The notes under the pieces were generated by a model that worked only from the letters and a program-made list of their open reading frames with translations, made no database searches and was not told the DNA's origin. Source: Longimicrobiales bacterium (GTDB lineage: Bacteria; Gemmatimonadota; Gemmatimonadetes; Longimicrobiales; Gaopeijiaceae). From it: DNA of 64,000 bases. The stretch is taken from positions 3,318,576 through 3,382,575 of the forward strand of contig OX639991.1 of NCBI GenBank assembly GCA_951828585.1, read 5' to 3'. Positions 1 to 64,000 of this stretch are shown here, one piece after another; the stretch's first letter is position 1, and every line of letters starts with the position of its first letter. The position numbers and the translations under genes are program-made.

Positions 1-257
1 TCGTCGCGCAGCTCCGTCGCGTCGCCATGGTCCCGGCGGCCCTGCCCCGCCAGCAGCAGAAGCGTCCGCGCCAGCCGCCTCTGAGAATGCCGGATCCGGC
101 GCCCGTCCCGCTTGTCCGGCAGCCCCTCCGCCAGAAACCGCACCACCCTGCTGCGCCGCAGCAGCTCGCGCCCCGTCAGAGCCCCCGAATCCCCCGTGAT
201 CCGGTCCCGGCCGGACCCAATCCTGATCGACCTGTTGAAGCTGAACGGCGCATCCAT
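1..257 (-). CDS. IS1380-like transposase, N-terminal part (cut by window edge)
   Basis: The minus strand is open from an ATG at 257 to the left edge (85 complete codons). The translation has the layout of an IS1380-family N-terminus: a segment ITGDSGALTGRELLRR, matching the family's 'LTSDAGALLLRE', then RRIRHSQRRLARTLLLLAGQ and GDATELRDD, matching 'HS..ELLR.R...IA.GYED..DAD.LRHDP'. It is clearly different from the second IS1380 transposase at 727-2103. A GTG three codons upstream (266) is an alternative start. The catalytic part lies outside the window, so intactness cannot be judged. Confidence 0.6.
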   Translation of the reverse strand, partial: MDAPFSFNRSIRIGSGRDRITGDSGALTGRELLRRSRVVRFLAEGLPDKRDGRRIRHSQRRLARTLLLLAGQGRRDHGDATELRD

Positions 258-405
258 TATCTTCACCCCCGACGTGATGGCTGGCAGGTGCTCGCGATCC
301 TTCTAACACTCTGAATCTAAAGCACTTGCCGCCTCACGTCGCCTCGCCTCCCGGCCATTCGTGAATAAGGGGGGGTCAATCGCCCGGGAGCAAAGCGCCC
401 CTCCT

Positions 406-477
406 TCACCAGGTGCTCAGTTTGATCCGCACCACCCTGTTTCGGACTGAAGCACGTCCGGTGGTCACGATCTTGCC
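406..477 (-). pseudogene. C-terminal tail of beta-propeller copy 3, cut off by the IS
   Basis: Immediately outside the left end of the IS1380 element the minus strand reads GKIVTTGRASVRNRVVRIKL then STW and TGA (408-406). This looks like the last strand of a 6-bladed beta-propeller protein. It follows logically from the ...FLGWTGPGG end of the interrupted ORF on the other side of the element (2205). The joined frame is possible if a few target bases are assigned to the element. I read this as the displaced end of one gene. No start codon or SD belongs to it. Confidence 0.55.
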
Positions 478-2204
478 GCTAAGCCGTATTTCTCACACCG
501 GCAAGCAGAGGACCACGGAGGGGGCCGTAAGGCGGGGTTGAAGCCGTCGCGGCGTGGTCAACGGCGTTGAGGTGCGGAAAACAGGGGAGGACAGCCCTGC
601 GACGAGAGAGTTCGTAGCTCCGAACAGGCCAACCGGGGGGCGAAGGACGCTCTGGCGGGTCCCGGGGCGCACGGGTCCCGTGAGGGGTGGGGTGCAGACG
701 GTCGGGAGCGGCGCCTTCCTCGGAGGCTACCCTGGTAATCGCGCGTGGACGCGGGCGAAGGCTGCGGCGGAGGGGTGCGCGGAGTCCATGGCGATCTTGA
801 CGCGGCGCACCGACACCATGACGCGGGCGCCGATCCTGAGAAGCTTCAGCCGGAGCGTTCCGGCGGTGGCCCGGGCCAGCCGGGTGCCGTGAAGCGCTTG
901 CCTGAGGACGGCGAAGAGGACCGCTGCGAAGGCGGAGAAGAGGAGCCGGAGCTGGTTGGCGGCGAAACAGGTGGCCGACGTCCGGTCGGAGAAGAGATCC
1001 AGTTGCTGCTCCTTGATCGCGTTCTCGGCGTTGCCCCGCTGGCAGTACACGCGCTCGTAGACGGTGCGGGCCGAGAAGGTGTCCGCGGGCAGCGAGGTGA
1101 CCACGAAGCGCGGGTTCGCCTTGTCCGCCAGATGCTCGGCCTTCGCGATGACGCGGCGCTCGCACGACCAACTCTTCCGGGTCGCGTACGGGAACTCCGT
1201 GTACCGGCGGGCCGCCCGCCCCTTCCTCTCAGCTTCCGCCGCGGCGTCGTCGAGCACCCATTCGATCCGCTCGGCAAGCCGCGAGTTCCTGGCCAGGCCG
1301 ACGACATAGTCCACGTCGTTGTCCCTGCACCACGCCATCAGCTCCTCGCGGGCGTACGCGGAATCGGCCCGGACCATGACCTTCAGCCATGGCCACTGCC
1401 GCCGGAGCCGGGCGATGACGCGGCCGAGCGGCCCGGTCACCTCTCCGGCGGGATCGGCGTTGCCCGGCCTGAGCTGTGCGAAGAGCGGGCGTCCGGCGCA
1501 GAGGATGTACAGCGGCAGGAGGCAGTAGTGCCCGTAATAGCCGTGGAAGAACCGCCCCTCCTGCCGGCCGTGCACCGGATCGTCGGTCGTGTCGATGTCC
1601 AGCACCAGCCGCTCCGGGGGCAGTCCCTGCCAGGAGTCGATGAACAAGTCGGCCAGCACGTCCTGAAGCTTCTCAGGGTCGTGGCCGATCTTGCGGTAGC
1701 GGTCGGGCCGGCCCCGGGCGGGCGCGTGTTCGAGACGGCTCAGCGTGCTCTTGCCCGCCAGCGGCGCGCAGCCCTTCCGGCGTCCCTCGAGCTTGCCCGA
1801 CAGCAGCGCCAGCAGCGGGTCGCGCCGCAACTCGTCGTGGTCGTTGAGGTCCTCGTATCCCAGCGTGATGCCAGTGATCCGCTGCGCCACCAGCGTCCGC
1901 ACCGAATGCTCCGTGAGACGGGGGTCGCGGTGGTCCGTGAAGCACGCGGCCACCCGGTCGAAGAAGCCGAGCGCCCGGTCGATCTTCCTCAGCAGCAGCG
2001 CTCCGGCGTTCGACGTGATCGATCCGCCGTCGAACGCGGCGGTCACCTTGCGGCCCCGGCACCCTTGAAATGCGAACGAATCCGGTTTACACTGTGTCGG
2101 CATCGGTCCTCCGTGGGGAATCGGTTCAAGTTCAACGCCTATATGAACTTAACATCCCCCGGAGGCCGGTGCCTACTGGTGGGTGTGAGAAATCCGGGCT
2201 AAGC
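478..2204 (-). mobile_element. Complete IS1380-family insertion sequence
   Basis: The element is about 1.73 kb and has one transposase gene (727-2103). Imperfect terminal inverted repeats of about 25 bp lie at 478-503 (GCTAAGCCGTATTTCTCACA...) and, inverted, at about 2179-2204 (GCTTAGCCCGGATTTCTCAC...). The 249 bp between the transposase stop and the left end hold no supported gene. A target duplication could not be fixed with confidence. The insertion splits a minus-strand beta-propeller gene whose two halves remain at 2205-2510 and 406-477. Confidence 0.85.
727..2103 (-). CDS. IS1380 family transposase
   Basis: This 458-residue DDE transposase is full length for IS1380. The N-terminus has the family segment AAFDGGSITSNAGALLLRK (residues 22-40), then ITLGYEDLNDHDELRRDPLL. 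Acidic residues fitting the DDE triad are in VLDIDTTDD (about D169/D171), VRADSAYAREEL (D247) and GNAENAIKE (E360). The start has an SD (GGAGG) seven to eight bases upstream. No frameshift or stop is visible, so the element may still be active. It lies inside matching terminal inverted repeats. Confidence 0.92.
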   Translation of the reverse strand: MPTQCKPDSFAFQGCRGRKVTAAFDGGSITSNAGALLLRKIDRALGFFDRVAACFTDHRDPRLTEHSVRTLVAQRITGITLGYEDLNDHDELRRDPLLALLSGKLEGRRKGCAPLAGKSTLSRLEHAPARGRPDRYRKIGHDPEKLQDVLADLFIDSWQGLPPERLVLDIDTTDDPVHGRQEGRFFHGYYGHYCLLPLYILCAGRPLFAQLRPGNADPAGEVTGPLGRVIARLRRQWPWLKVMVRADSAYAREELMAWCRDNDVDYVVGLARNSRLAERIEWVLDDAAAEAERKGRAARRYTEFPYATRKSWSCERRVIAKAEHLADKANPRFVVTSLPADTFSARTVYERVYCQRGNAENAIKEQQLDLFSDRTSATCFAANQLRLLFSAFAAVLFAVLRQALHGTRLARATAGTLRLKLLRIGARVMVSVRRVKIAMDSAHPSAAAFARVHARLPG

Positions 2205-2510
2205 CCCCCGGGGCCGGTCCAGCCAAGGAAAGTCTCGTTGAACCGTCGGCTGGCGATCACCTGCCCGCGTCGCCAGTCGATCACCTCCACATGGGTGTCG
2301 GTCCTTTCCAGGAAGTTGTCTGGGTGCACTTCCTCCCAGTTGTCGCTTGCCCTGAAGATCATGACCCACATCAGCGAGTCGTCGGCGCTAAGCCCCACGA
2401 GCTGCGGCTCTGGCGGATCCGTGGGCAGCGGATGGCCATCCAGGTCATCGAGGGCGTCGGGGAAGCTCCTCCTGTCGCTCACCGGGCATCTTGCCAATCG
2501 CCATCGCCGT
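2205..2510 (-). pseudogene. 6-bladed beta-propeller protein copy 3, deleted and IS-interrupted
   Basis: The reading frame contains the C-terminal third of a propeller of the type encoded at 3144-4253: PLPTDPPEPQLVGLSADD, LMWVMIFRASDNWEEV, THVEVIDWRRGQVIASRRF. It runs into the right end of the IS1380 element. The front two thirds, signal peptide included, are missing. The fragment begins within the tail of the small Cys-rich gene (2479-3033), about where an intact propeller gene would start. A deletion of several hundred bases therefore fused the two genes out of frame. A TTG at 2497 could start a short peptide, but no function is expected. Confidence 0.7.
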
Positions 2511-3033
2511 CACCCAATGAGGTGTTCGATCTCATGGGAGCGAGCAGCTCCAAGCCGGCCTTTTGATCTGCGGTCAGCTCAACGGAAACCAGCACTTTCT
2601 CCCCACAACCCAAGATTTGAACCGCCTGACGTTTGGGGTGCACGACGACACTCGGGACCGTTTCATGCAACTCTAGCAACGCCGTCACTTTGAGTTCCGG
2701 TATCAGTTCGATGGCAGCGTCAATGTCCTCACCGCTCCCTACCTGCTCCAACCCGCAGGAGCCGTGCCAAGGGTAGCACGCAAGGGCAATGCACTCTGGA
2801 TGCTCACCCATTTCTCGAAACTGATCGTGAGTGCCCTTTCCTGTGTCTTGATAGATCAACTTGTGACCCCTTCTACAGTCCTCCCACTGACACTCGTACT
2901 CACAGTCCTGGACATCAAGCAGGTTAGCGACGGTGGAGGCGTTGGGTTCTCGATCTGCGGTGGCGCCAACCAAAACAACCGAGGTGAGCACGGCGGCGAT
3001 CGCAATGCTCGGTAGTCTGACAGTCTTGTTCAT
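2479..3033 (-). CDS. Small secreted Cys-rich protein, copy 3
   Basis: The 184-residue protein has a signal peptide (residues 1 to about 25, ending near VGATA) and a cysteine cluster CEYECQWEDCRRGHK, then CIALACYPWHGSC. A hydrophobic C-terminal part contains KRQAVQILGCGEKVLVSVEL. It is a clear paralogue of 4250-4750 and more distantly of 5994-6644. Its last residues (after ELLAP) do not match the sisters, which stop here. They come from a deletion that fused the gene to the remnant of its propeller partner, so the natural C-terminus is probably altered. The family is not recognised. Confidence 0.7.
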   Translation of the reverse strand: MNKTVRLPSIAIAAVLTSVVLVGATADREPNASTVANLLDVQDCEYECQWEDCRRGHKLIYQDTGKGTHDQFREMGEHPECIALACYPWHGSCGLEQVGSGEDIDAAIELIPELKVTALLELHETVPSVVVHPKRQAVQILGCGEKVLVSVELTADQKAGLELLAPMRSNTSLGDGDGDWQDAR

Positions 3034-3143
3034 GCGGGTATCCTTGCTAAGGAGGTGAAATGGCCAACCTGAAGGTCGGTTCGTCCCGATTGGTTTCTTT
3101 GAGTCAACCTTAGATTAGACTAGACTAGCATCGCAAACTAGCG

Positions 3144-4253
3144 CTAGCGCCAGTCTGCTCGGTAGATCACGACTTGAGGGACCATCGCATCGTTGAAATG
3201 CGGGACGCTGATTCGCACGCGGTCGCCAGCACCGGCGCCGTAGTCGACCAGCATGACCACCCCGGAGTCCCAGGTGTAGCTACCGAGGTGGCGCTGGGCA
3301 TGTAGATCGAACACGTCGAGACGCGAGTCGGAATACTTGTCGATGTCCTTTTCGTAGAATCCACCCTCCACCCGGGGTACATCCACCCAGCCCTCGTCCG
3401 GCTGGTTGGTCAGCATCCACGCGTGGTCGTCGCCGCCAACGGCGAAGGCGCTCATCTTCGATGCTGGCGGCTTCGATGGATCCGGTATCAGCTCAGTGAT
3501 GGTCTTGAACCATGGGAGTTCGCCTTCGATGGTCCGTAGGTGTTCGCCCTCCGCGGACCACTCTTGAACCCGAGGGCCTCCTGCGTTGGCCCACCAGACT
3601 GTGGAACCGCTCACGACACTGCCGAGAATGAACTCGCCCCAAGGTATTCTGGCCGACCACGAATTGGGGTTTCGCGTTCCGAAGTGAACGGGCGGTGTCC
3701 GCCCATCGTCAGGGCTCACGTCCACCAGATGAAGCGGGTAGCCAACCAGGTCAGAACTCTGGTCCATTGAGAATATGATCACTCGGTTGGTTCCGACGGA
3801 CACGAAGTCGCCAGTCTTGAAGCCGTAGACAATCTCACCAAGATGATCCCCGGCCTCGTTAAAGACGACAAACGCTCTGCGACGGTAGTCGTTGACTAGG
3901 ATTCGGTCGCCAAACACCTGAACACCGTGAACGGATTGGGAGAACTCGCCCGGACCCTCGCCTGACCGGCCAATCGACCGAACAAACCGTCCGTCATGGC
4001 CAAAGAGCTTCACGCTGGGAGCGCCACGGTGGTAGAGGAAATAGCCCATCTCGCTCCATACCACTTGTGGAAAGGCGGATTCAACAATCCCTTCGCCATC
4101 TGAATCGCCCAACCGCACTTCCTCGGTCAGGCGTAGCTGGCAGCCGAGGCAAACTGTGAAATCTTCCCAGCGTGACGTCTCTTGGCCGAAGGCGTTGGAC
4201 ACCACCCCTAAGACCGCTATGGCAGCGAGGGCCGGGCAAGTCGCTCGGGTCAT
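3144..4253 (-). CDS. Secreted 6-bladed beta-propeller protein, copy 2
   Basis: The 369-residue protein has a signal peptide (about 1-23, cleavage near SNAFGQ) and a CxxC (VCLGCQ) soon after it. The propeller repeats include the common motif GRFVRSIGRSGEGPGEF at about 90-106. Its ATG overlaps the stop of the upstream small Cys-rich gene as ATGA, which implies translational coupling. It probably acts outside the cytoplasm as a binding or scaffold protein; no enzymatic residues are recognisable. Relatives of this propeller class are common in Gemmatimonadota and Bacteroidota, but their ligands are unknown to me. Confidence 0.8.
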   Translation of the reverse strand: MTRATCPALAAIAVLGVVSNAFGQETSRWEDFTVCLGCQLRLTEEVRLGDSDGEGIVESAFPQVVWSEMGYFLYHRGAPSVKLFGHDGRFVRSIGRSGEGPGEFSQSVHGVQVFGDRILVNDYRRRAFVVFNEAGDHLGEIVYGFKTGDFVSVGTNRVIIFSMDQSSDLVGYPLHLVDVSPDDGRTPPVHFGTRNPNSWSARIPWGEFILGSVVSGSTVWWANAGGPRVQEWSAEGEHLRTIEGELPWFKTITELIPDPSKPPASKMSAFAVGGDDHAWMLTNQPDEGWVDVPRVEGGFYEKDIDKYSDSRLDVFDLHAQRHLGSYTWDSGVVMLVDYGAGAGDRVRISVPHFNDAMVPQVVIYRADWR

Positions 4254-4750
4254 TGGGCAAGAAACTCCAAATCGGCCCTCTGCTCAGCGGTCAACTCCAC
4301 CGACGCCAAAACCTTATCGCCACAACCCGTCACTTGAACCGCTTGGCGACCGGCATGGACGATGAGCCTCGGCATCGTTTCGTGCAGTTCGAGAAGCGCC
4401 ACCATCGAAAGTGTCGGTATCAGCTCAAGAGCTGTTTCGATGTCCTGCGACGCGAACTGATGACCCTCGCAGTCATGCCATGGGCTACAGCCGTTACCGA
4501 TACATTCCGTCTCCTCGCCGGCAGAAAGGTACTGATCGTGGTAGGCTGACTCCCCGTTTCGAGCATACCAGAGTTTGTGGCCCGTCCTGCAGTCTCCCGA
4601 CTCGCAGCGATACTCGCAGTGCATCGTACCGAGGAGTTCGGCCACTTTGGCCGCAACATCCGGCTCCGGATCGGCGGTAGCGCCTACCAGAATGGCCGTA
4701 GTGAGGAGGGCAGCGTTCGCGATGCTCGCGAATCTGAACATCATCTTCAT
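4250..4750 (-). CDS. Small secreted Cys-rich protein, copy 2
   Basis: The 166-residue protein has a signal peptide (1 to about 26) and an array of cysteines and histidines: CEYRCESGDCRTGHK, then ECIGNGCSPWHDCEGH. A conserved C-terminal segment, RQAVQVTGCGDKVLASVEL, carries one more Cys. An SD (GGAG) precedes the ATG. It overlaps the propeller gene 3144-4253 by four bases. Paired Cys/His could bind metal or form disulfides; this is inference. It is the best-preserved member of the three small proteins in this cluster. No known family is recognised. Confidence 0.75.
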   Translation of the reverse strand: MKMMFRFASIANAALLTTAILVGATADPEPDVAAKVAELLGTMHCEYRCESGDCRTGHKLWYARNGESAYHDQYLSAGEETECIGNGCSPWHDCEGHQFASQDIETALELIPTLSMVALLELHETMPRLIVHAGRQAVQVTGCGDKVLASVELTAEQRADLEFLAQ

Positions 4751-4807
4751 AACTCGTCTCCGTAAGAAAGGGTGTGTGATCCTGCAGCGGTGTACATTCA
4801 GCTCAGT

Positions 4808-6001
4808 CTAATCGGGGGGCGCCCTGCTTCGTGACATCGTTGGACGAAGCAAAGTGATCGATGGCACGCCTGCGTCCGACTCGCGATACAGAATCACATA
4901 GCGGGATCCGCTCGCGAATCCAATGAGTGTCTCGTCTGTGTGGTACCGTGCCACAGTACTTCCTGTTGTTGGATCAACAAGGTCCAGCCAACTGTCAGTC
5001 AACGTATTCGGCGGCGCTACGGGCTGATAGTCCGGACCGAGCTTCTGCGGCGTCCATTCAGGATCCGGTGCACTCCACAAGACCCATAACCCATTGGCAT
5101 CCAACATTGCCGCGCGGTTGTAGGATCGGGGCCACAGCTCTTGGTCGTGTTTGTCGAACTCCGCAGTCGCACGTTGGAACACCTTCGAAACCACCGGATC
5201 CGGAACTAGGTCCCAACGTGTAATTCGATTCGGGTACTTGTGAAGCGCCAGTGCGATCTCCGCATTACCGGTAACGGCTGACAGCCGCTCCGAGGTCCAG
5301 CTGGAATAAAGTCGGTCGTGGCCACCAGCCGACTTCATATCACCAGACGAACTCAGGACATGAAGGGTATGCCCAACCATCGCTTGGGTGGGCACATCGG
5401 CCGCAAACACGACTCGGTTTGCATCGGCGGCAAAACCACCCGTTGTCGTTCCGGGGAATCGGTCAACCCGCACCACGCTGAAATCGTGGTCCAACAAAGT
5501 GCGGCCAAGGTGGTCAAAAACATGGATGTACCCAAATCCGGCGGCTAGGTGGGTGATGAACTGGTATTCTCCCGGACCCTCCCCCCCCCGTCCTACCGTT
5601 CGAATGAAAGCTCCGGTGGAATCAAAGACGGAGAGTTCGGGAAACTGGGGAGCCACTACAACAATACGGCCGCGGCTGTCCACGGCGACTCTAGAGAGGT
5701 GGGTGATCAGATGATGTCCGGGTCCGTCAAGACCCCCGATGACCGCCACAGTGTCGAAGGTCACTACGCAGTAACCACACGATACGTCGCCGGACACGGA
5801 AACGGTATCCTGTGCCCATGCACTGCGCGTGGCGCAAGCAGCAACTGACAGTAGAAACGATGCAGCTATCCATGGGGTGACCCATGCGATCCGGTGGCCA
5901 TACATCCAGGGAAGAAAGGTACCAATCGTCGCGGGAAGGCAGGCCAGATCCCTGTCTTCGTTCATTTTTTCGGCGGCTTCGCCGAAAATGGAATCAATCA
6001 T
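4808..6001 (-). CDS. Secreted 6-bladed beta-propeller protein, copy 1
   Basis: The open frame reaches 6127, but ATG 6001 overlaps the stop of the small Cys/His gene (5994) and gives 397 residues. A later ATG (5905) would start just before a good signal peptide (WVTPWIAASFLLSVAACA ... AWAQ), so the true start is one of these two. After the signal peptide comes CGYC, a CxxC in the same place as in copy 2. Then follow propeller blades with IRTVGRGGEGPGEY and LDANGLWVLWSAPDPEW. It pairs with the upstream small gene as in copy 2. Function unknown. Confidence 0.75.
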   Translation of the reverse strand: MIDSIFGEAAEKMNEDRDLACLPATIGTFLPWMYGHRIAWVTPWIAASFLLSVAACATRSAWAQDTVSVSGDVSCGYCVVTFDTVAVIGGLDGPGHHLITHLSRVAVDSRGRIVVVAPQFPELSVFDSTGAFIRTVGRGGEGPGEYQFITHLAAGFGYIHVFDHLGRTLLDHDFSVVRVDRFPGTTTGGFAADANRVVFAADVPTQAMVGHTLHVLSSSGDMKSAGGHDRLYSSWTSERLSAVTGNAEIALALHKYPNRITRWDLVPDPVVSKVFQRATAEFDKHDQELWPRSYNRAAMLDANGLWVLWSAPDPEWTPQKLGPDYQPVAPPNTLTDSWLDLVDPTTGSTVARYHTDETLIGFASGSRYVILYRESDAGVPSITLLRPTMSRSRAPPD

Positions 6002-6644
6002 TGTTCTCAGCGACGAACTCGGCGAGGGCTGAGAATACACCACCACCCATCGGAATGTGAGCGACAATCGTGTGGTTGTCACAGCCGACGACCTGTATGG
6101 CGGTCCGAGAGCGAACAACGTGGACACGTGGATTGGTCACCAAAACGGCGAGTGTCTCAGTATCGGTTCGAGCTAGGGCGTCAATGATCCCTTCGATCGT
6201 TTCGTTTGCGGCCAAGCCGCCGCCGTCGCAAGGGGTTGCGTGCTGGTCAACGCCGCAATTCCCGGGCAAGGCGCGATGTTGATGCCATCCAGTGGGAGCT
6301 CCCTGTTCATGCCCTGGACCGTAGTCTTTGCGTCCGTCGATTGAGGTGGCGAAGTGGTGGGCGTCCATGTCCCAGCAGTTACCGCAGTTCACTTCGACGT
6401 GGACGTGCTCGCGGGGCTCAGTCAATCCAGGCGTCCGATGATTTGAGACGCGCTTCCCGAGTGAACCAGCAGGCCCGGGATGCACTTCGGTGTATGGTGG
6501 TAGGATCTGCAGATGCTCGTACGCATCGCGTTGGGCAGGATCACAGGGCGACTCGACGGCGGCACTCGGCCGGACCACCTGACAAGTCGGCGGTGTGTGC
6601 GTCGCCGAGAAAACGAGGCTCAGAGTGAGGAAGAGCGGTACCAT
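5994..6644 (-). CDS. Secreted Cys/His-rich protein, copy 1 (first gene of the cluster)
   Basis: The 216-residue protein has a short signal peptide and a His-rich central region: HVHVEVNCGNCWDMDAHH, GPGHEQGAPTGWHQH, CGVDQHATPC. The C-terminal part, SRTAIQVVGCDNHTIVAHI, aligns with the shared tail of copies 2 and 3 (RQAVQVTGC..). It is longer and more diverged than the other two. An SD (AAGGAG) precedes the ATG. Its stop overlaps the propeller start (ATGATTGA). The Cys/His richness suggests metal binding or disulfide bonding outside the cytoplasm; this is inference only. Confidence 0.7.
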   Translation of the reverse strand: MVPLFLTLSLVFSATHTPPTCQVVRPSAAVESPCDPAQRDAYEHLQILPPYTEVHPGPAGSLGKRVSNHRTPGLTEPREHVHVEVNCGNCWDMDAHHFATSIDGRKDYGPGHEQGAPTGWHQHRALPGNCGVDQHATPCDGGGLAANETIEGIIDALARTDTETLAVLVTNPRVHVVRSRTAIQVVGCDNHTIVAHIPMGGGVFSALAEFVAENND

Positions 6645-6793
6645 GTGGTTTGACTCCTTCGCCTTAGCGGCGGTCTGGGGACGGTCTCGCGACCATTCCG
6701 TCGGCAGGCGGTAGTCCCCCCCGCCAACCGCGCGACGGACATACGGCCATGATTATCGTGATGTGATACATGATCGCATCGATGAAGTCGCCG

Positions 6794-6814
6794 AAAAAGG
6801 GGCAAAAACCCCCC
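6794..6814 (-). terminator. Possible intrinsic terminator after purB
   Basis: On the minus strand a G-run, a TTTTTG loop, CCCC and then TTTTT form a short GC stem with a T tail about 70 bases beyond the purB stop. The stem is only four to six base pairs, so the call is tentative. The rest of 6645-6885 shows no gene and should contain the promoter of the Cys-protein/propeller cluster, but no convincing -35/-10 pair was found. Confidence 0.4.
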
Positions 6815-6885
6815 AATTCCCATGGGAAAAACCCACAAAGTCCCCCGAAGGCCACCTTTTCAGCGCCAAGAGCCCAACTTGCCCC

Positions 6886-8328
6886 TCATACTCTCACATC
6901 GGCTGTCCCAATCCCCGCCCTCCCACCATACCGCCCCAACACCTTCGCCACCACCTCACCCAGGAACCCATCCACCTGCTCCACCGCCCTCCCCACCAAC
7001 CCCTCCGCCCGCGCCATCGCCTCCAACTCCTCGGCACTCACCCCCAGCCCCTCATCCCCCGCGACCCTCTCGAACAACCCGCCCTCTTCACCCTCCGCCA
7101 TCCGCCGCGCCGCCTCCAGTGCATACCGCCGAATCCGCTCATGCGCCTCCTGCCGGTCCCCCCCCGCCCCCGCCGCCTCCATCATCACCGATTCCATCAC
7201 CATGAACGGCAGGTGCACCGCCAGATTCGCCGCTACCACCCCCTCATTCACCCGCAACCCTCCCGCCACGTTCGCCGCCAGCACCAGGATCGCGTCTGTC
7301 GCCATATACGCATCCGGCACCGCAAGCCGCTTGTTCGCCGAGTCGTCCAGCGTCCGTTCCAGCCATTGCGTCGCCGCCGTGTGCGCGGGATCGGCGGCCA
7401 GCGCGATCACGTGGCGGGCCACCGCGCAGATCCGCTCCGAGCGCATGGGGTTGCGCTTGTATGGCATCGCCGATGAGCCGACCTGGTCCTTCTCGAAGGG
7501 TTCCTCGAGTTCGCGGAGGTGGGAGAGAAGGCGGATGTCGTGCGCCATCTTGGAGGCGGAGGCGGCCACCCCGGCCAAGGTGGCCAGCAGCGCCTGGTCC
7601 ACCTTGCGCGGATAGGTCTGTCCGGTAACCGGGTAGCACTCCTCGAACCCGAGACCACGGCAGACCGCCTGCTCCAGTGCGTCTACCTTCCCATGATCAC
7701 GATTGAACAATTGCAGGAACGACGCCTGCGTGCCCGTCGTCCCCCTCACGCCCCTCAACCTCAGCGTCGCCAGCCGGTGCTCGATCTCCTCCAGGTCGAG
7801 AAGGAAGTCCTGGATCCACAGCGTGGCCCGCTTCCCGACGGTCGTGGGCTGGGCCGGCTGGAAGTGCGTGTAGGCCAGCGTCGGCAACGCCCGATGCTCC
7901 TCGGCGAAGCGGGCGAGGGCACGCACCGTCGCGACCACCCGGTCCCGCACCAGCGTCATCGCCTCCCGGTGCTGGATCAGGTCGGTGTTGTCGCCGACGA
8001 AGGCGCTGGTGGCGCCGAGGTGCAGAATGCCCCGCGCGGCCGGCGCCGCGTCGCCGAAGAGGTGGATGTGAGCCATGACGTCGTGGCGGAAACGGCGCTC
8101 GTAGCGGGCGGCCGAGTCGAGGTCGATGTCGTCCAGATGGTCGCGCATCTGGGCGATCGCCTCGTCGGTAATGTCCAGTCCGAGGTCGCGCTGGGCCTCG
8201 GCCAGGGCGAGCCAGAGTCGCCGCCACGTTCCGAAGCGAAACGCCGGGGCGAAGATGCGCTCCATCTCGCGGGATACGTACCGCGCCGAGAGGGGGTGCG
8301 CGTACCGGTCGGGAGCGTTGGCGGCCAC
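6886..8328 (-). CDS. purB: Adenylosuccinate lyase
   Basis: The 480-residue enzyme splits adenylosuccinate to AMP and SAICAR to AICAR in purine synthesis. It has the fumarase/aspartase superfamily signature SSAMPYKRNPM and the N-terminal YAHPLSARYVSREM. LHLGATSAFVGDNTDLI and YTHFQPAQPTTVGKR carry catalytic and substrate-binding residues. The start is GTG 8328, eight bases after the htrA stop, with GGAG upstream. The much longer open frame above it is only a shadow over htrA. It is the last gene of truA-htrA-purB. Confidence 0.93.
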   Translation of the reverse strand: MAANAPDRYAHPLSARYVSREMERIFAPAFRFGTWRRLWLALAEAQRDLGLDITDEAIAQMRDHLDDIDLDSAARYERRFRHDVMAHIHLFGDAAPAARGILHLGATSAFVGDNTDLIQHREAMTLVRDRVVATVRALARFAEEHRALPTLAYTHFQPAQPTTVGKRATLWIQDFLLDLEEIEHRLATLRLRGVRGTTGTQASFLQLFNRDHGKVDALEQAVCRGLGFEECYPVTGQTYPRKVDQALLATLAGVAASASKMAHDIRLLSHLRELEEPFEKDQVGSSAMPYKRNPMRSERICAVARHVIALAADPAHTAATQWLERTLDDSANKRLAVPDAYMATDAILVLAANVAGGLRVNEGVVAANLAVHLPFMVMESVMMEAAGAGGDRQEAHERIRRYALEAARRMAEGEEGGLFERVAGDEGLGVSAEELEAMARAEGLVGRAVEQVDGFLGEVVAKVLGRYGGRAGIGTADVRV

Positions 8329-8333
8329 GGGAA

Positions 8334-9890
8334 CTATCTCCAGCTCAGCATTCCCGTGCGCACAAGACGTCCGTTGCGCTCGAATGCGAGGACGAAGGAC
8401 CGGTTGGCCTGTTGCGTCCGCCGGAGCTCTTCCGCCGCCTCGCGGGCCGACCCCACTCGCCGGTTGTTGACGCCCAGCAGCACGTCGCCGGTGGCCAGCC
8501 CCGTCGTCTCGGAAAGCCTGTCCGAGATCTCCACGACCAGCGCGCCCTCCGACGACGCCAGGCCTCGTTCCGCCTGTATGGCTGCCGTCACCGTGACCAC
8601 CTGCAGGTCCCGCAGTAGTTCGACCCGTTCCGCGGTCACCGAGGGAAGAGGGGCGGCCTGAACCACCACGGGCCTCATCCCCTCCACCGCCAGCTCGATC
8701 CGGTCGCCAGCCCGCAGGTCCAGCATCGCGGCCTCGTAGTCGAGCGGCGTGGCCATGCGGATGGGACCGACCCGCAGGAGCTGCGCACCCGGCCGCACGC
8801 CGGCCTCGGCCGCCGGCGAACCGGCAGTCACCCGCGCGATTCTCACCCCGCGCGAGCGCCCGAAGTTGTCCGCCTCCACCGCATCCACCTGGAACCCCAG
8901 CCAGGCGCGCCTGATCTCGCCATAGTCGGCGAGGTCGCGGGCCACCTTGAGCGCGCGGTCGATGGGAATGGCGAAGCCGAGACCCTCGCTTCCGCCCGAG
9001 CGCGACAGGATGGAGGCGTTGATGCCGATGACCTCGCCGAGCGCGTTGACGAGCGGCCCGCCCGAGTTGCCCGGATTGATCGACGCGTCGGTCTGGATCA
9101 TGCCGAGGTGGAAGCCCTCGTCGTCGTCGCCGGGGACGAGGTGTCGGCCCAGGCCGCTGACCACCCCGGCCGTCACCGAGGGTTCGGGGTTCGAGAGCAG
9201 TCCGCCGAAGGGGTTGCCGATCGCTACCGTCCACTCGCCGATCATCAGGTCGGACGCCGTGCCGAGGGGGGCGACGGGGAGGTCCGCGGCGTTCTGCAGG
9301 ACGAGGACCGCGATGTCGGTGGCGGGGTCGGATCCGGCAAGTTGGGCGTTGAAGTCGCGCCCGTCGGGCAGGGTGACGAGAATCTCTGTCGCTCCGTCTA
9401 CAACGTGGTGATTGGTGAGGACCGTCCCGAGCGGGTCGATGACGAAGCCGGAGCCGAGCCCCTGGGTTTCGCGGAAGGGCAGGTAGTAGGGGTCGAAAAA
9501 GGTGCGGCGCCTGGAACGTTCGCGGCGTCGTACGGCGATGGTGACGACCGCGGGCGCCACGGTGCGGGCGGCGCGCACGATGGCGGTGGTGCGGCTGGCG
9601 GTGAGTTGGGAGGTGGGGTCGGGGTCCTGGGTTGGCGGGAGGGTGTTGGGGAGTGACGATCCGCCCGAGAGCGGCATGCCGAAGCTGCTTGCGCTGGTCC
9701 GGACGGCCTCGGCGGCGACGGGGGCGTCGGCGGAGCTGGCGCGGTCCGCAGAGTTGCTCGCGTCGGGTGCGCGAGGCGCCCCCTCGCACCCGGTGAGCGA
9801 CAGGGCCGCCGCCGTGGCGACAGTCAGAAATGTCAAGTGTAGTTTACACATTGGAAACTGTGGTTTACATGTGATGGCGATTGGGTTCAT
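8334..9890 (-). CDS. HtrA/DegP-like serine protease, lipoprotein
   Basis: A 518-residue trypsin-like protease with PDZ domains. An N-terminal lipobox (LSLTGC, Cys35) predicts membrane anchoring on the periplasmic side. The catalytic triad is H162 (TNHHVV), D192 (ATDIAV) and S276 (NPGNSGGP). Residues about 310-400 and 420-515 fit two PDZ domains. ATG 9850ish (MCKLHL) would give a shorter lipoprotein leader and is equally plausible; neither start has a strong SD. The gene begins nine bases after truA. Role: envelope protein quality control, from family knowledge. Confidence 0.9.
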   Translation of the reverse strand: MNPIAITCKPQFPMCKLHLTFLTVATAAALSLTGCEGAPRAPDASNSADRASSADAPVAAEAVRTSASSFGMPLSGGSSLPNTLPPTQDPDPTSQLTASRTTAIVRAARTVAPAVVTIAVRRRERSRRRTFFDPYYLPFRETQGLGSGFVIDPLGTVLTNHHVVDGATEILVTLPDGRDFNAQLAGSDPATDIAVLVLQNAADLPVAPLGTASDLMIGEWTVAIGNPFGGLLSNPEPSVTAGVVSGLGRHLVPGDDDEGFHLGMIQTDASINPGNSGGPLVNALGEVIGINASILSRSGGSEGLGFAIPIDRALKVARDLADYGEIRRAWLGFQVDAVEADNFGRSRGVRIARVTAGSPAAEAGVRPGAQLLRVGPIRMATPLDYEAAMLDLRAGDRIELAVEGMRPVVVQAAPLPSVTAERVELLRDLQVVTVTAAIQAERGLASSEGALVVEISDRLSETTGLATGDVLLGVNNRRVGSAREAAEELRRTQQANRSFVLAFERNGRLVRTGMLSWR

Positions 9891-9899
9891 GGCGGATCG

Positions 9900-10688
9900 T
9901 CAGACGCTCGCCGCAGGGCCGTCGACGGGATCCGCGGGGTACTCGACCCGGGTCAGGAAAAGCCCCTGCGGGGGCGCCGGACGCGAAGTCCTCAGTTCGG
10001 TGTTTCCGCTCAGCAACAGGGCCATCTCCTCCTCTCTGCGGCGCGCACGCGCAATGTCCACCATGGTTCCTACCAAATATCGCACCATTCGGTGGAGAAA
10101 GCGGTTGGCGGTGATCTCGAAGGCCACGCCCAGGTCGTTCCAGGGGCGCCAGCGGGCGTTGGAGACGTGGCAGGCGTACCCCCGTTGCGGCTGGCCGGAC
10201 TTTGCGAAGGCGCGGAATTCGTGTGTGCCGGTGAGGAGATGTGCGGCCCGGTTGGCGGCGTCGAGGTCGAGGGAGCGGCAGAGGGGCCAGCACCAGCGGC
10301 GGTGGAAGGGGGAGGCGGCGAGCGGCGCCGTGCCGATCCGGTACTCGTAGCTGCGCGCCACCGCGTGGTAGCGTGGGTGGAAACCGTTGGGGACCGGTTC
10401 GATGTCGCGGACCCAGATCGAGCCGCGAAGGAGCGCGTTGAGCGACCGCGCCAGCTCGGTGGCCGTCCAGCTCGCGGGCATCGTCAGGGTGGCGACCTGT
10501 CCCGTGGCGTGCACCCCGCTGTCGGTGCGACCGGAACCGAGGACGGTGCGGTGCTCCCCGGTGAGCCGCAACAGGGCATCCTCGATGGCTCCCTGAACGG
10601 TGGCCGCGCCGGGTTGGAGCTGCCATCCGCGAAAGGCGGCGCCGTCGTAGTGGAGGGTGAGCTTGAAGCGGGTTTCGGGGTGGGTCAT
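9900..10688 (-). CDS. truA: tRNA pseudouridine(38-40) synthase TruA
   Basis: The 262-residue enzyme makes pseudouridine at positions 38-40 of the tRNA anticodon arm. The catalytic Asp lies in GSGRTDSGVHATGQVA, and a second conserved block is NRFLHRMVRYLVGTMVDIA. ATG 10688 (MTHPETRFKLTLHYDG) is preferred over an in-frame start at 10724, because family members begin just before the beta-strand KLTLHYDG. First gene of a minus-strand set with htrA and purB. Confidence 0.92.
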   Translation of the reverse strand: MTHPETRFKLTLHYDGAAFRGWQLQPGAATVQGAIEDALLRLTGEHRTVLGSGRTDSGVHATGQVATLTMPASWTATELARSLNALLRGSIWVRDIEPVPNGFHPRYHAVARSYEYRIGTAPLAASPFHRRWCWPLCRSLDLDAANRAAHLLTGTHEFRAFAKSGQPQRGYACHVSNARWRPWNDLGVAFEITANRFLHRMVRYLVGTMVDIARARRREEEMALLLSGNTELRTSRPAPPQGLFLTRVEYPADPVDGPAASV

Positions 10689-10755
10689 GTCCCGCAAGCT
10701 ACGGTGAGTTGCGGGGTGGCGCATTGGGGGTTGTGGGGGCCGTGTGTGCCCGCGG

Positions 10756-11439
10756 TCAAGTCGACGGCGACGTAGCCGTTTCCAGGAGGCCAGCCTCCAG
10801 AGCGACGCCCACCAATTCCGCCCGCGTCCTGATCTCCAGTTTCCTTCGGATGGCCGACCTGTAGTTGTCCACGGATTTGTGAGCGAGGTGGATCCGGGTC
10901 CCGATCTCCCGTGCCGTGAAGCCCCGGGCGGTCAGAGCCAGGACTTTGCGTTCGTTCTCGTTCAGCCTGGCCAACCGAGCTTCGAGTCCTGACCCGTTGT
11001 TCACGATGCGACGCTGAACCAGCCGGGAGGCACCCCGCGGCAACCGCATCCGGCCGGCGGCGACGAGGTCCACGGCGATCACCAGGTCCTCGGCCGTGCG
11101 GTTCTTGCCGATGCACCCGCCGACGCCTGCTTCGATGATCGGACCCAGTGATTCCCGGTCCTCGGTGTCGGTGAGCACGAGCACGTTGGTTTTCTGCCCT
11201 CGGGCGATCAGTTTCCGGATCGGCGGCAGGCCGTGCCCGCGGAGCATCCCGGAGTCGATGGCCAGAACATCGGGGCTCAGACGGCGCGATAGCCGCACGG
11301 CTTCCTCCACGCAGTCCGTCTCGCCCACGACCGTCATGCGCCCTGTCTCCCGCAGCACCAGTTTCAGCCCCGCGCGAATCATGGCGTGCGTGTCGGCGAG
11401 CACGACCGTTGTTCCCATCTCCATCGACCTGTCCTCCAC
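10756..11439 (-). CDS. LuxR/NarL-type response regulator (orphan)
   Basis: A 227-residue two-domain regulator. The receiver domain has D62 (AIDSGM) as likely phosphoacceptor, D16 of the acidic pocket (ADTHAM; the usual second acid is Thr) and a conserved Lys in CIGKNRT. The C-terminal LuxR HTH is LNENERKVLALTARGFTARE and following, residues about 158-210. ATG 11421 (MEMGTTVV) is an alternative start. No histidine kinase lies next to it. Target genes unknown. Confidence 0.88.
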   Translation of the reverse strand: MEDRSMEMGTTVVLADTHAMIRAGLKLVLRETGRMTVVGETDCVEEAVRLSRRLSPDVLAIDSGMLRGHGLPPIRKLIARGQKTNVLVLTDTEDRESLGPIIEAGVGGCIGKNRTAEDLVIAVDLVAAGRMRLPRGASRLVQRRIVNNGSGLEARLARLNENERKVLALTARGFTAREIGTRIHLAHKSVDNYRSAIRRKLEIRTRAELVGVALEAGLLETATSPST

Positions 11440-11625
11440 GCTTGGGTGGGCTCCGCTCTACCGCACTCGGAGGCAGCATCTTCGCATTCGCCAATTGCTC
11501 ATCGCGCCGCACTGGCACAACAGCGAAGAATGAGCGTTTCTACCCTCCTAAATGCCGAGGCCCCCGGACTTGGGGGGTCACTTTCTGCCATCTGGCCATT
11601 AGCGGCCTGAAATGACCCCGAAAGA

Positions 11626-11665
11626 GCCCTGATTCCAGCCCCCCCGCCCTGATTCCAGCCCCTCC
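11626..11665. repeat. 20-bp tandem duplication upstream of trpD
   Basis: Two adjacent copies of GCCCTGATTCCAGCCCCCCC (11626-11645; the second copy, 11646-11665, differs at one position) lie in the 297-bp gap 11440-11736 between the response-regulator gene and trpD. The rest of the gap holds no gene that I can support. It must contain the divergent promoters, but no clear consensus was seen. Confidence 0.7.
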
Positions 11666-11736
11666 GGCTCCCCCGTGCTACCTTTCGGGATCGGCCGCGT
11701 CCGACGGCGCCATCACCCCAGCCGCCTGCCTACCCG

Positions 11737-12783
11737 TTGACCGAGTCCACCCCCACCCTCGTCCCCCTCCTCGCCAAGGCGGTGCGCGGGGGCGATCTCA
11801 CCTCCGCCGAAGCCCGCGCCGCCTTTGCGCACATTGTCTCCGGCCAGGCCTCACCGATCCAGACCGGCGCCCTCCTGGCCGCCCTCCAGACCAAGGGCCT
11901 CGCCCCCTCCGAGGTGGCGGGCGGCGTCGAAGCGCTCCAAGCGGCCATGATCCCCGTCCCGGCCGCAAACCGGTCCACCCTGGTCGACACCTGCGGCACC
12001 GGCGGCGGCACTGTCTCCACCTTCAACATCTCGACCGCGGCGGCCATCGTGGCGGCGGCGGGCGGGGTGCGGGTCGCCAAGCACGGCAACCGGTCCTTTA
12101 CCTCGAAATGCGGCAGCGCAGATGTGCTGGAGTCGCTCGGCGTCGCGATCGAGCTTTCGCCTGAAGGGGCGGCCGAAGTGCTCGCCGAAGCGGGGATCGT
12201 CTTCATGTTCGCGCCGCTCCATCACCCGGCGGTGCGGCATGTGGCGCCTGTGCGGGAGGCCTTGGGAATCACGACGATCATGAACCTGCTGGGGCCGCTG
12301 GCGAATCCGGCGGGGGCGCGGCGGCAGGTGGTGGGTGTCGCGGATCCCGCGTTCCTGGAACTGGTGGTGCGGGGCCTGGCCGCGTTGGGGCACGAGCGGG
12401 CGATGGTGGTGCACGGGGCGCCGGGGATGGACGAGGTCAGCCCGTGCGGGCCGACCCGGGTGGCGGAGTTACGGGAAGGACGGGTGACGGGATACGAGGT
12501 GACGCCGGAGGACTTCGGTATTGACGCGGTGGATCCGGAGATGTTGGCCGGAGGGGAGCCGGAGGAGAACGCCGCGGTGGTGCGGGCGGTGGTGGAGGGG
12601 GCCGAAGGGGGGCCGGGCCGCTCCGCCGTGTTAGTGAATGCGGCTGCCGCCTTCGTGGTCGCGGATCGTGCCGATTCGCTGGGGGATGGGGTCGCGACGG
12701 CCGCGAACGCCATCGACTCCGGGGCGGCCGCCACCGTCCTGGACAACCTGGTGCGGTCCAGCCAGCGGGTTGCGGGCGGCTGA
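11737..12783 (+). CDS. trpD: Anthranilate phosphoribosyltransferase
   Basis: The 348-residue enzyme transfers phosphoribose from PRPP to anthranilate (tryptophan synthesis). The PRPP/glycine-rich loop is VDTCGTGGGTVSTFNISTA, followed by KHGNRSFTSKCGSADVLE and NLLGPLANPAGARRQVVGV. The only start fitting the family N-terminus is TTG 11737 (TESTPTLVPLLAKAVRGG). It is separated from trpC-F-B-A by an Rpn remnant and the opposite-strand lexA. trpE and trpG are not in the window. Confidence 0.93.
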   Translation: MTESTPTLVPLLAKAVRGGDLTSAEARAAFAHIVSGQASPIQTGALLAALQTKGLAPSEVAGGVEALQAAMIPVPAANRSTLVDTCGTGGGTVSTFNISTAAAIVAAAGGVRVAKHGNRSFTSKCGSADVLESLGVAIELSPEGAAEVLAEAGIVFMFAPLHHPAVRHVAPVREALGITTIMNLLGPLANPAGARRQVVGVADPAFLELVVRGLAALGHERAMVVHGAPGMDEVSPCGPTRVAELREGRVTGYEVTPEDFGIDAVDPEMLAGGEPEENAAVVRAVVEGAEGGPGRSAVLVNAAAAFVVADRADSLGDGVATAANAIDSGAAATVLDNLVRSSQRVAGG

Positions 12784-12944
12784 TTCCGAGCGTCGCAGGA
12801 ATCAGTCCCATTTCACCATGTATCTGTCGCGCGAATAGCCCGACTATCCCCGACACGGGGCGCGTCTGCCGACCCACCGGTCATCTGGCCACGCCCGCCG
12901 ACCATCGCCGTCAGCCAGGGGATCCTCAGTGCCGCGAAAGCACG

Positions 12945-13349
12945 ATGCGGGAGTTGGCGATCCGGTTTCGAGGCCCCGACTACCGGGAGTTGCGCAAGGC
13001 GCTGCGCTCGTGGTTGGCAGGGGCGGCGGAGGTGTGGCAGATTCCAGAAGCCGAGTTGGCGCGAATACAGCCGTGGACCGAGGAGGGAAGGATGTACGAG
13101 CGAATCAGGGAGATGAGGGAGCAGGTACGTCGCGACGGGGTGGAGGAGGGATTGGAGCGTGGTAGGGCCGAGGAGCGGGCCGCCCTGCTGGGGCGCTTGG
13201 CGACCAGAAAGTTCGGAACGGCGGTAGCCGAAGAGCTCTCGCGAATGTTGGAGGGCGTAGGGGATCCTAACCGGATCGCCGAGGTTGCCGATGCCATCAT
13301 TGATTGCGACAGCGGCAAGGAACTGTTTGCCCGCGTAGGGCAGTCGTAG
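12945..13349 (+). pseudogene. Rpn-family recombination-promoting nuclease, C-terminal remnant
   Basis: 134 residues with the charged helical C-terminus typical of Rpn/PD-(D/E)XK transposase-like proteins: EGRMYERIREMREQVRRDG, EEGLERGRAEERAALLGRLA, then a DUF4351-like tail FGTAVAEELSRMLEGV. The nuclease domain that normally precedes this is absent; full-length proteins are around 300 residues. The short upstream segment 12784-12944 has no matching coding frame. I regard it as a truncated gene, although the ORF itself is open and could be translated from ATG 12945. Confidence 0.6.
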
Positions 13350-13352
13350 CTC

Positions 13353-13955
13353 CTAATACTGCCGAATCAGCCCCACCACCACCCCCTGCACCCGCACGTC
13401 GGCCGCGTCCTCGACGATCGGCTCCACGTTCTCGTTGGCGGGCTGCAGGCGGACGCGGTTGCCACTCTCGCGGTAGAGTTTCTTGACCGTGGCGGCCTCG
13501 TCGCGGACCAGCGCGATCACCATTTCGCCGTCGTTGGCGGTCTCGCGGGCGTTGACGACGATGTGGTCGCCGTCGCGGATCTGTTCGTCGATCATGGAGT
13601 CGCCGGAGACGCGCAGGACGTAGTGATCGGCTGCCTTGCGGATCATCTCGCCGGGAATCGCCAGGGTCTCGTTGTCCTGGACGGCCTCGATGGGCATGCC
13701 CGCGGCGACGGTGCCGAGGAGCGGGAGGGGGATGGAAGGCTCGACCTCGGGGGGAAACTCGACGGAGCGGCTCTCGCGGGGCGAGCGGCGGATGTAACCC
13801 TTGCGCTCCAGGTTGCTCAGGTGCTCGTGGACGGTTGCCAGCGAGGTGTAGCCGAACGCTTGACAGATTTCCTCGAAGCTCGGCGCGTAGCCGTTCTCGT
13901 CAATGAAGCCCTTGAGGTAGTCGAGGATCTGCTTCTGGCGTTTTGTGAGAGGCAT
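13353..13955 (-). CDS. lexA: LexA SOS repressor
   Basis: The 200-residue repressor/autoprotease has an N-terminal winged HTH (LTKRQKQILDYLKGF, SFEEICQAFGYTSLATVHEH). The self-cleavage site is A85-G86 (TVAAGMP), with catalytic S120 (SGDSMID) and K158 (ATVKKL). RecA-stimulated cleavage would derepress SOS genes. ATG 13955 gives the standard N-terminus MPLTKRQKQI; longer open frame upstream is spurious. It is transcribed away from trpC, and a candidate operator lies in the shared promoter region (14026-14040). Confidence 0.95.
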   Translation of the reverse strand: MPLTKRQKQILDYLKGFIDENGYAPSFEEICQAFGYTSLATVHEHLSNLERKGYIRRSPRESRSVEFPPEVEPSIPLPLLGTVAAGMPIEAVQDNETLAIPGEMIRKAADHYVLRVSGDSMIDEQIRDGDHIVVNARETANDGEMVIALVRDEAATVKKLYRESGNRVRLQPANENVEPIVEDAADVRVQGVVVGLIRQY

Positions 13956-14025
13956 CGCGCTTTTCCTTATCTTTGGGCGACCGGGCCCGCACGGAGCGGG
14001 ATGCGGGACCGTGCCGCGGCTCACC

Positions 14026-14040
14026 GAACAGGCTCCGAAC
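14026..14040. promoter_or_regulatory. Candidate LexA operator, GTTC-N7-GTTC direct repeat
   Basis: On the lexA strand the promoter region contains GTTC, seven bases, GTTC, 71 bases upstream of the lexA start. This is exactly the direct-repeat form known for alphaproteobacterial LexA. lexA is usually self-regulated, so position and form support an SOS box. It also sits 15 bases before the trpC start. One short match can occur by chance. Confidence 0.45.
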
Positions 14041-14054
14041 AAGGTAACCGAAAC

Positions 14055-14864
14055 TTGACCGAAGTGCAAGCTGAAGGGATTCTCGACCGGATCGTGGCGG
14101 CGAAGCGGGCCGAGGTGAAGGCGCTCAGGACGAAGCGCCGGGATCTCGCCCGGTTTGCCGACGACGCCCCTCCTCCGCGTCCGGTTTTGGCGCCGTTGCG
14201 CGGCAGCGCCCACGTCGGGGTGTTCGCCGAGATGAAGCGGCGGTCGCCGGGGGCGGGGCCGATCGACCCGGGGCTGGACCCGTTGCGACTGTCCGCCGAA
14301 TACGAGGCGGGGGGAGCGTTCGCAATCAGCGTCCTCACCGACGCGATCTGGTTCGCCGGGTCGCTCGGGGATCTTCGCTCCGTGCGGGAAGCGCGCGCGG
14401 TTCCCGTCCTTCGCAAGGACTTCGTGATCGACGACATCCAGGTTACCGAGGCGCGCTCCGCGGGGGCCGACCTGGTGCTCTTGATCGTGCGGATCCTGGA
14501 ACCGGCGCTGCTCGGCGACCTGCGTGCCATGATCCACGACCTGGGCATGACCGCGCTCGTCGAGGCGCACGATGAGTGGGAGGTGGAGGCCGCGCTGGAA
14601 GCCGGTGCGGGGCTGGTCGGCGTCAACAACCGGGATCTCACCGTGTTCCAGACCGATCTCGCGGTCACCGAGCGGCTGGCGCGGTACGTTCCGGGCGACG
14701 TGCTGCTGGTATCGGAGAGCGGGATTCGGAATGTGGATGACGTGGCGCGGGTGGCGGCTGCCGGGGCGGATGCGGTGCTGGTGGGCGAGGCGCTGGTGCG
14801 AAGCGGGTCGCCGGGGGTGGCGGTGGCGGAGATGGCGGTGGTGGGGCGGGAGGGGCGGGGGTGA
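14055..14864 (+). CDS. trpC: Indole-3-glycerol-phosphate synthase
   Basis: The 269-residue TIM-barrel enzyme closes the indole ring in tryptophan synthesis. Recognised blocks: ILDRIVAAKRAEV at the N-terminus, FAEMKRRSPGAGPI (catalytic Lys), ISVLTDAIWFAGS, VLRKDFVIDDIQV, VGVNNRDLTVFQTD, LLVSESGIRNVDD. TTG 14055 or GTG 14064 must be the start because no ATG fits. The open frame further upstream is antisense to lexA. First gene of trpC-F-B-A. Confidence 0.93.
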   Translation: MTEVQAEGILDRIVAAKRAEVKALRTKRRDLARFADDAPPPRPVLAPLRGSAHVGVFAEMKRRSPGAGPIDPGLDPLRLSAEYEAGGAFAISVLTDAIWFAGSLGDLRSVREARAVPVLRKDFVIDDIQVTEARSAGADLVLLIVRILEPALLGDLRAMIHDLGMTALVEAHDEWEVEAALEAGAGLVGVNNRDLTVFQTDLAVTERLARYVPGDVLLVSESGIRNVDDVARVAAAGADAVLVGEALVRSGSPGVAVAEMAVVGREGRG

Positions 14865-14916
14865 TGGAGATGGCGGGCGTGGGGCAGGGTCCGGTCGAGC
14901 CGGGAGGACGGCTGGC

Positions 14917-15590
14917 GTGAGTGCCTGGTCGGGCCCGGACGCGCGGGCAAAGGTGTGCGGGGTGAGGACGCCCCGGGACGCTGCCGCGGTGGAAGCCGCC
15001 GGAGCCGACTTCATGGGGGTGATCCTGTCGCCGGGCTACTTCCGCAGTGTGGAGCCGGCTGATGCCCTTGCGGTCTACGAGGCCGCGCGGGCGCGCCGGG
15101 TGGGGGTGTTCGTGGACGCGCCTGCCGGGGTCGTCGCGAGGACGGCGCGGGATCTGGCGCTGGACGTGGTGCAGCTGGGGGGCGGCGAGACGGTCGCGAC
15201 GGCGGCGCGGGTGGGGGGGGCGGGGGACTGGGCGGTGTGGAAGACGATTCACGCGAAGCCGGGCGGGTCCATGGCGGAAGCGGCCGCCCCCTACGCAGGC
15301 GTCGCCGACGGCATCCTCGTCGACGCCTGGAACCCCTCGCTGCCCGGCGGAACCGGACACACCTTCGCCTGGGACGGGGTGGGCGCGGAGGTGCGCCGCG
15401 CCATCGGTTCCGCGAGCTTCATTGCCGCCGGCGGAATGACCCCCGGGAACGCCGGCGCGGCCGTCGCGGCGCTGGGCCCCGACGTGCTGGACGTCAGCTC
15501 GGGGGTGGAATCGGTGCCCGGCACCAAGGATCCGGCCCGGACGCGCGCCTTCGTCGAGGCGGTTCGGCGCGCGGGCGCTGGAGGACAACA

Positions 15591-15594
<4 letters not shown>
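14917..15594 (+). CDS. trpF: Phosphoribosylanthranilate isomerase
   Basis: 225 residues. It isomerises PRA to CdRP in tryptophan synthesis. The N-terminal catalytic Cys is in [11 protein letters not shown], followed by [17 protein letters not shown]. The general acid is D in [19 protein letters not shown], and the phosphate-binding end is [31 protein letters not shown] 14917 has GGGAGG upstream. Its stop overlaps the trpB start (GTGA). Confidence 0.93.
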
Positions 15595-16775
<1,181 letters not shown>

Positions 16776-16852
16776 CGCCTTGCCGGCCCGGCGCCTCGAC
16801 CTCCTCGGTGCCCGCGCGGATTCGTCCACGGATTGCCAGGAAATACCCGAAA

Positions 16853-17650
16853 ATGTCGCATAGTCGAATCGGGTTGCGCTTCGCGAAGCTGGCGGCGGAG
16901 GGGAGGGCGGGTTTCATCCCCTACGTCACCGCCGGATACCCCACCCTGGACCATACGCGCGACCTGCTCGCCGGGCTCGCCGAGCTGGGCTCCGACGTGA
17001 TCGAGCTCGGCATCCCCTTCAGCGACCCGATGGCCGACGGTCCCACGATTCAGCGTTCCAGCCAGGGCGCCCTCGACGCCGGAACCACGGTGGACGATGT
17101 CTTCCGAGTCCTCGCGGAGCTGCGCCGGACCAGCGACGTGCCGGTGGTTGTCTTCTCCTACCTGAACCCACTGTACGCGCGCGGAGTCGAGACTTTCGTT
17201 CGCGAGGCGGTCGAAGCAGGTGCGGACGGCATCCTGCCCACGGATCTGCCCCTGGGCGCCGATCCGGACCTCGAAATGAGGCTGCTGGAGTCCCCACTGG
17301 ACTTTGTCCGCCTCATCGCGCCGACCACCTACCCGGACCGGGTGCGCGAAATCGCCCATTCCAGCCAGGGTTTCGTGTACTACATCGCCCGCACGGGAGT
17401 GACTGGCGCCCGGGCTGAACTGCGGAGTGACCTGGCCCGGGAGGCCGGTGCCGTGCGCTCAGTCTCGCCGGTCCCCGTAGCGGTGGGATTCGGGGTGTCG
17501 ACGGCGGAGCACGCTCGCGCGGTGGGCGCGGCCGCGGATGCGGCGGTGGTGGGCAGCGCTCTCGTCAACCGCCTGGACGAAGGCGGGGTGGATGGGGCGC
17601 TGGCACTGGCGAGGGAGTTGCGCGGCGCGCTGAACGAGGTGGAGAAATGA
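16853..17650 (+). CDS. trpA: Tryptophan synthase alpha chain
   Basis: The 265-residue TIM barrel cleaves indole-3-glycerol phosphate to indole. Catalytic E51 (VIELGIPFSDP) and D62 (ADGPTIQ) are present, and VYYIARTGVTGAR is the phosphate-binding segment. ATG 16853 is preferred over a GTG 45 bases upstream because it matches the family start and has AGGAAA before it. Its stop overlaps the next ATG (ATGA), so the signal-peptidase gene may be co-transcribed with trp. Confidence 0.95.
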   Translation: MSHSRIGLRFAKLAAEGRAGFIPYVTAGYPTLDHTRDLLAGLAELGSDVIELGIPFSDPMADGPTIQRSSQGALDAGTTVDDVFRVLAELRRTSDVPVVVFSYLNPLYARGVETFVREAVEAGADGILPTDLPLGADPDLEMRLLESPLDFVRLIAPTTYPDRVREIAHSSQGFVYYIARTGVTGARAELRSDLAREAGAVRSVSPVPVAVGFGVSTAEHARAVGAAADAAVVGSALVNRLDEGGVDGALALARELRGALNEVEK

Positions 17651-18435
17651 CCCGTCGGCGAAGAAAGTCTCCAAACGAGGACAAAACAAGCAAGACCATT
17701 GCTCAATCAGTAAAGAAAAAGAAGAGCAAGAAACAGGACAGTCGCGCCCGGAAATCACGTCCTGCGCGGTCCCTGGTCGAATGGATCAAGTCGATGGCGC
17801 TGGCGGTGGGCATCGTCCTGGTGCTGCGCCTCTTCGTCTTCCAGACCTTCTTCATCGACTCGGGTTCCATGCAGAACACGCTGCTGGTCGGCGATTTCGT
17901 CTTCGTCAACCGGCTGGCCATGGGGTCCCCCGTCCCCTTCACCAACCTCCGCATTCCCGGCTACTCCGAACCCCGACGCGGCGAAGTCCTGGTCTTCGAT
18001 CCCCCGCACGACGACACGCTGACCGTCATCAAGCGCCTCATCGGCATGCCGGGCGACACCCTGGAGATGCGGAGCGGACAGCTCTACCTCAACGGCGAGC
18101 CGCGGGACGAGCCCTATGCCGTCAACGACACGACAACCAACGGCTTCGACCCCGACATGCTGTGGCAAAGGGAGATCCTCCTCGGAGGCCCTCGCGACGA
18201 CTACTGGCCCACTCGCGACACCTGGGGCCCGCTCGTGATCCCCGCAGGCCGGTATTTCATGCTGGGCGATTTCCGCTGGGACAGCCTGGATTCGCGCTAC
18301 TGGGGGCTTCTGGAGCGGTGGCGGTTTCGGGGCCGGGCCGTCTTCATCTACTATTCCTACGACCGCGGCGCGATGCGGCCGTTTCCCTGGCTGACCGAGG
18401 TCAGGGGGAGCCGGATCGGAGACCGGATTCGCTGA
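17647..18435 (+). CDS. lepB: Signal peptidase I, divergent paralogue
   Basis: The 262-residue type I signal peptidase has a very basic cytoplasmic leader (about 1-42), one membrane segment (MALAVGIVLVLRLFVFQTFF), catalytic S74 (DSGSMQNTL) and K129 (VIKRLIGMPGD). The late conserved box is GDFRWDSLDSRYWG instead of the usual GDNRDxSxDSR kept by its paralogue at 20733-21542. It starts within the trpA stop codon. It overlaps the convergent rqcH gene end by 35 bases. Confidence 0.9.
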   Translation: MTRRRRKSPNEDKTSKTIAQSVKKKKSKKQDSRARKSRPARSLVEWIKSMALAVGIVLVLRLFVFQTFFIDSGSMQNTLLVGDFVFVNRLAMGSPVPFTNLRIPGYSEPRRGEVLVFDPPHDDTLTVIKRLIGMPGDTLEMRSGQLYLNGEPRDEPYAVNDTTTNGFDPDMLWQREILLGGPRDDYWPTRDTWGPLVIPAGRYFMLGDFRWDSLDSRYWGLLERWRFRGRAVFIYYSYDRGAMRPFPWLTEVRGSRIGDRIR

Positions 18436-20026
18436 GCCGCTCCGCCAAAGAGGGGTCCGGCGCCACGAACACCGTCTGAACCCGGTCCGGAATCACCGCG
18501 CCGGGCGCTGCCCCCCGTGGCTTCCGCACCCATTTGCGACGGGTCCAGTCCACCGGGACGGTGCCCGAAGCCCTGGCGCCCGAGTGGTTGGCCGCGAGGA
18601 CCGCAGCCTCGTTCAGGTCGGCAGCCGGGGGGCGCTCGGGACGCGTCCAGCGCAGGATCACGTGCGCGCCGGCCGCGTGGCGGGCGTGGAGCCAGACGTC
18701 CATGGGGCGGGAGTGGTGGAAGGTGAGGTCGTCGTTGTGCCGGGCGCCGCGACCGACGCGGATTTCCAGGCCGCCGGAGCTGGTGTGGGAGCGGTAGGGA
18801 AGGGTGGGGGATTCGTGGCCGGATCGTGACCGGGGGGACGGCGGGGGGGTGATAGCGTCGAGCTCTCCGGGGGACAGGTCGCCGTGTTGGTGGCGTTCGC
18901 GCAGGGTGGCGATGCGCGCGAGCTCTTCCTCGGTTGCGTTGATGCGGTGGGGAAGCGTGGCCGCGCCCCGTTCGAGGCGGGTGGCCCGGCGGAAGAGCGC
19001 GTTGGCGTGCTCCTGTGGCCTCTGCCGCGGATCCATCTGAATGACATGCCGGGCCCCGTCGAAGCCGGTGAGGGTGACTTCCGTCGCGCCGCGCTCGATG
19101 AGGTGGAGGGAGGACAGAATGAGCGCGCCTTCCTCGCGCAGCCGGTCGGCTGACGCAGTCTTCTCCAGTTGGGTGCGGAGGCGCTTCAGCTTTCGTTTCA
19201 GGCGGCGGGACTCCGCGGTGAGCAGGCGGGCAACCTGTCCGGTGGCGGGCGGCCTCGCCTCTTCGCCCGCGCCCCGAATCGTTGCCATCGCCTCAAGCAG
19301 GCTCTCCACCGTCTCGGCCCGGCTGCCACCCAGGCGCCACGGATACGGTTGCAAGCGGGAACCCCGGCGGATCAGATGCGGAGATACTTCCGCGCCGGAC
19401 GCCATGCGGCGCCACAGCCGGAATCCCTCCTCCCGGCCTGGCGCATCCAGCAGCGCCCCCACATTGAGCCCCGACGTGTGCGCCACATTCGCCAGCAGCG
19501 CCGCGCGCGCATCCCCCTCCCCCAACCCCTCCACCAACCCACGCCACCCCACCCCGTCCACCTCGCGCCGCGCCCGCCCCGACGCCCCGCCCGGCGGCAC
19601 CCACGGCTGCCCGATTCGCAACACCTGTCCCTTCACGCTCCGCAACCGCTTCCGCACGCGGAGGTCCGGCCCATCGGCGTAGACCGCATTCCAGCGGTTG
19701 GTCGCGAGTTCCAGGATGAGCGACGGGTTCGGCTTCCTGCCCCGCACCCGCCGGAAGCGCATCACCAGGACGCGCTCGTCCCACAGGGCCTCCACCTCGG
19801 CCAGGACGGCCGGCAGCGGCTCGGCGTCCCGCTCCGGCTCCATCGCCGGTTCCACCACCACCACTCCCCGGTTCGCCGACAGGTCCGCCACCAGCGTCGC
19901 GTCGCGAAAGTACACGACCACCTCCCGTTCCTCCCGGCGAAACGACACGGCCCGCGCCCGCGCTCCGCGCAGCCGCCCGCGCAGCTCGTCCGCGACCGCG
20001 CGGGTAAGACAGGAGTCCCAGATCAT
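18401..20026 (-). CDS. rqcH: RqcH-like NFACT family protein
   Basis: 541 residues. NFACT proteins bind peptidyl-tRNA-obstructed 50S subunits and in bacteria add alanine tails (RqcH). Order: NFACT-N (MIWDSCLTRAVADELRGRLR onward), a helical middle with a coiled coil (LTAESRRLKRKLKRLRTQLE), and NFACT-R near the C-terminus (GARHNDDLTFHHSRPMDVWL, then HVIL and LAANHSGA). ATG 20026 fits the family start; an upstream in-frame start (20149) would add unrelated residues. Confidence 0.85.
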   Translation of the reverse strand: MIWDSCLTRAVADELRGRLRGARARAVSFRREEREVVVYFRDATLVADLSANRGVVVVEPAMEPERDAEPLPAVLAEVEALWDERVLVMRFRRVRGRKPNPSLILELATNRWNAVYADGPDLRVRKRLRSVKGQVLRIGQPWVPPGGASGRARREVDGVGWRGLVEGLGEGDARAALLANVAHTSGLNVGALLDAPGREEGFRLWRRMASGAEVSPHLIRRGSRLQPYPWRLGGSRAETVESLLEAMATIRGAGEEARPPATGQVARLLTAESRRLKRKLKRLRTQLEKTASADRLREEGALILSSLHLIERGATEVTLTGFDGARHVIQMDPRQRPQEHANALFRRATRLERGAATLPHRINATEEELARIATLRERHQHGDLSPGELDAITPPPSPRSRSGHESPTLPYRSHTSSGGLEIRVGRGARHNDDLTFHHSRPMDVWLHARHAAGAHVILRWTRPERPPAADLNEAAVLAANHSGARASGTVPVDWTRRKWVRKPRGAAPGAVIPDRVQTVFVAPDPSLAERLSESGLRSGSP

Positions 20027-20247
20027 GTTGCCGTTGCCTTGCCGTGAGCCATGTGCACCCTCCGGACGCCCGGTGGGTCGCGCAGACAGTAGAAGAATCG
20101 TCCCGGGCGGATCTGTCCACGGGCTACCGGCCCCGGCTCCAATCGACACCCACCGGATTGGTTACCTTTCTGTCGCCGGATCAGTGGCCCGACGCGGACC
20201 CCCGGCTCCAGTGATTTCACACGCCAACGGTCGGTAGCGGATTCGCG

Positions 20248-20730
20248 ATGCGCCGTTTCTTCAAACCTGCTCTTCTGGTCTCCGTCACAGGGGCGATGCT
20301 GCTCCTCCTCGCGTCCGGTCTGGGGCAGTGGATTCCCGACGATACCACGCCCGCCGGCGACGTCATCCTCTCTCCCGGCATATCTCCGGGCACGGCACGC
20401 ATCACGGTGGAGGTGCGCAACGCCGGCGGAGTCGACGGTATGGCGCGCACGGCGACCGATCATCTCCGCGGTGCGGGCTTCGACGTGGTTGGCATCGGCA
20501 ACGCCGCCAGCTTCGATCAGGAGGAATCGGTGGTGATCGACCGCGTGGGCAAGCCGGAAACCGCGGCCGATGTGGCGCGCGCGCTGGGTATCGACAGCGT
20601 GAGGAGCGAGCCGGATCCAAACCTTTTCGTCGACGTGACCGTACGGCTGGGTTCGGATTGGGCGGCTCCGTGGCGGCCCGCGCCGGCATGGCCGCGGCGG
20701 CCGGGAACAGACAGGGGAGACGAACGCTAG
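20248..20730 (+). CDS. LytR C-terminal-domain membrane-anchored protein
   Basis: 160 residues with an N-terminal membrane anchor (LLVSVTGAMLLLLASGLG) and a LytR_C-like domain, ITVEVRNAGGVDGMARTATD through GFDVVGIGNA. There is no LytR-CpsA-Psr catalytic domain. In other bacteria such domains sit in envelope proteins. It is followed three bases later by the second signal peptidase gene, so the two probably form an operon. The Pro/Trp/Arg-rich last 20 residues are not conserved-looking. Confidence 0.7.
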   Translation: MRRFFKPALLVSVTGAMLLLLASGLGQWIPDDTTPAGDVILSPGISPGTARITVEVRNAGGVDGMARTATDHLRGAGFDVVGIGNAASFDQEESVVIDRVGKPETAADVARALGIDSVRSEPDPNLFVDVTVRLGSDWAAPWRPAPAWPRRPGTDRGDER

Positions 20731-20732
20731 CC

Positions 20733-21542
20733 ATGGGCAGAAGGCGAACCGGAAAGAGGAGAGGGGGCTCCGCCGCGAAAGGGCGGAAAGCCCGGGAACG
20801 CAAGGCCGGCACGGGGACCGGGAGCACGGGCGGCAACGACAAGAACGCGAAGCGCGGGGGCGACGGGGAACGTTCAAGGGGAGGGGAATGGACGAGGGCC
20901 ATCATGCTCGCCCTGGTCCTCTTCTTCGTCCTTCGCCTCTTCATCATCCAGACCTTCGTCATCACCTCCGGGTCGATGGAGAACACCCTTCTGGTGGGCG
21001 ATTTTCTGGTGGTCAACCGGGCCGCGATCGGTTCCCGCGTACCGTTTACCGACATCCGCATCCCCGGGTACTCCGAGCCCCGGCGCGGCGACGTCCTGGT
21101 CTTCGACCCCCATCACGAAGAGAACATGACGCTGGTCAAGCGGCTCGTCGGGATGCCGGGCGACACGCTGGAAATGCGCGACAAGGTCCTCTACCTGAAC
21201 GGCGAGCCCCAGGACGAGCCGTATGTGGTGACGACCCAGGCCCGCGACGCACCCGACCCGATCATGCTCTGGCAGCGTGAACACCTGGTCGGCGGCGCCC
21301 GCGACGACTACCGGCCGTCGCGCGACAACTGGGGCCCGATCGCCATCCCGCCCGACTACTACTTCATGCTCGGGGACAACCGCGACTCAAGCCTCGATTC
21401 GCGCTATTGGGGGCTGCTCGAGGGATGGCGTTTCGAGGGCCGCGCGGTGGCCATCTACTTCTCTTATAACCGGGGGTCGGCGCGGCCGTTTCCGTGGGTT
21501 CGGGAGATTCGCGGGAGCCGGATCGGGGACCGGATCCGGTAG
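20733..21542 (+). CDS. lepB: Signal peptidase I
   Basis: 269 residues with a Gly/Arg/Lys-rich cytoplasmic leader (1-52), a membrane segment (AIMLALVLFFVLRLFIIQ), catalytic S81 (TSGSMENTL) and K136 (LVKRLVGMPGD), and the standard box GDNRDSSLDSRYWG. It cleaves signal peptides from secreted precursors at the outer face of the membrane. Nearly the same architecture as 17647-18435, including the unusual inserted segment LWQRE..LVGGARDDY.P. ATG 20733 follows the preceding stop directly. Confidence 0.92.
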   Translation: MGRRRTGKRRGGSAAKGRKARERKAGTGTGSTGGNDKNAKRGGDGERSRGGEWTRAIMLALVLFFVLRLFIIQTFVITSGSMENTLLVGDFLVVNRAAIGSRVPFTDIRIPGYSEPRRGDVLVFDPHHEENMTLVKRLVGMPGDTLEMRDKVLYLNGEPQDEPYVVTTQARDAPDPIMLWQREHLVGGARDDYRPSRDNWGPIAIPPDYYFMLGDNRDSSLDSRYWGLLEGWRFEGRAVAIYFSYNRGSARPFPWVREIRGSRIGDRIR

Positions 21543-21551
21543 GTTCTGGAA

Positions 21552-21588
21552 CCGGTCATCACGACCGCCGGTAGTAGGAGATGACCGG
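21552..21588. other. Inverted repeat after lepB
   Basis: CCGGTCATC and GATGACCGG form a perfect 9-bp stem with a 19-base loop, starting ten bases after the lepB stop. There is no T tail, so it may be a Rho-assisted end or mRNA-protecting hairpin rather than an intrinsic terminator. Confidence 0.4.
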
Positions 21589-21702
21589 CGGGACGCTGTC
21601 GGGGTGAAGGCAGCCGGGACTCGCCGGTCGGGCGCACGGCGTCGGCCGTGGTTTCGCCACTATGGCCATGGACCCATCATTCACACGGAAGGGGAGGTCA
21701 TC

Positions 21703-22389
21703 GTGAAGCGCATCCGCACAATTCCGCTGCTCCTGGTCTTCCTGCTTCTCTCCGCCGTACCACTCTCCGGTCAGTTTGCCGTCGGGTTCACTGTCGGACA
21801 GACGAATTCGACGGTTGCATCCAGCCGGCTGGGCGATCTGGAGCAGACGGGGCTCACGGGCTACACAACGGGGTTTTCCGCGACCCTGGACCTCCACCGG
21901 CATTTCGGGGTGACGGTCGGCCTGGCGAGGACGCAGAAGGGAGCGAGCTACGTTCTTCCCGGTTGGGCGGTCGACCGGCCGCGGCTCACGGAAGGCACAC
22001 TCAGCTACCAGCGCACCTACACCGAAATCTCGGTTCTGGCCCGGGCAATGGTGCCCCTGTGGGATCGGAAGGTGTCGGTCTACGCAATGGCGGGGCCTGC
22101 CGTCGACCTGTCGAACGGCTGTGAAGTGGAGTTCAAAGCCAGCATTGGACCGAGCTCCTACTCGATCACAGGTTTCCCCGATTGCCGCCTGCCCGACCAA
22201 CGGCGAGTCATCAGACTCGCGGAACAGTACGACCTGGGAGCCATCGGCGGGATCGGCGGCGATGTCGTGATCCCGTGGGGGATGAGGCTTTCCGCGGAAG
22301 TCCTGTACACCCTTGGTTTGAGGTCGGACGGTCTGAACTGCGAGGATGTCGAGAACCGCACGCGGACCCTTCAGTTCGGACTGGCGTAA
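21703..22389 (+). CDS. Outer-membrane beta-barrel protein (PorT-like)
   Basis: 228 residues with a signal peptide (VKRIRTIPLLLVFLLLSAVP..SGQ) and alternating hydrophobic strands ending in a barrel-like QFGLA. It resembles small 'outer membrane beta-barrel' proteins (OMP_b-brl_2/PorT): FAVGFTVGQTNSTVA, LDLHRHFGVTVGLARTQKG. GTG 21703 has GGGGAGG upstream. Substrate and role unknown. Confidence 0.7.
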   Translation: MKRIRTIPLLLVFLLLSAVPLSGQFAVGFTVGQTNSTVASSRLGDLEQTGLTGYTTGFSATLDLHRHFGVTVGLARTQKGASYVLPGWAVDRPRLTEGTLSYQRTYTEISVLARAMVPLWDRKVSVYAMAGPAVDLSNGCEVEFKASIGPSSYSITGFPDCRLPDQRRVIRLAEQYDLGAIGGIGGDVVIPWGMRLSAEVLYTLGLRSDGLNCEDVENRTRTLQFGLA

Positions 22390-22448
22390 CGCGTTTCGGT
22401 GACGGGGATGGCAGCCCGCGGACAAATCCCCGGGCAGTCGAGCGGGGA

Positions 22449-23510
22449 CTATCGGTGGATTCCGTGGCGCCTGGCCCGCAACTGGCCGCACGCTGCATCG
22501 ATATCGCGCCCCCGGGGCTCCCGGACCGCTGCGGGCACACCCGCCACCTCCAGCCGGTCGCGGAATTCCCGTACCCGTGACGGGTGGCTCGGCTTCCACT
22601 CCACGTAGGGGATGGGATTGAAGGGGATGAGGTTCACAAAGGCCTGCACGCGGTGCGCGAGCTCCGCCAGCGGCGCGATCAGGGCCGGATCGTCGTTCAC
22701 CTCTCGGATCATGGTGTACTCGAAGGTGATGCGGCGGCCGCCCTTGCGGTTGAACGCCTCCAGCGCCTTGATGAGCTGGTCGAGCGGGTAGCGCTTCTCG
22801 AGTGGGATCAGCTCGGCCCTGAGCTCGGTGACGGGTGCGTGTAGCGACAGCGCCAGGCGGAACTGCTCGGGCCGTTCGGCGAGCGCGGCGATCCCCGGTA
22901 TTACCCCAACGGTCGAAACGGTAATACGCCGAGCGCCGATCCCGTACCCCGCGTTGAGGATGGTCAGGGCGGGGAAGACGGCCTTGCGGTTGGCCAGCGG
23001 TTCCCCCATGCCCATGAACACCACGTTGGTGACGGGGCCGCGGTCGTGCTCGGCGGCCCAGCGCGCCGAGGCCCGGTACTGGCCGGCGATCTCGGCGGGC
23101 GAGAGCTGGCGGCCGAAGCCCGACCAGCCGGTGGCGCAGAAACGGCACTTGAGCGCGCAGCCGGCCTGCGACGAGATGCAGAGGGTGAGGCGGTGCCGCG
23201 TGGGAATGAGGACGCTTTCGACGACTTCGCCGCCCTGCAGGGCCCACAGATGCTTGACGGTGCCGTCGGAGGACTCCGAGACGGTGTCGACGGCGGGCTC
23301 GTCGAGGCGGAAGGAGTCGCCCAGCACGTCCCGTTCGGGAAGCGGCAGGTTGGTCATGTCGCCGAAGGAGCGGGCGTCGCCGCGGAAGAGCCACTCCTCG
23401 ATCTGGCGGGCCCGGTAGCCGGGCTGGCCGCGCTGCCGGACGTGTGCCGTCAGCGTCTCGCGCAACTCGGGCGGGGTCATTCCCAGGAGGTTTGGGCGAT
23501 CGGGGCTCAT
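22449..23510 (-). CDS. rlmN: 23S rRNA A2503 / tRNA A37 C2-methyltransferase RlmN
   Basis: The 353-residue radical-SAM enzyme has CxxxCxxC in SQAGCALKCRFCATGW, plus VVFMGMGEPLANRK and TVSTVGVIPGI. The C-terminal methyl-accepting Cys is in AACGQL. It methylates C2 of A2503 in 23S rRNA and A37 in tRNA. ATG 23510 (MSPDRPNLLGMTPPEL) fits the family better than an in-frame upstream start. Divergent from aspS. Confidence 0.93.
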   Translation of the reverse strand: MSPDRPNLLGMTPPELRETLTAHVRQRGQPGYRARQIEEWLFRGDARSFGDMTNLPLPERDVLGDSFRLDEPAVDTVSESSDGTVKHLWALQGGEVVESVLIPTRHRLTLCISSQAGCALKCRFCATGWSGFGRQLSPAEIAGQYRASARWAAEHDRGPVTNVVFMGMGEPLANRKAVFPALTILNAGYGIGARRITVSTVGVIPGIAALAERPEQFRLALSLHAPVTELRAELIPLEKRYPLDQLIKALEAFNRKGGRRITFEYTMIREVNDDPALIAPLAELAHRVQAFVNLIPFNPIPYVEWKPSHPSRVREFRDRLEVAGVPAAVREPRGRDIDAACGQLRARRHGIHR

Positions 23511-23705
23511 GGGCGCGGGGTGGCCTTGCAGCGGGGCTGAACAACCCGCGGGACAGAACCTCTCGGTGGTTCGCGCGGATTTGTACACGGACTGTTAAGT
23601 TTAGCGCGAGAACACGTCCGGCGCCGCTGTGACCGCCGTCGGCCGGCAACCCCATGGCCTCCCGGAGACGGTCAGTTGCCCACAACCGAAACAACCGCGA
23701 CCACT

Positions 23706-25457
23706 ATGCGCACCTGCGGTGCCGGTCGCGTCACGCTGGATGCGGCGGGCCGCGAGGTCCATGTCGCGGGATGGGTGCACCGTCGGCGTGACCTGGGCGG
23801 ACTGGTGTTCATCGACCTGCGCGACCGGTCGGGCATGCTGCAGTTATCGGTGGGCCCGGGCTGGTCCTCGCCGGAAGCGTTGGAGACGGTGCGTGGGCTG
23901 GGTCCCGAAGACGTGATCGCGGTAGGCGGAGTCGTCGCCGCACGGCCGGAAACGGCGCGCAACCCTGACATGGCCACGGGCGACGTGGAGGTCCAGGCCA
24001 CCGAGCTGGAAGTCCTCAACAAGGCCCGCACGCCGGAGATTCCCGTCTACCTTCCCCCCGAGGAGGAGCTGCCTTCGGAGAAGCTGCGGCTGCGCCACCG
24101 CGTCCTCGACCTGCGCCGTCGCGACCTGCAGTCCAGGTTGGCGCTGCGCCACCGTCTCATGCTGGCGGTGCGGAATTACTTCGACCGGCAGGGATTCCTC
24201 GAGATCGAGACGCCGATCCTGACCAAGCCCACGCCCGAGGGGGCGCGCGACTTCCTGGTTCCCAGCCGGATGCACCGGGGCGAGTTCTTCGCGCTGCCGC
24301 AGAGTCCGCAGATCTACAAGCAGCTGCTCATGATTGCCGGCTTCGATCGCTACATGCAGATCGCGCGCTGCTTTCGCGACGAAGATCTGCGCGCGGACCG
24401 CCAGCCGGAGTTTACCCAGATCGACGTCGAAGCTTCGTTCGTGGAGCCGGAGGACATCTACGGGTGGTGCGAAGGACTCATGGCAGAGCTGGCGGAGCTG
24501 GCCGGGATCGAGGCGCCGACGCCATTCACCCGGCTGACCTACCACGAGGCCATGGGGCGCTTCGGCTGCGACCGGCCCGACCTGCGGTACGAACTCAGAA
24601 TCCGCGACTTCACCCCGGTGCTCGGGGAGATGGAGTCGAACATTCTGCGCGGCGCGGTGGCCAGCGGGGGAAGGATCCGCGGGTTCGGCCTCGAAGGGGG
24701 TGCGCGTCTCTCCCGGAAACAGATCCTCGCGATCGAGGCGGCGGCAAAGGCGGCGGGCGCACCCGGCCTCCTCTGGGCGAAGATCACCGAAGACGGCGCC
24801 ACCGGTCCCCTGGGCCGGTTCTTCCAGGACGATACCCGCGCAAGGCTCCGTTTCGCCGCGGGCGACCTCCTCGTCGCGGCCGCCGGACCCGATCGCACCA
24901 CCTCTCCCGCCCTGGACGCCACCCGCGCCGCCGCCATCGAGGCCCTGGCGCTGCCCCGCACCACCGAGCACGCGTGGCTGTGGGTGACCGGCTTCCCCGT
25001 CTTCGAAGAGACCGACGACGGTTCGCTGGCCGCCAACCACCACCCCTTCGTGCAACCTCACGCTGCAGATGCGCATCTCCTTGATTCAGAACCGCTTGCG
25101 GTGCGTGGTCTCGCGTACGATCTCGTCTACAACGGCACCGAGTTGGGTTCCGGCAGCGTCCGTATCCACGACGCGTCCCTGCAGACCCGCATCCTGTCCA
25201 TGCTTGGGCTGGAACCGGACGAGATCAGGGCCAAGTTCGGCTTCCTCATCCGGGCGCTCGGTTCGGGAGCTCCGCCGCACGGGGGGATTGCGCTGGGGAT
25301 GGACCGGCTCGTGGCCTGCTTCTCGGGGGGTGGCAGCCTGCGCGACGTGATCGCGTTTCCCAAGACGACGGCGGCGCGGGCCAGCTTCGAGGGGGCGCCG
25401 TCCCCGGTTGTGGCTGCGGAACTGGCAGCACTGGGAGTCTCCGTGGAGGACAAGTAA
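23706..25457 (+). CDS. aspS: Aspartyl-tRNA synthetase
   Basis: 583 residues from ATG 23706 (an in-frame TTG at 23676 would add ten). Anticodon-binding OB fold: VHVAGWVHRRRDLGG. Class II motif 1 is near YFDRQGFLEIETPILTKPTP; motif 2 is ARCFRDEDLRADRQPEFTQID; motif 3 is GIALGMDRLVAC. A bacterial GAD insertion is present. RRDLGG carries Leu where non-discriminating enzymes often have His, which hints at a discriminating enzyme; this is inference. The stop overlaps the phoH start (TAATG). Confidence 0.95.
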   Translation: MRTCGAGRVTLDAAGREVHVAGWVHRRRDLGGLVFIDLRDRSGMLQLSVGPGWSSPEALETVRGLGPEDVIAVGGVVAARPETARNPDMATGDVEVQATELEVLNKARTPEIPVYLPPEEELPSEKLRLRHRVLDLRRRDLQSRLALRHRLMLAVRNYFDRQGFLEIETPILTKPTPEGARDFLVPSRMHRGEFFALPQSPQIYKQLLMIAGFDRYMQIARCFRDEDLRADRQPEFTQIDVEASFVEPEDIYGWCEGLMAELAELAGIEAPTPFTRLTYHEAMGRFGCDRPDLRYELRIRDFTPVLGEMESNILRGAVASGGRIRGFGLEGGARLSRKQILAIEAAAKAAGAPGLLWAKITEDGATGPLGRFFQDDTRARLRFAAGDLLVAAAGPDRTTSPALDATRAAAIEALALPRTTEHAWLWVTGFPVFEETDDGSLAANHHPFVQPHAADAHLLDSEPLAVRGLAYDLVYNGTELGSGSVRIHDASLQTRILSMLGLEPDEIRAKFGFLIRALGSGAPPHGGIALGMDRLVACFSGGGSLRDVIAFPKTTAARASFEGAPSPVVAAELAALGVSVEDK

Positions 25458-26455
25458 TGACGAGTGCGACCATGGTGGAACACCACCTCAACGCCGAAGG
25501 GGCCGACCAGTTCATCCTGGCTGGAGTGGGGGACGCGAACTTCCGCGAGCTGGAGTCGCTCTTCGGCGTGAAGGTCGTGCTGCGCGGCGACAGCGTCCGG
25601 CTCGCGGGTGAGCTGGAGTCGGTGTCGGATTCGGCCCGGGTGGTGGAACACATGATCGAGCTGGCCCGGCTGGGGAGGCCGTTTCGCGCCCCCGACGTGG
25701 CCCGCTTCGCCGCCAGCCTCGAGACGCGCGAGGGACCGGATATCCGCAGCGACGACGAACGGCTGCGCATCACGGTGCCGGGATCGGGCCGCACCATCGT
25801 GCCGCGCTCCGAGGGGCAGCGGAGCTACATGCAGGCCATGGAGGACTCCGACATCGTGATCTCGATCGGGCCGGCGGGGACGGGGAAGACGTATCTGGCC
25901 GTGGCCCGCGCGGTGGACGAGCTGTTCCGGAAGCGGGTGCGGCGGATCATTCTGGCCCGGCCGGCGGTCGAGGCGGGCGAGAATCTGGGGTTCCTTCCGG
26001 GCGACCTGCAGGAAAAGGTCGACCCCTACCTGCGCCCCCTCTACGACGCACTCGAAGACATGATGCCGCCATCGCGGGTGCGGCGCGGGGTCGCCGAGCG
26101 CACCATCGAGATCGCGCCGCTGGCGTACATGCGCGGCCGCACCCTCTCCGACGCCTTCGTGATCCTCGACGAGGCACAGAACGCCACCGCGGCCCAGATG
26201 AAGATGTTCCTGACGCGTATCGGGGTGAACTCGCGGGTCGTGATCACGGGCGACAAGACGCAGATCGATCTCCCCCGGTCCCAGGTCTCGGGGCTCATCC
26301 AGGTGGAGGAGATCCTGATGGAGGTGGACGGGATCGAATTCGTCTACCTGGACGAGCGTGACGTCACCCGTCACCGCCTCGTGAAGCAGATCGTCCGCGC
26401 CTACGCCGCCGCGGACGAGCGCCAGGATGGTGGCCGCGACCATGAGGCGCCGTAG
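25457..26455 (+). CDS. phoH: PhoH family ATPase
   Basis: 332 residues with Walker A SIGPAGTGKTYLAVARAV and Walker B AFVILDEAQNAT. The RIILARPAVEAGENLGFLPG block and a C-terminal VITGDKTQIDLP are typical of PhoH/PhoL. The N-terminal part (about 1-90) contains the KH-like segment of long PhoH forms. In many bacteria it lies next to ybeY, as here two genes away, which supports a role in RNA or ribosome metabolism. Confidence 0.92.
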   Translation: MTSATMVEHHLNAEGADQFILAGVGDANFRELESLFGVKVVLRGDSVRLAGELESVSDSARVVEHMIELARLGRPFRAPDVARFAASLETREGPDIRSDDERLRITVPGSGRTIVPRSEGQRSYMQAMEDSDIVISIGPAGTGKTYLAVARAVDELFRKRVRRIILARPAVEAGENLGFLPGDLQEKVDPYLRPLYDALEDMMPPSRVRRGVAERTIEIAPLAYMRGRTLSDAFVILDEAQNATAAQMKMFLTRIGVNSRVVITGDKTQIDLPRSQVSGLIQVEEILMEVDGIEFVYLDERDVTRHRLVKQIVRAYAAADERQDGGRDHEAP

Positions 26456-28658
26456 CCGCAAGCCCGGTCTGCTCTCGCGGGCCCCGGAGAAGACCTGGCC
26501 GGACGGGATGGTCCATCACGGCGCGAGGTGGCTGCTCCTTCTGGCGCTTGCGACGGGACTGGTGGTGATGTATCCCTCGGACCCCGGTGTCGGAATCGGG
26601 CGGCACCGCGTGGGGACGGTGGCCGCGCGGGACATCATCGCCCAGGTGGACTTCCAGGTGCCGAAGGATTCGGCGGAGCTGCGGCGTGAGCGGGAAGAGG
26701 CCGAGGCCGCGGTCATCCCCACCTTTGTCTTCCAGGAGAACGCGCGCGACTCCTCGCTTTCGGCGCTGGGCGGTTTCTTTGCCCGGGTGGATTCCGCGAG
26801 CGCGGCCGACGGTGTCGCGGGGATCAGCTCGGTGATGGCTGCGTCGGCCATCGATGCGACGGCGGAGCAGATCCAGGTTCTTGCCGACCGGCGCCGGGCG
26901 GCCACACTGAGCGACCTGGCGTCGTCGGCGATCCGGATGCTCACCCCCGACGGCGTCATGTCGCCGAACGCCGCCTATCAGCTCGCGACCGACTCGATTC
27001 GGGTGGTCCGGGGCGGATCGGCCACCGTCGTGGCCCGCACTTCCGTGCTGTCGGGCCGCGAGTTCTACGAAAGCGCCCTCGCCGGAAGGGAACCCGGCGC
27101 GGAAACCGGGCTGCTCCGCCTGATTCTTGCGCGCTACCTTGCCCCCAGTCTCGTCCCCGACACGCAACGCACCGAGCGGGATCGATCGCTTGCCCGAAAC
27201 GCAGTGCCGATCGTGGAAGCCCGGGTACTGGACGGAGAAGCCATCGTGCGGGCGAACCAGCAGGTGGGCGAGGCCGAGCTGCGCAAGCTGGACGCCTACC
27301 GCAACCAGCTCCGGGCCGACGGGATCAGCGTGGACAGCTCGAACGTCGCGGGGAATCTGGGCGGTCTGGTCCTGAACACGCTGCTGCTGGCCGTCTTCGG
27401 GGTTCTCCTCTTCTTTTTCCGCCCCGAGATCTACCTCTCCTTCCGGGCGGTTGCGGCCATCGCCGGGATCTTCGCCATCTACTTCGCCTCCGGCTTGCTG
27501 GTGACGGGGCTGGACGTGCCCTCGGCCGCCATGCCCATCGTCTTCGTGGCCGTGTCGCTTTCCATCCTCTGGGGTGGCCGGCTGGCCCTGCTGGCCACTC
27601 TGGTGGTCTGTTCACTCACCGTGGTCCAGGCGCCCTTCGAGGCCGTGCACCTGTTCGTCATTCTGCTGGCGGGCGGGTCGGCGGCGGCGCTGTCGGTTCG
27701 TACGTTGCGGAGGCTGGCCCAGACGTGGGTCTTCATCGCCATCACCGCGGGCTCCTTCGCCGCGGTGATCCTGGGGTTCCTGCTGAAGGGGGCAGACTTC
27801 ACCTTCCTGCCCACCCTGGCCTGGGCACTCGGCAGCACCATCACCGGGACCTTCATGGCGATCGGCTTCATTCCGGTCTTCGAATGGGTCACCGGGATCA
27901 CGACGGAGCAGACGCTCATCGGCTGGGCGGACGCCAACCGTCCCCTCCTGCGCCGCATGGCCGTCGAGGCGCCGGGCACCTTCGCGCATACCATTCAAGC
28001 GGCCAACCTTGCCGAGGCGGGGGCCGGCGCCATCGGTGCCAACGCGCTGCTCTGCCGGGCCGGCGTCTACTACCACGATGTCGGCAAGATCGAGCGTCCG
28101 GGGTATTTCATCGAGAACCAGCAGGCCGGCAATCCGCACGAACGTCTCGATCCCCGGGAGTCCGCGGCGATCGTGCGGAGTCATGTAACCGACGGTATCA
28201 GACTGGCTCGCCGCGAACGGGTTCCCGAGGTGTTGCTCGACTTTATCCGCGAACACCACGGCGACCAGACCATCGGCTTCTTCCTGCGTCGCGCCCATGA
28301 GCAAGCGGAGGCGGAGGGGTTCGAGCCTCCAGACCCGGCCGTCTTCCGGTATCCCGGCCCGCGCCCCCGCAGCCGGGAAACGGCAATCGCCATGCTGGCC
28401 GACTCGACCGAGTCCGCCGCGCGGGTGCTGGCGGATCCCACCGAGGAACGCCTCGCGGAGCTGATCGAAGGGATCTTCGAGGGGAAGGCGCGGCAGGGCC
28501 AGCTGGACGACTGCGCTCTGACCTTCCGGGACATCACGGTGCTGAAACGGCGGTTCCTGCGCTTTCTGCTCGGCAGCTACCACCGTCGCATCAGCTATCC
28601 GGAGACGCGGAATCTCACGGCTGGGAATGGGGGAGAGGGGAAGGGGGACGGGCGTTGA
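26427..28658 (+). CDS. pgpH: PgpH-like 7TM HD-domain phosphodiesterase
   Basis: 743 residues: an N-terminal membrane helix (WLLLLALATGLVVMY), a long extracytoplasmic domain (about 55-310), about seven membrane segments (310-480) and a C-terminal HD hydrolase domain with YYHDVGKIERPGYFIENQ and EHHGDQ. Homologues degrade c-di-AMP. It overlaps the phoH end by 29 bases (or 14 from ATG 26442). It is embedded in phoH-pgpH-ybeY, a conserved order in many phyla. Confidence 0.9.
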   Translation: MVAATMRRRSRKPGLLSRAPEKTWPDGMVHHGARWLLLLALATGLVVMYPSDPGVGIGRHRVGTVAARDIIAQVDFQVPKDSAELRREREEAEAAVIPTFVFQENARDSSLSALGGFFARVDSASAADGVAGISSVMAASAIDATAEQIQVLADRRRAATLSDLASSAIRMLTPDGVMSPNAAYQLATDSIRVVRGGSATVVARTSVLSGREFYESALAGREPGAETGLLRLILARYLAPSLVPDTQRTERDRSLARNAVPIVEARVLDGEAIVRANQQVGEAELRKLDAYRNQLRADGISVDSSNVAGNLGGLVLNTLLLAVFGVLLFFFRPEIYLSFRAVAAIAGIFAIYFASGLLVTGLDVPSAAMPIVFVAVSLSILWGGRLALLATLVVCSLTVVQAPFEAVHLFVILLAGGSAAALSVRTLRRLAQTWVFIAITAGSFAAVILGFLLKGADFTFLPTLAWALGSTITGTFMAIGFIPVFEWVTGITTEQTLIGWADANRPLLRRMAVEAPGTFAHTIQAANLAEAGAGAIGANALLCRAGVYYHDVGKIERPGYFIENQQAGNPHERLDPRESAAIVRSHVTDGIRLARRERVPEVLLDFIREHHGDQTIGFFLRRAHEQAEAEGFEPPDPAVFRYPGPRPRSRETAIAMLADSTESAARVLADPTEERLAELIEGIFEGKARQGQLDDCALTFRDITVLKRRFLRFLLGSYHRRISYPETRNLTAGNGGEGKGDGR

Positions 28659-29128
28659 TCACGATTCACGTCAACGCGCCGGAGGGGACCCGGGTGCCGC
28701 GCGGCCTCATCGACCGGGCGTTGCGCGCCACGCTGCGGCGCGAGGAGGTATCGCGCGCCGAGCTGTCCGTCACCTTCGTTGGCGACCCGGAGATCACCGA
28801 GCTGCACAGCCGCCACCGGGGACGCGCCGAAGTGACCGACGTGCTGTCCTTCGCACTGCACCAGGAGGGCGAAGACCCCCTGGGCGACGTGTACGTAGGA
28901 CATGCGCAGGCCCTGCGGCAGGCGGCCGAGGCCGGAGCTGAAGCCGACCAGGAGCTGGTCCGGCTGGCGGTGCACGGCACCCTTCATGTGCTGGGGTACG
29001 ACCACCCGGAAGGGCCGGAGCGCGTCCGGTGCGAAATGTACCAGGTGCAGGAAGAGGTGCTGCGCGGACTGGCCTCGAAGCCGGACCCCCGGACGCTGGC
29101 CGCGCCGTTGGCAATGGAGGGGACGTGA
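28655..29128 (+). CDS. ybeY: Endoribonuclease / rRNA maturation factor YbeY
   Basis: 157 residues with the zinc motif VHGTLHVLGYDHPE (H-x3-H-x5-H) and the ATDVLSF-like VTDVLSFAL. It takes part in 16S rRNA 3' end maturation. The start is TTG 28655, overlapping the pgpH stop (TTGA), so translation is coupled. The C-terminal 25 residues are a variable tail. Confidence 0.92.
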   Translation: MITIHVNAPEGTRVPRGLIDRALRATLRREEVSRAELSVTFVGDPEITELHSRHRGRAEVTDVLSFALHQEGEDPLGDVYVGHAQALRQAAEAGAEADQELVRLAVHGTLHVLGYDHPEGPERVRCEMYQVQEEVLRGLASKPDPRTLAAPLAMEGT

Positions 29129-30492
29129 GCACCGAAACGCCCCCGATCGTGGCCACCCGGGCCGTACTGGAGGAGCTGCTGGAACTCGTCGAACGCGGTC
29201 AGCTGACCCGCCTGCCCGCGCTGGTCGGCGAAATGCACCCCTCGGACATCGCCGACCTGCTCGCTTCGGTGCCCTCCGAGGACCAGCGCGTCGAGGTTCT
29301 GAAGGCGCTCCCCACCGAGGTGGCGTCCGAGACGCTGGCCGAAATGGAGGAGGACGAGGACCGGGCGGAGCTGCTGGCCGAACTGGGCGTGCGCCGCGGC
29401 GCCGAGCTGCTGCAGGAGCTGGCCGACGACGACGCGGCCGACCTGCTGGGCGAACTCGAACCCGGCGACCGCGACCGAATGCTGGCCGCGCTGCCCTCCG
29501 AGGAGGCTGGCGACATTCGCGAGCTACTGCGCTACGACGATGAGACGGCCGGCGGCCTGATGACCACCTCGCTGGTTTCGGTCTCCACCACGGCGACCGC
29601 CGCCGAGGCCATCGGCGAGATCCGCGAAAAGGGGCGAGAGGTGGAGGAGTTGTACACGGTCTTCGTGGTCGACCAGCGGGAGAGGCTCGAGGGGACCGTG
29701 CCGCTGGACGACCTCATCTTGGCCGACCCGGGCGACACGGTGCAGTCGCTGGTGGTTCCCGCGCCGGCCACCGTGTTGCCCGACACGGATCAGGAGGAGG
29801 TGGGGCGCGTGATGGGGCGGTATAACCTGGTCAACATCCCGGTGGTGAACGACGAGGGGTCGCTGCTGGGCCGCATCACCTTCGACGACGTAATCGACGT
29901 GATCGAGGCCGAGACGACCGAGGACATCCTCAGGCTTGCCGGTGTGTCCGACGAAGAGGAGCTAAAGGGTGGATGGCTCGACTCGGTCCGGTCGAGGTTG
30001 CCATGGCTGGTGCTCAACCTGGTGACGGCGGGCGTGGCGGCATCGGTGATTCTTACATACGAGGACGTGATCAGGGAGGTGACCTTTCTGGCCTTCCTGA
30101 TGCCGGTGATCGCGGCCCTCGGCGGGAACACCGGGACTCAGGCGCTGGCGGTGACCATACGCCGCATCGCCGTGGGGGACGAGCTGCCCGGCGGCCGCTT
30201 CCAGGTCGTGGGAAAGGAGGTGCTGGTGGGTCTTCTGAACGGGTTCGTCCTCGGGCTCCTCTTCGCCCTCTTTGCCTATGTGCGCGAGGACAACCCGCTC
30301 ATTGGGGTGGTGGTGCTGCTGGCCATGTGGGCGAATATCGTGGTCGCGGGTTTCGCCGGCGCGTTGATCCCGACCGTACTCAAGCGGCTCGGGGTCGATC
30401 CCGCCGTGGCATCGTCCGTCTTCGTGCACACCCTGACCGACCTGGTAGGGTTCATCATGGTGCTCAGCCTGGCGGCGGGGCTTCTCGGCTAG
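29125..30492 (+). CDS. mgtE: Magnesium transporter MgtE
   Basis: 455 residues: an acidic N-domain of helical repeats (DLLASVPSEDQR, LLGELEPGDRDRMLAALP), two CBS domains (about 135-255) and five membrane segments with the signature ALGGNTGTQALAVTIR. It is a Mg2+-gated Mg2+ channel of the inner membrane. GTG 29125 overlaps the ybeY stop (GTGA); open frame upstream of it is not real. Last gene of the aspS-mgtE run. Confidence 0.93.
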   Translation: MSTETPPIVATRAVLEELLELVERGQLTRLPALVGEMHPSDIADLLASVPSEDQRVEVLKALPTEVASETLAEMEEDEDRAELLAELGVRRGAELLQELADDDAADLLGELEPGDRDRMLAALPSEEAGDIRELLRYDDETAGGLMTTSLVSVSTTATAAEAIGEIREKGREVEELYTVFVVDQRERLEGTVPLDDLILADPGDTVQSLVVPAPATVLPDTDQEEVGRVMGRYNLVNIPVVNDEGSLLGRITFDDVIDVIEAETTEDILRLAGVSDEEELKGGWLDSVRSRLPWLVLNLVTAGVAASVILTYEDVIREVTFLAFLMPVIAALGGNTGTQALAVTIRRIAVGDELPGGRFQVVGKEVLVGLLNGFVLGLLFALFAYVREDNPLIGVVVLLAMWANIVVAGFAGALIPTVLKRLGVDPAVASSVFVHTLTDLVGFIMVLSLAAGLLG

Positions 30493-30556
30493 CGGCCAGG
30501 GTGGCGAGCGTCTCAATGCGCAACGCGCGGCTGGCCGGCGTCATCGGAGCGCACGG

Positions 30557-31648
30557 ATGACGCCCCGCGCCTCGGAGGGCGCCGCCGGACGCAAACGGTT
30601 GGTGGACGATTTCCGCGCCGGCGGGCGGCCGGCGCTGGCACGGGCCATTTCGATGGTCGAGGGGGGGCGTCCCGGGGTCGGAGCGCTCCTCCGGGAACTG
30701 CTGCTGGCGCGCCCGCGGGCCTGCCGGCTGGGGGTGACGGGTCCTCCGGGGGCGGGCAAGTCGAGCCTGATCGCGGCGCTGGCCACGTTGATGCGGGCAC
30801 GGGGCGAGGAGGTGGCGATCGTCGCCGTCGATCCCACATCCCCCTTCTCCGGGGGGGCGCTCCTCGGAGACCGCATCCGGATGAACGACCTGGCGACCGA
30901 CCCGGGCGTCTTCATCCGCTCGATGGCGACCCGCGGATCGCTCGGGGGGCTGGCCGCCACGACCCGCGAAGTGATCGACCTGCTGGACGCCTTTGGCTTC
31001 CCCAACATCCTCGTCGAGACGGTCGGGGTGGGGCAGACGGAACTCGAGATCGCTTCGACCGCGGATTCCGTGGCGGTGGTGTTGGTGCCCGAGTCGGGCG
31101 ACGGCATTCAGGCCATGAAGGCGGGACTCATGGAGATCGCGGACCTGTTCGTGGTCAACAAGTCCGACCGGATCGGCGCGGACCGGATGGTGCGGGCCAT
31201 CCGCCAGGCCCTTCTCCTCAAGACCGGCCACGGCGGCCACGATGTACCGGCCCACCACGGCGTGGACCTTTCGCGCGTCGCGGACGGAACCGGCTCTCCG
31301 GCGGATACGGATACCCCAGCCCCCCCACCCCAATGGAACATCCCCGTGCTCAAGACCTCGGCCGGGCGGGGAGAGGGCATCGACGAGTTCCTGGAACATT
31401 TTCGTGCCCACCAGCACTACCTCAAGGCTTCGGGTGTGCTGGAGCAGCGCCGCCAGTCCCGAGCCCGTCGCCGGATCCGCGATGTGGTCGAGGGACGTAT
31501 GCGGCGCCGGGCACGGGAATTCCTGGGGCGGCACCCCGATCATTCACACTGGGTTGCCGAGGTCGCGGCCGGCCGCGCTACGGCGTACGGGGTGGCCGAA
31601 GCGGTGATTCCCGCCATATTGAGGAAGGATCCTGAATCCGGGACGTAG
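30557..31648 (+). CDS. meaB: MeaB-type G-protein chaperone of a B12 mutase
   Basis: 363 residues with P-loop GVTGPPGAGKSSLIAAL, DPTSPFSGGALLGDRIRM, FPNILVETVGVGQTELEI and VVNKSDRIGADRM. MeaB proteins gate cofactor loading and protect adenosylcobalamin-dependent acyl-CoA mutases. A linker at about 228-262 is Pro/Asp-rich and probably lineage-specific. It is directly upstream of the mutase large subunit (14 bases). Given the mutase's residues, the client here may be an isobutyryl-type rather than a methylmalonyl-CoA mutase. Confidence 0.9.
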   Translation: MTPRASEGAAGRKRLVDDFRAGGRPALARAISMVEGGRPGVGALLRELLLARPRACRLGVTGPPGAGKSSLIAALATLMRARGEEVAIVAVDPTSPFSGGALLGDRIRMNDLATDPGVFIRSMATRGSLGGLAATTREVIDLLDAFGFPNILVETVGVGQTELEIASTADSVAVVLVPESGDGIQAMKAGLMEIADLFVVNKSDRIGADRMVRAIRQALLLKTGHGGHDVPAHHGVDLSRVADGTGSPADTDTPAPPPQWNIPVLKTSAGRGEGIDEFLEHFRAHQHYLKASGVLEQRRQSRARRRIRDVVEGRMRRRAREFLGRHPDHSHWVAEVAAGRATAYGVAEAVIPAILRKDPESGT

Positions 31649-31662
31649 CAAGGGCCAAATAC

Positions 31663-33381
31663 ATGTCAACGACCGAGAACCGGTTACGCGACCGCTCCGC
31701 GCTGCTGGCTGAAATCGATGCCCGCCGGCGCGAGATCGAACGCCTCAACGCGGAACTCGCCGCCTGGGAAGCCACCTGCGAGGCGCTCCCGCGGCGTCTG
31801 CCCTACTTCACGACCGTCTCCGGAAACGAAGTCGAGCCGCTCTACACGCCGAACCACGCCACGGGCAACTACCTGGGGAAGCTCGGCGTACCCGGCGGCT
31901 TCCCCTTCACCCGCGGCCCGTATGCGACCATGTATCGCACCCGGCTGTGGACCATGCGCCAGTTCGCGGGCTTCGCCACCGCCGAGGAGACGAACCGGCG
32001 CTACAAGTACCTGCTGGACAAGGGCCAGACCGGCCTGTCGGTGGCCTTCGACTTCCCCACGCTGATGGGGTACGACGGCGACCATCCGCGGTCGCTCGGC
32101 GAAGTAGGCGTCTGCGGGGTGGCGATTTCGTCGCTTGCCGACATGGAGACGCTCTTCCAGGACATCCCCCTGGACCAGGTCTCGGTCTCGATGACCATCA
32201 ACGGGCCCGCCATCATCCTCTTCTGCTTCTACGTGGCCGCGGCCGAGCGGCAGGGCGTCTCACCCGACAAGCTGCGCGGAACGGCCCAGAACGATATCCT
32301 GAAGGAATACCAGGCTCAGCACGCGTGGGTGTTCCCGCCCGAGCCCGCGCTCCGGCTCATCCTGGACATGTTCGAGTGGTGCGGCGGGAACGCCCCGCGG
32401 TACAACCCGATCTCGATCTCGGGCTACCACATCCGCGAGGCCGGCGCCACCGCGGGCCAGGAATTGGCCTTCACCCTCGCGAACGGTTTCGATTACGTGC
32501 GCCGGGGCATCGAGCGCGGCCTCGACGTGGACACCTTCGCGCCCCGGCTCTCCTTCTTCTTCGATGTGCACAACGATTTCTTCGAAGAGGTGGCCAAGCT
32601 GAGGGCCGCGCGGCGGATCTGGGCGCGGCGCATGCGGGACGAGTTCGGGGCCCGCAAGCCGCAGTCGTGGCGGCTTCGCACCCACGCCCAGACCGCGGGC
32701 GTGACGCTCACCGCGCAGCAGCCCGAAAACAACATCGTGCGGGTTGCCTACCAGGCGCTCGCCGCCGTGCTGGGCGGCACCCAGTCGCTTCACACCAACT
32801 CGATGGACGAGACACTGGCACTACCGACCGAGAAGGCCGTAACGATCGCGCTCAGAACGCAGCAGATACTGGCGTACGAGAGCGGCGTGGCCAACACCAT
32901 CGATCCGTTGGCGGGTTCATATTTCGTGGAGGCCTTGACCGACCGGCTCGAGGCCGAGGCCGAGAAAATCTTCGCCCGCATTGAAGAGGAGGGGGGGGTT
33001 GTGCAGGGAATCGAGAACGGGTGGTTCCAGAGGGAAATCGCCAATTCGGCGGCCACGCAGCAGGCCGAAGTCGAGGCGTGCGTGCGTACCGTCGTCGGCG
33101 TGAACGAATTCGTCGAGGGCGCGGACGAGGTGGAGATCGAGACGCTGCGGATCGATTCCGGTGCCGAGGAGCGACAACGCGAGCGTCTGGCCCGACTGCG
33201 CGCCGGGCGCGACAACGAGCGGGTTGACGCGGCATTGAGCCGCTTGAAGACCGCGGCGGCCGGACGCGAGAACACCGTGCCGCATATCCTCGAGTGCGCC
33301 CGATCGTACTGCACCCTGTACGAGATCCGGGCGGCCATGGAGGAAGTCTTCGGAGCCTACCGGGAGCCGGTCTTCTTCTGA
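31663..33381 (+). CDS. Acyl-CoA mutase large subunit, isobutyryl-CoA mutase-like
   Basis: 572 residues covering only the substrate-binding TIM barrel; the C-terminal B12-binding domain of MutB is absent, so a separate small subunit is needed and is not in the window. Family blocks: RGPYATMYRTRLWTMRQF, GLSVAFDFPTLMGYD, AQNDILKEY, ISISGYHIREAGA, QSLHTNSMDE. At the position of methylmalonyl-CoA mutase Tyr89 there is F101 (RQFAGF). At Arg207 there is Q219 (KEYQAQHAWVFPP). Phe/Gln is the fingerprint described for isobutyryl-CoA mutase, and Arg207 is what binds the methylmalonyl carboxylate. A default 'methylmalonyl-CoA mutase' name would probably be wrong. Confidence 0.85.
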   Translation: MSTTENRLRDRSALLAEIDARRREIERLNAELAAWEATCEALPRRLPYFTTVSGNEVEPLYTPNHATGNYLGKLGVPGGFPFTRGPYATMYRTRLWTMRQFAGFATAEETNRRYKYLLDKGQTGLSVAFDFPTLMGYDGDHPRSLGEVGVCGVAISSLADMETLFQDIPLDQVSVSMTINGPAIILFCFYVAAAERQGVSPDKLRGTAQNDILKEYQAQHAWVFPPEPALRLILDMFEWCGGNAPRYNPISISGYHIREAGATAGQELAFTLANGFDYVRRGIERGLDVDTFAPRLSFFFDVHNDFFEEVAKLRAARRIWARRMRDEFGARKPQSWRLRTHAQTAGVTLTAQQPENNIVRVAYQALAAVLGGTQSLHTNSMDETLALPTEKAVTIALRTQQILAYESGVANTIDPLAGSYFVEALTDRLEAEAEKIFARIEEEGGVVQGIENGWFQREIANSAATQQAEVEACVRTVVGVNEFVEGADEVEIETLRIDSGAEERQRERLARLRAGRDNERVDAALSRLKTAAAGRENTVPHILECARSYCTLYEIRAAMEEVFGAYREPVFF

Positions 33382-33435
33382 CCCCCCGCCGCTGCGTCGC
33401 ACACTCCCGCCGTATCGACCCGTCCCGACCGAACC

Positions 33436-33489
33436 ATGCGTCCCCGCATACTGATCGCCGACGACCAGCCCGGTGTCGTCGAAGGATAA
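33436..33489 (+). pseudogene. Response regulator, first 17 codons only
   Basis: ATG 33436 starts MRPRILIADDQPGVVEG and then TAA. This is the beginning of a receiver domain (acidic pair DD in IADDQP). The next bases belong to the end of a histidine kinase in another frame, so a deletion removed the rest of the regulator and most of the kinase. Confidence 0.65.
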
Positions 33490-33791
33490 ACCTGGTGCAA
33501 GACGCGGTCGACGCCGCACTCGAATCCGGCGGCGGGGTTACCGTGCGCTGGAGGGTCCCCGACGGGCAGACGCTCGAACTGATCGCGGAGGACGGAGGGC
33601 TCGGATTGGAGGACCCGTCCAACCTCTTCGTCCCGTTCTTCACCACGAAGCCCGGCGGCTCGGGTATCGGTCTCGCGCTCTGCAGGGAGATCGCCGAAGG
33701 CCACGGCGGACGGATCGTTCTGCGCAACCGCAAGCCCACGGAAGCGGTGGCGGTGCTCTCTCTGCCGCTGCCGCCCGGCGGAAGCGCGTAG
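33486..33791 (+). pseudogene. Sensor histidine kinase, C-terminal ATPase remnant
   Basis: The frame ending at TAG 33791 starts within an N-box (INLVQDAVDAAL). It contains the G1 box EDGGLGLED, an F box NLFVPFFTTKPGGSG, the G2 box SGIGLALCREIAEGHGG and a final strand. The dimerisation/phosphotransfer His and any sensor are gone. The frame is open upstream to 33294 only because it overlaps the mutase gene. With the 17-codon response-regulator start it marks one deletion of a former two-component pair. Confidence 0.7.
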
Positions 33792-33807
33792 TCGGCTAAC
33801 GCTAACG

Positions 33808-35277
33808 CTAACGTCCCAGGTCGCCCTCGCCGGCGGTGATGATGAACTCGACCCGGCGGTTCTGCGCCCAGGCCTCCTCGGTTTCGCCCTGTACCAGCGG
33901 GTTCTGCTCGCCGAAGGACTTCACGGTGAACCGGTCCGCATCGAGTCCCGCTTCGACGAAGAAGGCGACGACCGCATCGCCCCGATTCTGGCCGAGTTCC
34001 AGGTTGTAATCCGGTGACCCCCTCTCGTCGGCATGCGCTTCGATACGCAAGTGCACGCCCGGTCGTGCCAGCAGGATCTCGATCTTACTGCGCAGCGGGG
34101 CTGCCGCGTCCGCACGAATGGAGAACTCGTCGTAGTCGAAAATGATCTTCTCTTCAAGGGTTCGCCGCTCCTCGGCCGCGCGCAGAGCACGTTCACGTTC
34201 CGCGCGCTCACGCTCGGCGGCGAGCCGGCGCTCCTCTTCCGACTGGACACGAGCGATCGAGTCGAGCCGTCGCTTCTCCAGTTCCTCGGGGGTGGGACCG
34301 GGAGGCGGGGGCGCTGGTGGGGGCGGTGGTGGGGGCGGCGGTTCGGTCCTGCCTGAGCACAGGTTGGGCTTGAGACCGCAGAGGGCCACCGAGCCCAGGA
34401 TCCCGAACTTGCGGGAACGGTACGTCGAGTGATCGTCGTACAATACCCCCAGCGCGAAGGCGCCGACGCGAATCCCTCCCACGTCGATCTGCACCCCTGC
34501 GTTGACGTCGAACCCGTTGAACTCCGCCATGGCGTGGAGCATGCGGCTTCCACCGAAACCGCGGTGCAACGCGGCTCCCCCGAAGAGACCGCCGGAAGCC
34601 GCATCGGCGTAATAACCCCGGTCACTGCCTTCAGAGAACAGGCCTGCTCCCCAACCCGCGGTCAGGGTCATGCCGAGGTCCTCGGGGCGCCCTGCGTTCG
34701 CCGTCGCCACCACGTAGGGACTCAGGTTGCCGTTGTACTCCTCGTATGCGGCGAAATCCCTGACCAGCCGATAGTCGGGGTGCCCGAGGCGGCCCGGCTG
34801 CACACCGTCCAGGTAGTACGCGTCACCGTAGGAAGGGGACGTCACATATCGGGCCCCTAAGGCCAGGTCGATCCGTTCCACGGAAGCAGGCAGGATGGAG
34901 GCGCGGGCGAAGCCCCCGAGCATTCTACCTCCGTGTTCCTCCGAGTCGAAGTGCTGGATAGTCGCACCCACCTCCACCCGGTCGAAGAGCCCGATCGCGA
35001 TGGCCCCGTCCGACATCCACTTCTCGAACCGGTCCCCCCTGTAGACTTCTCTCCCGTCACGGTCGAGGACGATGATCCGATCGACCGAGATCCCGAAGCC
35101 GGAGTAGGTGCCCACAATGGACAAATGGGGCAACACGGACGCGACGGGAACATCCAGGAGCCCCGAACCGTACCGGAGCGAACTCGGCATTCGGAACTCC
35201 TGGCCGGTGACCGGCTGGGCCGAAGACAGCAGAAGCAGCGCGGCGGCGGCAGCACGGCCCAACACGAGTCGCGTCAC
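33808..35277 (-). CDS. OmpA-family outer-membrane protein, copy 1
   Basis: About 489 residues: a signal peptide (LGRAAAAALLLLSSAQPVTGQ), a beta-barrel of about 300 residues (RMPSSLRYGSGLLDVP, LSPYVVATANAG, YRSRKFGILGS), a proline run, a charged coiled coil (EERRLAAERERAERERALRA), and an OmpA peptidoglycan-binding domain (IFDYDEFSIR, RIEAHADERGSPDYNLELGQ, NRRVEFI). GTG 35277 is chosen; GTG 35301 is possible, and neither has a strong SD. A GCTAAC x3 tandem overlaps the stop. Paralogous to 36997-38730, from which an IS separates it. Confidence 0.85.
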   Translation of the reverse strand: MTRLVLGRAAAAALLLLSSAQPVTGQEFRMPSSLRYGSGLLDVPVASVLPHLSIVGTYSGFGISVDRIIVLDRDGREVYRGDRFEKWMSDGAIAIGLFDRVEVGATIQHFDSEEHGGRMLGGFARASILPASVERIDLALGARYVTSPSYGDAYYLDGVQPGRLGHPDYRLVRDFAAYEEYNGNLSPYVVATANAGRPEDLGMTLTAGWGAGLFSEGSDRGYYADAASGGLFGGAALHRGFGGSRMLHAMAEFNGFDVNAGVQIDVGGIRVGAFALGVLYDDHSTYRSRKFGILGSVALCGLKPNLCSGRTEPPPPPPPPPAPPPPGPTPEELEKRRLDSIARVQSEEERRLAAERERAERERALRAAEERRTLEEKIIFDYDEFSIRADAAAPLRSKIEILLARPGVHLRIEAHADERGSPDYNLELGQNRGDAVVAFFVEAGLDADRFTVKSFGEQNPLVQGETEEAWAQNRRVEFIITAGEGDLGR

Positions 35278-35372
35278 GCTAACGGTCTGGCAGGCTCCCA
35301 CTACACCAAACGCACAGCGGTCAAGGGGCTGTCACCGGGTCATCGTCTTAGCAGTCCGTATGTGGACGCCCC

Positions 35373-35649
35373 AGGGTGGGCAAGCCCGGATGCGGGAACC
35401 GAGTCGGTGGCAATCTGGTCAGGTACTGTCGTATGTCCGGCCTCTTGATGCGGCTCTCGTTGGCCGCGGGCCCGTATGGTGTTCGTGAGATCGGATCCAA
35501 ATCGTGGAAGCGGGCTCTCAGGCCCTGGACTGCTAGCTGGTTTTTCCGATCCCGTCTCATCGACCGTTTGCCCTTACTCCGTTCGTGCGTCCTGCCGCCC
35601 AATTCTCCCGTCGGCTTTTCTGCTTCGCTACTTTCCTTTCGCTGCCCGC
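35373..35649 (-). ncRNA. Candidate seekRNA/bridge RNA of the IS1111 element
   Basis: The 277-bp non-coding part lies between the transposase stop and the element's right end. In IS1111-group elements this end encodes the structured RNA that guides target choice. On the transposase strand I see small hairpins such as GGGC-CTGAGA-GCCC and GCGGC-CAACGAGA-GCCGC. No coding frame here looks real. Placement follows family knowledge; exact RNA ends are not known. Confidence 0.4.
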
Positions 35650-36666
35650 TCAGGCGACAGCGCGGTACGCCTCCTTCCTGGCGGCCAGGGCCCAGACCCT
35701 CCGCGCCGTCCTGTTGGCGAGCGCTACCGCAACCAGCTTCCTGGGCTTGCGCGCCAGCATCCCGGCCAGCCACGGATCCGCAGCCTCACCGCCCCGGCTC
35801 GCATGCCGAATGACCGCCATGGCTCCCGTGACCAGGAGGCGTCTCAGGTCGCGCTGGCCCATCTTCGATATCCTGCCCAGCCTCGGCTTGCCGCCGGTGG
35901 TGTGCTGCCGAGGCACGAGGCCGAGCCAGGCCGAGAAGTCGCGCCCGCACCGGAAGCCCTCCATCGGCGGTGCGAAGGCCTGGATGGCCATCGCGGTGAC
36001 CGGCCCGATTCCGGGGATCGTCATCAGACGCGCCGTCTCTTCACACTCCCGGGCGCTCACCCGGATCTCGCGGTCGAGCCCATCGATCTTCTCGTCAAGC
36101 TCATCGATCCGACCGAGCAGCAGACGGCCCAGCTCGACGACCGCCTCCGGAAGGCCACAGTCGCCGTCCTCGAGCACCCGGGCCAGCTGCCCGATCCGGG
36201 ACCTGCCCTGCGGAGCCACAACGCCGTACTCGGCCAGGTGGCCCCGAAGCGCGTTGATCGTCTGCGTGCGCTGGCGCACCAGCAGGTCACGGGTGTGAAA
36301 GAGCATCCCCCGCGCCTGTTGCGCCTCGGTCTTTACCGCCACGAAGTGCATCGTCGGACGCTGCGCGGCCTCCGTAATCGCCTCCGCGTCGGCCGCGTCG
36401 TTCTTGTGGCGCTTGACGAAGGGCTTCACGTAGATCGGAGGAACCAGCCTCACCTCGTGGCCGAGTGCCATGATCTCCCGGCCCCAGTAGTGGGCGCTGG
36501 CGCACGCCTCCATCGCCACCGCGCAAGGCGGCTGCGCGGCGAGAAAGCCCAACAGCTTCCCGCGGCTCAGCTTCCTGCGGTACGCCACCGACCCGTCCGC
36601 CTTGGCCCCGTGCACCTGGAAGCTCCGCTTTGCCAGATCGATCCCGATGATGCTAACCTCTTCCAT
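35650..36666 (-). CDS. IS110/IS1111 family transposase
   Basis: 338 residues. The N-terminal DEDD RuvC-like domain has IIGIDLAKRSFQVHG (first Asp), CAVAMEACASAHYW (Glu) and KRHKNDAADAEAITEA (two Asp). The C-terminal Transposase_20 domain has TIPGIGPVTAMAIQAF and a conserved serine region DFSAWLGLVPRQHTTGGK. ATG 36666 has a strong SD (GGGAGGAGG) and matches the IS1111 start; the open frame continuing to 36990 is non-coding. No disruption is seen. Confidence 0.93.
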   Translation of the reverse strand: MEEVSIIGIDLAKRSFQVHGAKADGSVAYRRKLSRGKLLGFLAAQPPCAVAMEACASAHYWGREIMALGHEVRLVPPIYVKPFVKRHKNDAADAEAITEAAQRPTMHFVAVKTEAQQARGMLFHTRDLLVRQRTQTINALRGHLAEYGVVAPQGRSRIGQLARVLEDGDCGLPEAVVELGRLLLGRIDELDEKIDGLDREIRVSARECEETARLMTIPGIGPVTAMAIQAFAPPMEGFRCGRDFSAWLGLVPRQHTTGGKPRLGRISKMGQRDLRRLLVTGAMAVIRHASRGGEAADPWLAGMLARKPRKLVAVALANRTARRVWALAARKEAYRAVA

Positions 36667-36770
36667 GTGGATGCCTCCTCCCTCAGATGGTTCGACATAT
36701 CGCTCAGTACCATCTTGGCACATTGCGATGCCGTCGGGAGGGGGCGTCCACTCCATCGTGGACAAAGCCG

Positions 36771-36866
36771 CCCGAGCACCGAGAGCGGCGAGGCAACGGG
36801 CTGGCAAGCTGCGACGAGAGGGGAATAGCAGGGCTATTCGCCCGAGGAGCAACGCGGAGCGAAGCC
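36771..36866. repeat. Fragment of a dispersed repeat, related to the MITE at 61200
   Basis: About 95 bases match, at roughly three quarters identity by eye, the reverse complement of the middle of the MITE-like element 61200-61358. Shared blocks are ACCGAGAG, GGAATAGCA, GAGGAGCAACGC. The core is a small stem GAATAGC/GCTATTC. No terminal repeat is left here. It lies between the IS1111 element and ompA copy 2. The remaining bases to 36996 show no gene. Confidence 0.55.
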
Positions 36867-36996
36867 TCGGAGCCGTCGAATGTATACTGTAATTGACAGA
36901 ATGTAACGTTGTCTTTACATGGTGGAACGGTGAAACGGAGCGGCCTGCCTGAATGCATCGCCGCTCGAATGCCGGGGGGATTCTGTCCACGGGCTG

Positions 36997-38730
36997 TTAG
37001 GGCCGCCGTGCCCAGTTGAAGCCTCGGACGCGAACCAGCACGCCACGACGCACCCGGATCCGGTCGCCAACCTGAGGTCGGACGCCGCTGCCGGCCCCCA
37101 GGCTGGAGGTCCTGCCCTGGGCTCCGTCGTCGCCCCTCTCTACGCCGACCGTGTCGGTCGTGACGCTGACCGTGTCGGTCCGCGTGCCGATCGTCCGGGT
37201 TTCCTCGCTCACCGTATCCGTGGCGCCGATCAAGCGCGTGGTCAGAACCGTTTCGGTCTCCGTGAAGGTGTACGTCCGGGTGATCGTCGTGGTCGCGATG
37301 GTGGTGCGGATCGGCGTGATGGTGGTCTCGGTGCGCTCGGCGTAGCCGGTCACGCTGAAGTCCACCCTGCGGTTGCGCGAAGGGGAGCCGATGGGTGTGG
37401 GTCGCGGATCCAGCGGGGCCTCCTCGCCCCGCGAAGCAACCGCGAAGCGGCCCGCGTCCAGGCCGTTCTCGGAAAAGAACTCCAGCACAGCCTCAGCGCG
37501 TCGCTGTCCCAGCCGGACGTTGTAGCCCTCGTCTCCACGCTCGTCCGCGTGGCCGTCGATGTTCAGCCGGATACTACGGTCGGCGCGCAGAATGCCCGCC
37601 TTTGCCTGCAGAACGGCCGCGGCGTCGTCCGTGATGTCCCACTTGTCGAAGTCGAAAAGGATCATTTCCTCGAGCGTGGCCCGGTCGGAGGCGGGGAAGG
37701 GAACGACCGTGATCTCGGTGTCCGCCGTGACGACCGTGTTCCGGACGACGGAGGTGTCGGCCGCAACCGTGGTATCCCCCGTCATCACCGTTTCCTGCTT
37801 GTTCGGGAAGGAGAGCGCCGCCTGCACGCCGAACTTCCGCGAACGATAGGTGGAATGGCCATCGGCGTTCACCCCGTGCGAGAACGCGCCCACCATGACG
37901 TTGCCCAGGTCCACCTGCAGACCGGCGTTGACCTCGAATCCGTTGTACTCGGCCATCAGGTGCATGAGACGGCCGCCGCCGAGCGCGAAGTGGAGGGCGG
38001 AACCCCCGAAGAGCCCGCCGGCGCTGCCCGAGCTGTAGAAGTCCAGGTCGCTGCCCGCCGAGAAGAGCCCCATCCCCCATCCCGCCGTGAGCGTCATGTC
38101 CATCGACCCCGAACTGACGGGGGTGGCCGTCGCGACCACGTAGGGGCTCAGGTTGCTGCTGAACTCATCGCCTCCGACAGGGCTCTGCAATACCCGGTAG
38201 TCGGGGTGGCCGAGGCGCCCGGGCTGCAGGTCGCGGAAGCCGGCCCCGTAGCTCGGAGACGTCACGTAGCGCGCCCCCGCCGCCAGCGCGAAGCGTTGCA
38301 TCGAAGCGGGCAGTAGCGAGACCCGGGCAAAGCCGCCGAAAATGTTGCCGCCGTTCTCTTCGTCATCGTAGTGCTGGATGCTGGCCCCGACCTCGACCCG
38401 GTTGAACAGCCCGATGGCCAAGGCCCCGTCGGACAGCCACTTGTCAAAGCCCTCCTTGTGTCCGGCCTCCCTGCCCTCTCGGTCAAGCAGAATGATCCGG
38501 TCGGTGGAGAGCTTGAACCCCGAATACGAGAGCGTGAGGGCCCCGTGGGCGAGCACGGATGCGACCGGGATGTCGAGGAGGCCTGAACCGTAGCGAAGCG
38601 TGCTCGGCATTCTGAGGTTCTGGGCGGTTACGGCCTGGACGGATACCAGCAGCGCCAGCGCCAGTGAGGTGCCGATTCCAACCCGTGTGGGTGTCAGCAA
38701 GTCGCGTATCAGCCTTGGGTCGTCCCGCAT
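36997..38730 (-). CDS. OmpA-family outer-membrane protein, copy 2, with Thr-rich C-terminal extension
   Basis: 577 residues. Signal peptide (GTSLALALLVSVQAVTAQ), a barrel closely related to copy 1 (RMPSTLRYGSGLLDIPVASV, GGLFGGSALHF, YRSRKFGVQAAL), a linker with a Thr/Val run, and an OmpA domain (FDFDKWDITDD, NIDGHADERGDEGYNVRLGQ, SRNRRVDFSV). Unusually, about 100 residues follow the OmpA domain: a Thr-rich stretch (TTITPIRTTIATTTITRTYT, repeated TRTDTVSVTTDTV) and a basic end. ATG 38730 has the SD GGAGGAAAGG; in-frame sequence upstream is not used. Confidence 0.85.
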   Translation of the reverse strand: MRDDPRLIRDLLTPTRVGIGTSLALALLVSVQAVTAQNLRMPSTLRYGSGLLDIPVASVLAHGALTLSYSGFKLSTDRIILLDREGREAGHKEGFDKWLSDGALAIGLFNRVEVGASIQHYDDEENGGNIFGGFARVSLLPASMQRFALAAGARYVTSPSYGAGFRDLQPGRLGHPDYRVLQSPVGGDEFSSNLSPYVVATATPVSSGSMDMTLTAGWGMGLFSAGSDLDFYSSGSAGGLFGGSALHFALGGGRLMHLMAEYNGFEVNAGLQVDLGNVMVGAFSHGVNADGHSTYRSRKFGVQAALSFPNKQETVMTGDTTVAADTSVVRNTVVTADTEITVVPFPASDRATLEEMILFDFDKWDITDDAAAVLQAKAGILRADRSIRLNIDGHADERGDEGYNVRLGQRRAEAVLEFFSENGLDAGRFAVASRGEEAPLDPRPTPIGSPSRNRRVDFSVTGYAERTETTITPIRTTIATTTITRTYTFTETETVLTTRLIGATDTVSEETRTIGTRTDTVSVTTDTVGVERGDDGAQGRTSSLGAGSGVRPQVGDRIRVRRGVLVRVRGFNWARRP

Positions 38731-38766
38731 CCTTTCCTCCGTGTTGCAGGTGGTTGCCAAGTGAGA

Positions 38767-38795
38767 AGCATAGGGTCGGATTTGACGCTTCGCAA
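38767..38795 (-). promoter_or_regulatory. Probable sigma-70-type promoter of ompA copy 2
   Basis: On the minus strand TTGCGA (38795-38790), 17 bases, TATGCT (38772-38767). The -10 ends 36 bases before the ATG at 38730, leaving a short leader with a strong SD. Spacing is ideal and the hexamers are fair. The rest of 38731-38995 has no supported gene. Confidence 0.5.
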
Positions 38796-38995
38796 TGGGT
38801 GTTGACCAGATTTGCGCCATACGGACCATCGGGCCACATATCGAAGGCCGAATTCGGCCAGCGAAGGCCCGGCATCGCCGGAGCGACGGACGGCGTGAGC
38901 GCGAGCGCCACGAGCACGCTCACGAGCCTCAGGCCCGCCCGCCCTCTGCCGCGTCTCATCGTCAAAGCGGTCGATCTCTGTGCTGTTGCGGTGAA

Positions 38996-39457
38996 TCAGC
39001 CCTGTGCACCGGCCTCCTTTAGTGCCTCAATGTCGATCTTGCCCATTGTAAGCAGTTTTTCCATCACCCGCTTGGGGTCGGCGCTCATGAGCTCCCCCAT
39101 GTTCGCGGGGATCACCTGCCAGGACACGCCGAAGCGGTCGTCGAGCCAGCCGCAGTATCCCTCTCTCCCGCCATCCGAAAGCGCATCCCAATAGTTGTCG
39201 ATCTCCTCCTGGGACCCGCAGTGGACCACAAAGGAGATCGCGGGGGTGAACTTGAACATGGGTCCCCCATCGATCCCCTGGAACGAACGCCCGGCCAACT
39301 CGAAAGCCACGAACGCGTTTCCCTTTGCCGGACCCGCGCTCACGGTCGAAACGCCAACGATCCGGGAATCGGGGAAGTGCGAAACGTAGAACTCCGCCGC
39401 CTCCACGGCGCGGCCCTCGAACCACAGGCAGGTCCCGATCAGGTCAGGCGTCGCCAT
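38996..39457 (-). CDS. VOC family protein (PhnB/3-demethylubiquinone-like)
   Basis: 153 residues of the PhnB-like glyoxalase fold: GTCLWFEGRAVEAAEFYVSH, DSRIVGVSTV, AFELAGRSFQGIDGGP, ISFVVHCGSQEEIDNYWDAL, CGWLDDRFGVSWQVIP, then KRVMEKLLTMGKIDIEAL. Such proteins are usually of unknown substrate. Its ATG overlaps the end of a remnant of another VOC gene by 14 bases. Confidence 0.88.
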   Translation of the reverse strand: MATPDLIGTCLWFEGRAVEAAEFYVSHFPDSRIVGVSTVSAGPAKGNAFVAFELAGRSFQGIDGGPMFKFTPAISFVVHCGSQEEIDNYWDALSDGGREGYCGWLDDRFGVSWQVIPANMGELMSADPKRVMEKLLTMGKIDIEALKEAGAQG

Positions 39458-39556
39458 CGTCGCCTCCTTCCGCAGGCATTTGGATCATGTCCATGTGAAA
39501 GATCTCCCGGATGTGTCCGTCGAGGTCCTCGAAATAGCCACCGCGCGTCCCCGATT
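39444..39556 (-). pseudogene. VOC/glyoxalase C-terminal remnant
   Basis: The frame ending at TGA 39444 reads GTRGGYFEDLDGHIREIF, the typical last strand of a VOC protein (usually GGYFxDPDGxxWEI), then HMDMIQMPAEGGDDGDA. Nothing glyoxalase-like remains upstream: the S9 peptidase stop is at 39557. Only about 37 codons of a former gene survive. Confidence 0.6.
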
Positions 39557-41887
39557 TCAACCTCCCGGCCACTTCAAGCTGCCCTGCGACACCGCCTTCT
39601 TGTCCCCCTCCTCCCCGAAGTGCTCGGCGAACCAGTCGAACATGCGCCGCCAGTGGTCCACGAAGTCGGCTGCCGTACCCGCGCGCCCCGCCCCGTGTCC
39701 CCCCGCCGTGTAGTGCACCCACACCACCTCCTTCCCCAGACGCCTCAGCGCATAGTACATCTCGCGCTGGTTCGTCGCCGGCACGTTCCAGTCGCCCTCG
39801 CCCGAGAGCATCAGCAGCGGCGTCTCGATGCGATCCGCGAACATCACCGCCGAGTGCTCGATGTACTTGTGCGGCTGCTCCCAGAGCGTCGCCCCGATCC
39901 GGTCCTGCCCGACCTCGGCGGCCGCGTAGTTGCGCGTCGTGATCTTCGGCGAGTCGCCCAGGAACGAGATGATGTTCACCTTCCCGGAGACGTTTGCCGC
40001 CGCCGCGAACCGGTCGGTCTGCGTGATCAGCAGGTTCGTGGCGTAGCCGCCGTAGCTCTGCCCGTAGACGCCCACCCTGTCCGGGTCGACCAGCCCCCGC
40101 TCGATGATCCTGTTGATCGCGTTGGGGACCGCCTTCAGCCACGCCTCGCCGGGGAACCCCTCCTCGAAGCGCACCGACGGCCTGAAACCGAACCAGCCCT
40201 GCGCGGTGATCAGGTTCATGTTCTCGTTGAAGCCGTTGTCGAAGAACTGCTCGTAGATCTCGGCCACGAGGGGATACTTGCGTCCGGGCTCGTAGCCGAC
40301 TGGATAATACAGAATGCCGTGAAGCGTATTACCGTCCACGTCCAGGTACTCGACGAGCTCGCTGCGGGTCAGCGCGACGTCGTCAAGCTGGGGGTTGGAT
40401 TCGGTCAGCCGCCGGGGTATGGAGAAATCGCCGGAAGCGACATGGATCTCGTTGGGATGGTCGCCGTCGGACAGGGTGTAGACGATGGTGCCGCCGTCGC
40501 CGGAGATGTTCCAGGAGCGATAGAGGTTGTCGTCGAGGAACAGGGTCTCGACGTTGCCGGTGGCCGTGTGGAGGCGCTTGAGGCCGCGCTGCCAGCGGTC
40601 CCGGCCGGAGTAGCTGAAGTAGAGGTGGCGGCCGTCGTCGCTCCAGCCCTGGACCTGGCGGCGGGGGCGGGTGTCGTCGTCTTCTTCGAGTTCGAGCAGG
40701 GTTCGCAGATCGTTGCTGGCGAGGTCGAGGAGGTGCCAGGCGTCCTGCGAGCTGAGGAGGAGCTGGTCGCCGGAGGGGCTCCAGCGCTGGATGGAGAAGC
40801 GGATGCGGGTGGAGTCGGCATCGGGGTCGGCGTCCGGCTCGCCGGCGTCGCCGCCCTCCTCCCCGGCCTCGGTGTCCGCTACGTCCCCCCGGTGCCCTTC
40901 GGTCACATCGACAGCTTCTTCCTCGTCCAGCCGCCGCACGAAGACGGATCCCCGCTCGCTGTAGGCGAAGGCATCCCGCGCATCGTTCCAGGTCACGCTC
41001 ATCCGCTGCTCGCCGGTGTCCCTGAGCGACTCGGGTTCGCTACCGTCCGCGAGGCCCAGCCGGAACAGCTCGTACTCCGTCCCGTCCCGCCGCGTGTACG
41101 ATGTCTTCGTCCGCGTGGCCGTCGAATAGGTGATGTACGACGCGTCCGCCGAGAAGCGCGCCCCCGATGGCGTCACGTCGCTCAGGATCTCGCGCACGCT
41201 TCCGTTTTCGGGGGAAACAAGCGCGGTGATCTGCTTCGCGGCCAGGTTCCTCACGCGGTCCCAGGCCAGGAAGTTGTTACGTGAATCCTGCACGATGACC
41301 GGCGCATCGGTCAGGGCGACGAAGGCCGCGCGAGCCTCCCCGGCCCACCCGTCGGGGCGCAGCCCCACCAGCACCTCCGCCCCGTCGGGCGACCACACCA
41401 GCGGCGACGACGACGCGATCTGCTTCCCGGTCTGTAGCGCCACCACCCTGTCCGACCCAGCCGCCGCGTCGAAGATCCGCAGCCGGTACTCGCTGCCCGC
41501 GACGGCGAAGTATGCCAGCCGTTCCCCGTCGGGCGACCAAGCGAAGCCGCGCAACTGCGCCGGTTCCGCGTGCACCCACGCGCGGTCTCCGCTCTGCGTG
41601 TCGATCACCATCAGCCGCGTGGTGGTGGGGGAGATGTACGTCGGGTCGCCGTAGCGCTGGTGGTCGATGCCGGTGCGGTCGCGGCGGGTGCGGACGGTCG
41701 CGGCGACGCGGCGGCCGTCGTCGGTTACGGCCGCGATGGAAACGCCGCGGACATCGAGGGCGATCTCGGGGGTGAAGAGGCGCTGCTGAGGGTGTGCGGG
41801 GTGGGGGGTGAGGGTGGCGGTGAGGGCGAGGGCGGCGATGACGGCTGCGCCGGGATGAAGCGCGGCAAGGTGTCGGGCGGTACGCAT
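39557..41887 (-). CDS. Secreted S9-family prolyl oligopeptidase-like peptidase
   Basis: 776 residues: signal peptide (AAVIAALALTATLTPHPAHPQQ), a WD40/TolB-like propeller (RGFAWSPDGERLAYF, SSSPLVWSPDGAEVLV) with an acidic insert near 390-415, and a C-terminal alpha/beta hydrolase. The triad fits S611 (YGQSYGGY), D699 (SGEGDWNVP) and H731 (YTAGGHG). It probably degrades peptides in the periplasm. ATG 41887 is chosen; the open frame above it reads antisense of nothing recognisable. Confidence 0.92.
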   Translation of the reverse strand: MRTARHLAALHPGAAVIAALALTATLTPHPAHPQQRLFTPEIALDVRGVSIAAVTDDGRRVAATVRTRRDRTGIDHQRYGDPTYISPTTTRLMVIDTQSGDRAWVHAEPAQLRGFAWSPDGERLAYFAVAGSEYRLRIFDAAAGSDRVVALQTGKQIASSSPLVWSPDGAEVLVGLRPDGWAGEARAAFVALTDAPVIVQDSRNNFLAWDRVRNLAAKQITALVSPENGSVREILSDVTPSGARFSADASYITYSTATRTKTSYTRRDGTEYELFRLGLADGSEPESLRDTGEQRMSVTWNDARDAFAYSERGSVFVRRLDEEEAVDVTEGHRGDVADTEAGEEGGDAGEPDADPDADSTRIRFSIQRWSPSGDQLLLSSQDAWHLLDLASNDLRTLLELEEDDDTRPRRQVQGWSDDGRHLYFSYSGRDRWQRGLKRLHTATGNVETLFLDDNLYRSWNISGDGGTIVYTLSDGDHPNEIHVASGDFSIPRRLTESNPQLDDVALTRSELVEYLDVDGNTLHGILYYPVGYEPGRKYPLVAEIYEQFFDNGFNENMNLITAQGWFGFRPSVRFEEGFPGEAWLKAVPNAINRIIERGLVDPDRVGVYGQSYGGYATNLLITQTDRFAAAANVSGKVNIISFLGDSPKITTRNYAAAEVGQDRIGATLWEQPHKYIEHSAVMFADRIETPLLMLSGEGDWNVPATNQREMYYALRRLGKEVVWVHYTAGGHGAGRAGTAADFVDHWRRMFDWFAEHFGEEGDKKAVSQGSLKWPGG

Positions 41888-42041
41888 GGTCAAGTCGCTT
41901 TCGGCATCGGGGAGAGCAGTCCGATGGCAACGTACGTGCGGGCGGGGCACGGGGGAAAGCGGTCCGCACGCACTGGCGTTACCTTCATTCCCAACGAGGT
42001 AGGTTCCCGCGGGCATCAACCGAGTGAACGTAAACCGACCC

Positions 42042-42234
42042 ATGCCGAACCGATCAGGAGACTGGTTTGCCCAGGCGGAACATGTTGGACGACTACTATA
42101 TTCCTGCCAGGTATCCGAACGGGCATGACGAAGGCCCGGCTTTCGAGCACTACGGATCACTACACAGCTCGCAGGCGGTGGAATATGCCCGCAAGGTCCT
42201 CGATTACGTTCTTAAGGGACTGGCCGACACCTGA
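42042..42234 (+). pseudogene. HEPN-domain protein remnant
   Basis: ATG 42042 begins MPNRSGDWFAQAEH, the usual start of HEPN proteins. It then goes out of frame and stops at 42128. A second frame (42082-42234) has the HEPN C-terminus: MLDDYYIPARYPNGHDEG and SSQAVEYARKVLDYVLKGL. The middle, with the RX4-6H active site, is missing, so a deletion with frame loss destroyed it. The next gene is a broken MNT nucleotidyltransferase. Confidence 0.7.
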
Positions 42235-42552
42235 CGAGGTGTTGTGTGCACTGGAAGGGTGGGCGACCGCTCAAGCGGCCCTCCGCCCCGAATTGGTCGC
42301 GCTCGGCTACTTCGGCTCTCACGCTCGGGGCGACACGGGATTCGGTAGTGATCTCGATGTGGTCGCGATCGTGGAGCGAGCGAGCATTCCCGGCTCGAGC
42401 GCAACCGTGACTGGCCCTATGAGCGCCTGCCCGTACCAGCGGACCTGCTGGTGTACACGGTCGAGGAATGGGAGCGCATGAGACGGAGAGGCGGTCGGTT
42501 TGCGCGAATGATGGACGAAGAAGCCGTGTGGGTGCTGGGGGAGGCTCCGTAG
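42185..42552 (+). pseudogene. MNT-type minimal nucleotidyltransferase, frameshifted
   Basis: The first frame (ATG 42185) has RDWPTPDEVLCALEGWA and the nucleotidyltransferase motif GYFGSHARGDTGFGSDLDVV. Near 42390 the reading moves to another frame, RLERNRDWPYERLPVPADLL, EEWERMRRRG, EEAVWVLGEAP, stop 42552. Together these make one MNT protein of ordinary length, so a single frameshift separates them. With the HEPN remnant this was a HEPN/MNT toxin-antitoxin pair (the MNT AMPylates the HEPN toxin in known systems). Confidence 0.7.
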
Positions 42553-42638
42553 CTGACGGTCGCGGAGCCGCGGGGCGCCGCCGCCGAAACGCCGTTTGCC
42601 GGCACGGTCATCACCATCGCGAGTTTCATTGCCTCCCG

Positions 42639-43352
42639 CTATGCCGCCGCCTTCTCCACCTTCGGCCACGACCAATCGCGCTCGCGAAGCCACAAGGCGA
42701 CGGTGACGCAAGCGAACGACGCTATCCACCCGTAATACCCGGCGTCGAGACTGTAAAGGAACATGGGCATCCACATCAAGAGGTTCAGCCCCGTCGCACC
42801 GACCATGAGTCGGAGCCACCAGCGTCCGTGCATCTTCCACCGGCCCAGCATGCCCAGCCCGGTGACCAGGATCAGCATGTTCGACAACGCACTGAGCACG
42901 CCGAACGGCCCCATCTCTCCGGTCAGCGTCTCCAGGAACACTTCCCAACCAGGCATATGTTCGGGCACTGGGTCGGGCACCGGCGCCGGTGTTCCCATGG
43001 AGGGAGGGGGTGGCGGTTGCCTGAAGAGAAAAGGACGGTCAACGGTCGGCATCATGAAGGACGCGGCGAACAGCGCCCATCCCGCCACCAGCAGCACCTT
43101 CCATCTCGGCCTGCCCGCCCTGGCGAACTCGCTTGAAAGCGCCTGCGGTTCACCCAGCTCCTGGCCTGCAGCCGCGAATGCCTGGGCTCGCGTCAGCGCC
43201 GGGTTCAAATCCTGTTCCAGGTCCATTCGCGCCCGCAGGTGGTCCCCCAACTCGTCCAGCTCGCACGGCGACAGCGACGATTCACGTTCCTGGCGCGCCC
43301 GCCACCGTGCCAATGCCTTCTCCAGCTCGAACATCGGACTCTCCCGCCTCAT
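42639..43352 (-). CDS. Permease-prefix-domain membrane protein B (cluster 1)
   Basis: 237 residues. N-terminal soluble 'permease prefix' segment (MFELEKALARWRARQERESS, CELDELGDHLRARMDLEQDL, AFAAAGQELGEPQALSSEFA), then about four membrane helices (VLLVAGWALFAASFM, FGVLSALSNMLILVTG, LMVGATGLNLLMWMPMFL, GWIASFACVTVALWL) with a Pro-rich loop. It lacks the FtsX/MacB permease core that usually follows such a prefix. ATG 43352 overlaps the stop of its paralogue (ATGA); ATG 43334 is an alternative. Confidence 0.7.
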   Translation of the reverse strand: MRRESPMFELEKALARWRARQERESSLSPCELDELGDHLRARMDLEQDLNPALTRAQAFAAAGQELGEPQALSSEFARAGRPRWKVLLVAGWALFAASFMMPTVDRPFLFRQPPPPPSMGTPAPVPDPVPEHMPGWEVFLETLTGEMGPFGVLSALSNMLILVTGLGMLGRWKMHGRWWLRLMVGATGLNLLMWMPMFLYSLDAGYYGWIASFACVTVALWLRERDWSWPKVEKAAA

Positions 43353-43966
43353 GCCGAGGTCGATACCGCCTTCACCCTGGCCGACTCCCCGTCCCGGTCA
43401 CGCTTGCGGAGCGCTACCGCCGCGCACATGAACGCCGCTGCCCACACATAAAGGCCGGGCCCCAGCACCACGCCCCTCACGAGGGCATAGAGCCCGAATC
43501 CCAACCCGACCGTAGACACGCCGGCCATGAGACGAGCCAGCCACCGGGATAGCGGCGACCGTGGTTTCTGGAGTGCCATGAAGGTGAGAAGCATGAGCGC
43601 ATTGGGGACCATGAACACCCAGAAGTCCCAGACGAATTCCCAGCCGTGAAAGGTGCCGAGCCAGCCCATGTCGACGACCGGCAGGAAGAACGAACCCCCG
43701 AACAGCGTCCACCCCGCCACCATCAGCCGCTTCCACCGTGACTTGCCCGCCTTCGCGAACTCCTTCGACAGGGTTGCCGCCTCACCCAGCTCGCGGCGCG
43801 CAATCGCGAATGCCGTTGCCGGTGCCAGCGTCGCGTCCAGATCCAGCTCCAGATCGAAGCGCGCCCGCAGGTGATCCTCCAGTTCATCCAGCTCACACGG
43901 CGCCAGAGACGTCTCCCCCTCCTGGCGCTCCCGCCACTGCAGTACCGCCTTCTCCAGATCAAACAT
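43349..43966 (-). CDS. Permease-prefix-domain membrane protein A (cluster 1)
   Basis: 205 residues, same plan as protein B: prefix MFDLEKAVLQWRERQEGETS, CELDELEDHLRARFDLELDL, RRELGEAATLSKEFAKAG, then about four membrane helices. It overlaps the padR stop by eight bases and protein B by four, so the three genes are translated together. In Gemmatimonadota and Acidobacteriota this prefix is usually fused to ABC permeases next to PadR. Here it is alone, perhaps as a membrane partner or receiver; this is inference. Confidence 0.72.
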   Translation of the reverse strand: MFDLEKAVLQWRERQEGETSLAPCELDELEDHLRARFDLELDLDATLAPATAFAIARRELGEAATLSKEFAKAGKSRWKRLMVAGWTLFGGSFFLPVVDMGWLGTFHGWEFVWDFWVFMVPNALMLLTFMALQKPRSPLSRWLARLMAGVSTVGLGFGLYALVRGVVLGPGLYVWAAAFMCAAVALRKRDRDGESARVKAVSTSA

Positions 43967-44303
43967 GACGACCTCCTCCCCATGACATCTCCAATGCTCC
44001 GTGCACCGCCCGCCACCCCGCCCGGTCCCGCGCCAGCTGGCCCTTCCCGCGATCGGTCAGCCGGTAGTACTTCCGACGCCGTCCCTTCTCGGTTAGTTCC
44101 CAGCGTCCGGTGATCATCCCGTCGCGCTCCAGCCGGTGAAGGACGGGGTAGAGCATCCCGTCGGACCATTCCACCTCGCCGCCGGAGAGCAGCTTGACCT
44201 GCTTGAGGATCTCGTAGCCGTAGTTCTCGCCGCCCGTCAGGATGGAGAGTACCATCGGGCGCGACGAGGCGGCCACGAGTTCCTTGTAGACCGATTTCTT
44301 CAT
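43959..44303 (-). CDS. PadR family transcriptional regulator, cluster 1
   Basis: 114 residues: a winged HTH with KELVAASSRPMVLSILTGGE, NYGYEILKQVKLLSGGEVEW, DGMLYPVLHRLERDGMITGR and KYYRLTDRGKGQLARDR. A good SD (GGAGGG) precedes ATG 44303. It heads the cluster with two prefix-domain membrane proteins and is divergent from the SRPBCC gene. A palindrome 32 bases upstream (44335-44353) is a likely operator. Confidence 0.9.
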   Translation of the reverse strand: MKKSVYKELVAASSRPMVLSILTGGENYGYEILKQVKLLSGGEVEWSDGMLYPVLHRLERDGMITGRWELTEKGRRRKYYRLTDRGKGQLARDRAGWRAVHGALEMSWGGGRHV

Positions 44304-44334
44304 CGAATCCCTCCTGCACCTTTCAGTGCCATGT

Positions 44335-44353
44335 ACCTTGTCATGTAAGGTAT
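44335..44353. promoter_or_regulatory. Candidate PadR operator
   Basis: TACCTT, seven bases, AAGGTA: a perfect inverted repeat in the padR/SRPBCC divergent region, 32 bases before the padR start. PadR proteins typically bind such dyads at their own promoters. A looser TACCTT...AAGGGTA pair occurs upstream of the second padR (48824-48857). Confidence 0.5.
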
Positions 44354-44470
44354 GGGATGCAACCGGGAAGCGCAAGGTTGCCCGCGCGACCCTCCGTCCC
44401 CTACCATCCGGCAGGACCCCGGCGCAGTCCCGGGACACCTCCGCCACATGCCGAAGGGCAGCCCAAAGCG

Positions 44471-44917
44471 ATGACGAAGACCAGAAAGAGCCGAACGATC
44501 GACGCGCCCGCCGAGGCGGTCTTCGATGCCGTTGCCGACATCTCCAACTTCTCGAAGGCCGTCCCGCACATCGCGCGGGTCGAGTTCCTGACGGAGCGGA
44601 GGGTCGGCGTGGGGACCCGCTTCCGCGAAACGCGCCTGATGCGGGGAAGGGAAGCCACGACGGAGCTGGAGGTCACCGAGTATGTGAAGAACGAGCGCGT
44701 CCGTCTGGTTTCGGACGCCGGGGGGACGGTGTGGGACTCGCTTTTCACGGTGACGCCGGAGGGTGACGGCCGGAGCACGCGGCTCGACCTGGTCATGGAG
44801 GCGCGGCCCTACCGATTGCTGGCGCGGCTGCAGGTCCCGCTGATGAAGGGTGTGGTTGCCAAGGCGGTTGTGGCGGATATGGATGCGGTGAAGGCCTGGC
44901 TGGAGGGTGGGGACTAG
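44471..44917 (+). CDS. SRPBCC family (polyketide cyclase/START-like) protein
   Basis: 148 residues: RTIDAPAEAVFDAVADISNF at the N-terminus, then alternating strands (GVGTRFRETRLMRGREATTE, RLDLVMEARPYRLL) and a C-terminal helix (LMKGVVAKAVVADMDAVKAW) as expected for a lipid- or ligand-binding START fold. ATG 44471 is chosen from the family start. It is divergent from padR 1 and may share its control. Ligand unknown. Confidence 0.82.
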   Translation: MTKTRKSRTIDAPAEAVFDAVADISNFSKAVPHIARVEFLTERRVGVGTRFRETRLMRGREATTELEVTEYVKNERVRLVSDAGGTVWDSLFTVTPEGDGRSTRLDLVMEARPYRLLARLQVPLMKGVVAKAVVADMDAVKAWLEGGD

Positions 44918-45099
44918 CCTGCGGTCGCCCGGCCACGGTCGCGTGGCCACAGCGCAACGGCCACGCACGCGAAGGACAGGACCCACGCCCAGTAGCCGAA
45001 GCCCAGATGACGATAGCGCGCGGGACCGTCGTCCACCGTGATCGGCGCTCCGCCCCTGAGGGTGACGACCACTCCGAAGACGATCCCGCCCAAACCCAT
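44914..45099 (-). pseudogene. C-terminal remnant of a prefix-type membrane protein
   Basis: 61 residues with a final helix GYWAWVLSFACVAVALWPRD, matching the ends of the proteins at 42639 (GYYGWIASFACVTVALWLRE) and 47834 (GYWLYAASLTFVAAAMWMR). The prefix domain and the first helices are missing. Its stop overlaps the SRPBCC gene end by four bases (convergent). Probably the last piece of a third paralogue. Confidence 0.55.
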
Positions 45100-45105
45100 C
45101 GACCC

Positions 45106-45867
45106 TCACAGCACACCGGGGATCAGTGCCCTGCGCCGGGCCGGATACTCTTCGAACTTCTCCTGGTACCACCGGTGATGGCTGAGCGCCCGCGGCATCA
45201 GGTTGGCCACCGCATAGGCGAAGAACGCCAGCCCGGCCAGCGACCAGGTCGCCACCGCCCAGCCGGCCCACTCCAGAAGTTCTCCGAGATAGTTGGGGCA
45301 GGAGACGTATCGGAATGCACCGCCCCGGGGGATGGAATAGCCGGATCCGCCGGGCTTCCGCAGCCGCAGGAGGATGTTGTCGGAGTGCACGTTGAGGGCG
45401 AATCCGCCCAGGAACACCGTCAGTCCGGCCAGAAACCGCGGGTCCCCCAGCCAGTCCACGCCGTACTCGCCCAGGTGCGAGATGAACCGGGCGTTCACGT
45501 ACGCGTTGATCAGGTTGAAGACGAACCCGCTCGCCGCGACGAGCACCGGCATCTTCCGGTTCCCGCTGCGTATGCGGAAAGGGTAGATGAAGTTCCGGTT
45601 CAGGTAGTGGCACTGCCACATTCCCAGCAGGATGAGCGGAACCGGTTCGGCGGCGGCGTCGCCCAACGCGTAGACGCAAGCGAAGACCAGCGTCGCCGGC
45701 AATTCCATGACGATCCAGCCGGCCCGGTTCGGAATCTCGGGCCCCCAGCCGGTTCCCGGATAGTGCCGTCCGTAGGGGGCCCTCAGGCGGAGCAGGCTTG
45801 CGAAGGTGACGGCCGCCAGGGCGAAGACAACCCACACGAGCGCGGCGTGTACGGTGGTCTCGGTCAT
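45106..45867 (-). CDS. Steroid 5-alpha-reductase-like (DUF1295) membrane protein
   Basis: 253 residues and about six membrane helices. The C-terminal signature is YSIPRGGAFRYVSCPNYLGE, then LLEWAGWAVATWS and HHRWYQEKFEEYPARRRALI, as in the steroid 5-alpha-reductase C-terminal family (NADPH-dependent enone reductases). Bacterial substrates are mostly unknown. It lies between a DUF3006 gene and a membrane-protein remnant, with no clear operon logic. Confidence 0.85.
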   Translation of the reverse strand: MTETTVHAALVWVVFALAAVTFASLLRLRAPYGRHYPGTGWGPEIPNRAGWIVMELPATLVFACVYALGDAAAEPVPLILLGMWQCHYLNRNFIYPFRIRSGNRKMPVLVAASGFVFNLINAYVNARFISHLGEYGVDWLGDPRFLAGLTVFLGGFALNVHSDNILLRLRKPGGSGYSIPRGGAFRYVSCPNYLGELLEWAGWAVATWSLAGLAFFAYAVANLMPRALSHHRWYQEKFEEYPARRRALIPGVL

Positions 45868-45919
45868 TGCGGTGGTTCCGGTCGGGGTGGCCGGAGTGCC
45901 CGAACCCGCGGCTCGGACA

Positions 45920-46231
45920 TCAGAGGGTGATGTCTCCTCCGGGGTCGCGGCGGCGGAGGCGGTCCAGCGCGGCTTCGGCCTCGTTCAGACGGGTCTGGTG
46001 CAGCTCGTCGTCCACCTCTGCCCCGTCCCATTGTGGCTCACCATCCGAGTGGGGAACCCGCAGCACGCTGCCTTCCCGGACTCCGGCCGGCAGTCGCGCC
46101 AGAGGCACATCCGCGCCGCGTCCGTCGTCGTCGGCCACCAGGACGGCGAGCGGCTTGGCCACGCGGTCGACTACCCATATGCGCGTCTCCCCGCCGGCCC
46201 CGGCCCCGCGTCCCTCGCCCGGGCGAGTCAA
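45920..46231 (-). CDS. DUF3006 domain protein
   Basis: 103 residues with the DUF3006 pattern: IWVVDRVAKPLAVLVADDDG, VPLARLPAGVREGSVLRVPH, then a charged helix (LNEAEAALDRLRRRD). Start TTG 46231 overlaps the preceding stop (TTGA). DUF3006 genes commonly follow ComEC-like metallo-hydrolase genes, as here, suggesting joint function; what it does is unknown. Confidence 0.8.
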   Translation of the reverse strand: MTRPGEGRGAGAGGETRIWVVDRVAKPLAVLVADDDGRGADVPLARLPAGVREGSVLRVPHSDGEPQWDGAEVDDELHQTRLNEAEAALDRLRRRDPGGDITL

Positions 46232-47607
46232 TAGCTGTATGCGAGCACGGTCGCACCCTTCGAGTCGTACAGCGTTGCGGTGTCTCCGTCGTTGTTCCAG
46301 ACGGCCTGGCGGCGCCCCATGTAGAAGCGTTCACCGTCCGCCTGACCGGATCCGGTGTGAACCACGACCCGGCCTCCGCCCTCGATCGTGGCTCCCGCGG
46401 GGAACCGGAAGCAATGGTTCGCGAGGTCGCAGAGGCGCCACCCCCCGATCGCGATCGCCTCGGCGGACGAGTTCTCCAAAGTGGCGTACTCCCCGTTGGG
46501 ATTCTGGTGATCATTCCCCGGCGCGTCGGCCTGGACCGTGATCCGCAGTTGGGCGTGCGAAGTGAGTGCGGATGCCACGGATCCCGCGGTTGCCGTCGCC
46601 GCCACCCGTGCCTCCGTCCCCCTTCTCCATCCCCCGGCCCGGGCCGATGCCACCTGATCCCCCTGCACGACCACGTAGCTGCCGTCCCCGAACCCGCGCA
46701 CCTGCAAGTGTCCGTGAAGATCGGTGCGAAATGTCTCCCGGGCGGTTGCGGCGTACGCGTCCAGCGCCGCCCGCCGCGGATGCCCGTAGCTGTTGTTGCG
46801 TCCCACCGAAATCACAACGACCCGCGGCCGGGCCGCCTGCAGAAAACCCCATGTGAACCCGTTGTCGCTGCCGTGGTGTGCCGCCTTCAGCAGCGTGAGT
46901 TCGGGCACGACGCCCAGTCCGACAAGATGCGTGAGTTGGCGCACCTCGGAGTCGCCGCTCAGCAGGGCGGTGAAGTCGCCGAAGCGCAGCACGAGTGGGA
47001 TCGAACGGTCGTTGTGCCCAGTCGTGCCGCGGGGCAGGAGCGGAAGCACCTCGAGCGTCGCGGAGCCCAGGGAGATCGTTCGCGGCGTGGCTTCCAGGTA
47101 GGTGATTTCGGGGCTCGCCTCGAGGGCCGCGATCAGGTCCCGGTAGGTGGCCGTCGTGTGAGGCTCCCCGTTGTCCATGAAGAACCGCACGGGGATCGAT
47201 TCGATCACGCCGCGCATGCCTCCGATGTGATCCGCGTGGGGGTGGGTCGCGACCATCAGGTCGATCTGTTCCACTCCCATCTCGCGCAGCAGCGGGAGGA
47301 TGTCGCCGCGGCCGGCGTCGATCAGCGCGGTCTGGCCTTCGGGTGCCTGGAGGAGCACGGCGTCGCCCTGGCCGACATCGAGGAAGGTGACGCGAAGGAC
47401 GGTGTCGGGTGGGGTGGGGGTGGGGTGGGTGAGGTAGGATTGGGTGAGGGCGGGAGGAGGGAGGAGAGCCGTGGCCGCGTTGGGGGACGCGCAGAGAGTG
47501 GCTGCCAAGGCCGTGAAGGCAACGACCGTGAAGAAGGGATGGGCGATCCGCCGGAAAGAGTGTGCCGACTGCCTGACACCGGGCGTTGCCATGGTCGATT
47601 GGGACAT
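46228..47607 (-). CDS. Secreted metallo-beta-lactamase (ComEC C-terminal type) with lamin-tail domain
   Basis: 459 residues: an N-terminal signal/anchor (FFTVVAFTALAATLCA), an MBL domain with FLDVGQGDAVLLQAPEG, zinc motif THPHADHIGG (122-130), FTALLSGDSE and KAAHHGSDNGF, then a C-terminal lamin-tail (LTD) domain from about 345 (GEYATLENSSAEAIAIGGWR, FRFPAGATIEGGGRVVVHTG). ComEC-type hydrolases are linked to DNA degradation or uptake; the MBL-plus-LTD pairing suggests extracellular nucleic-acid or phosphoester chemistry. ATG 47607 is chosen. Confidence 0.87.
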   Translation of the reverse strand: MSQSTMATPGVRQSAHSFRRIAHPFFTVVAFTALAATLCASPNAATALLPPPALTQSYLTHPTPTPPDTVLRVTFLDVGQGDAVLLQAPEGQTALIDAGRGDILPLLREMGVEQIDLMVATHPHADHIGGMRGVIESIPVRFFMDNGEPHTTATYRDLIAALEASPEITYLEATPRTISLGSATLEVLPLLPRGTTGHNDRSIPLVLRFGDFTALLSGDSEVRQLTHLVGLGVVPELTLLKAAHHGSDNGFTWGFLQAARPRVVVISVGRNNSYGHPRRAALDAYAATARETFRTDLHGHLQVRGFGDGSYVVVQGDQVASARAGGWRRGTEARVAATATAGSVASALTSHAQLRITVQADAPGNDHQNPNGEYATLENSSAEAIAIGGWRLCDLANHCFRFPAGATIEGGGRVVVHTGSGQADGERFYMGRRQAVWNNDGDTATLYDSKGATVLAYSY

Positions 47608-47708
47608 GCGGGTAGTGTAGGGAAGTCGGAGTGAGGCGACCAGACTGGAAGCGGGTCTGACAAGCCTCTTCGAACAAGTGCGTCTCGGGTTCGCCCGGCG
47701 ACCTCGTG

Positions 47709-47837
47709 TTATGAATGGGAAAAGGCACGCAGATGATCTTCCAGTTCGTCCACCTCGCCGGGGGAAAGGAATGACGTGTGCTCCGTTCGTTTCCGCCAAT
47801 CGCGGATTGCCCGTTCCAGATCGAACAAGGTCTTCAC
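47709..47837 (-). pseudogene. Prefix-domain protein truncated to 42 residues (cluster 2)
   Basis: GTG 47837 overlaps the stop of the gene at 47834 (GTGA). It encodes KTLFDLERAIRDWRKRTEHT, FLSPGEVDELEDHLRA, then stops. This is the front of the same prefix domain, in the same coupled position as protein B of cluster 1, but everything after the first 40 residues is gone. It could still be translated as a short peptide. Confidence 0.6.
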
Positions 47838-48478
47838 ACCCGCTCACCGTCGATCGTGGCCAGCGGTTTGGGCGACGCCCACGCGCCGACCCGCATCCAC
47901 ATTGCAGCCGCAACAAAGGTCAGGGAGGCCGCATAGAGCCAGTAGCCCGTTCCCATTCCCGGACTCCACGGCCCGATCCCGAGGCAGGCAACCCCCACGG
48001 CCATGGTGGCGAGGATCCCGCCGAGCCATCGCACCCCCTTCGGACGAGTACTGCGCAGGGTCAAGAGCGTCAGGAACACTGGTGCATTGAGGAGGGTGAA
48101 CACGGCGAGTCCAGCGACATCCTGGATCGTGATACTCTCCCAGATCAGGTCGGCCGTGGATCTCACAAACCCCCTGCCCTCACCCGCCGGCGGCAGAAAG
48201 AACGACACCCCGTACATTGCCCAACCGACCGCCAACAGCCACCGCCACCGCGGCATGCCCGCCTTCGCGAACTCCCTCGACATCGTGGCAGGCTTCCCCA
48301 GCCCTTCGCGCGCCATCCCAAATGCCCGCTCCCGAGTCAGCGCTCGATCCATCTCCATCTCGAGATCGACCCGGGCGCGCAGGTGATCTTCCAGTTCGTC
48401 CACCTCCCGCGGCGACAGGAACGACGTGCGCTCCACCCGTTGCCGCCAGGCCGAGACCGCCCTGCCCAAATCAAACAC
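47834..48478 (-). CDS. Permease-prefix-domain membrane protein (cluster 2)
   Basis: 214 residues: prefix MFDLGRAVSAWRQRVERTSF, REVDELEDHLRARVDLEMEM, REGLGKPATMSREFAKAG, then membrane helices (LLAVGWAMYGVSFFL, LAVFTLLNAPVFLTLL, ILATMAVGVACLGI, LYAASLTFVAAAMWM). Overlaps the padR 2 stop by eight bases, exactly as in cluster 1. No permease core. Confidence 0.72.
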   Translation of the reverse strand: MFDLGRAVSAWRQRVERTSFLSPREVDELEDHLRARVDLEMEMDRALTRERAFGMAREGLGKPATMSREFAKAGMPRWRWLLAVGWAMYGVSFFLPPAGEGRGFVRSTADLIWESITIQDVAGLAVFTLLNAPVFLTLLTLRSTRPKGVRWLGGILATMAVGVACLGIGPWSPGMGTGYWLYAASLTFVAAAMWMRVGAWASPKPLATIDGERV

Positions 48479-48815
48479 GGCCGGTTCCCCACAGCAGTTC
48501 CAGGGTGCCGTGAACGGCGCGCCAGCTCGCCTTGTCGCTCGCGAGCTGCCGCTTTCCCCTGGATGTCAGCCGATAGTACTTGCGCCGCCTGCCCGCGTCG
48601 GTAAGAACCCAGCGGCCCTTGATGAGGCCCTCCCGCTCGAGCCGGTGCAGCACCGGGTAGAGCATCCCGTCCGACCACTGGACCTGGCCGCCGGACAGTG
48701 ACCGGACCTGCTTGAGGATCTCGTAGCCGTAGTTCTCGCCGCCGGTCAGGATCGACAGCACCATCGGGCGCGACGAGGCGGCCACGAGGTCCTTGGAAGT
48801 CTTTTTCGCTGCCAT
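48471..48815 (-). CDS. PadR family transcriptional regulator, cluster 2
   Basis: 114 residues from ATG 48815 (AAGG eleven bases upstream); ATG 48824 would add three. KDLVAASSRPMVLSILTGGE and NYGYEILKQVRSLSGGQVQW are almost identical to PadR 1, showing recent duplication, while the recognition region and the partner membrane proteins have diverged more. Heads the second cluster and is divergent from secD. Confidence 0.9.
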   Translation of the reverse strand: MAAKKTSKDLVAASSRPMVLSILTGGENYGYEILKQVRSLSGGQVQWSDGMLYPVLHRLEREGLIKGRWVLTDAGRRRKYYRLTSRGKRQLASDKASWRAVHGTLELLWGTGRV

Positions 48816-49177
48816 GACATTCATACCTTGCAGTTAGATATATATGACAGTGAAGGGTACAGCTGGGGTTCCCCGGTGTCAACAGCTTCCGCCACAGCTT
48901 CCGCCACAGCACCGTCCGGGCCAGAAGGGCCTCCCGCCAGAGCCACATTGCCCTTAGCCCGGAAGGATACGGACCTCGTGTACGTATGGGCAGCCAACAA
49001 CAATGAATGAAGTCTTTTCCAACGCGGAGATGAGCCTGAACTCGGGGAGCTCATTTCCCGTTGGACAAGACTAATGATTGACACCCCCTTCCGCCCGGGC
49101 GAACTTGCAAGGCTGTCATTTGGCGCCGGAGTTCCCAGATGGGCGCCAGGGGTTCAAGAGGGGGTCAGATACGCACC
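48816..49177. other. Non-coding region between padR 2 and secD
   Basis: About 360 bases with no convincing gene. Near padR 2 an AT-rich core (GATATATATG) lies between TACCTT (48824) and AAGGGTA (48851), a possible PadR site. At 49028-49052 GAGATGAGC and GCTCATTTC form a hairpin. A consensus-like TTGACA sits at 49078-49083, but the -10 17 bases on (GAACTT) is poor, so a secD promoter is only suggested. Confidence 0.4.
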
Positions 49178-50851
49178 ATGCTCAAATCATTCCGGGGCCG
49201 GATCGTCGTCATCGTGCTGGCGGTCGGCCTGTCCGGCTACTACCTGTGGGACCGGAATCTCAAGCTGGGACTCGACCTTCAGGGCGGGATGCATCTCGTC
49301 CTCGAGATCGACGACCCGAACGGCACCTTCACAGCGGAGCGCCGCGATTCCCTGACCGAACAGGCGCTGAGAATCCTCCGCACCCGGATCGACGAATTCG
49401 GCGTGGAGGAGCCGATCATCCAGAAACGGGGCAGCGACCGCATCATCGTGGAGCTTGCCGGGCTGGAAGATGACGAAAGGGCCAAGGATATCATCAACCG
49501 GCAGGCCTTTCTCGAGTGGAAGCTGGTGCTGCCCGTGACCGAGGTCCAGGATGCGCTGTCCCGGCTGGACCGCGCTATCGTGACGGCTCTGGGAGAGGAC
49601 TCTCTGCGGGCTCTGGGCGCCGAGCCGCAGGTGCAGCAGACCGAGGAGGTTTCGCCGGAGCTGCTCCTCTTCCCCGAAACCGGCGACACGGCCCAGGCCG
49701 GCGACAGCGCCGGGACCGAAGCTGGTTCGGAAACGGAGGCCGCCGGCGACTCCGCGTCACGGGACGAGGAGGAGGACGAGAACCTGCTCCGTCCCTTCAC
49801 CAACCTCCTCCTGACCGGAGGTTACGACGACAAGGGAAGGATGGTCAGCTACAACATCGACCAGGCCAACGTCGAGAAGGCCATGATCTACCTGGCCCTT
49901 GACGAGTTCCAGCGCGCGCTCCCGCGCAACGTCAGCCTGCAATGGGCAATGGACGAGCTGCCGCAGGAGGGGCGTTTCTATCGCGAGCTCTACGTGCTAC
50001 AGGAGGATGCCTACCTGACCGGTGAGCAGCTGGAGGACGCCAGCGCCACCCGGGACCCGCAGTTCAACCAGCCCGAGGTGATCTTCGAACTCAACCGCCG
50101 CGGCGGCCGCATCTTCGAGCAGGTCACCACGGCGGCCCAGGACGAGCGAATCGCGATCGTACTGGACGAAGAGGTGGTGAGCGCCCCCGTGGTGGAAGGC
50201 CGGATCCGGAACCGGGGGTCCATAACGATGCGGAATGCACCGATGTCGGAAGCGGCGGACCTCGCACTCGTCCTGCGGGCGGGGGCCCTGCCGGCGCCGC
50301 TGCGGATCATGGAGGAGCGTACCGTGGGTCCGTCGCTCGGCCAGGACTCGATCGACCAGGGACGGATCGCGGGGATCGTGGGCATCGTTCTGGTCATCGC
50401 CATCATGATGTTGTACTACCGCGCGGCGGGCATACTCGCTGTCGTCGCGCTGGGCATCTACCTGCTCCTGGTGCTCGGGGGGCTGTCTGCGATGAACGCG
50501 ACCCTGACCCTTCCCGGGATCGCCGGACTGATCCTCTCGATCGGGATGGCCGTCGACGCCAACGTGCTCATCTTCGAGCGAATACGGGAGGAGCTCGAGG
50601 CACGTCGCGCGCCCCGCACCGCGGTCGAAGAGGGCTTCGGCAACGCCGTGTCCGCCATCGTCGACGCCAACATCACCACCCTCATCACGGGTCTGATCCT
50701 CTTCCAGTTCGGCACCGGACCCGTGCGAGGTTTCGCGGTCACGCTCTGTATCGGGATCGTGGCCTCCTTCTTCTCCGCCATGTATGTGACCCGCACCCTC
50801 TTCCTGCTGTACCTGTCGGGGAAGCGCGGTTCGGATCCCATCAGCGTCTAG
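49178..50851 (+). CDS. secD: Protein translocase subunit SecD
   Basis: 557 residues: an N-terminal membrane helix (IVVIVLAVGLSGYYLW), KLGLDLQGGMHLVLEID (SecD motif), a large periplasmic P1 domain with an acidic linker near 165-205, then five C-terminal helices from about 395 (GIVGIVLVIAIMMLYYRAAG, SIGMAVDANVLIFERIREEL). It works with SecF and SecYEG, using proton flow to pull proteins out. ATG 49178 (MLKSFRGRIVV) is preferred over in-frame 49139. Confidence 0.95.
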   Translation: MLKSFRGRIVVIVLAVGLSGYYLWDRNLKLGLDLQGGMHLVLEIDDPNGTFTAERRDSLTEQALRILRTRIDEFGVEEPIIQKRGSDRIIVELAGLEDDERAKDIINRQAFLEWKLVLPVTEVQDALSRLDRAIVTALGEDSLRALGAEPQVQQTEEVSPELLLFPETGDTAQAGDSAGTEAGSETEAAGDSASRDEEEDENLLRPFTNLLLTGGYDDKGRMVSYNIDQANVEKAMIYLALDEFQRALPRNVSLQWAMDELPQEGRFYRELYVLQEDAYLTGEQLEDASATRDPQFNQPEVIFELNRRGGRIFEQVTTAAQDERIAIVLDEEVVSAPVVEGRIRNRGSITMRNAPMSEAADLALVLRAGALPAPLRIMEERTVGPSLGQDSIDQGRIAGIVGIVLVIAIMMLYYRAAGILAVVALGIYLLLVLGGLSAMNATLTLPGIAGLILSIGMAVDANVLIFERIREELEARRAPRTAVEEGFGNAVSAIVDANITTLITGLILFQFGTGPVRGFAVTLCIGIVASFFSAMYVTRTLFLLYLSGKRGSDPISV

Positions 50852-50888
50852 CGGCGCTCAAGAGGACATCCCAGGGACTGTTTCAGCC

Positions 50889-51854
50889 ATGTGGCTCTTT
50901 CACAAGTCGAAGTACGAATTCATCAAGCTGCGCCGGAAGGCGTACGTCCTTTCGGGCATCATTCTGGCCCTCGGGGTGACGGGCATAGGGCTCAACCTGG
51001 TCCGCACCGGGACCTGGCAGAACTACGGCGTGGACTTCACCGGCGGCGTGCTGGTCCAGGTCCGCTTTCACCAGGAGACCGACGACAGCGAGTTGCGCCA
51101 GGCGCTGGGCGGGGTGAACGCTCCCCCGATCACCCGCTTCGGCCAGGACAACGAGTTCGTCGTGCGGGCACCGATCACCGAGGGTGCGGATCTGGATGCG
51201 GTGTCCGCCGACATCGCCGCGCAGGTTGCGGCCACCTACGGCAGTGACGCATTTGAAATCGTGCGGCGGGAGTCGGTGGGCGCCAAGGTCGGCGAGGAGC
51301 TTCAGGGCCAGGCGGCCATGGCGATCCTGTTCTCCTTCCTCCTGACCCTTCTCTATATCGCCATCCGCTTCGAGATTCGCTTCGGCGTGGCCGCGATCAT
51401 CGCGACGGCGCACGACGTCCTCATCACGCTCGGCCTTCTCGCACTCTTCAGGGTCGAGATCTCGCTCCCCACCGTGGCCGCCATCCTGACCATCCTGGGC
51501 TACTCGCTGAACGACACCATCGTGGTCTTCGACCGGATCCGCGAGAACCTGAACAAGCGCGGCGGACGGCGCGAGGACCCGTACCGGCTGGTCAACCGTT
51601 CGATCAACGAGACGCTCCCCCGCACGGTGCTCACCTCGGGCACCACCCTGGCGGTGCTCCTCTCGCTCCTGATCCTCGGCGGCGCGGTGATCCGTCCCTT
51701 CACGATGGTCCTTATCCTCGGCGTGCTGATCGGCACCTATTCCTCGATCTTCATCGCCTCTCCGGCGCTGCTCGAGATCCAGAAGCGCTACGGCACGGCG
51801 GACCCCCGCGAGAAGGAGAGGAAGCGGGCCGCCCGGAGGGCCGCCGCGGTGTGA
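50889..51854 (+). CDS. secF: Protein translocase subunit SecF
   Basis: 321 residues, six membrane helices: N-terminal YVLSGIILALGVTGIGLNLV, GVDFTGGVLVQVRF (family motif), SVGAKVGEELQGQAAMAILF, and GYSLNDTIVVFDRIRENLNK. Partner of SecD, 37 bases downstream. Its stop overlaps the tatD start as GTGA, making the unrelated next gene part of the same transcript. Confidence 0.95.
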   Translation: MWLFHKSKYEFIKLRRKAYVLSGIILALGVTGIGLNLVRTGTWQNYGVDFTGGVLVQVRFHQETDDSELRQALGGVNAPPITRFGQDNEFVVRAPITEGADLDAVSADIAAQVAATYGSDAFEIVRRESVGAKVGEELQGQAAMAILFSFLLTLLYIAIRFEIRFGVAAIIATAHDVLITLGLLALFRVEISLPTVAAILTILGYSLNDTIVVFDRIRENLNKRGGRREDPYRLVNRSINETLPRTVLTSGTTLAVLLSLLILGGAVIRPFTMVLILGVLIGTYSSIFIASPALLEIQKRYGTADPREKERKRAARRAAAV

Positions 51855-52678
51855 GGTTCGCGGACTCCCACTGCCACCTTACCGATCGCGCCTTCCGCGG
51901 TGACCGTTCCGCCGTTTTCGCACGGGCGCGGGAGGCAGGAGTTCGCCGCATCGTGACCATCGCCTCGGACGCCGCCGACTCCCGCGCCGCCGTCGCGCTG
52001 GCCCGCGCCCACGAGCAGGTGTGGTGCACGGCGGGAATCCATCCGCACTCAGTCAACGGTTCGCCCAACGGAGGCGACCCCGGCACCGTCCGCGAGCTCG
52101 CCCGGCACCCGCGTTGCGCCGCCATCGGCGAGACCGGGCTCGACTACTACTACGACAACGCGCCCCGCGACGCGCAGCGCCGGAGCTTCGCCCGCCACAT
52201 GGAGCTGGCCTCCGAGCTGGACCTTCCCGTGGTCGTGCACTCGCGCGAGGCGGTGGCCGACACGATGGCAGCCATCCGCGAGAGCGCCGGCCGGGTTACC
52301 GGCGTGCTCCACTGCTTCACCGGGCCCGCCGAGCTGCTGGCGCTGGCTCTGGACGCCGGGTGGTACGTCTCCTTCACCGGGATCGCCACCTTCAAGAACT
52401 TCGACGCCGCCTTGGCCCGCGACGTGCCCCGCGACCGCTACATGATCGAAACCGACGCGCCCTACCTCGCCCCCGTGCCGAAGCGGGGCCGCCGCAACGA
52501 ACCCGCCTTCGTGCCGCACGTGGCCGACGCCCTTGCCCGTATCCGCGGCGAGGCGCTGGAGAAGGTGGCCGCGGACAGCTGGGCCAACACGGGCCGCTTT
52601 TATGGGTTGAACAAGCGTAGCCGCGCGGCAGAATCCCGGCCCGGCGAAGACCTCCAGGAGCGCGGCCCCCGGCCATGA
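51851..52678 (+). CDS. tatD: TatD family metal-dependent DNase
   Basis: 275 residues with the metal ligands DSHCHLTD, IGETGLDYYYDNAP, VHSREA, HCFTGPAE and ETDAPYLAPVP. TatD enzymes are 3'-5' exonucleases/D-aminoacyl-tRNA deacylase-like hydrolases; substrate here unproven. Start GTG 51851. The C-terminal 20 residues are a charged tail. Stop overlaps the mutL ATG. Confidence 0.92.
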   Translation: MRFADSHCHLTDRAFRGDRSAVFARAREAGVRRIVTIASDAADSRAAVALARAHEQVWCTAGIHPHSVNGSPNGGDPGTVRELARHPRCAAIGETGLDYYYDNAPRDAQRRSFARHMELASELDLPVVVHSREAVADTMAAIRESAGRVTGVLHCFTGPAELLALALDAGWYVSFTGIATFKNFDAALARDVPRDRYMIETDAPYLAPVPKRGRRNEPAFVPHVADALARIRGEALEKVAADSWANTGRFYGLNKRSRAAESRPGEDLQERGPRP

Positions 52679-54471
52679 AGACGCAGCCCGACGCCCCCCG
52701 TCCGCGCATCCGCGTTCTGCCGGACCACGTCGCCAACCAGATCGCGGCCGGAGAAGTCGTCGAACGGCCCGCCTCGGTCGTAAAGGAGCTGGTCGAGAAC
52801 GCACTCGACGCGGGGGCCAGCGCGGTGAGGGTGTCGATCGAACAGGGGGGCAAGGGCCGCATCCGTGTCGCCGACGACGGCTGCGGCATGATACGCGAGG
52901 ACCTCCTGGTGTGCCTGGACCGCCACGCGACCAGCAAGATCCGCCGCGCCGAGGACCTGCGCGACATCCACACCCTCGGCTTCCGGGGCGAGGCGCTTCC
53001 TTCGATCGCGGCCGTGTCGCGCATGGTCATCGATACCGCGCCCTCGAACCAGGCCACGGGCAGCCGCCTGCGTGTTCTGGCGGGCCGAATGCAGGGCGTC
53101 GACGATGCACCCCGCCGGCCCGGCACCACCGTCGATGTGCGCAACCTGTTCCTCAACACACCCGTGCGGGCCCGCTTCCTGCGCGCAGCTGGCGTCGAGA
53201 CGCGCGCCGTCTCCGAGGTGCTGCACGCCCTGGCGCTGGCCAACCTGGACACCCGTTTCGTCTTCGAGTCGAATGGTCGGACCGTCTTCGACCTCGCCGC
53301 GGGACGGGAGTTGGCGGCGCGCATCGGCGCGATCTGGAAGGATGCCGACGCGGCCGTGCTCATCCCCGTGGCGACCCAGCGGGGCGGCACGCGCCTCTTC
53401 GGTGTGGTGCAGCGCCCCGACCGGGCACGGCCCGGGTTCCGCCGCGCCCACCTCTTCGTGAACGGGCGGCCCTTCCGCGACGCGGGCGTCCTGGCGGCGG
53501 CCGACCGCGGCTACCGCACCACGGTGCCCGACAACACACGCCCGTGGCTGTTCCTGTTCCTGACCGTGCCGGGCGGGCAGGTGGACGTGAACGTGCACCC
53601 CGGGAAGGCCGAGGTGCGCTTTCGGCAGCGCGGCCGGATCGAGGACTTCGTGGAGTCGTCGGTGCGGGAGACGCTGGATGGGATCGAGTCGGCCGCGACG
53701 TGGGGGGAGCCGCGGCCGCTGCACGTAGTGCGCGAGGGCGAGGGGGCGGGGCAGGGGGCGAAGGTCGCGGGGGATCCGGGGGCCGCTTCGGACGAAGACG
53801 CTGACGACGATATCGCCCAGATCAACATCTTCCGTGCGCGCGCCGCCCAGGCCGAGGACGCCGCGGCGTCCGAAGAGGTCTATATGCCGCGAGCGCCGCG
53901 GCCGGCCCTGCTGCAGATCCACAACAGCTTCATCCTGGCCGAAACCCGCGACGGGATCATCATCCTCGACCAGCACGCGGCCCACGAGCGCATCCTCTAC
54001 GAGGAGATGCTGGCCGGGTTCGAGGGCGCCGGAAGCGAGGGACAGCGGCTCCTCTTCCCCTTCACCATCCGCCTCACCAAGCCGGAACTGGAGATCGTCG
54101 AGTCGGTCTCGGAGACCCTCGCCCGGCTCGGCTTCGAACTTGCGCCCTTCGGCCACGAGGCGCTCCTCGTGCAGGCGGTCCCGAGCCCGCACCGCTACTT
54201 CGACGCCGAGCAGTGCATTCGCGAGATGGTCCAGGAGCTGCTGCACGGCTCGGACCTCACCCGCTCGGCCAACAACCAGAACGAGCGTGTGGCCATGAGC
54301 TTCGCCTGCAAGGGCGCGATCAAGGCCGGCCAGAAGCTGGCCCAGGAGGAGATGCACGAGCTCTTCGACCAGCTCTTCGCCACCGAGCTCCCCTATCACG
54401 ACATCCACGGCCGCCCCACCGTGGTGCGCCTCGGGCTGGGAGAGCTGCGGAGGAAGTTCGGACGGTCGTGA
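52675..54471 (+). CDS. mutL: DNA mismatch repair protein MutL
   Basis: 598 residues. GHKL ATPase: VANQIAAGEVVERPASVVKE, NALDAGASAVRV, VADDGCGM, TLGFRGEALPSI. The C-terminal dimerisation domain has the endonuclease metal motif DQHAAHERILYE and SFACKGAIKAGQKL. The terminal motif is DIHGRPTVV instead of the usual CPHGRP, so one metal-binding Cys is absent. No mutS is in the window. Overlaps tatD (ATGA) and miaA (GTGA). Confidence 0.94.
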   Translation: MKTQPDAPRPRIRVLPDHVANQIAAGEVVERPASVVKELVENALDAGASAVRVSIEQGGKGRIRVADDGCGMIREDLLVCLDRHATSKIRRAEDLRDIHTLGFRGEALPSIAAVSRMVIDTAPSNQATGSRLRVLAGRMQGVDDAPRRPGTTVDVRNLFLNTPVRARFLRAAGVETRAVSEVLHALALANLDTRFVFESNGRTVFDLAAGRELAARIGAIWKDADAAVLIPVATQRGGTRLFGVVQRPDRARPGFRRAHLFVNGRPFRDAGVLAAADRGYRTTVPDNTRPWLFLFLTVPGGQVDVNVHPGKAEVRFRQRGRIEDFVESSVRETLDGIESAATWGEPRPLHVVREGEGAGQGAKVAGDPGAASDEDADDDIAQINIFRARAAQAEDAAASEEVYMPRAPRPALLQIHNSFILAETRDGIIILDQHAAHERILYEEMLAGFEGAGSEGQRLLFPFTIRLTKPELEIVESVSETLARLGFELAPFGHEALLVQAVPSPHRYFDAEQCIREMVQELLHGSDLTRSANNQNERVAMSFACKGAIKAGQKLAQEEMHELFDQLFATELPYHDIHGRPTVVRLGLGELRRKFGRS

Positions 54472-55490
54472 GCCCGCCCGGTTTCCTGGCCATCGTCGGA
54501 TGCACCGGCGCGGGCAAGACCGCGCTCTCGCTCCTGGCCGCGCGCGAACTGGACGCCGAAATCATCTCGATGGACTCGCGACAGGTGTACCGCGGCATGG
54601 ACATCGGCACCGCCAAGGCCACCCCGCGCGAGCGGGCACTCGTGCCCCACCACGGCCTCGACATCCGCGACCCTGGCGAGCGCTACAGCGCCGGCGACTT
54701 CGGCCGCGACGCCCGCCGCTGGATCGCGGCCATCCGGTCGCGGGGGCGTGTGCCCCTGATCGTGGGCGGCACCGGATTCTTCCTCCGCGTCCTGACCGAC
54801 CCGATCTTCCGCGAACCGCCGCTGCACCCCGGGCGGCGCGCGGCTCTGGAGGCGGCGCTGGAGTCTCTGCCGCGGCCGGAACTGGAGCGCTGGGTCCGCG
54901 TGCTGGACCCCGACCGGGCGCCGGTCGCGATCGCGGGGGGATGCCAGCGCATGCTCCGAACACTCTCCGTGACCCTTCTGACGGGTCAAAAGCTATCCTG
55001 GTGGCATGTCCGTCATCCCACCGAGGGAAAACCGCTCGCGGGCGTGGTGTGCCGCCTGCGCCTGCCCGCCGAGGTGCTCGGGCAGCGCATCGAACGCCGG
55101 ATACGCGACATGTTGGCGGCCGGGTTCCTCGACGAAGTGGCGGGGCTGCTGCGCGCCGGCTACACCCCGGACGACCCGGGAATGAACGGTGTCGGCTACC
55201 GCGAGATGGCCAACCACCTGACCGGCGCAATCACCCTGGACGAGGCGGTCGAGCGTACCTGCGGGGCCACGCGCCGGTACGCGAAACGGCAGCGCACCTG
55301 GTTTCGCCACCAGCTGGGCCGCGATGTCGTGAAGGTGGACGGTGAGGCGCCGCTCGAGGACCAGGTCGCCACTGTCGTGGATGCCTGGCGGGAGCGGTGC
55401 AGCGTGACAGAGGGAGCGGAGTGGACTGCCGCCCGCGCAGCCGCTGACGCCTCGACCACGCCGGCGCACGCGGAGCCCGCCCACCCATGA
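54468..55490 (+). CDS. miaA: tRNA dimethylallyltransferase MiaA
   Basis: 340 residues: P-loop IVGCTGAGKTALSLLAA, MDSRQVYRGMDIGTAK, DPGERYSAGDFGRDA, VGGTGFFLRVL, MNGVGYREM and KRQRTWFRHQ. It adds a dimethylallyl group to A37 of tRNAs reading UNN codons. GTG 54468 overlaps the mutL stop. The last 30 residues are low-complexity. Confidence 0.94.
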   Translation: MSPPGFLAIVGCTGAGKTALSLLAARELDAEIISMDSRQVYRGMDIGTAKATPRERALVPHHGLDIRDPGERYSAGDFGRDARRWIAAIRSRGRVPLIVGGTGFFLRVLTDPIFREPPLHPGRRAALEAALESLPRPELERWVRVLDPDRAPVAIAGGCQRMLRTLSVTLLTGQKLSWWHVRHPTEGKPLAGVVCRLRLPAEVLGQRIERRIRDMLAAGFLDEVAGLLRAGYTPDDPGMNGVGYREMANHLTGAITLDEAVERTCGATRRYAKRQRTWFRHQLGRDVVKVDGEAPLEDQVATVVDAWRERCSVTEGAEWTAARAAADASTTPAHAEPAHP

Positions 55491-56617
55491 AGATCGGCAT
55501 CACCTGCTACCCGACCTACGGCGGCTCCGGCGCGGTCGCCACCGAATTGGGGATCGGCCTGGCCGATCGCGGGCACGAAGTCCATTTCATCTCCTATGCG
55601 CAGCCCTTCCGCCTGTCGGGGTTCCGCAAGCGCGTGTACTTCCACGAGGTGGAGATGGAGCGCTACCCCCTCTTCGAGTATCCGCACTACACGCTGGCGC
55701 TCGCCGCGGCCATCCACGACACCGCGGTCCGGGAATCCCTGGACCTGATCCACGTCCACTACGCCATCCCCCACGCCACCTCCGCCTGGATCGCGCGCGA
55801 GATGCTCGAGGAGAACGGCGGCCCGCCGCTGGTCACCACCCTGCACGGCACCGACATCACGCTCGTGGGGCTGCACCCCTCCTTCCATCCCATCACGCGC
55901 TTCTCGATCATGCGCTCCCAGGGCGTCACCGCGGTCTCGGACTTCCTGAAGGAGGTGACGGTGCGCGATTTCGGCATCCCGGAGGAACGGATCGAGGTCA
56001 TTCCCAATTTCGTGAATACCGGGCTCTTCCGGCGCGGCCGCGACCCCTGTCACCGGGAGGTCTTCGCCTCCGAAGACGAGAAGATCGTCATGCACGTCTC
56101 GAACTTCCGCCCGGTCAAGCGGGTGGTCGACGTGGTCGAGGTCTTCGCGGGGATCCGGCGCGAGACTCCGGCCAAACTGGTCATGGCCGGCGACGGTCCG
56201 GACCGCCCCCGGGCAGCCGAGCGGGCGCGCCAACTCGGCGTGGCCCGCGACGTGATCTTCCTGGGCAAACACGCCGCCATCGAGGAGTTGCTCTCCTGCG
56301 CCGACCTCTTTCTCATGACGAGCGACCGGGAGTCGTTCGGGCTGGCGGCGCTCGAGGCGCTTTCGTGCGGGGTTCCCGTAGTGGGCTACGGCGTGGGCGG
56401 CCTGCCCGAAGTGGTGCCGGACGGCGAGGCGGGGGTGCTGGTCGGGGTCGGGCAGGTCGGTGAAGCCACCGCGGCCGCGAACGACCTGCTGGGCGACCCG
56501 CGGCGCTGGGAGCGCTTCAGCGAGGCGGCGCGGGCGGTAGCGGTGGAACGCTTCGGCCGGTCCTGCGTGCTGCCGCGCTACGAATCGTACTACGAGGCCG
56601 TGCTGGAGGGGGCATGA
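55487..56617 (+). CDS. bshA: N-acetyl-alpha-D-glucosaminyl L-malate synthase BshA
   Basis: 376 residues, GT4 fold. The N-terminus MKIGITCYPTYGGSGAVATE and HYAIPHATSAWIAREML, TTLHGTDITLVG are characteristic of BshA, the first enzyme of bacillithiol synthesis. The C-terminal donor site is ESFGLAALEALSCGVPVVGY. This suggests the organism uses bacillithiol rather than glutathione. bshB and bshC are not in the window. Confidence 0.9.
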   Translation: MKIGITCYPTYGGSGAVATELGIGLADRGHEVHFISYAQPFRLSGFRKRVYFHEVEMERYPLFEYPHYTLALAAAIHDTAVRESLDLIHVHYAIPHATSAWIAREMLEENGGPPLVTTLHGTDITLVGLHPSFHPITRFSIMRSQGVTAVSDFLKEVTVRDFGIPEERIEVIPNFVNTGLFRRGRDPCHREVFASEDEKIVMHVSNFRPVKRVVDVVEVFAGIRRETPAKLVMAGDGPDRPRAAERARQLGVARDVIFLGKHAAIEELLSCADLFLMTSDRESFGLAALEALSCGVPVVGYGVGGLPEVVPDGEAGVLVGVGQVGEATAAANDLLGDPRRWERFSEAARAVAVERFGRSCVLPRYESYYEAVLEGA

Positions 56618-57429
56618 CCTGGTACGAAGGCGTTCTCCTGGGCTTCCTCCAGGGGGCCACCGAATTTCTGCCGGTCTCCAGCTCGGGCCACCTGGTGATG
56701 GGCCAGACCGTCCTGGGACTCGAGGTCCCGGGGATGGCCTTCGAGGTCGCGCTGCACTTCGCGACCCTGCTCTCGGTGCTGGTGGTCTACCGCGCCCGGA
56801 TCGGGGCGCTCCTGGCGGGAGTGGCGCGCCGTGACCGCGAGCAGCTGCGCTACGTGGGCCTGCTGGTCCTGGCATCGGTGCCGGCCGCGATCGCTGGCAT
56901 CGGGTTCGGGGATTTCTTCGCGTCGCTCTTCGACAGCGCGGTGGTGACGGGAGTGGCGCTGCTGGTCACCGGCTGTGTGGTGTGGTCGGCGCGCGGGGCG
57001 CTGGCCCGGGGTCCTGCCGGGAAAGCCGCGGCGGGGACGGCGATCATGATGGGGCTGGCGCAGGCCGTCGCGATCGTGCCGGGGATCTCCCGTTCGGGGG
57101 CGACGGTGGTGGCCGCGCTGTGGCGGGGTGTGGACCCGCGCGAGGCAGCGGCGTTCTCGTTCCTGATGTCGGTGCCGGCGGTGGGGGGCGCGGCGCTCTT
57201 GAAGGTGCCGGAACTGGTCTTGGGGCACGGGGGTGGGGTGGCTGGGGGAGTGGGGGTGGACGCGGTCTCGATGGCCGTGCTCGGGGTGGCGGTGGTGGTC
57301 GCGTGCGCAACGGGTGTGGCGGCGATCCGGGCGTTTCGCGCCATGCTCGCGAGCCGTTCGCTGCATCGGTTCGGGCCGTACCTGTGGGTGGTGGGCGCGA
57401 TCTTTCTGTGGTTCGTGAGCGGGCGGTGA
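56614..57429 (+). CDS. uppP: Undecaprenyl-diphosphate phosphatase UppP (BacA)
   Basis: 271 residues, about eight membrane helices. Catalytic blocks: GFLQGATEFLPVSSSGHLVM (E-rich motif) and IVPGISRSGATVVAALWRG. It recycles the lipid carrier for cell-wall synthesis. ATG 56614 overlaps bshA (ATGA); stop overlaps birA (GTGA). Confidence 0.94.
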   Translation: MTWYEGVLLGFLQGATEFLPVSSSGHLVMGQTVLGLEVPGMAFEVALHFATLLSVLVVYRARIGALLAGVARRDREQLRYVGLLVLASVPAAIAGIGFGDFFASLFDSAVVTGVALLVTGCVVWSARGALARGPAGKAAAGTAIMMGLAQAVAIVPGISRSGATVVAALWRGVDPREAAAFSFLMSVPAVGGAALLKVPELVLGHGGGVAGGVGVDAVSMAVLGVAVVVACATGVAAIRAFRAMLASRSLHRFGPYLWVVGAIFLWFVSGR

Positions 57430-58265
57430 GGGGCGGAGGGGGGACGGGGGCGGCCGGTCCCGCCTTGCTGGCCGCGTGGGAGGGACGCTCGGCCGAGGCG
57501 TGGGAGGGGAGGCTCTCGGTGCAGACGGTGGAGTTTCACGGGACGGTCTCGTCCACGAACGACCGCGCCAGGGTGCTGGTCGGCGAGGGGTGGCCGGTGC
57601 CGGCTGTGGTCGTGGCCGACCGGCAGAGCGCGGGGCGGGGGCGGCGGGGGCGGCGCTGGGTTTCGGACTCGCCGCTCGGGCTGTGGTTTACTGTGGCGTG
57701 GGAGGTGGGCGAAGGCGTCGTGGGGGGGTTGCCGCTCAGGGTGGGGCTGGGGGTGGCGCGGGGGGTCGAATCCGTCGCTCCGGGGCTGCGTGTGGAGGTC
57801 AAATGGCCGAACGACCTGTTCGTCGATGGGCGAAAGCTGGGAGGCATCCTCTGCGAACGGTGCGGCGACCACGTGCTGGCCGGCGTCGGCCTCAACCTTG
57901 ACCACGAGCGGGGTGATTTCCCCGCCGCGCTTGCGAGCGCCGCGACCTCGGTCCGGCTCGCGGCCGGCCGGGGCGTCGCGCGCGCCCATGTGCTGGCGGA
58001 GGTCATGGACAGGCTCGCCGGGCTTCGAGCGGGCCCGCAATCCGGGATCCCCGCCTCTGAACTGGCGGAGTTGGAGGCGCGCTCCCCCCTTGCCGGGCGA
58101 AGTTTGTGGATCGACGGGATTGTGAGACATTCTTCGGGGCACCCGCGCACCGTCGAGGCGCATCCGGTAACCGCCGGAACCGTTCTCGCCGACGGATCGC
58201 TGGAGGTGCGGGACGACGCCGGCCGGAGGCTCCGGTTCATCGCCGGGACCGTCCGCCGACAATAG
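57426..58265 (+). CDS. birA: Biotin-[acetyl-CoA carboxylase] ligase
   Basis: 279 residues. Catalytic domain: STNDRARVLV, ADRQSAGRGRRGRRWVSD, VKWPNDLFVDGRKLGGILCE and VGLNLDHE, then a C-terminal SH3-like part. The DNA-binding HTH found in regulatory BirA is absent, so this is a group I ligase without repressor function. GTG 57426 overlaps uppP; open frame upstream is a shadow. Confidence 0.92.
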   Translation: MRGGGGTGAAGPALLAAWEGRSAEAWEGRLSVQTVEFHGTVSSTNDRARVLVGEGWPVPAVVVADRQSAGRGRRGRRWVSDSPLGLWFTVAWEVGEGVVGGLPLRVGLGVARGVESVAPGLRVEVKWPNDLFVDGRKLGGILCERCGDHVLAGVGLNLDHERGDFPAALASAATSVRLAAGRGVARAHVLAEVMDRLAGLRAGPQSGIPASELAELEARSPLAGRSLWIDGIVRHSSGHPRTVEAHPVTAGTVLADGSLEVRDDAGRRLRFIAGTVRRQ

Positions 58266-58285
58266 GCAACTTCCAGGAGTTGAGC

Positions 58286-59068
58286 ATGGCTTGTCAGCTA
58301 GTCGCCGACGTGGGAAACACCGACACCGTCTTTGGGCTCCTGACCCTTTCGGGGCGCGAGGTCCTCGCCCATTGGCGGGTCAGCACGGGGGGGCAGCGTA
58401 CGGAGGACGAGTACCAGGTCCTGTTGCGTGCGCTTCTGGATTTGGGTCCGGTGGAGGCCGGCCCCATCCGGCGGGGCGTCATCGGGTCGGTGGTGCCCGG
58501 CGGTGACCGCGTACTGCGCCGGGTGCTCTCGTCGATCGTGGAAGGACCGGTCGTTCAGGTGACCGCGAGGTCCGACCTTCCCATCACGGTCGATGTCGAG
58601 GAGCCGCTGACGGTGGGCGCGGATCGGATCGTGAACACCCTTGCGGCCCGGGTTCGCTTCGGCTGCGACACCATCGTCGTCGACCTGGGCACCGCGACCA
58701 CCTTCGACTGCATCACGGCCGGGGGTGTTTTTCTCGGGGGAGTGATCGCCCCGGGGGTCAGCGCGGGACTTGACTGGCTGGCGCGCAGTACCGCCAAGCT
58801 GCCGCGCGTGGAGCTGGCGCCGCCCGCCGAAGTCATCGGGCGCCGCACCGAGGCCTGCATCCGTAGTGGCGTGTTTTACTCCGCGCTGGGGGCGGTCGAC
58901 ACGATCGTCGAACGGATCCGGGAGAGCTGGGATTCGGAGAAGGTGCTGGTGGTCGCGACGGGTGGTTTCGCGCCGGTGATCGGGCCGCACGTCTCGTCCG
59001 TGGACCGGGTGGAGCCGCATCTGACCCTGGAGGGGCTCGGGATCGCGGGGGCGCATCTGGATCGCTGA
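58286..59068 (+). CDS. coaX: Type III pantothenate kinase
   Basis: 260 residues of the ASKHA fold: [15 protein letters not shown] (phosphate 1), [28 protein letters not shown] (phosphate 2), [30 protein letters not shown]. First step of CoA synthesis. ATG 58286 has the SD CAGGAG. Pairing with birA is common in other genomes. Confidence 0.94.
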
Positions 59069-59121
59069 GCGCTTCGGGGGTTGACGTCCGAGGCTCTTCT
59101 CGCGAGACTCAATTGCTACTG

Positions 59122-59148
59122 TTAGCACTCGCACACCTTGAGTGCTAA
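59122..59148. promoter_or_regulatory. CIRCE operator (HrcA site)
   Basis: A perfect TTAGCACTC-N9-GAGTGCTAA inverted repeat lies 62 bases before groES. HrcA binds this and represses groESL until heat shock. hrcA itself is not in the window. A TTGACG (59081) may belong to the promoter, but its -10 is unclear. Confidence 0.95.
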
Positions 59149-59209
59149 CCTGCACGGGTGAAATCGCCCGGAAACCCCAACCGCAACACACACATCCAAG
59201 GAGGAGCGC

Positions 59210-59509
59210 ATGTCTGCCGCAGACAGGATCAAGCCCCTGGCGGACCGGGTGGTGGTCAAGGCCCTGGAAGAGGGCGAACAGATGCGGGGAGGCCTGTACA
59301 TCCCCGACACCGCCAAGGAGAAGCCGCAGGAAGGCGAAATCGTCGCCGTCGGACCCGGCAAGCTGAACGAGGTCGGTGATCGGGGCGAAATGGAAGTCAA
59401 GCCTGGCGACCGCGTCTTGTACGGAAAGTACAGCGGTACCGAGGTCACCGTGGATGGGGACGAGTACCTGATTCTCCGCGAATCGGACGTCCTGGCCATC
59501 GTCAACTAA
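59210..59509 (+). CDS. groES: Co-chaperonin GroES
   Basis: 99 residues: [40 protein letters not shown] (mobile loop region), [14 protein letters not shown] and [12 protein letters not shown]. Caps GroEL during folding. SD AAGGAGG upstream. Controlled by the CIRCE element just before it. Confidence 0.96.
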
Positions 59510-59567
59510 CACCCACCGGGGGCCGCCCGCCGGGCGCTCACCTAGCAAATAACAGGAGACAAGCGAA

Positions 59568-61199
<1,632 letters not shown>

Positions 61200-61358
61200 C
61201 GTCGTGTCCCGGAAATTTCTTGGCTATTCGAGCACCGATGCATCCGGCCCTGCGGCGTTGCTCCTCCTCGAAATAGCGTTGCTATTCCTCGTCGTCGCGC
61301 CTTGCAGGATCCGGCGCCTCGGCACTCTCGGTAGCTCACGAACTTCTGGGACACAACA
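61200..61358. mobile_element. 159-bp MITE-like element with terminal inverted repeats
   Basis: The ends are CGTCGTGTCCCGGAAATTT and, inverted, TGTTGTGTCCCAGAAGTTC, flanked on both sides by CTAG (61196-61199, which includes the groEL stop, and 61359-61362), a plausible target duplication (TA or CTAG). It has no coding capacity. The interior has a GAATAGC/GCTATTC-type stem and matches the fragment at 36771-36866. IS630- or IS5-type transposases make such duplications; the parent element is not in the window. Confidence 0.75.
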
Positions 61359-61419
61359 CTAGCCGCACCGCGAATCCCAGCCGCGCAGGTTCGGCGGGAT
61401 GGGAGCCGGTTGAACAAAG

Positions 61420-61456
61420 CGGGGTCCGGGTGCGACGGCGTTCGGGCCCCGTTTCT
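61420..61456 (+). terminator. Probable intrinsic terminator of groESL
   Basis: CGGGGTCCG and CGGGCCCCG pair over nine positions (one G-U), loop 14, followed by TTTCTGTT. It lies beyond the MITE-like element, so the element has probably been inserted between groEL and its terminator. The rest of 61359-61610 has no gene. Confidence 0.55.
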
Positions 61457-61610
61457 GTTGATCTGCTCCGGGCACGCGTTTCCAATACTGGTCGAGCGCC
61501 GCAGACCGGACGCGTTTGAGCCTCCGCCCTCCAGCGCCTATCGTGCTTCTCGCGCACCCGCGCATTGTTATCGTGCAGCAGCCACCTCCGTGCCCCGAAA
61601 CGAGGCTCCC

Positions 61611-62267
61611 ATGCGTCTTCTCGCCCTGCTCCCCGTAGCGCTTCTGTCCATTGCGCCGCCCACCGGCGCCCAAACCACCGATCTCCCCCCGGTCGTCAAG
61701 GTCCGCAACTACCTGCCCCACATGACCCGTCCCGAAGTGGAGGACCTTCTGACCCACGGTGGAAACCGGGCGACCACGACCTTCATCGTGGATCGGATCA
61801 ATCAGGAGACACTCGGAATCGCGGTCGACCTGGGGGCGGTTGCTGGTCCCCTGACCGCGGCCAGATCGGTTCCCGCGGCGCCAAACGCACAGGCGCCCCA
61901 GCTCGACCGGCATGGCGGCACCGGTGAAACGTCGCGATCGCTGTTCCTTGTCCCGGAACTGGTCGACCTCGAAGTGGCCTATCCCGCGGAGGTGACCATG
62001 CCGTCCCACCTGGAGGCCATGCTGGACGAGGTTCTCGCGGGCGATCCGACGGCGCTGGCGGTCTTCCTCGCCGAGGGTCTCAAGGCGGAGGAAACCGGCA
62101 AGGGCACCTCGTCGGCGGAGATGTCGAGCACCGGGGTATGGGGTGTTCGCGATCCCGCCGAGGCCCCCGCCGAACGCGGCCGGACAATGACCGAGGCTTT
62201 CGTCGGCGCGGCAGTCGCCTTCATTGAGCGCTGGAACCGGCTTCGCCCCCCGAAAACGGGTGACTGA
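61611..62267 (+). pseudogene. Secreted creatininase-family protein with an internal in-frame deletion
   Basis: 218 residues with a signal peptide (LLALLPVALLSIAPPTGAQ). The family start VRNYLPHMTRPEVEDLLT is joined directly to HGGNRATTTFIVDRINQETL, which normally follows about 80 residues later (NxHGGN motif). The missing part carries the first metal ligands (the E-QHGxH region). The rest is normal: DRHGGTGETSRSLFLVPELV, STGVWGVRDPAEAPAERGR. The frame is open, so a protein may be made, but amidohydrolase activity is unlikely. Confidence 0.75.
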
Positions 62268-62269
62268 AC

Positions 62270-62290
62270 GCGCACCATTTTTCGGTGCGC
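62270..62290. terminator. Hairpin after the creatininase-like gene
   Basis: GCGCACC and GGTGCGC form a perfect 7-bp stem around ATTTTTC, two bases after the stop. Only a weak T run (GTTTGG) follows, so termination is plausible but not certain. Confidence 0.4.
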
Positions 62291-62419
62291 GCCCGTTTGG
62301 CCCCCGGCAGGCTGGCCCAGCCCCGACCCGACACTTTCACCCGGGCGGCCGAGGAGGCACTTTTTGGGCCGTCGGTCCCCACGATTCCGTATCACGCCAC
62401 TCCTACCGGAGGAAAGTCC

Positions 62420-63304
62420 GTGAAGGTCTCCCGATTCGTTCGTCTCTGCTTCCTCGTCTTCCTCGTCTTCCTCGCCGCCACCCCCCTCACCGCCCAGCAG
62501 GTCGGCCCCGCGAACGGCACCCTGATCGTCGCCGGCGGCTCCCTCTCCGACCCCGCGGTCTTCGCCCGGTTCGTCGAACTCGCGGGTGGCCCTGCCGCAC
62601 CCATCGTCATCATTCCGACGGCTGGCGGGGGGGACAGCTACGATCAGTTCTTCGGCGGCCGCCGCCCCTTCGAGCGCGCAGGCGCCCGCGACATTTCCAT
62701 CCTGCACACCAACGACCCCGAAGTCGCCAACACCGACGCCTTCGTCGCGCCCCTGCTCGAGGCCCGGGGCGTGTGGTTCACCGGCGGGCGCCAGTGGCGG
62801 CTGGCCGACGCCTACCTGGACACCAAGGTCCACGACGCGCTCTGGGGGGTGCTGGAACGGGGCGGCGTCATCGGCGGGTCGTCCGCTGGCGCCTCGATCC
62901 AGGGCTCGTACCTGGTGCGGGGAGACACCCGTACCAACACCGTCATGATGGGGGACCACGAGGTGGGACTCGGCTTCCTGAAGGGAGTCGGGATTGACCA
63001 GCACCTGCTCCGGCGCAACCGCCACTTCGACATGGTCGAGGTGATTCGCGCGAAACCCGAGCTTCTGGGGATCGGCCTTGACGAGAACACCGCGATCATC
63101 GTGCGGGGCGATCGCTTCGAAGTCGTCGGCCAGAGCTACGCCGTCATCTACGACCACAACGCCACGCTGGACGGGGGCGGACTGTTCTACTTTCTGGCGC
63201 CCGGGGACCGGTATGATATGGCGGCGCGGCAGGCGTTCCGGCCAGCCCGGGACGAGCGACCGCTGGGACGGGTGACGAGCACGCCGTGGCCGCCGGGGGG
63301 CTAG
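62420..63304 (+). CDS. Secreted cyanophycinase-like S51 peptidase
   Basis: 294 residues: signal peptide (LCFLVFLVFLAATPLTAQQ), GTLIVAGGSLSDPAVFARFV, a nucleophile serine in IGGSSAGASIQGSYL, FTGGRQWRLADAYLDT and IDQHLLRRNRHFDMVEVI. Cyanophycinases cleave beta-Asp-Arg bonds of cyanophycin; secreted forms outside cyanobacteria may act on isoaspartyl peptides. GTG 62420 has the SD GGAGGA. No cyanophycin synthetase is visible. Confidence 0.87.
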   Translation: MKVSRFVRLCFLVFLVFLAATPLTAQQVGPANGTLIVAGGSLSDPAVFARFVELAGGPAAPIVIIPTAGGGDSYDQFFGGRRPFERAGARDISILHTNDPEVANTDAFVAPLLEARGVWFTGGRQWRLADAYLDTKVHDALWGVLERGGVIGGSSAGASIQGSYLVRGDTRTNTVMMGDHEVGLGFLKGVGIDQHLLRRNRHFDMVEVIRAKPELLGIGLDENTAIIVRGDRFEVVGQSYAVIYDHNATLDGGGLFYFLAPGDRYDMAARQAFRPARDERPLGRVTSTPWPPGG

Positions 63305-63387
63305 CGGCTCGTGGAAACCGCCCGTGCCCCAGGGCCCGTGCGGACTTACCCGCGGACCGCCAGCCGCTACTCATGAGATCCCCGTTG

Positions 63388-63422
63388 TTGTACCGCGGGG
63401 ATTCCCCCCGCTTGAGGTACAA
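63388..63422. promoter_or_regulatory. Strong hairpin upstream of thrS
   Basis: TTGTACC pairs with GGTACAA and, inside it, GCGGGG with CCCCGC, with a TTGA bulge: about 13 base pairs. It ends 48 bases before the thrS start. There is no T tail. It may be a 5' leader structure of thrS, or a terminator-like end of the peptidase gene; it shows no T-box features. Confidence 0.5.
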
Positions 63423-63469
63423 ACTGGCGTACTCCCACCCCGCCGCCGATACGGGTTAGCTTTCGCGCC

Positions 63470-64000
63470 ATGCAAAACGACACCGTCCACATCACCCTCC
63501 CCGACGGCCGCGCCCTGACACTACCCCACGGCGCGACCGCCGCCACCCTCGCCGCACAGATCGGCCCAGGCCTCGCCCGCGCCGCCCTGGCCGCGGTCGT
63601 GGACGGCGAGATCGTCGACCTGAACCACCCACTCGCCGACGGCGCTTCCGTACGCCTCCTCACCGACCGCGACCCGGAATCCCTCGGCGTACTCCGCCAC
63701 TCCGCCGCCCACGTCCTCGCCACCGCGGTGCGCGAACTGGTCCCCGGCGCCGGCATCGGCTTCGGCCCCGCCATCGACGACGGTTTCTACTACGATTTCG
63801 ACGTTCCCGAGCCCTTCACACCGGACCTGATCGAGGCCATCGAGAAGCTCATGGCCCAAGTCGTGCAGTCCGACTACTCCTTCGAGCGCCAGGTCGTCAC
63901 CCGGGACCAGGCCCGCGAACTCTTCGCCGACGACCCCCTCAAGCTCGAACGCCTGGACGAGTTCGACGAAGACGAAGTCATCACCGTGTACCGCGACGGC
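63470..64000 (+). CDS. thrS: Threonyl-tRNA synthetase, N-terminal part (runs off the window)
   Basis: 177 codons are visible from ATG 63470. The TGS domain is about 1-62 (VHITLPDGRALTLPHGATAA, VDGEIVDLNHPLADGASVRL). The editing domain begins with VLRHSAAHVLATAVRELVPG (the HxxxH zinc/editing motif) and FGPAIDDGFYYDFDVPEPFT. The catalytic core is beyond the edge. The frame stays open to the last base. Confidence 0.93.
   Translation, partial: MQNDTVHITLPDGRALTLPHGATAATLAAQIGPGLARAALAAVVDGEIVDLNHPLADGASVRLLTDRDPESLGVLRHSAAHVLATAVRELVPGAGIGFGPAIDDGFYYDFDVPEPFTPDLIEAIEKLMAQVVQSDYSFERQVVTRDQARELFADDPLKLERLDEFDEDEVITVYRDG

Follow-up and report, generated by a model that had tools for sequence, protein, structure and literature searches.

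Some Gemmatimonadota genomes carry well over 150 exported six-bladed propeller genes, and the locus described here raises the question of whether the small Cys/His-rich proteins encoded beside some of these genes are their dedicated partners. The locus lies within a 64,000-nucleotide stretch of the genome of a Longimicrobiales bacterium (contig OX639991.1), and this whole stretch is referred to as the window. A preliminary description of the window, made from its sequence, had proposed a triplicated two-gene module in which a small secreted protein is strictly paired with a beta-propeller.

Gene content of the array

The array consists of two intact small-gene/propeller pairs and one broken third unit (Table 1). 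The three small secreted proteins (S1, S2 and S3) were confirmed where they had been placed, and all three have a Cys/His-rich middle and a tail of the form R-x-A-[IV]-Q-[IV]-x-G-C. Both intact propellers score above the cut-off of 22.9 bits for the six-bladed beta-propeller family PF17170 (28.7 and 37.8 bits), and both carry the CxxC that had been noted after the signal peptide, about 10 residues past its predicted end. Of the span that had been proposed for the module, 406-2130 is mostly an IS1380-type element and does not belong to it.

Table 1 Features of the array, with positions in the window
Feature	Position	Strand	Basis and details
S3, small exported Cys/His-rich protein, 216 aa	5994-6644	-	ORF and family profile match; C87-x2-C90, H97, H121, C130, H135, C139; C-terminal R180-x-A-x-Q184-x2-G-C188
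Six-bladed beta-propeller, S3 partner	4808-6001	-	PF17170, E 1.7e-09; CGYC at 5768-5779
S2, small exported Cys/His-rich protein, 166 aa	4250-4750	-	ORF
Six-bladed beta-propeller, S2 partner, 369 aa	3144-4253	-	PF17170, E 9.8e-07; CLGC at 4140-4151
S1, small exported Cys/His-rich protein, 184 aa; own propeller gone	2479-3033	-	ORF
Propeller C-terminal remnant, ~100 aa	2198-2497	-	Sequence match; 3' end cut by IS
IS1380-type element, outside module	484-2197	-	Transposase 727-2103; terminal inverted repeats 484-508/2173-2197

The overlap between small-gene stop and propeller start that had been described holds for S2, where the two genes share 4 nt (ATGA), but for S3 it depends on taking the first in-frame ATG (about nt 6001) as the propeller start. 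The best signal peptide of this propeller starts from a methionine at about nt 5905 (MYGHRIAWV..., ending AQD), which is past the S3 stop and leaves no overlap, and this methionine is the probable true start. The triplication also stands only in part. At 57% identity, S1 and S2 represent a duplication, but S3 has only 30-33% identity with either and is better seen as an ancient paralogue standing next to this duplicated pair. The third unit is broken, and the intact propellers, 27% identical to each other, are placed in different deep clades on a quick propeller tree with several long branches.

A small gene followed by its propeller is present at S2 and S3 but not at S1, which is followed only by the remnant. 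The best match of this remnant is the propeller at locus L045 (49%, 1.4e-18), with 34% identity to a propeller of the host genome (L147), while the propellers of the window itself reach only 25-30%. Because the remnant matches another lineage and not the partners of S2 and S3, the original propeller of S1 has been lost, and a deletion or recombination seems to have brought S1 up against the end of an unrelated partner's propeller gene.

The IS1380-type element at 484-2197 exists in two identical copies in the genome. A second, different IS1380-type element (1-309) sits side by side with it next to the array; it is a member of a larger family of related copies (transposases 32% identical). Elements of this type occur no more than 4.5 kb from three of about nine pair sites in the host genome (L128, L134 and window 1-2200), somewhat above the approximately 0.5 expected by chance on a rough estimate.

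Pairing within the host genome

The host genome is a single 4.47 Mb contig with at least 150 propeller matches, and analysis of the regions surrounding these matches yielded 165 propeller ORFs with a length of 230 aa or more, together with 11 small-family ORFs. Many of the six-bladed propeller ORFs in this genome, which number at least 165, form tandem arrays (e.g., L099-L180). By hand-curated assignment, blade 1 opens with two cysteines (CxxC, CxxxC or CxC) in 24 of the 165 propellers. A small gene is located directly upstream of 10 of these 24 dicysteine propellers compared to 0 of the 141 others (Fisher 6e-10), and all 11 small genes adjoin a propeller, the eleventh being S1 beside its remnant.

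The remaining fourteen dicysteine propellers have no small partner, and no relic of a small gene was detectable beside the eleven that were examined. On the same quick tree, dicysteine propellers without a partner branch within groups of paired ones (L100 by L042 and L059; L125 by L063 and L182), and two more (L104 and L116) group beside the S3 partner. This placement suggests that several of the orphans lost a partner. The unpaired L100 propeller (2923-4029, locus reverse-strand coordinates) has a transposase directly upstream, and its close relatives in other genomes, L042 and L059, do have the small gene.

Pairing across Gemmatimonadota

Profile searches detected the small family in at least 19 of 249 genomes of the phylum and at least 37 of 394 genomes of the class, counts that are lower bounds as 9-12 candidates were scored per genome, with 0-11 copies of the small gene per genome. 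A scan of the collection with a narrow alignment returned only two loci, both from Gemmatimonadetes metagenome bins. In approximately 37 Gemmatimonadota genomes, a propeller gene on the same strand borders 63 of 68 distinct small genes, which supports the strict pairing of the preliminary description on the very point that it had offered for refutation. The order seen in the window, with the small gene first, was found for 35 of the 63; in 25 the propeller is first, and 3 small genes are flanked by propellers on both sides. As the pairing survives a swapped gene order, it points to function and not to one inherited operon accident. Overlaps of 1-4 nt are frequent in both orders and, with the signal peptides, support the translational coupling and export that had been suggested.

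Among the five small genes without a called propeller neighbour, one (L050) is the second small gene of a propeller-small-small tandem, and two (L187 and L192) have a neighbour that, by eye, reads like a divergent propeller. No conserved third gene was found among the neighbours within 4.5 kb of the pairs, where only IS transposases recur, and the unit therefore comprises two genes.

Individual loci vary in their arrangement. The partner propeller at L038 (1914-3058) is frameshifted into two reading frames beside an intact small gene, and two small genes flank a single propeller at L186 (3036-5073, locus reverse-strand coordinates) with 4-nt overlaps on both sides. The tandem at L050 spans 1495-2692. 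At L006, a gene at 309-722 that by eye resembles a PIN-domain toxin lies just upstream of the pair.

Conserved residues and co-divergence

A lack of conserved cysteines would also have refuted the preliminary description, but the cysteines, like the histidines, are conserved across the family. In 68 sequences, aligned to the family profile in a manner that favours agreement, the signature is C-x2-C...H...H...C-x3/4-H-x1/4-C followed by a C-terminal R-x-A-x-Q-x2-G-C, with five cysteines and three histidines nearly invariant. Counted over informative rows and in order, the columns are conserved in 60/60 (C), 57/59 (C), 56/60 (H), 62/63 (H), 63/65 (C), 60/65 (H) and 66/66 (C) sequences, and the C-terminal cysteine in 64/65. 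These proteins of 160-220 aa match no known family in Pfam, NCBIfam, PADLOC or PDB sequences. No open-access paper on NVEALA, DUF5128 or Gemmatimonadota propellers came up, and no description of the pair was found in the papers searched. By its signature of five cysteines and three histidines and its place beside a propeller in genomes independent of one another, the small exported protein with its propeller partner is a candidate new family.

On the propeller side, of the 54 partner propellers curated by eye, about 43 have two cysteines and six a single one; the others are truncated or doubtful partners, and several neighbouring propellers without the dicysteine may be wrongly assigned partners. 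The propeller CxxC is thus common without being strictly required, and can degrade to one cysteine. The divergence of small proteins is correlated with that of their propellers (Mantel r=0.33, 54 pairs, 0/2000 permutations), and the correlation among the paralogues of the host genome alone (r 0.62) indicates that this co-divergence is not just species history.

Predicted structure

Structures were predicted with AF2 from alignments of the window sequences and two Gemmatimonadetes loci. From this shallow alignment, the last ~70 residues of S3 were modelled as an alpha-alpha-beta-beta-beta-alpha fold (pLDDT ~84-92) and the Cys/His region at a pLDDT of ~30. A fold search with the S3 model, most of which is of low confidence, gave no match (best E 0.65). 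The propeller model was poor (mean pLDDT 54.7), and its top fold matches were NHL six-bladed propellers (Brat, Thin and TRIM; E 6e-07); sequence searches also match the NHL domains of TRIM and Thin.

Proposed function and alternative explanations

The explanation that we favour, and to which we assign roughly an even chance of being correct, is that the two proteins are exported and form an obligate complex of two subunits, the smaller of which has a Cys/His module stabilised by metal or disulfides. As read from the signal peptides, both proteins would cross the inner membrane. The NHL-type six-bladed propeller would provide a rigid scaffold and a ligand-binding platform, and the small protein would be an accessory subunit. 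Its N-terminal module of four cysteines and three histidines would most simply bind a single metal ion, or else combine a metal with a disulfide, and its predicted alpha-alpha-beta-beta-beta-alpha domain at the C-terminus would present the conserved R-x-A-x-Q-x2-G-C hairpin. The likeliest contact would be near the first strand of the propeller, the site of the CxxC, and the complex may bind or sense a ligand outside the cytoplasm. Of the metal or disulfide chemistry put forward in the preliminary description, the nearly invariant histidines argue for metal in the small protein, as they favour a bound metal over disulfides alone. Cooperation of the two proteins is supported by the pairing in either gene order, the co-divergence, the tie to dicysteine propellers and the retained cysteines and histidines, and the propeller subset marked by a dicysteine and a dedicated partner offers a first handle on what such proteins do. 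The fourteen unpartnered dicysteine propellers and the six partners with a single cysteine at the CxxC position count against a complex.

A more far-reaching form of this proposal, which we consider unlikely, is a new class of exported two-subunit metalloproteins, in which the subunit with four cysteines and three histidines would dock on the dicysteine first blade so that the two share a metal or redox centre where they meet, with diversification into many paralogous, ligand-specific pairs per genome.

An equally unlikely alternative is that a disulfide between the two proteins, or a couple for thiol-disulfide exchange, links the CxxC of the propeller to the odd fifth cysteine of the small protein, with the histidines being structural. 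The uneven number of conserved cysteines, the two-cysteine motif in most partner propellers and the strong tie of small genes to dicysteine propellers would all fit such a partnership. However, the small protein keeps its cysteines where the propeller has lost one (L044, L047, L051 and L087), many dicysteine propellers have no partner, and the three nearly invariant histidines are left unexplained.

Secreted antagonism, in which the small protein would act as an effector (bacteriocin-like or contact-dependent) and the propeller would serve as its cognate binder or as an immunity protein, would account for the patchy distribution, the tandem variants and the paired divergence, and would suit the variable copy number and the IS elements and decayed unit beside the array. 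We regard it as improbable, since a single cell seems to export both proteins, the Cys/His core shows conservation in place of hypervariability, the PADLOC search returned no match, and the pair was absent from phage and plasmid records.

Much less probable is a cofactor-bearing dehydrogenase in the style of methylamine or quinohemoprotein amine dehydrogenase, enzymes that combine a propeller large subunit with a small Cys-rich subunit. The gross architecture is the same, but the known enzymes use seven-bladed propellers, the 68 small-family sequences have no conserved Trp column and no CxxCH, no maturation genes of the amine-dehydrogenase type are conserved within 4.5 kb of the pairs, and neither sequence nor fold searches gave a match. 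The missing tryptophan and maturation genes largely refute this reading.

Finally, chance adjacency, which the high density of 165 propellers in 4.47 Mb might seem to favour, is ruled out for practical purposes by the 11/11 pairing in the host genome, where the intact partners are exclusively dicysteine propellers, and the 63/68 pairing overall, as chance alone would place well under 10% of genes next to a propeller (a rough figure from 165 propellers with two neighbours each among ~4000 genes).

Comparison with known systems

The two-subunit complex that we favour resembles several known systems in part. NVEALA proteins (PF14055) of Bacteroidota presumably neighbour six-bladed propeller lipoproteins, and the likeness would be that of a small exported Cys-containing protein beside a six-bladed propeller gene. 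The PF14055 model has only 62 positions, however, and the present small proteins are far longer with a different Cys/His signature; membership was rejected, with no PF14055 match in the host genome or among 26 small-family members. Amine dehydrogenases share the plan of an exported propeller with a small Cys-rich subunit, whereas the present pair has six blades in place of seven and is without their conserved Trp, haem motif and maturation genes. Both the amine dehydrogenases and the NVEALA-propeller neighbours are best taken as analogies only. AztD-type periplasmic zinc metallochaperones are also exported propellers and are tied to metal handling, but the present pair has no further conserved genes nearby, and the small-protein model gave only trivial 28-residue fold matches (E >5). 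A further relation is with PF17170 (DUF5128) and NHL propellers, as both window propellers match PF17170 and NHL six-bladed propellers come up in searches by fold and by sequence alike. PF17170 is defined without a partner protein, whereas here a subset of such propellers stands out by the dicysteine in blade 1 (24/165) and, for 10 of these, by the small neighbour.
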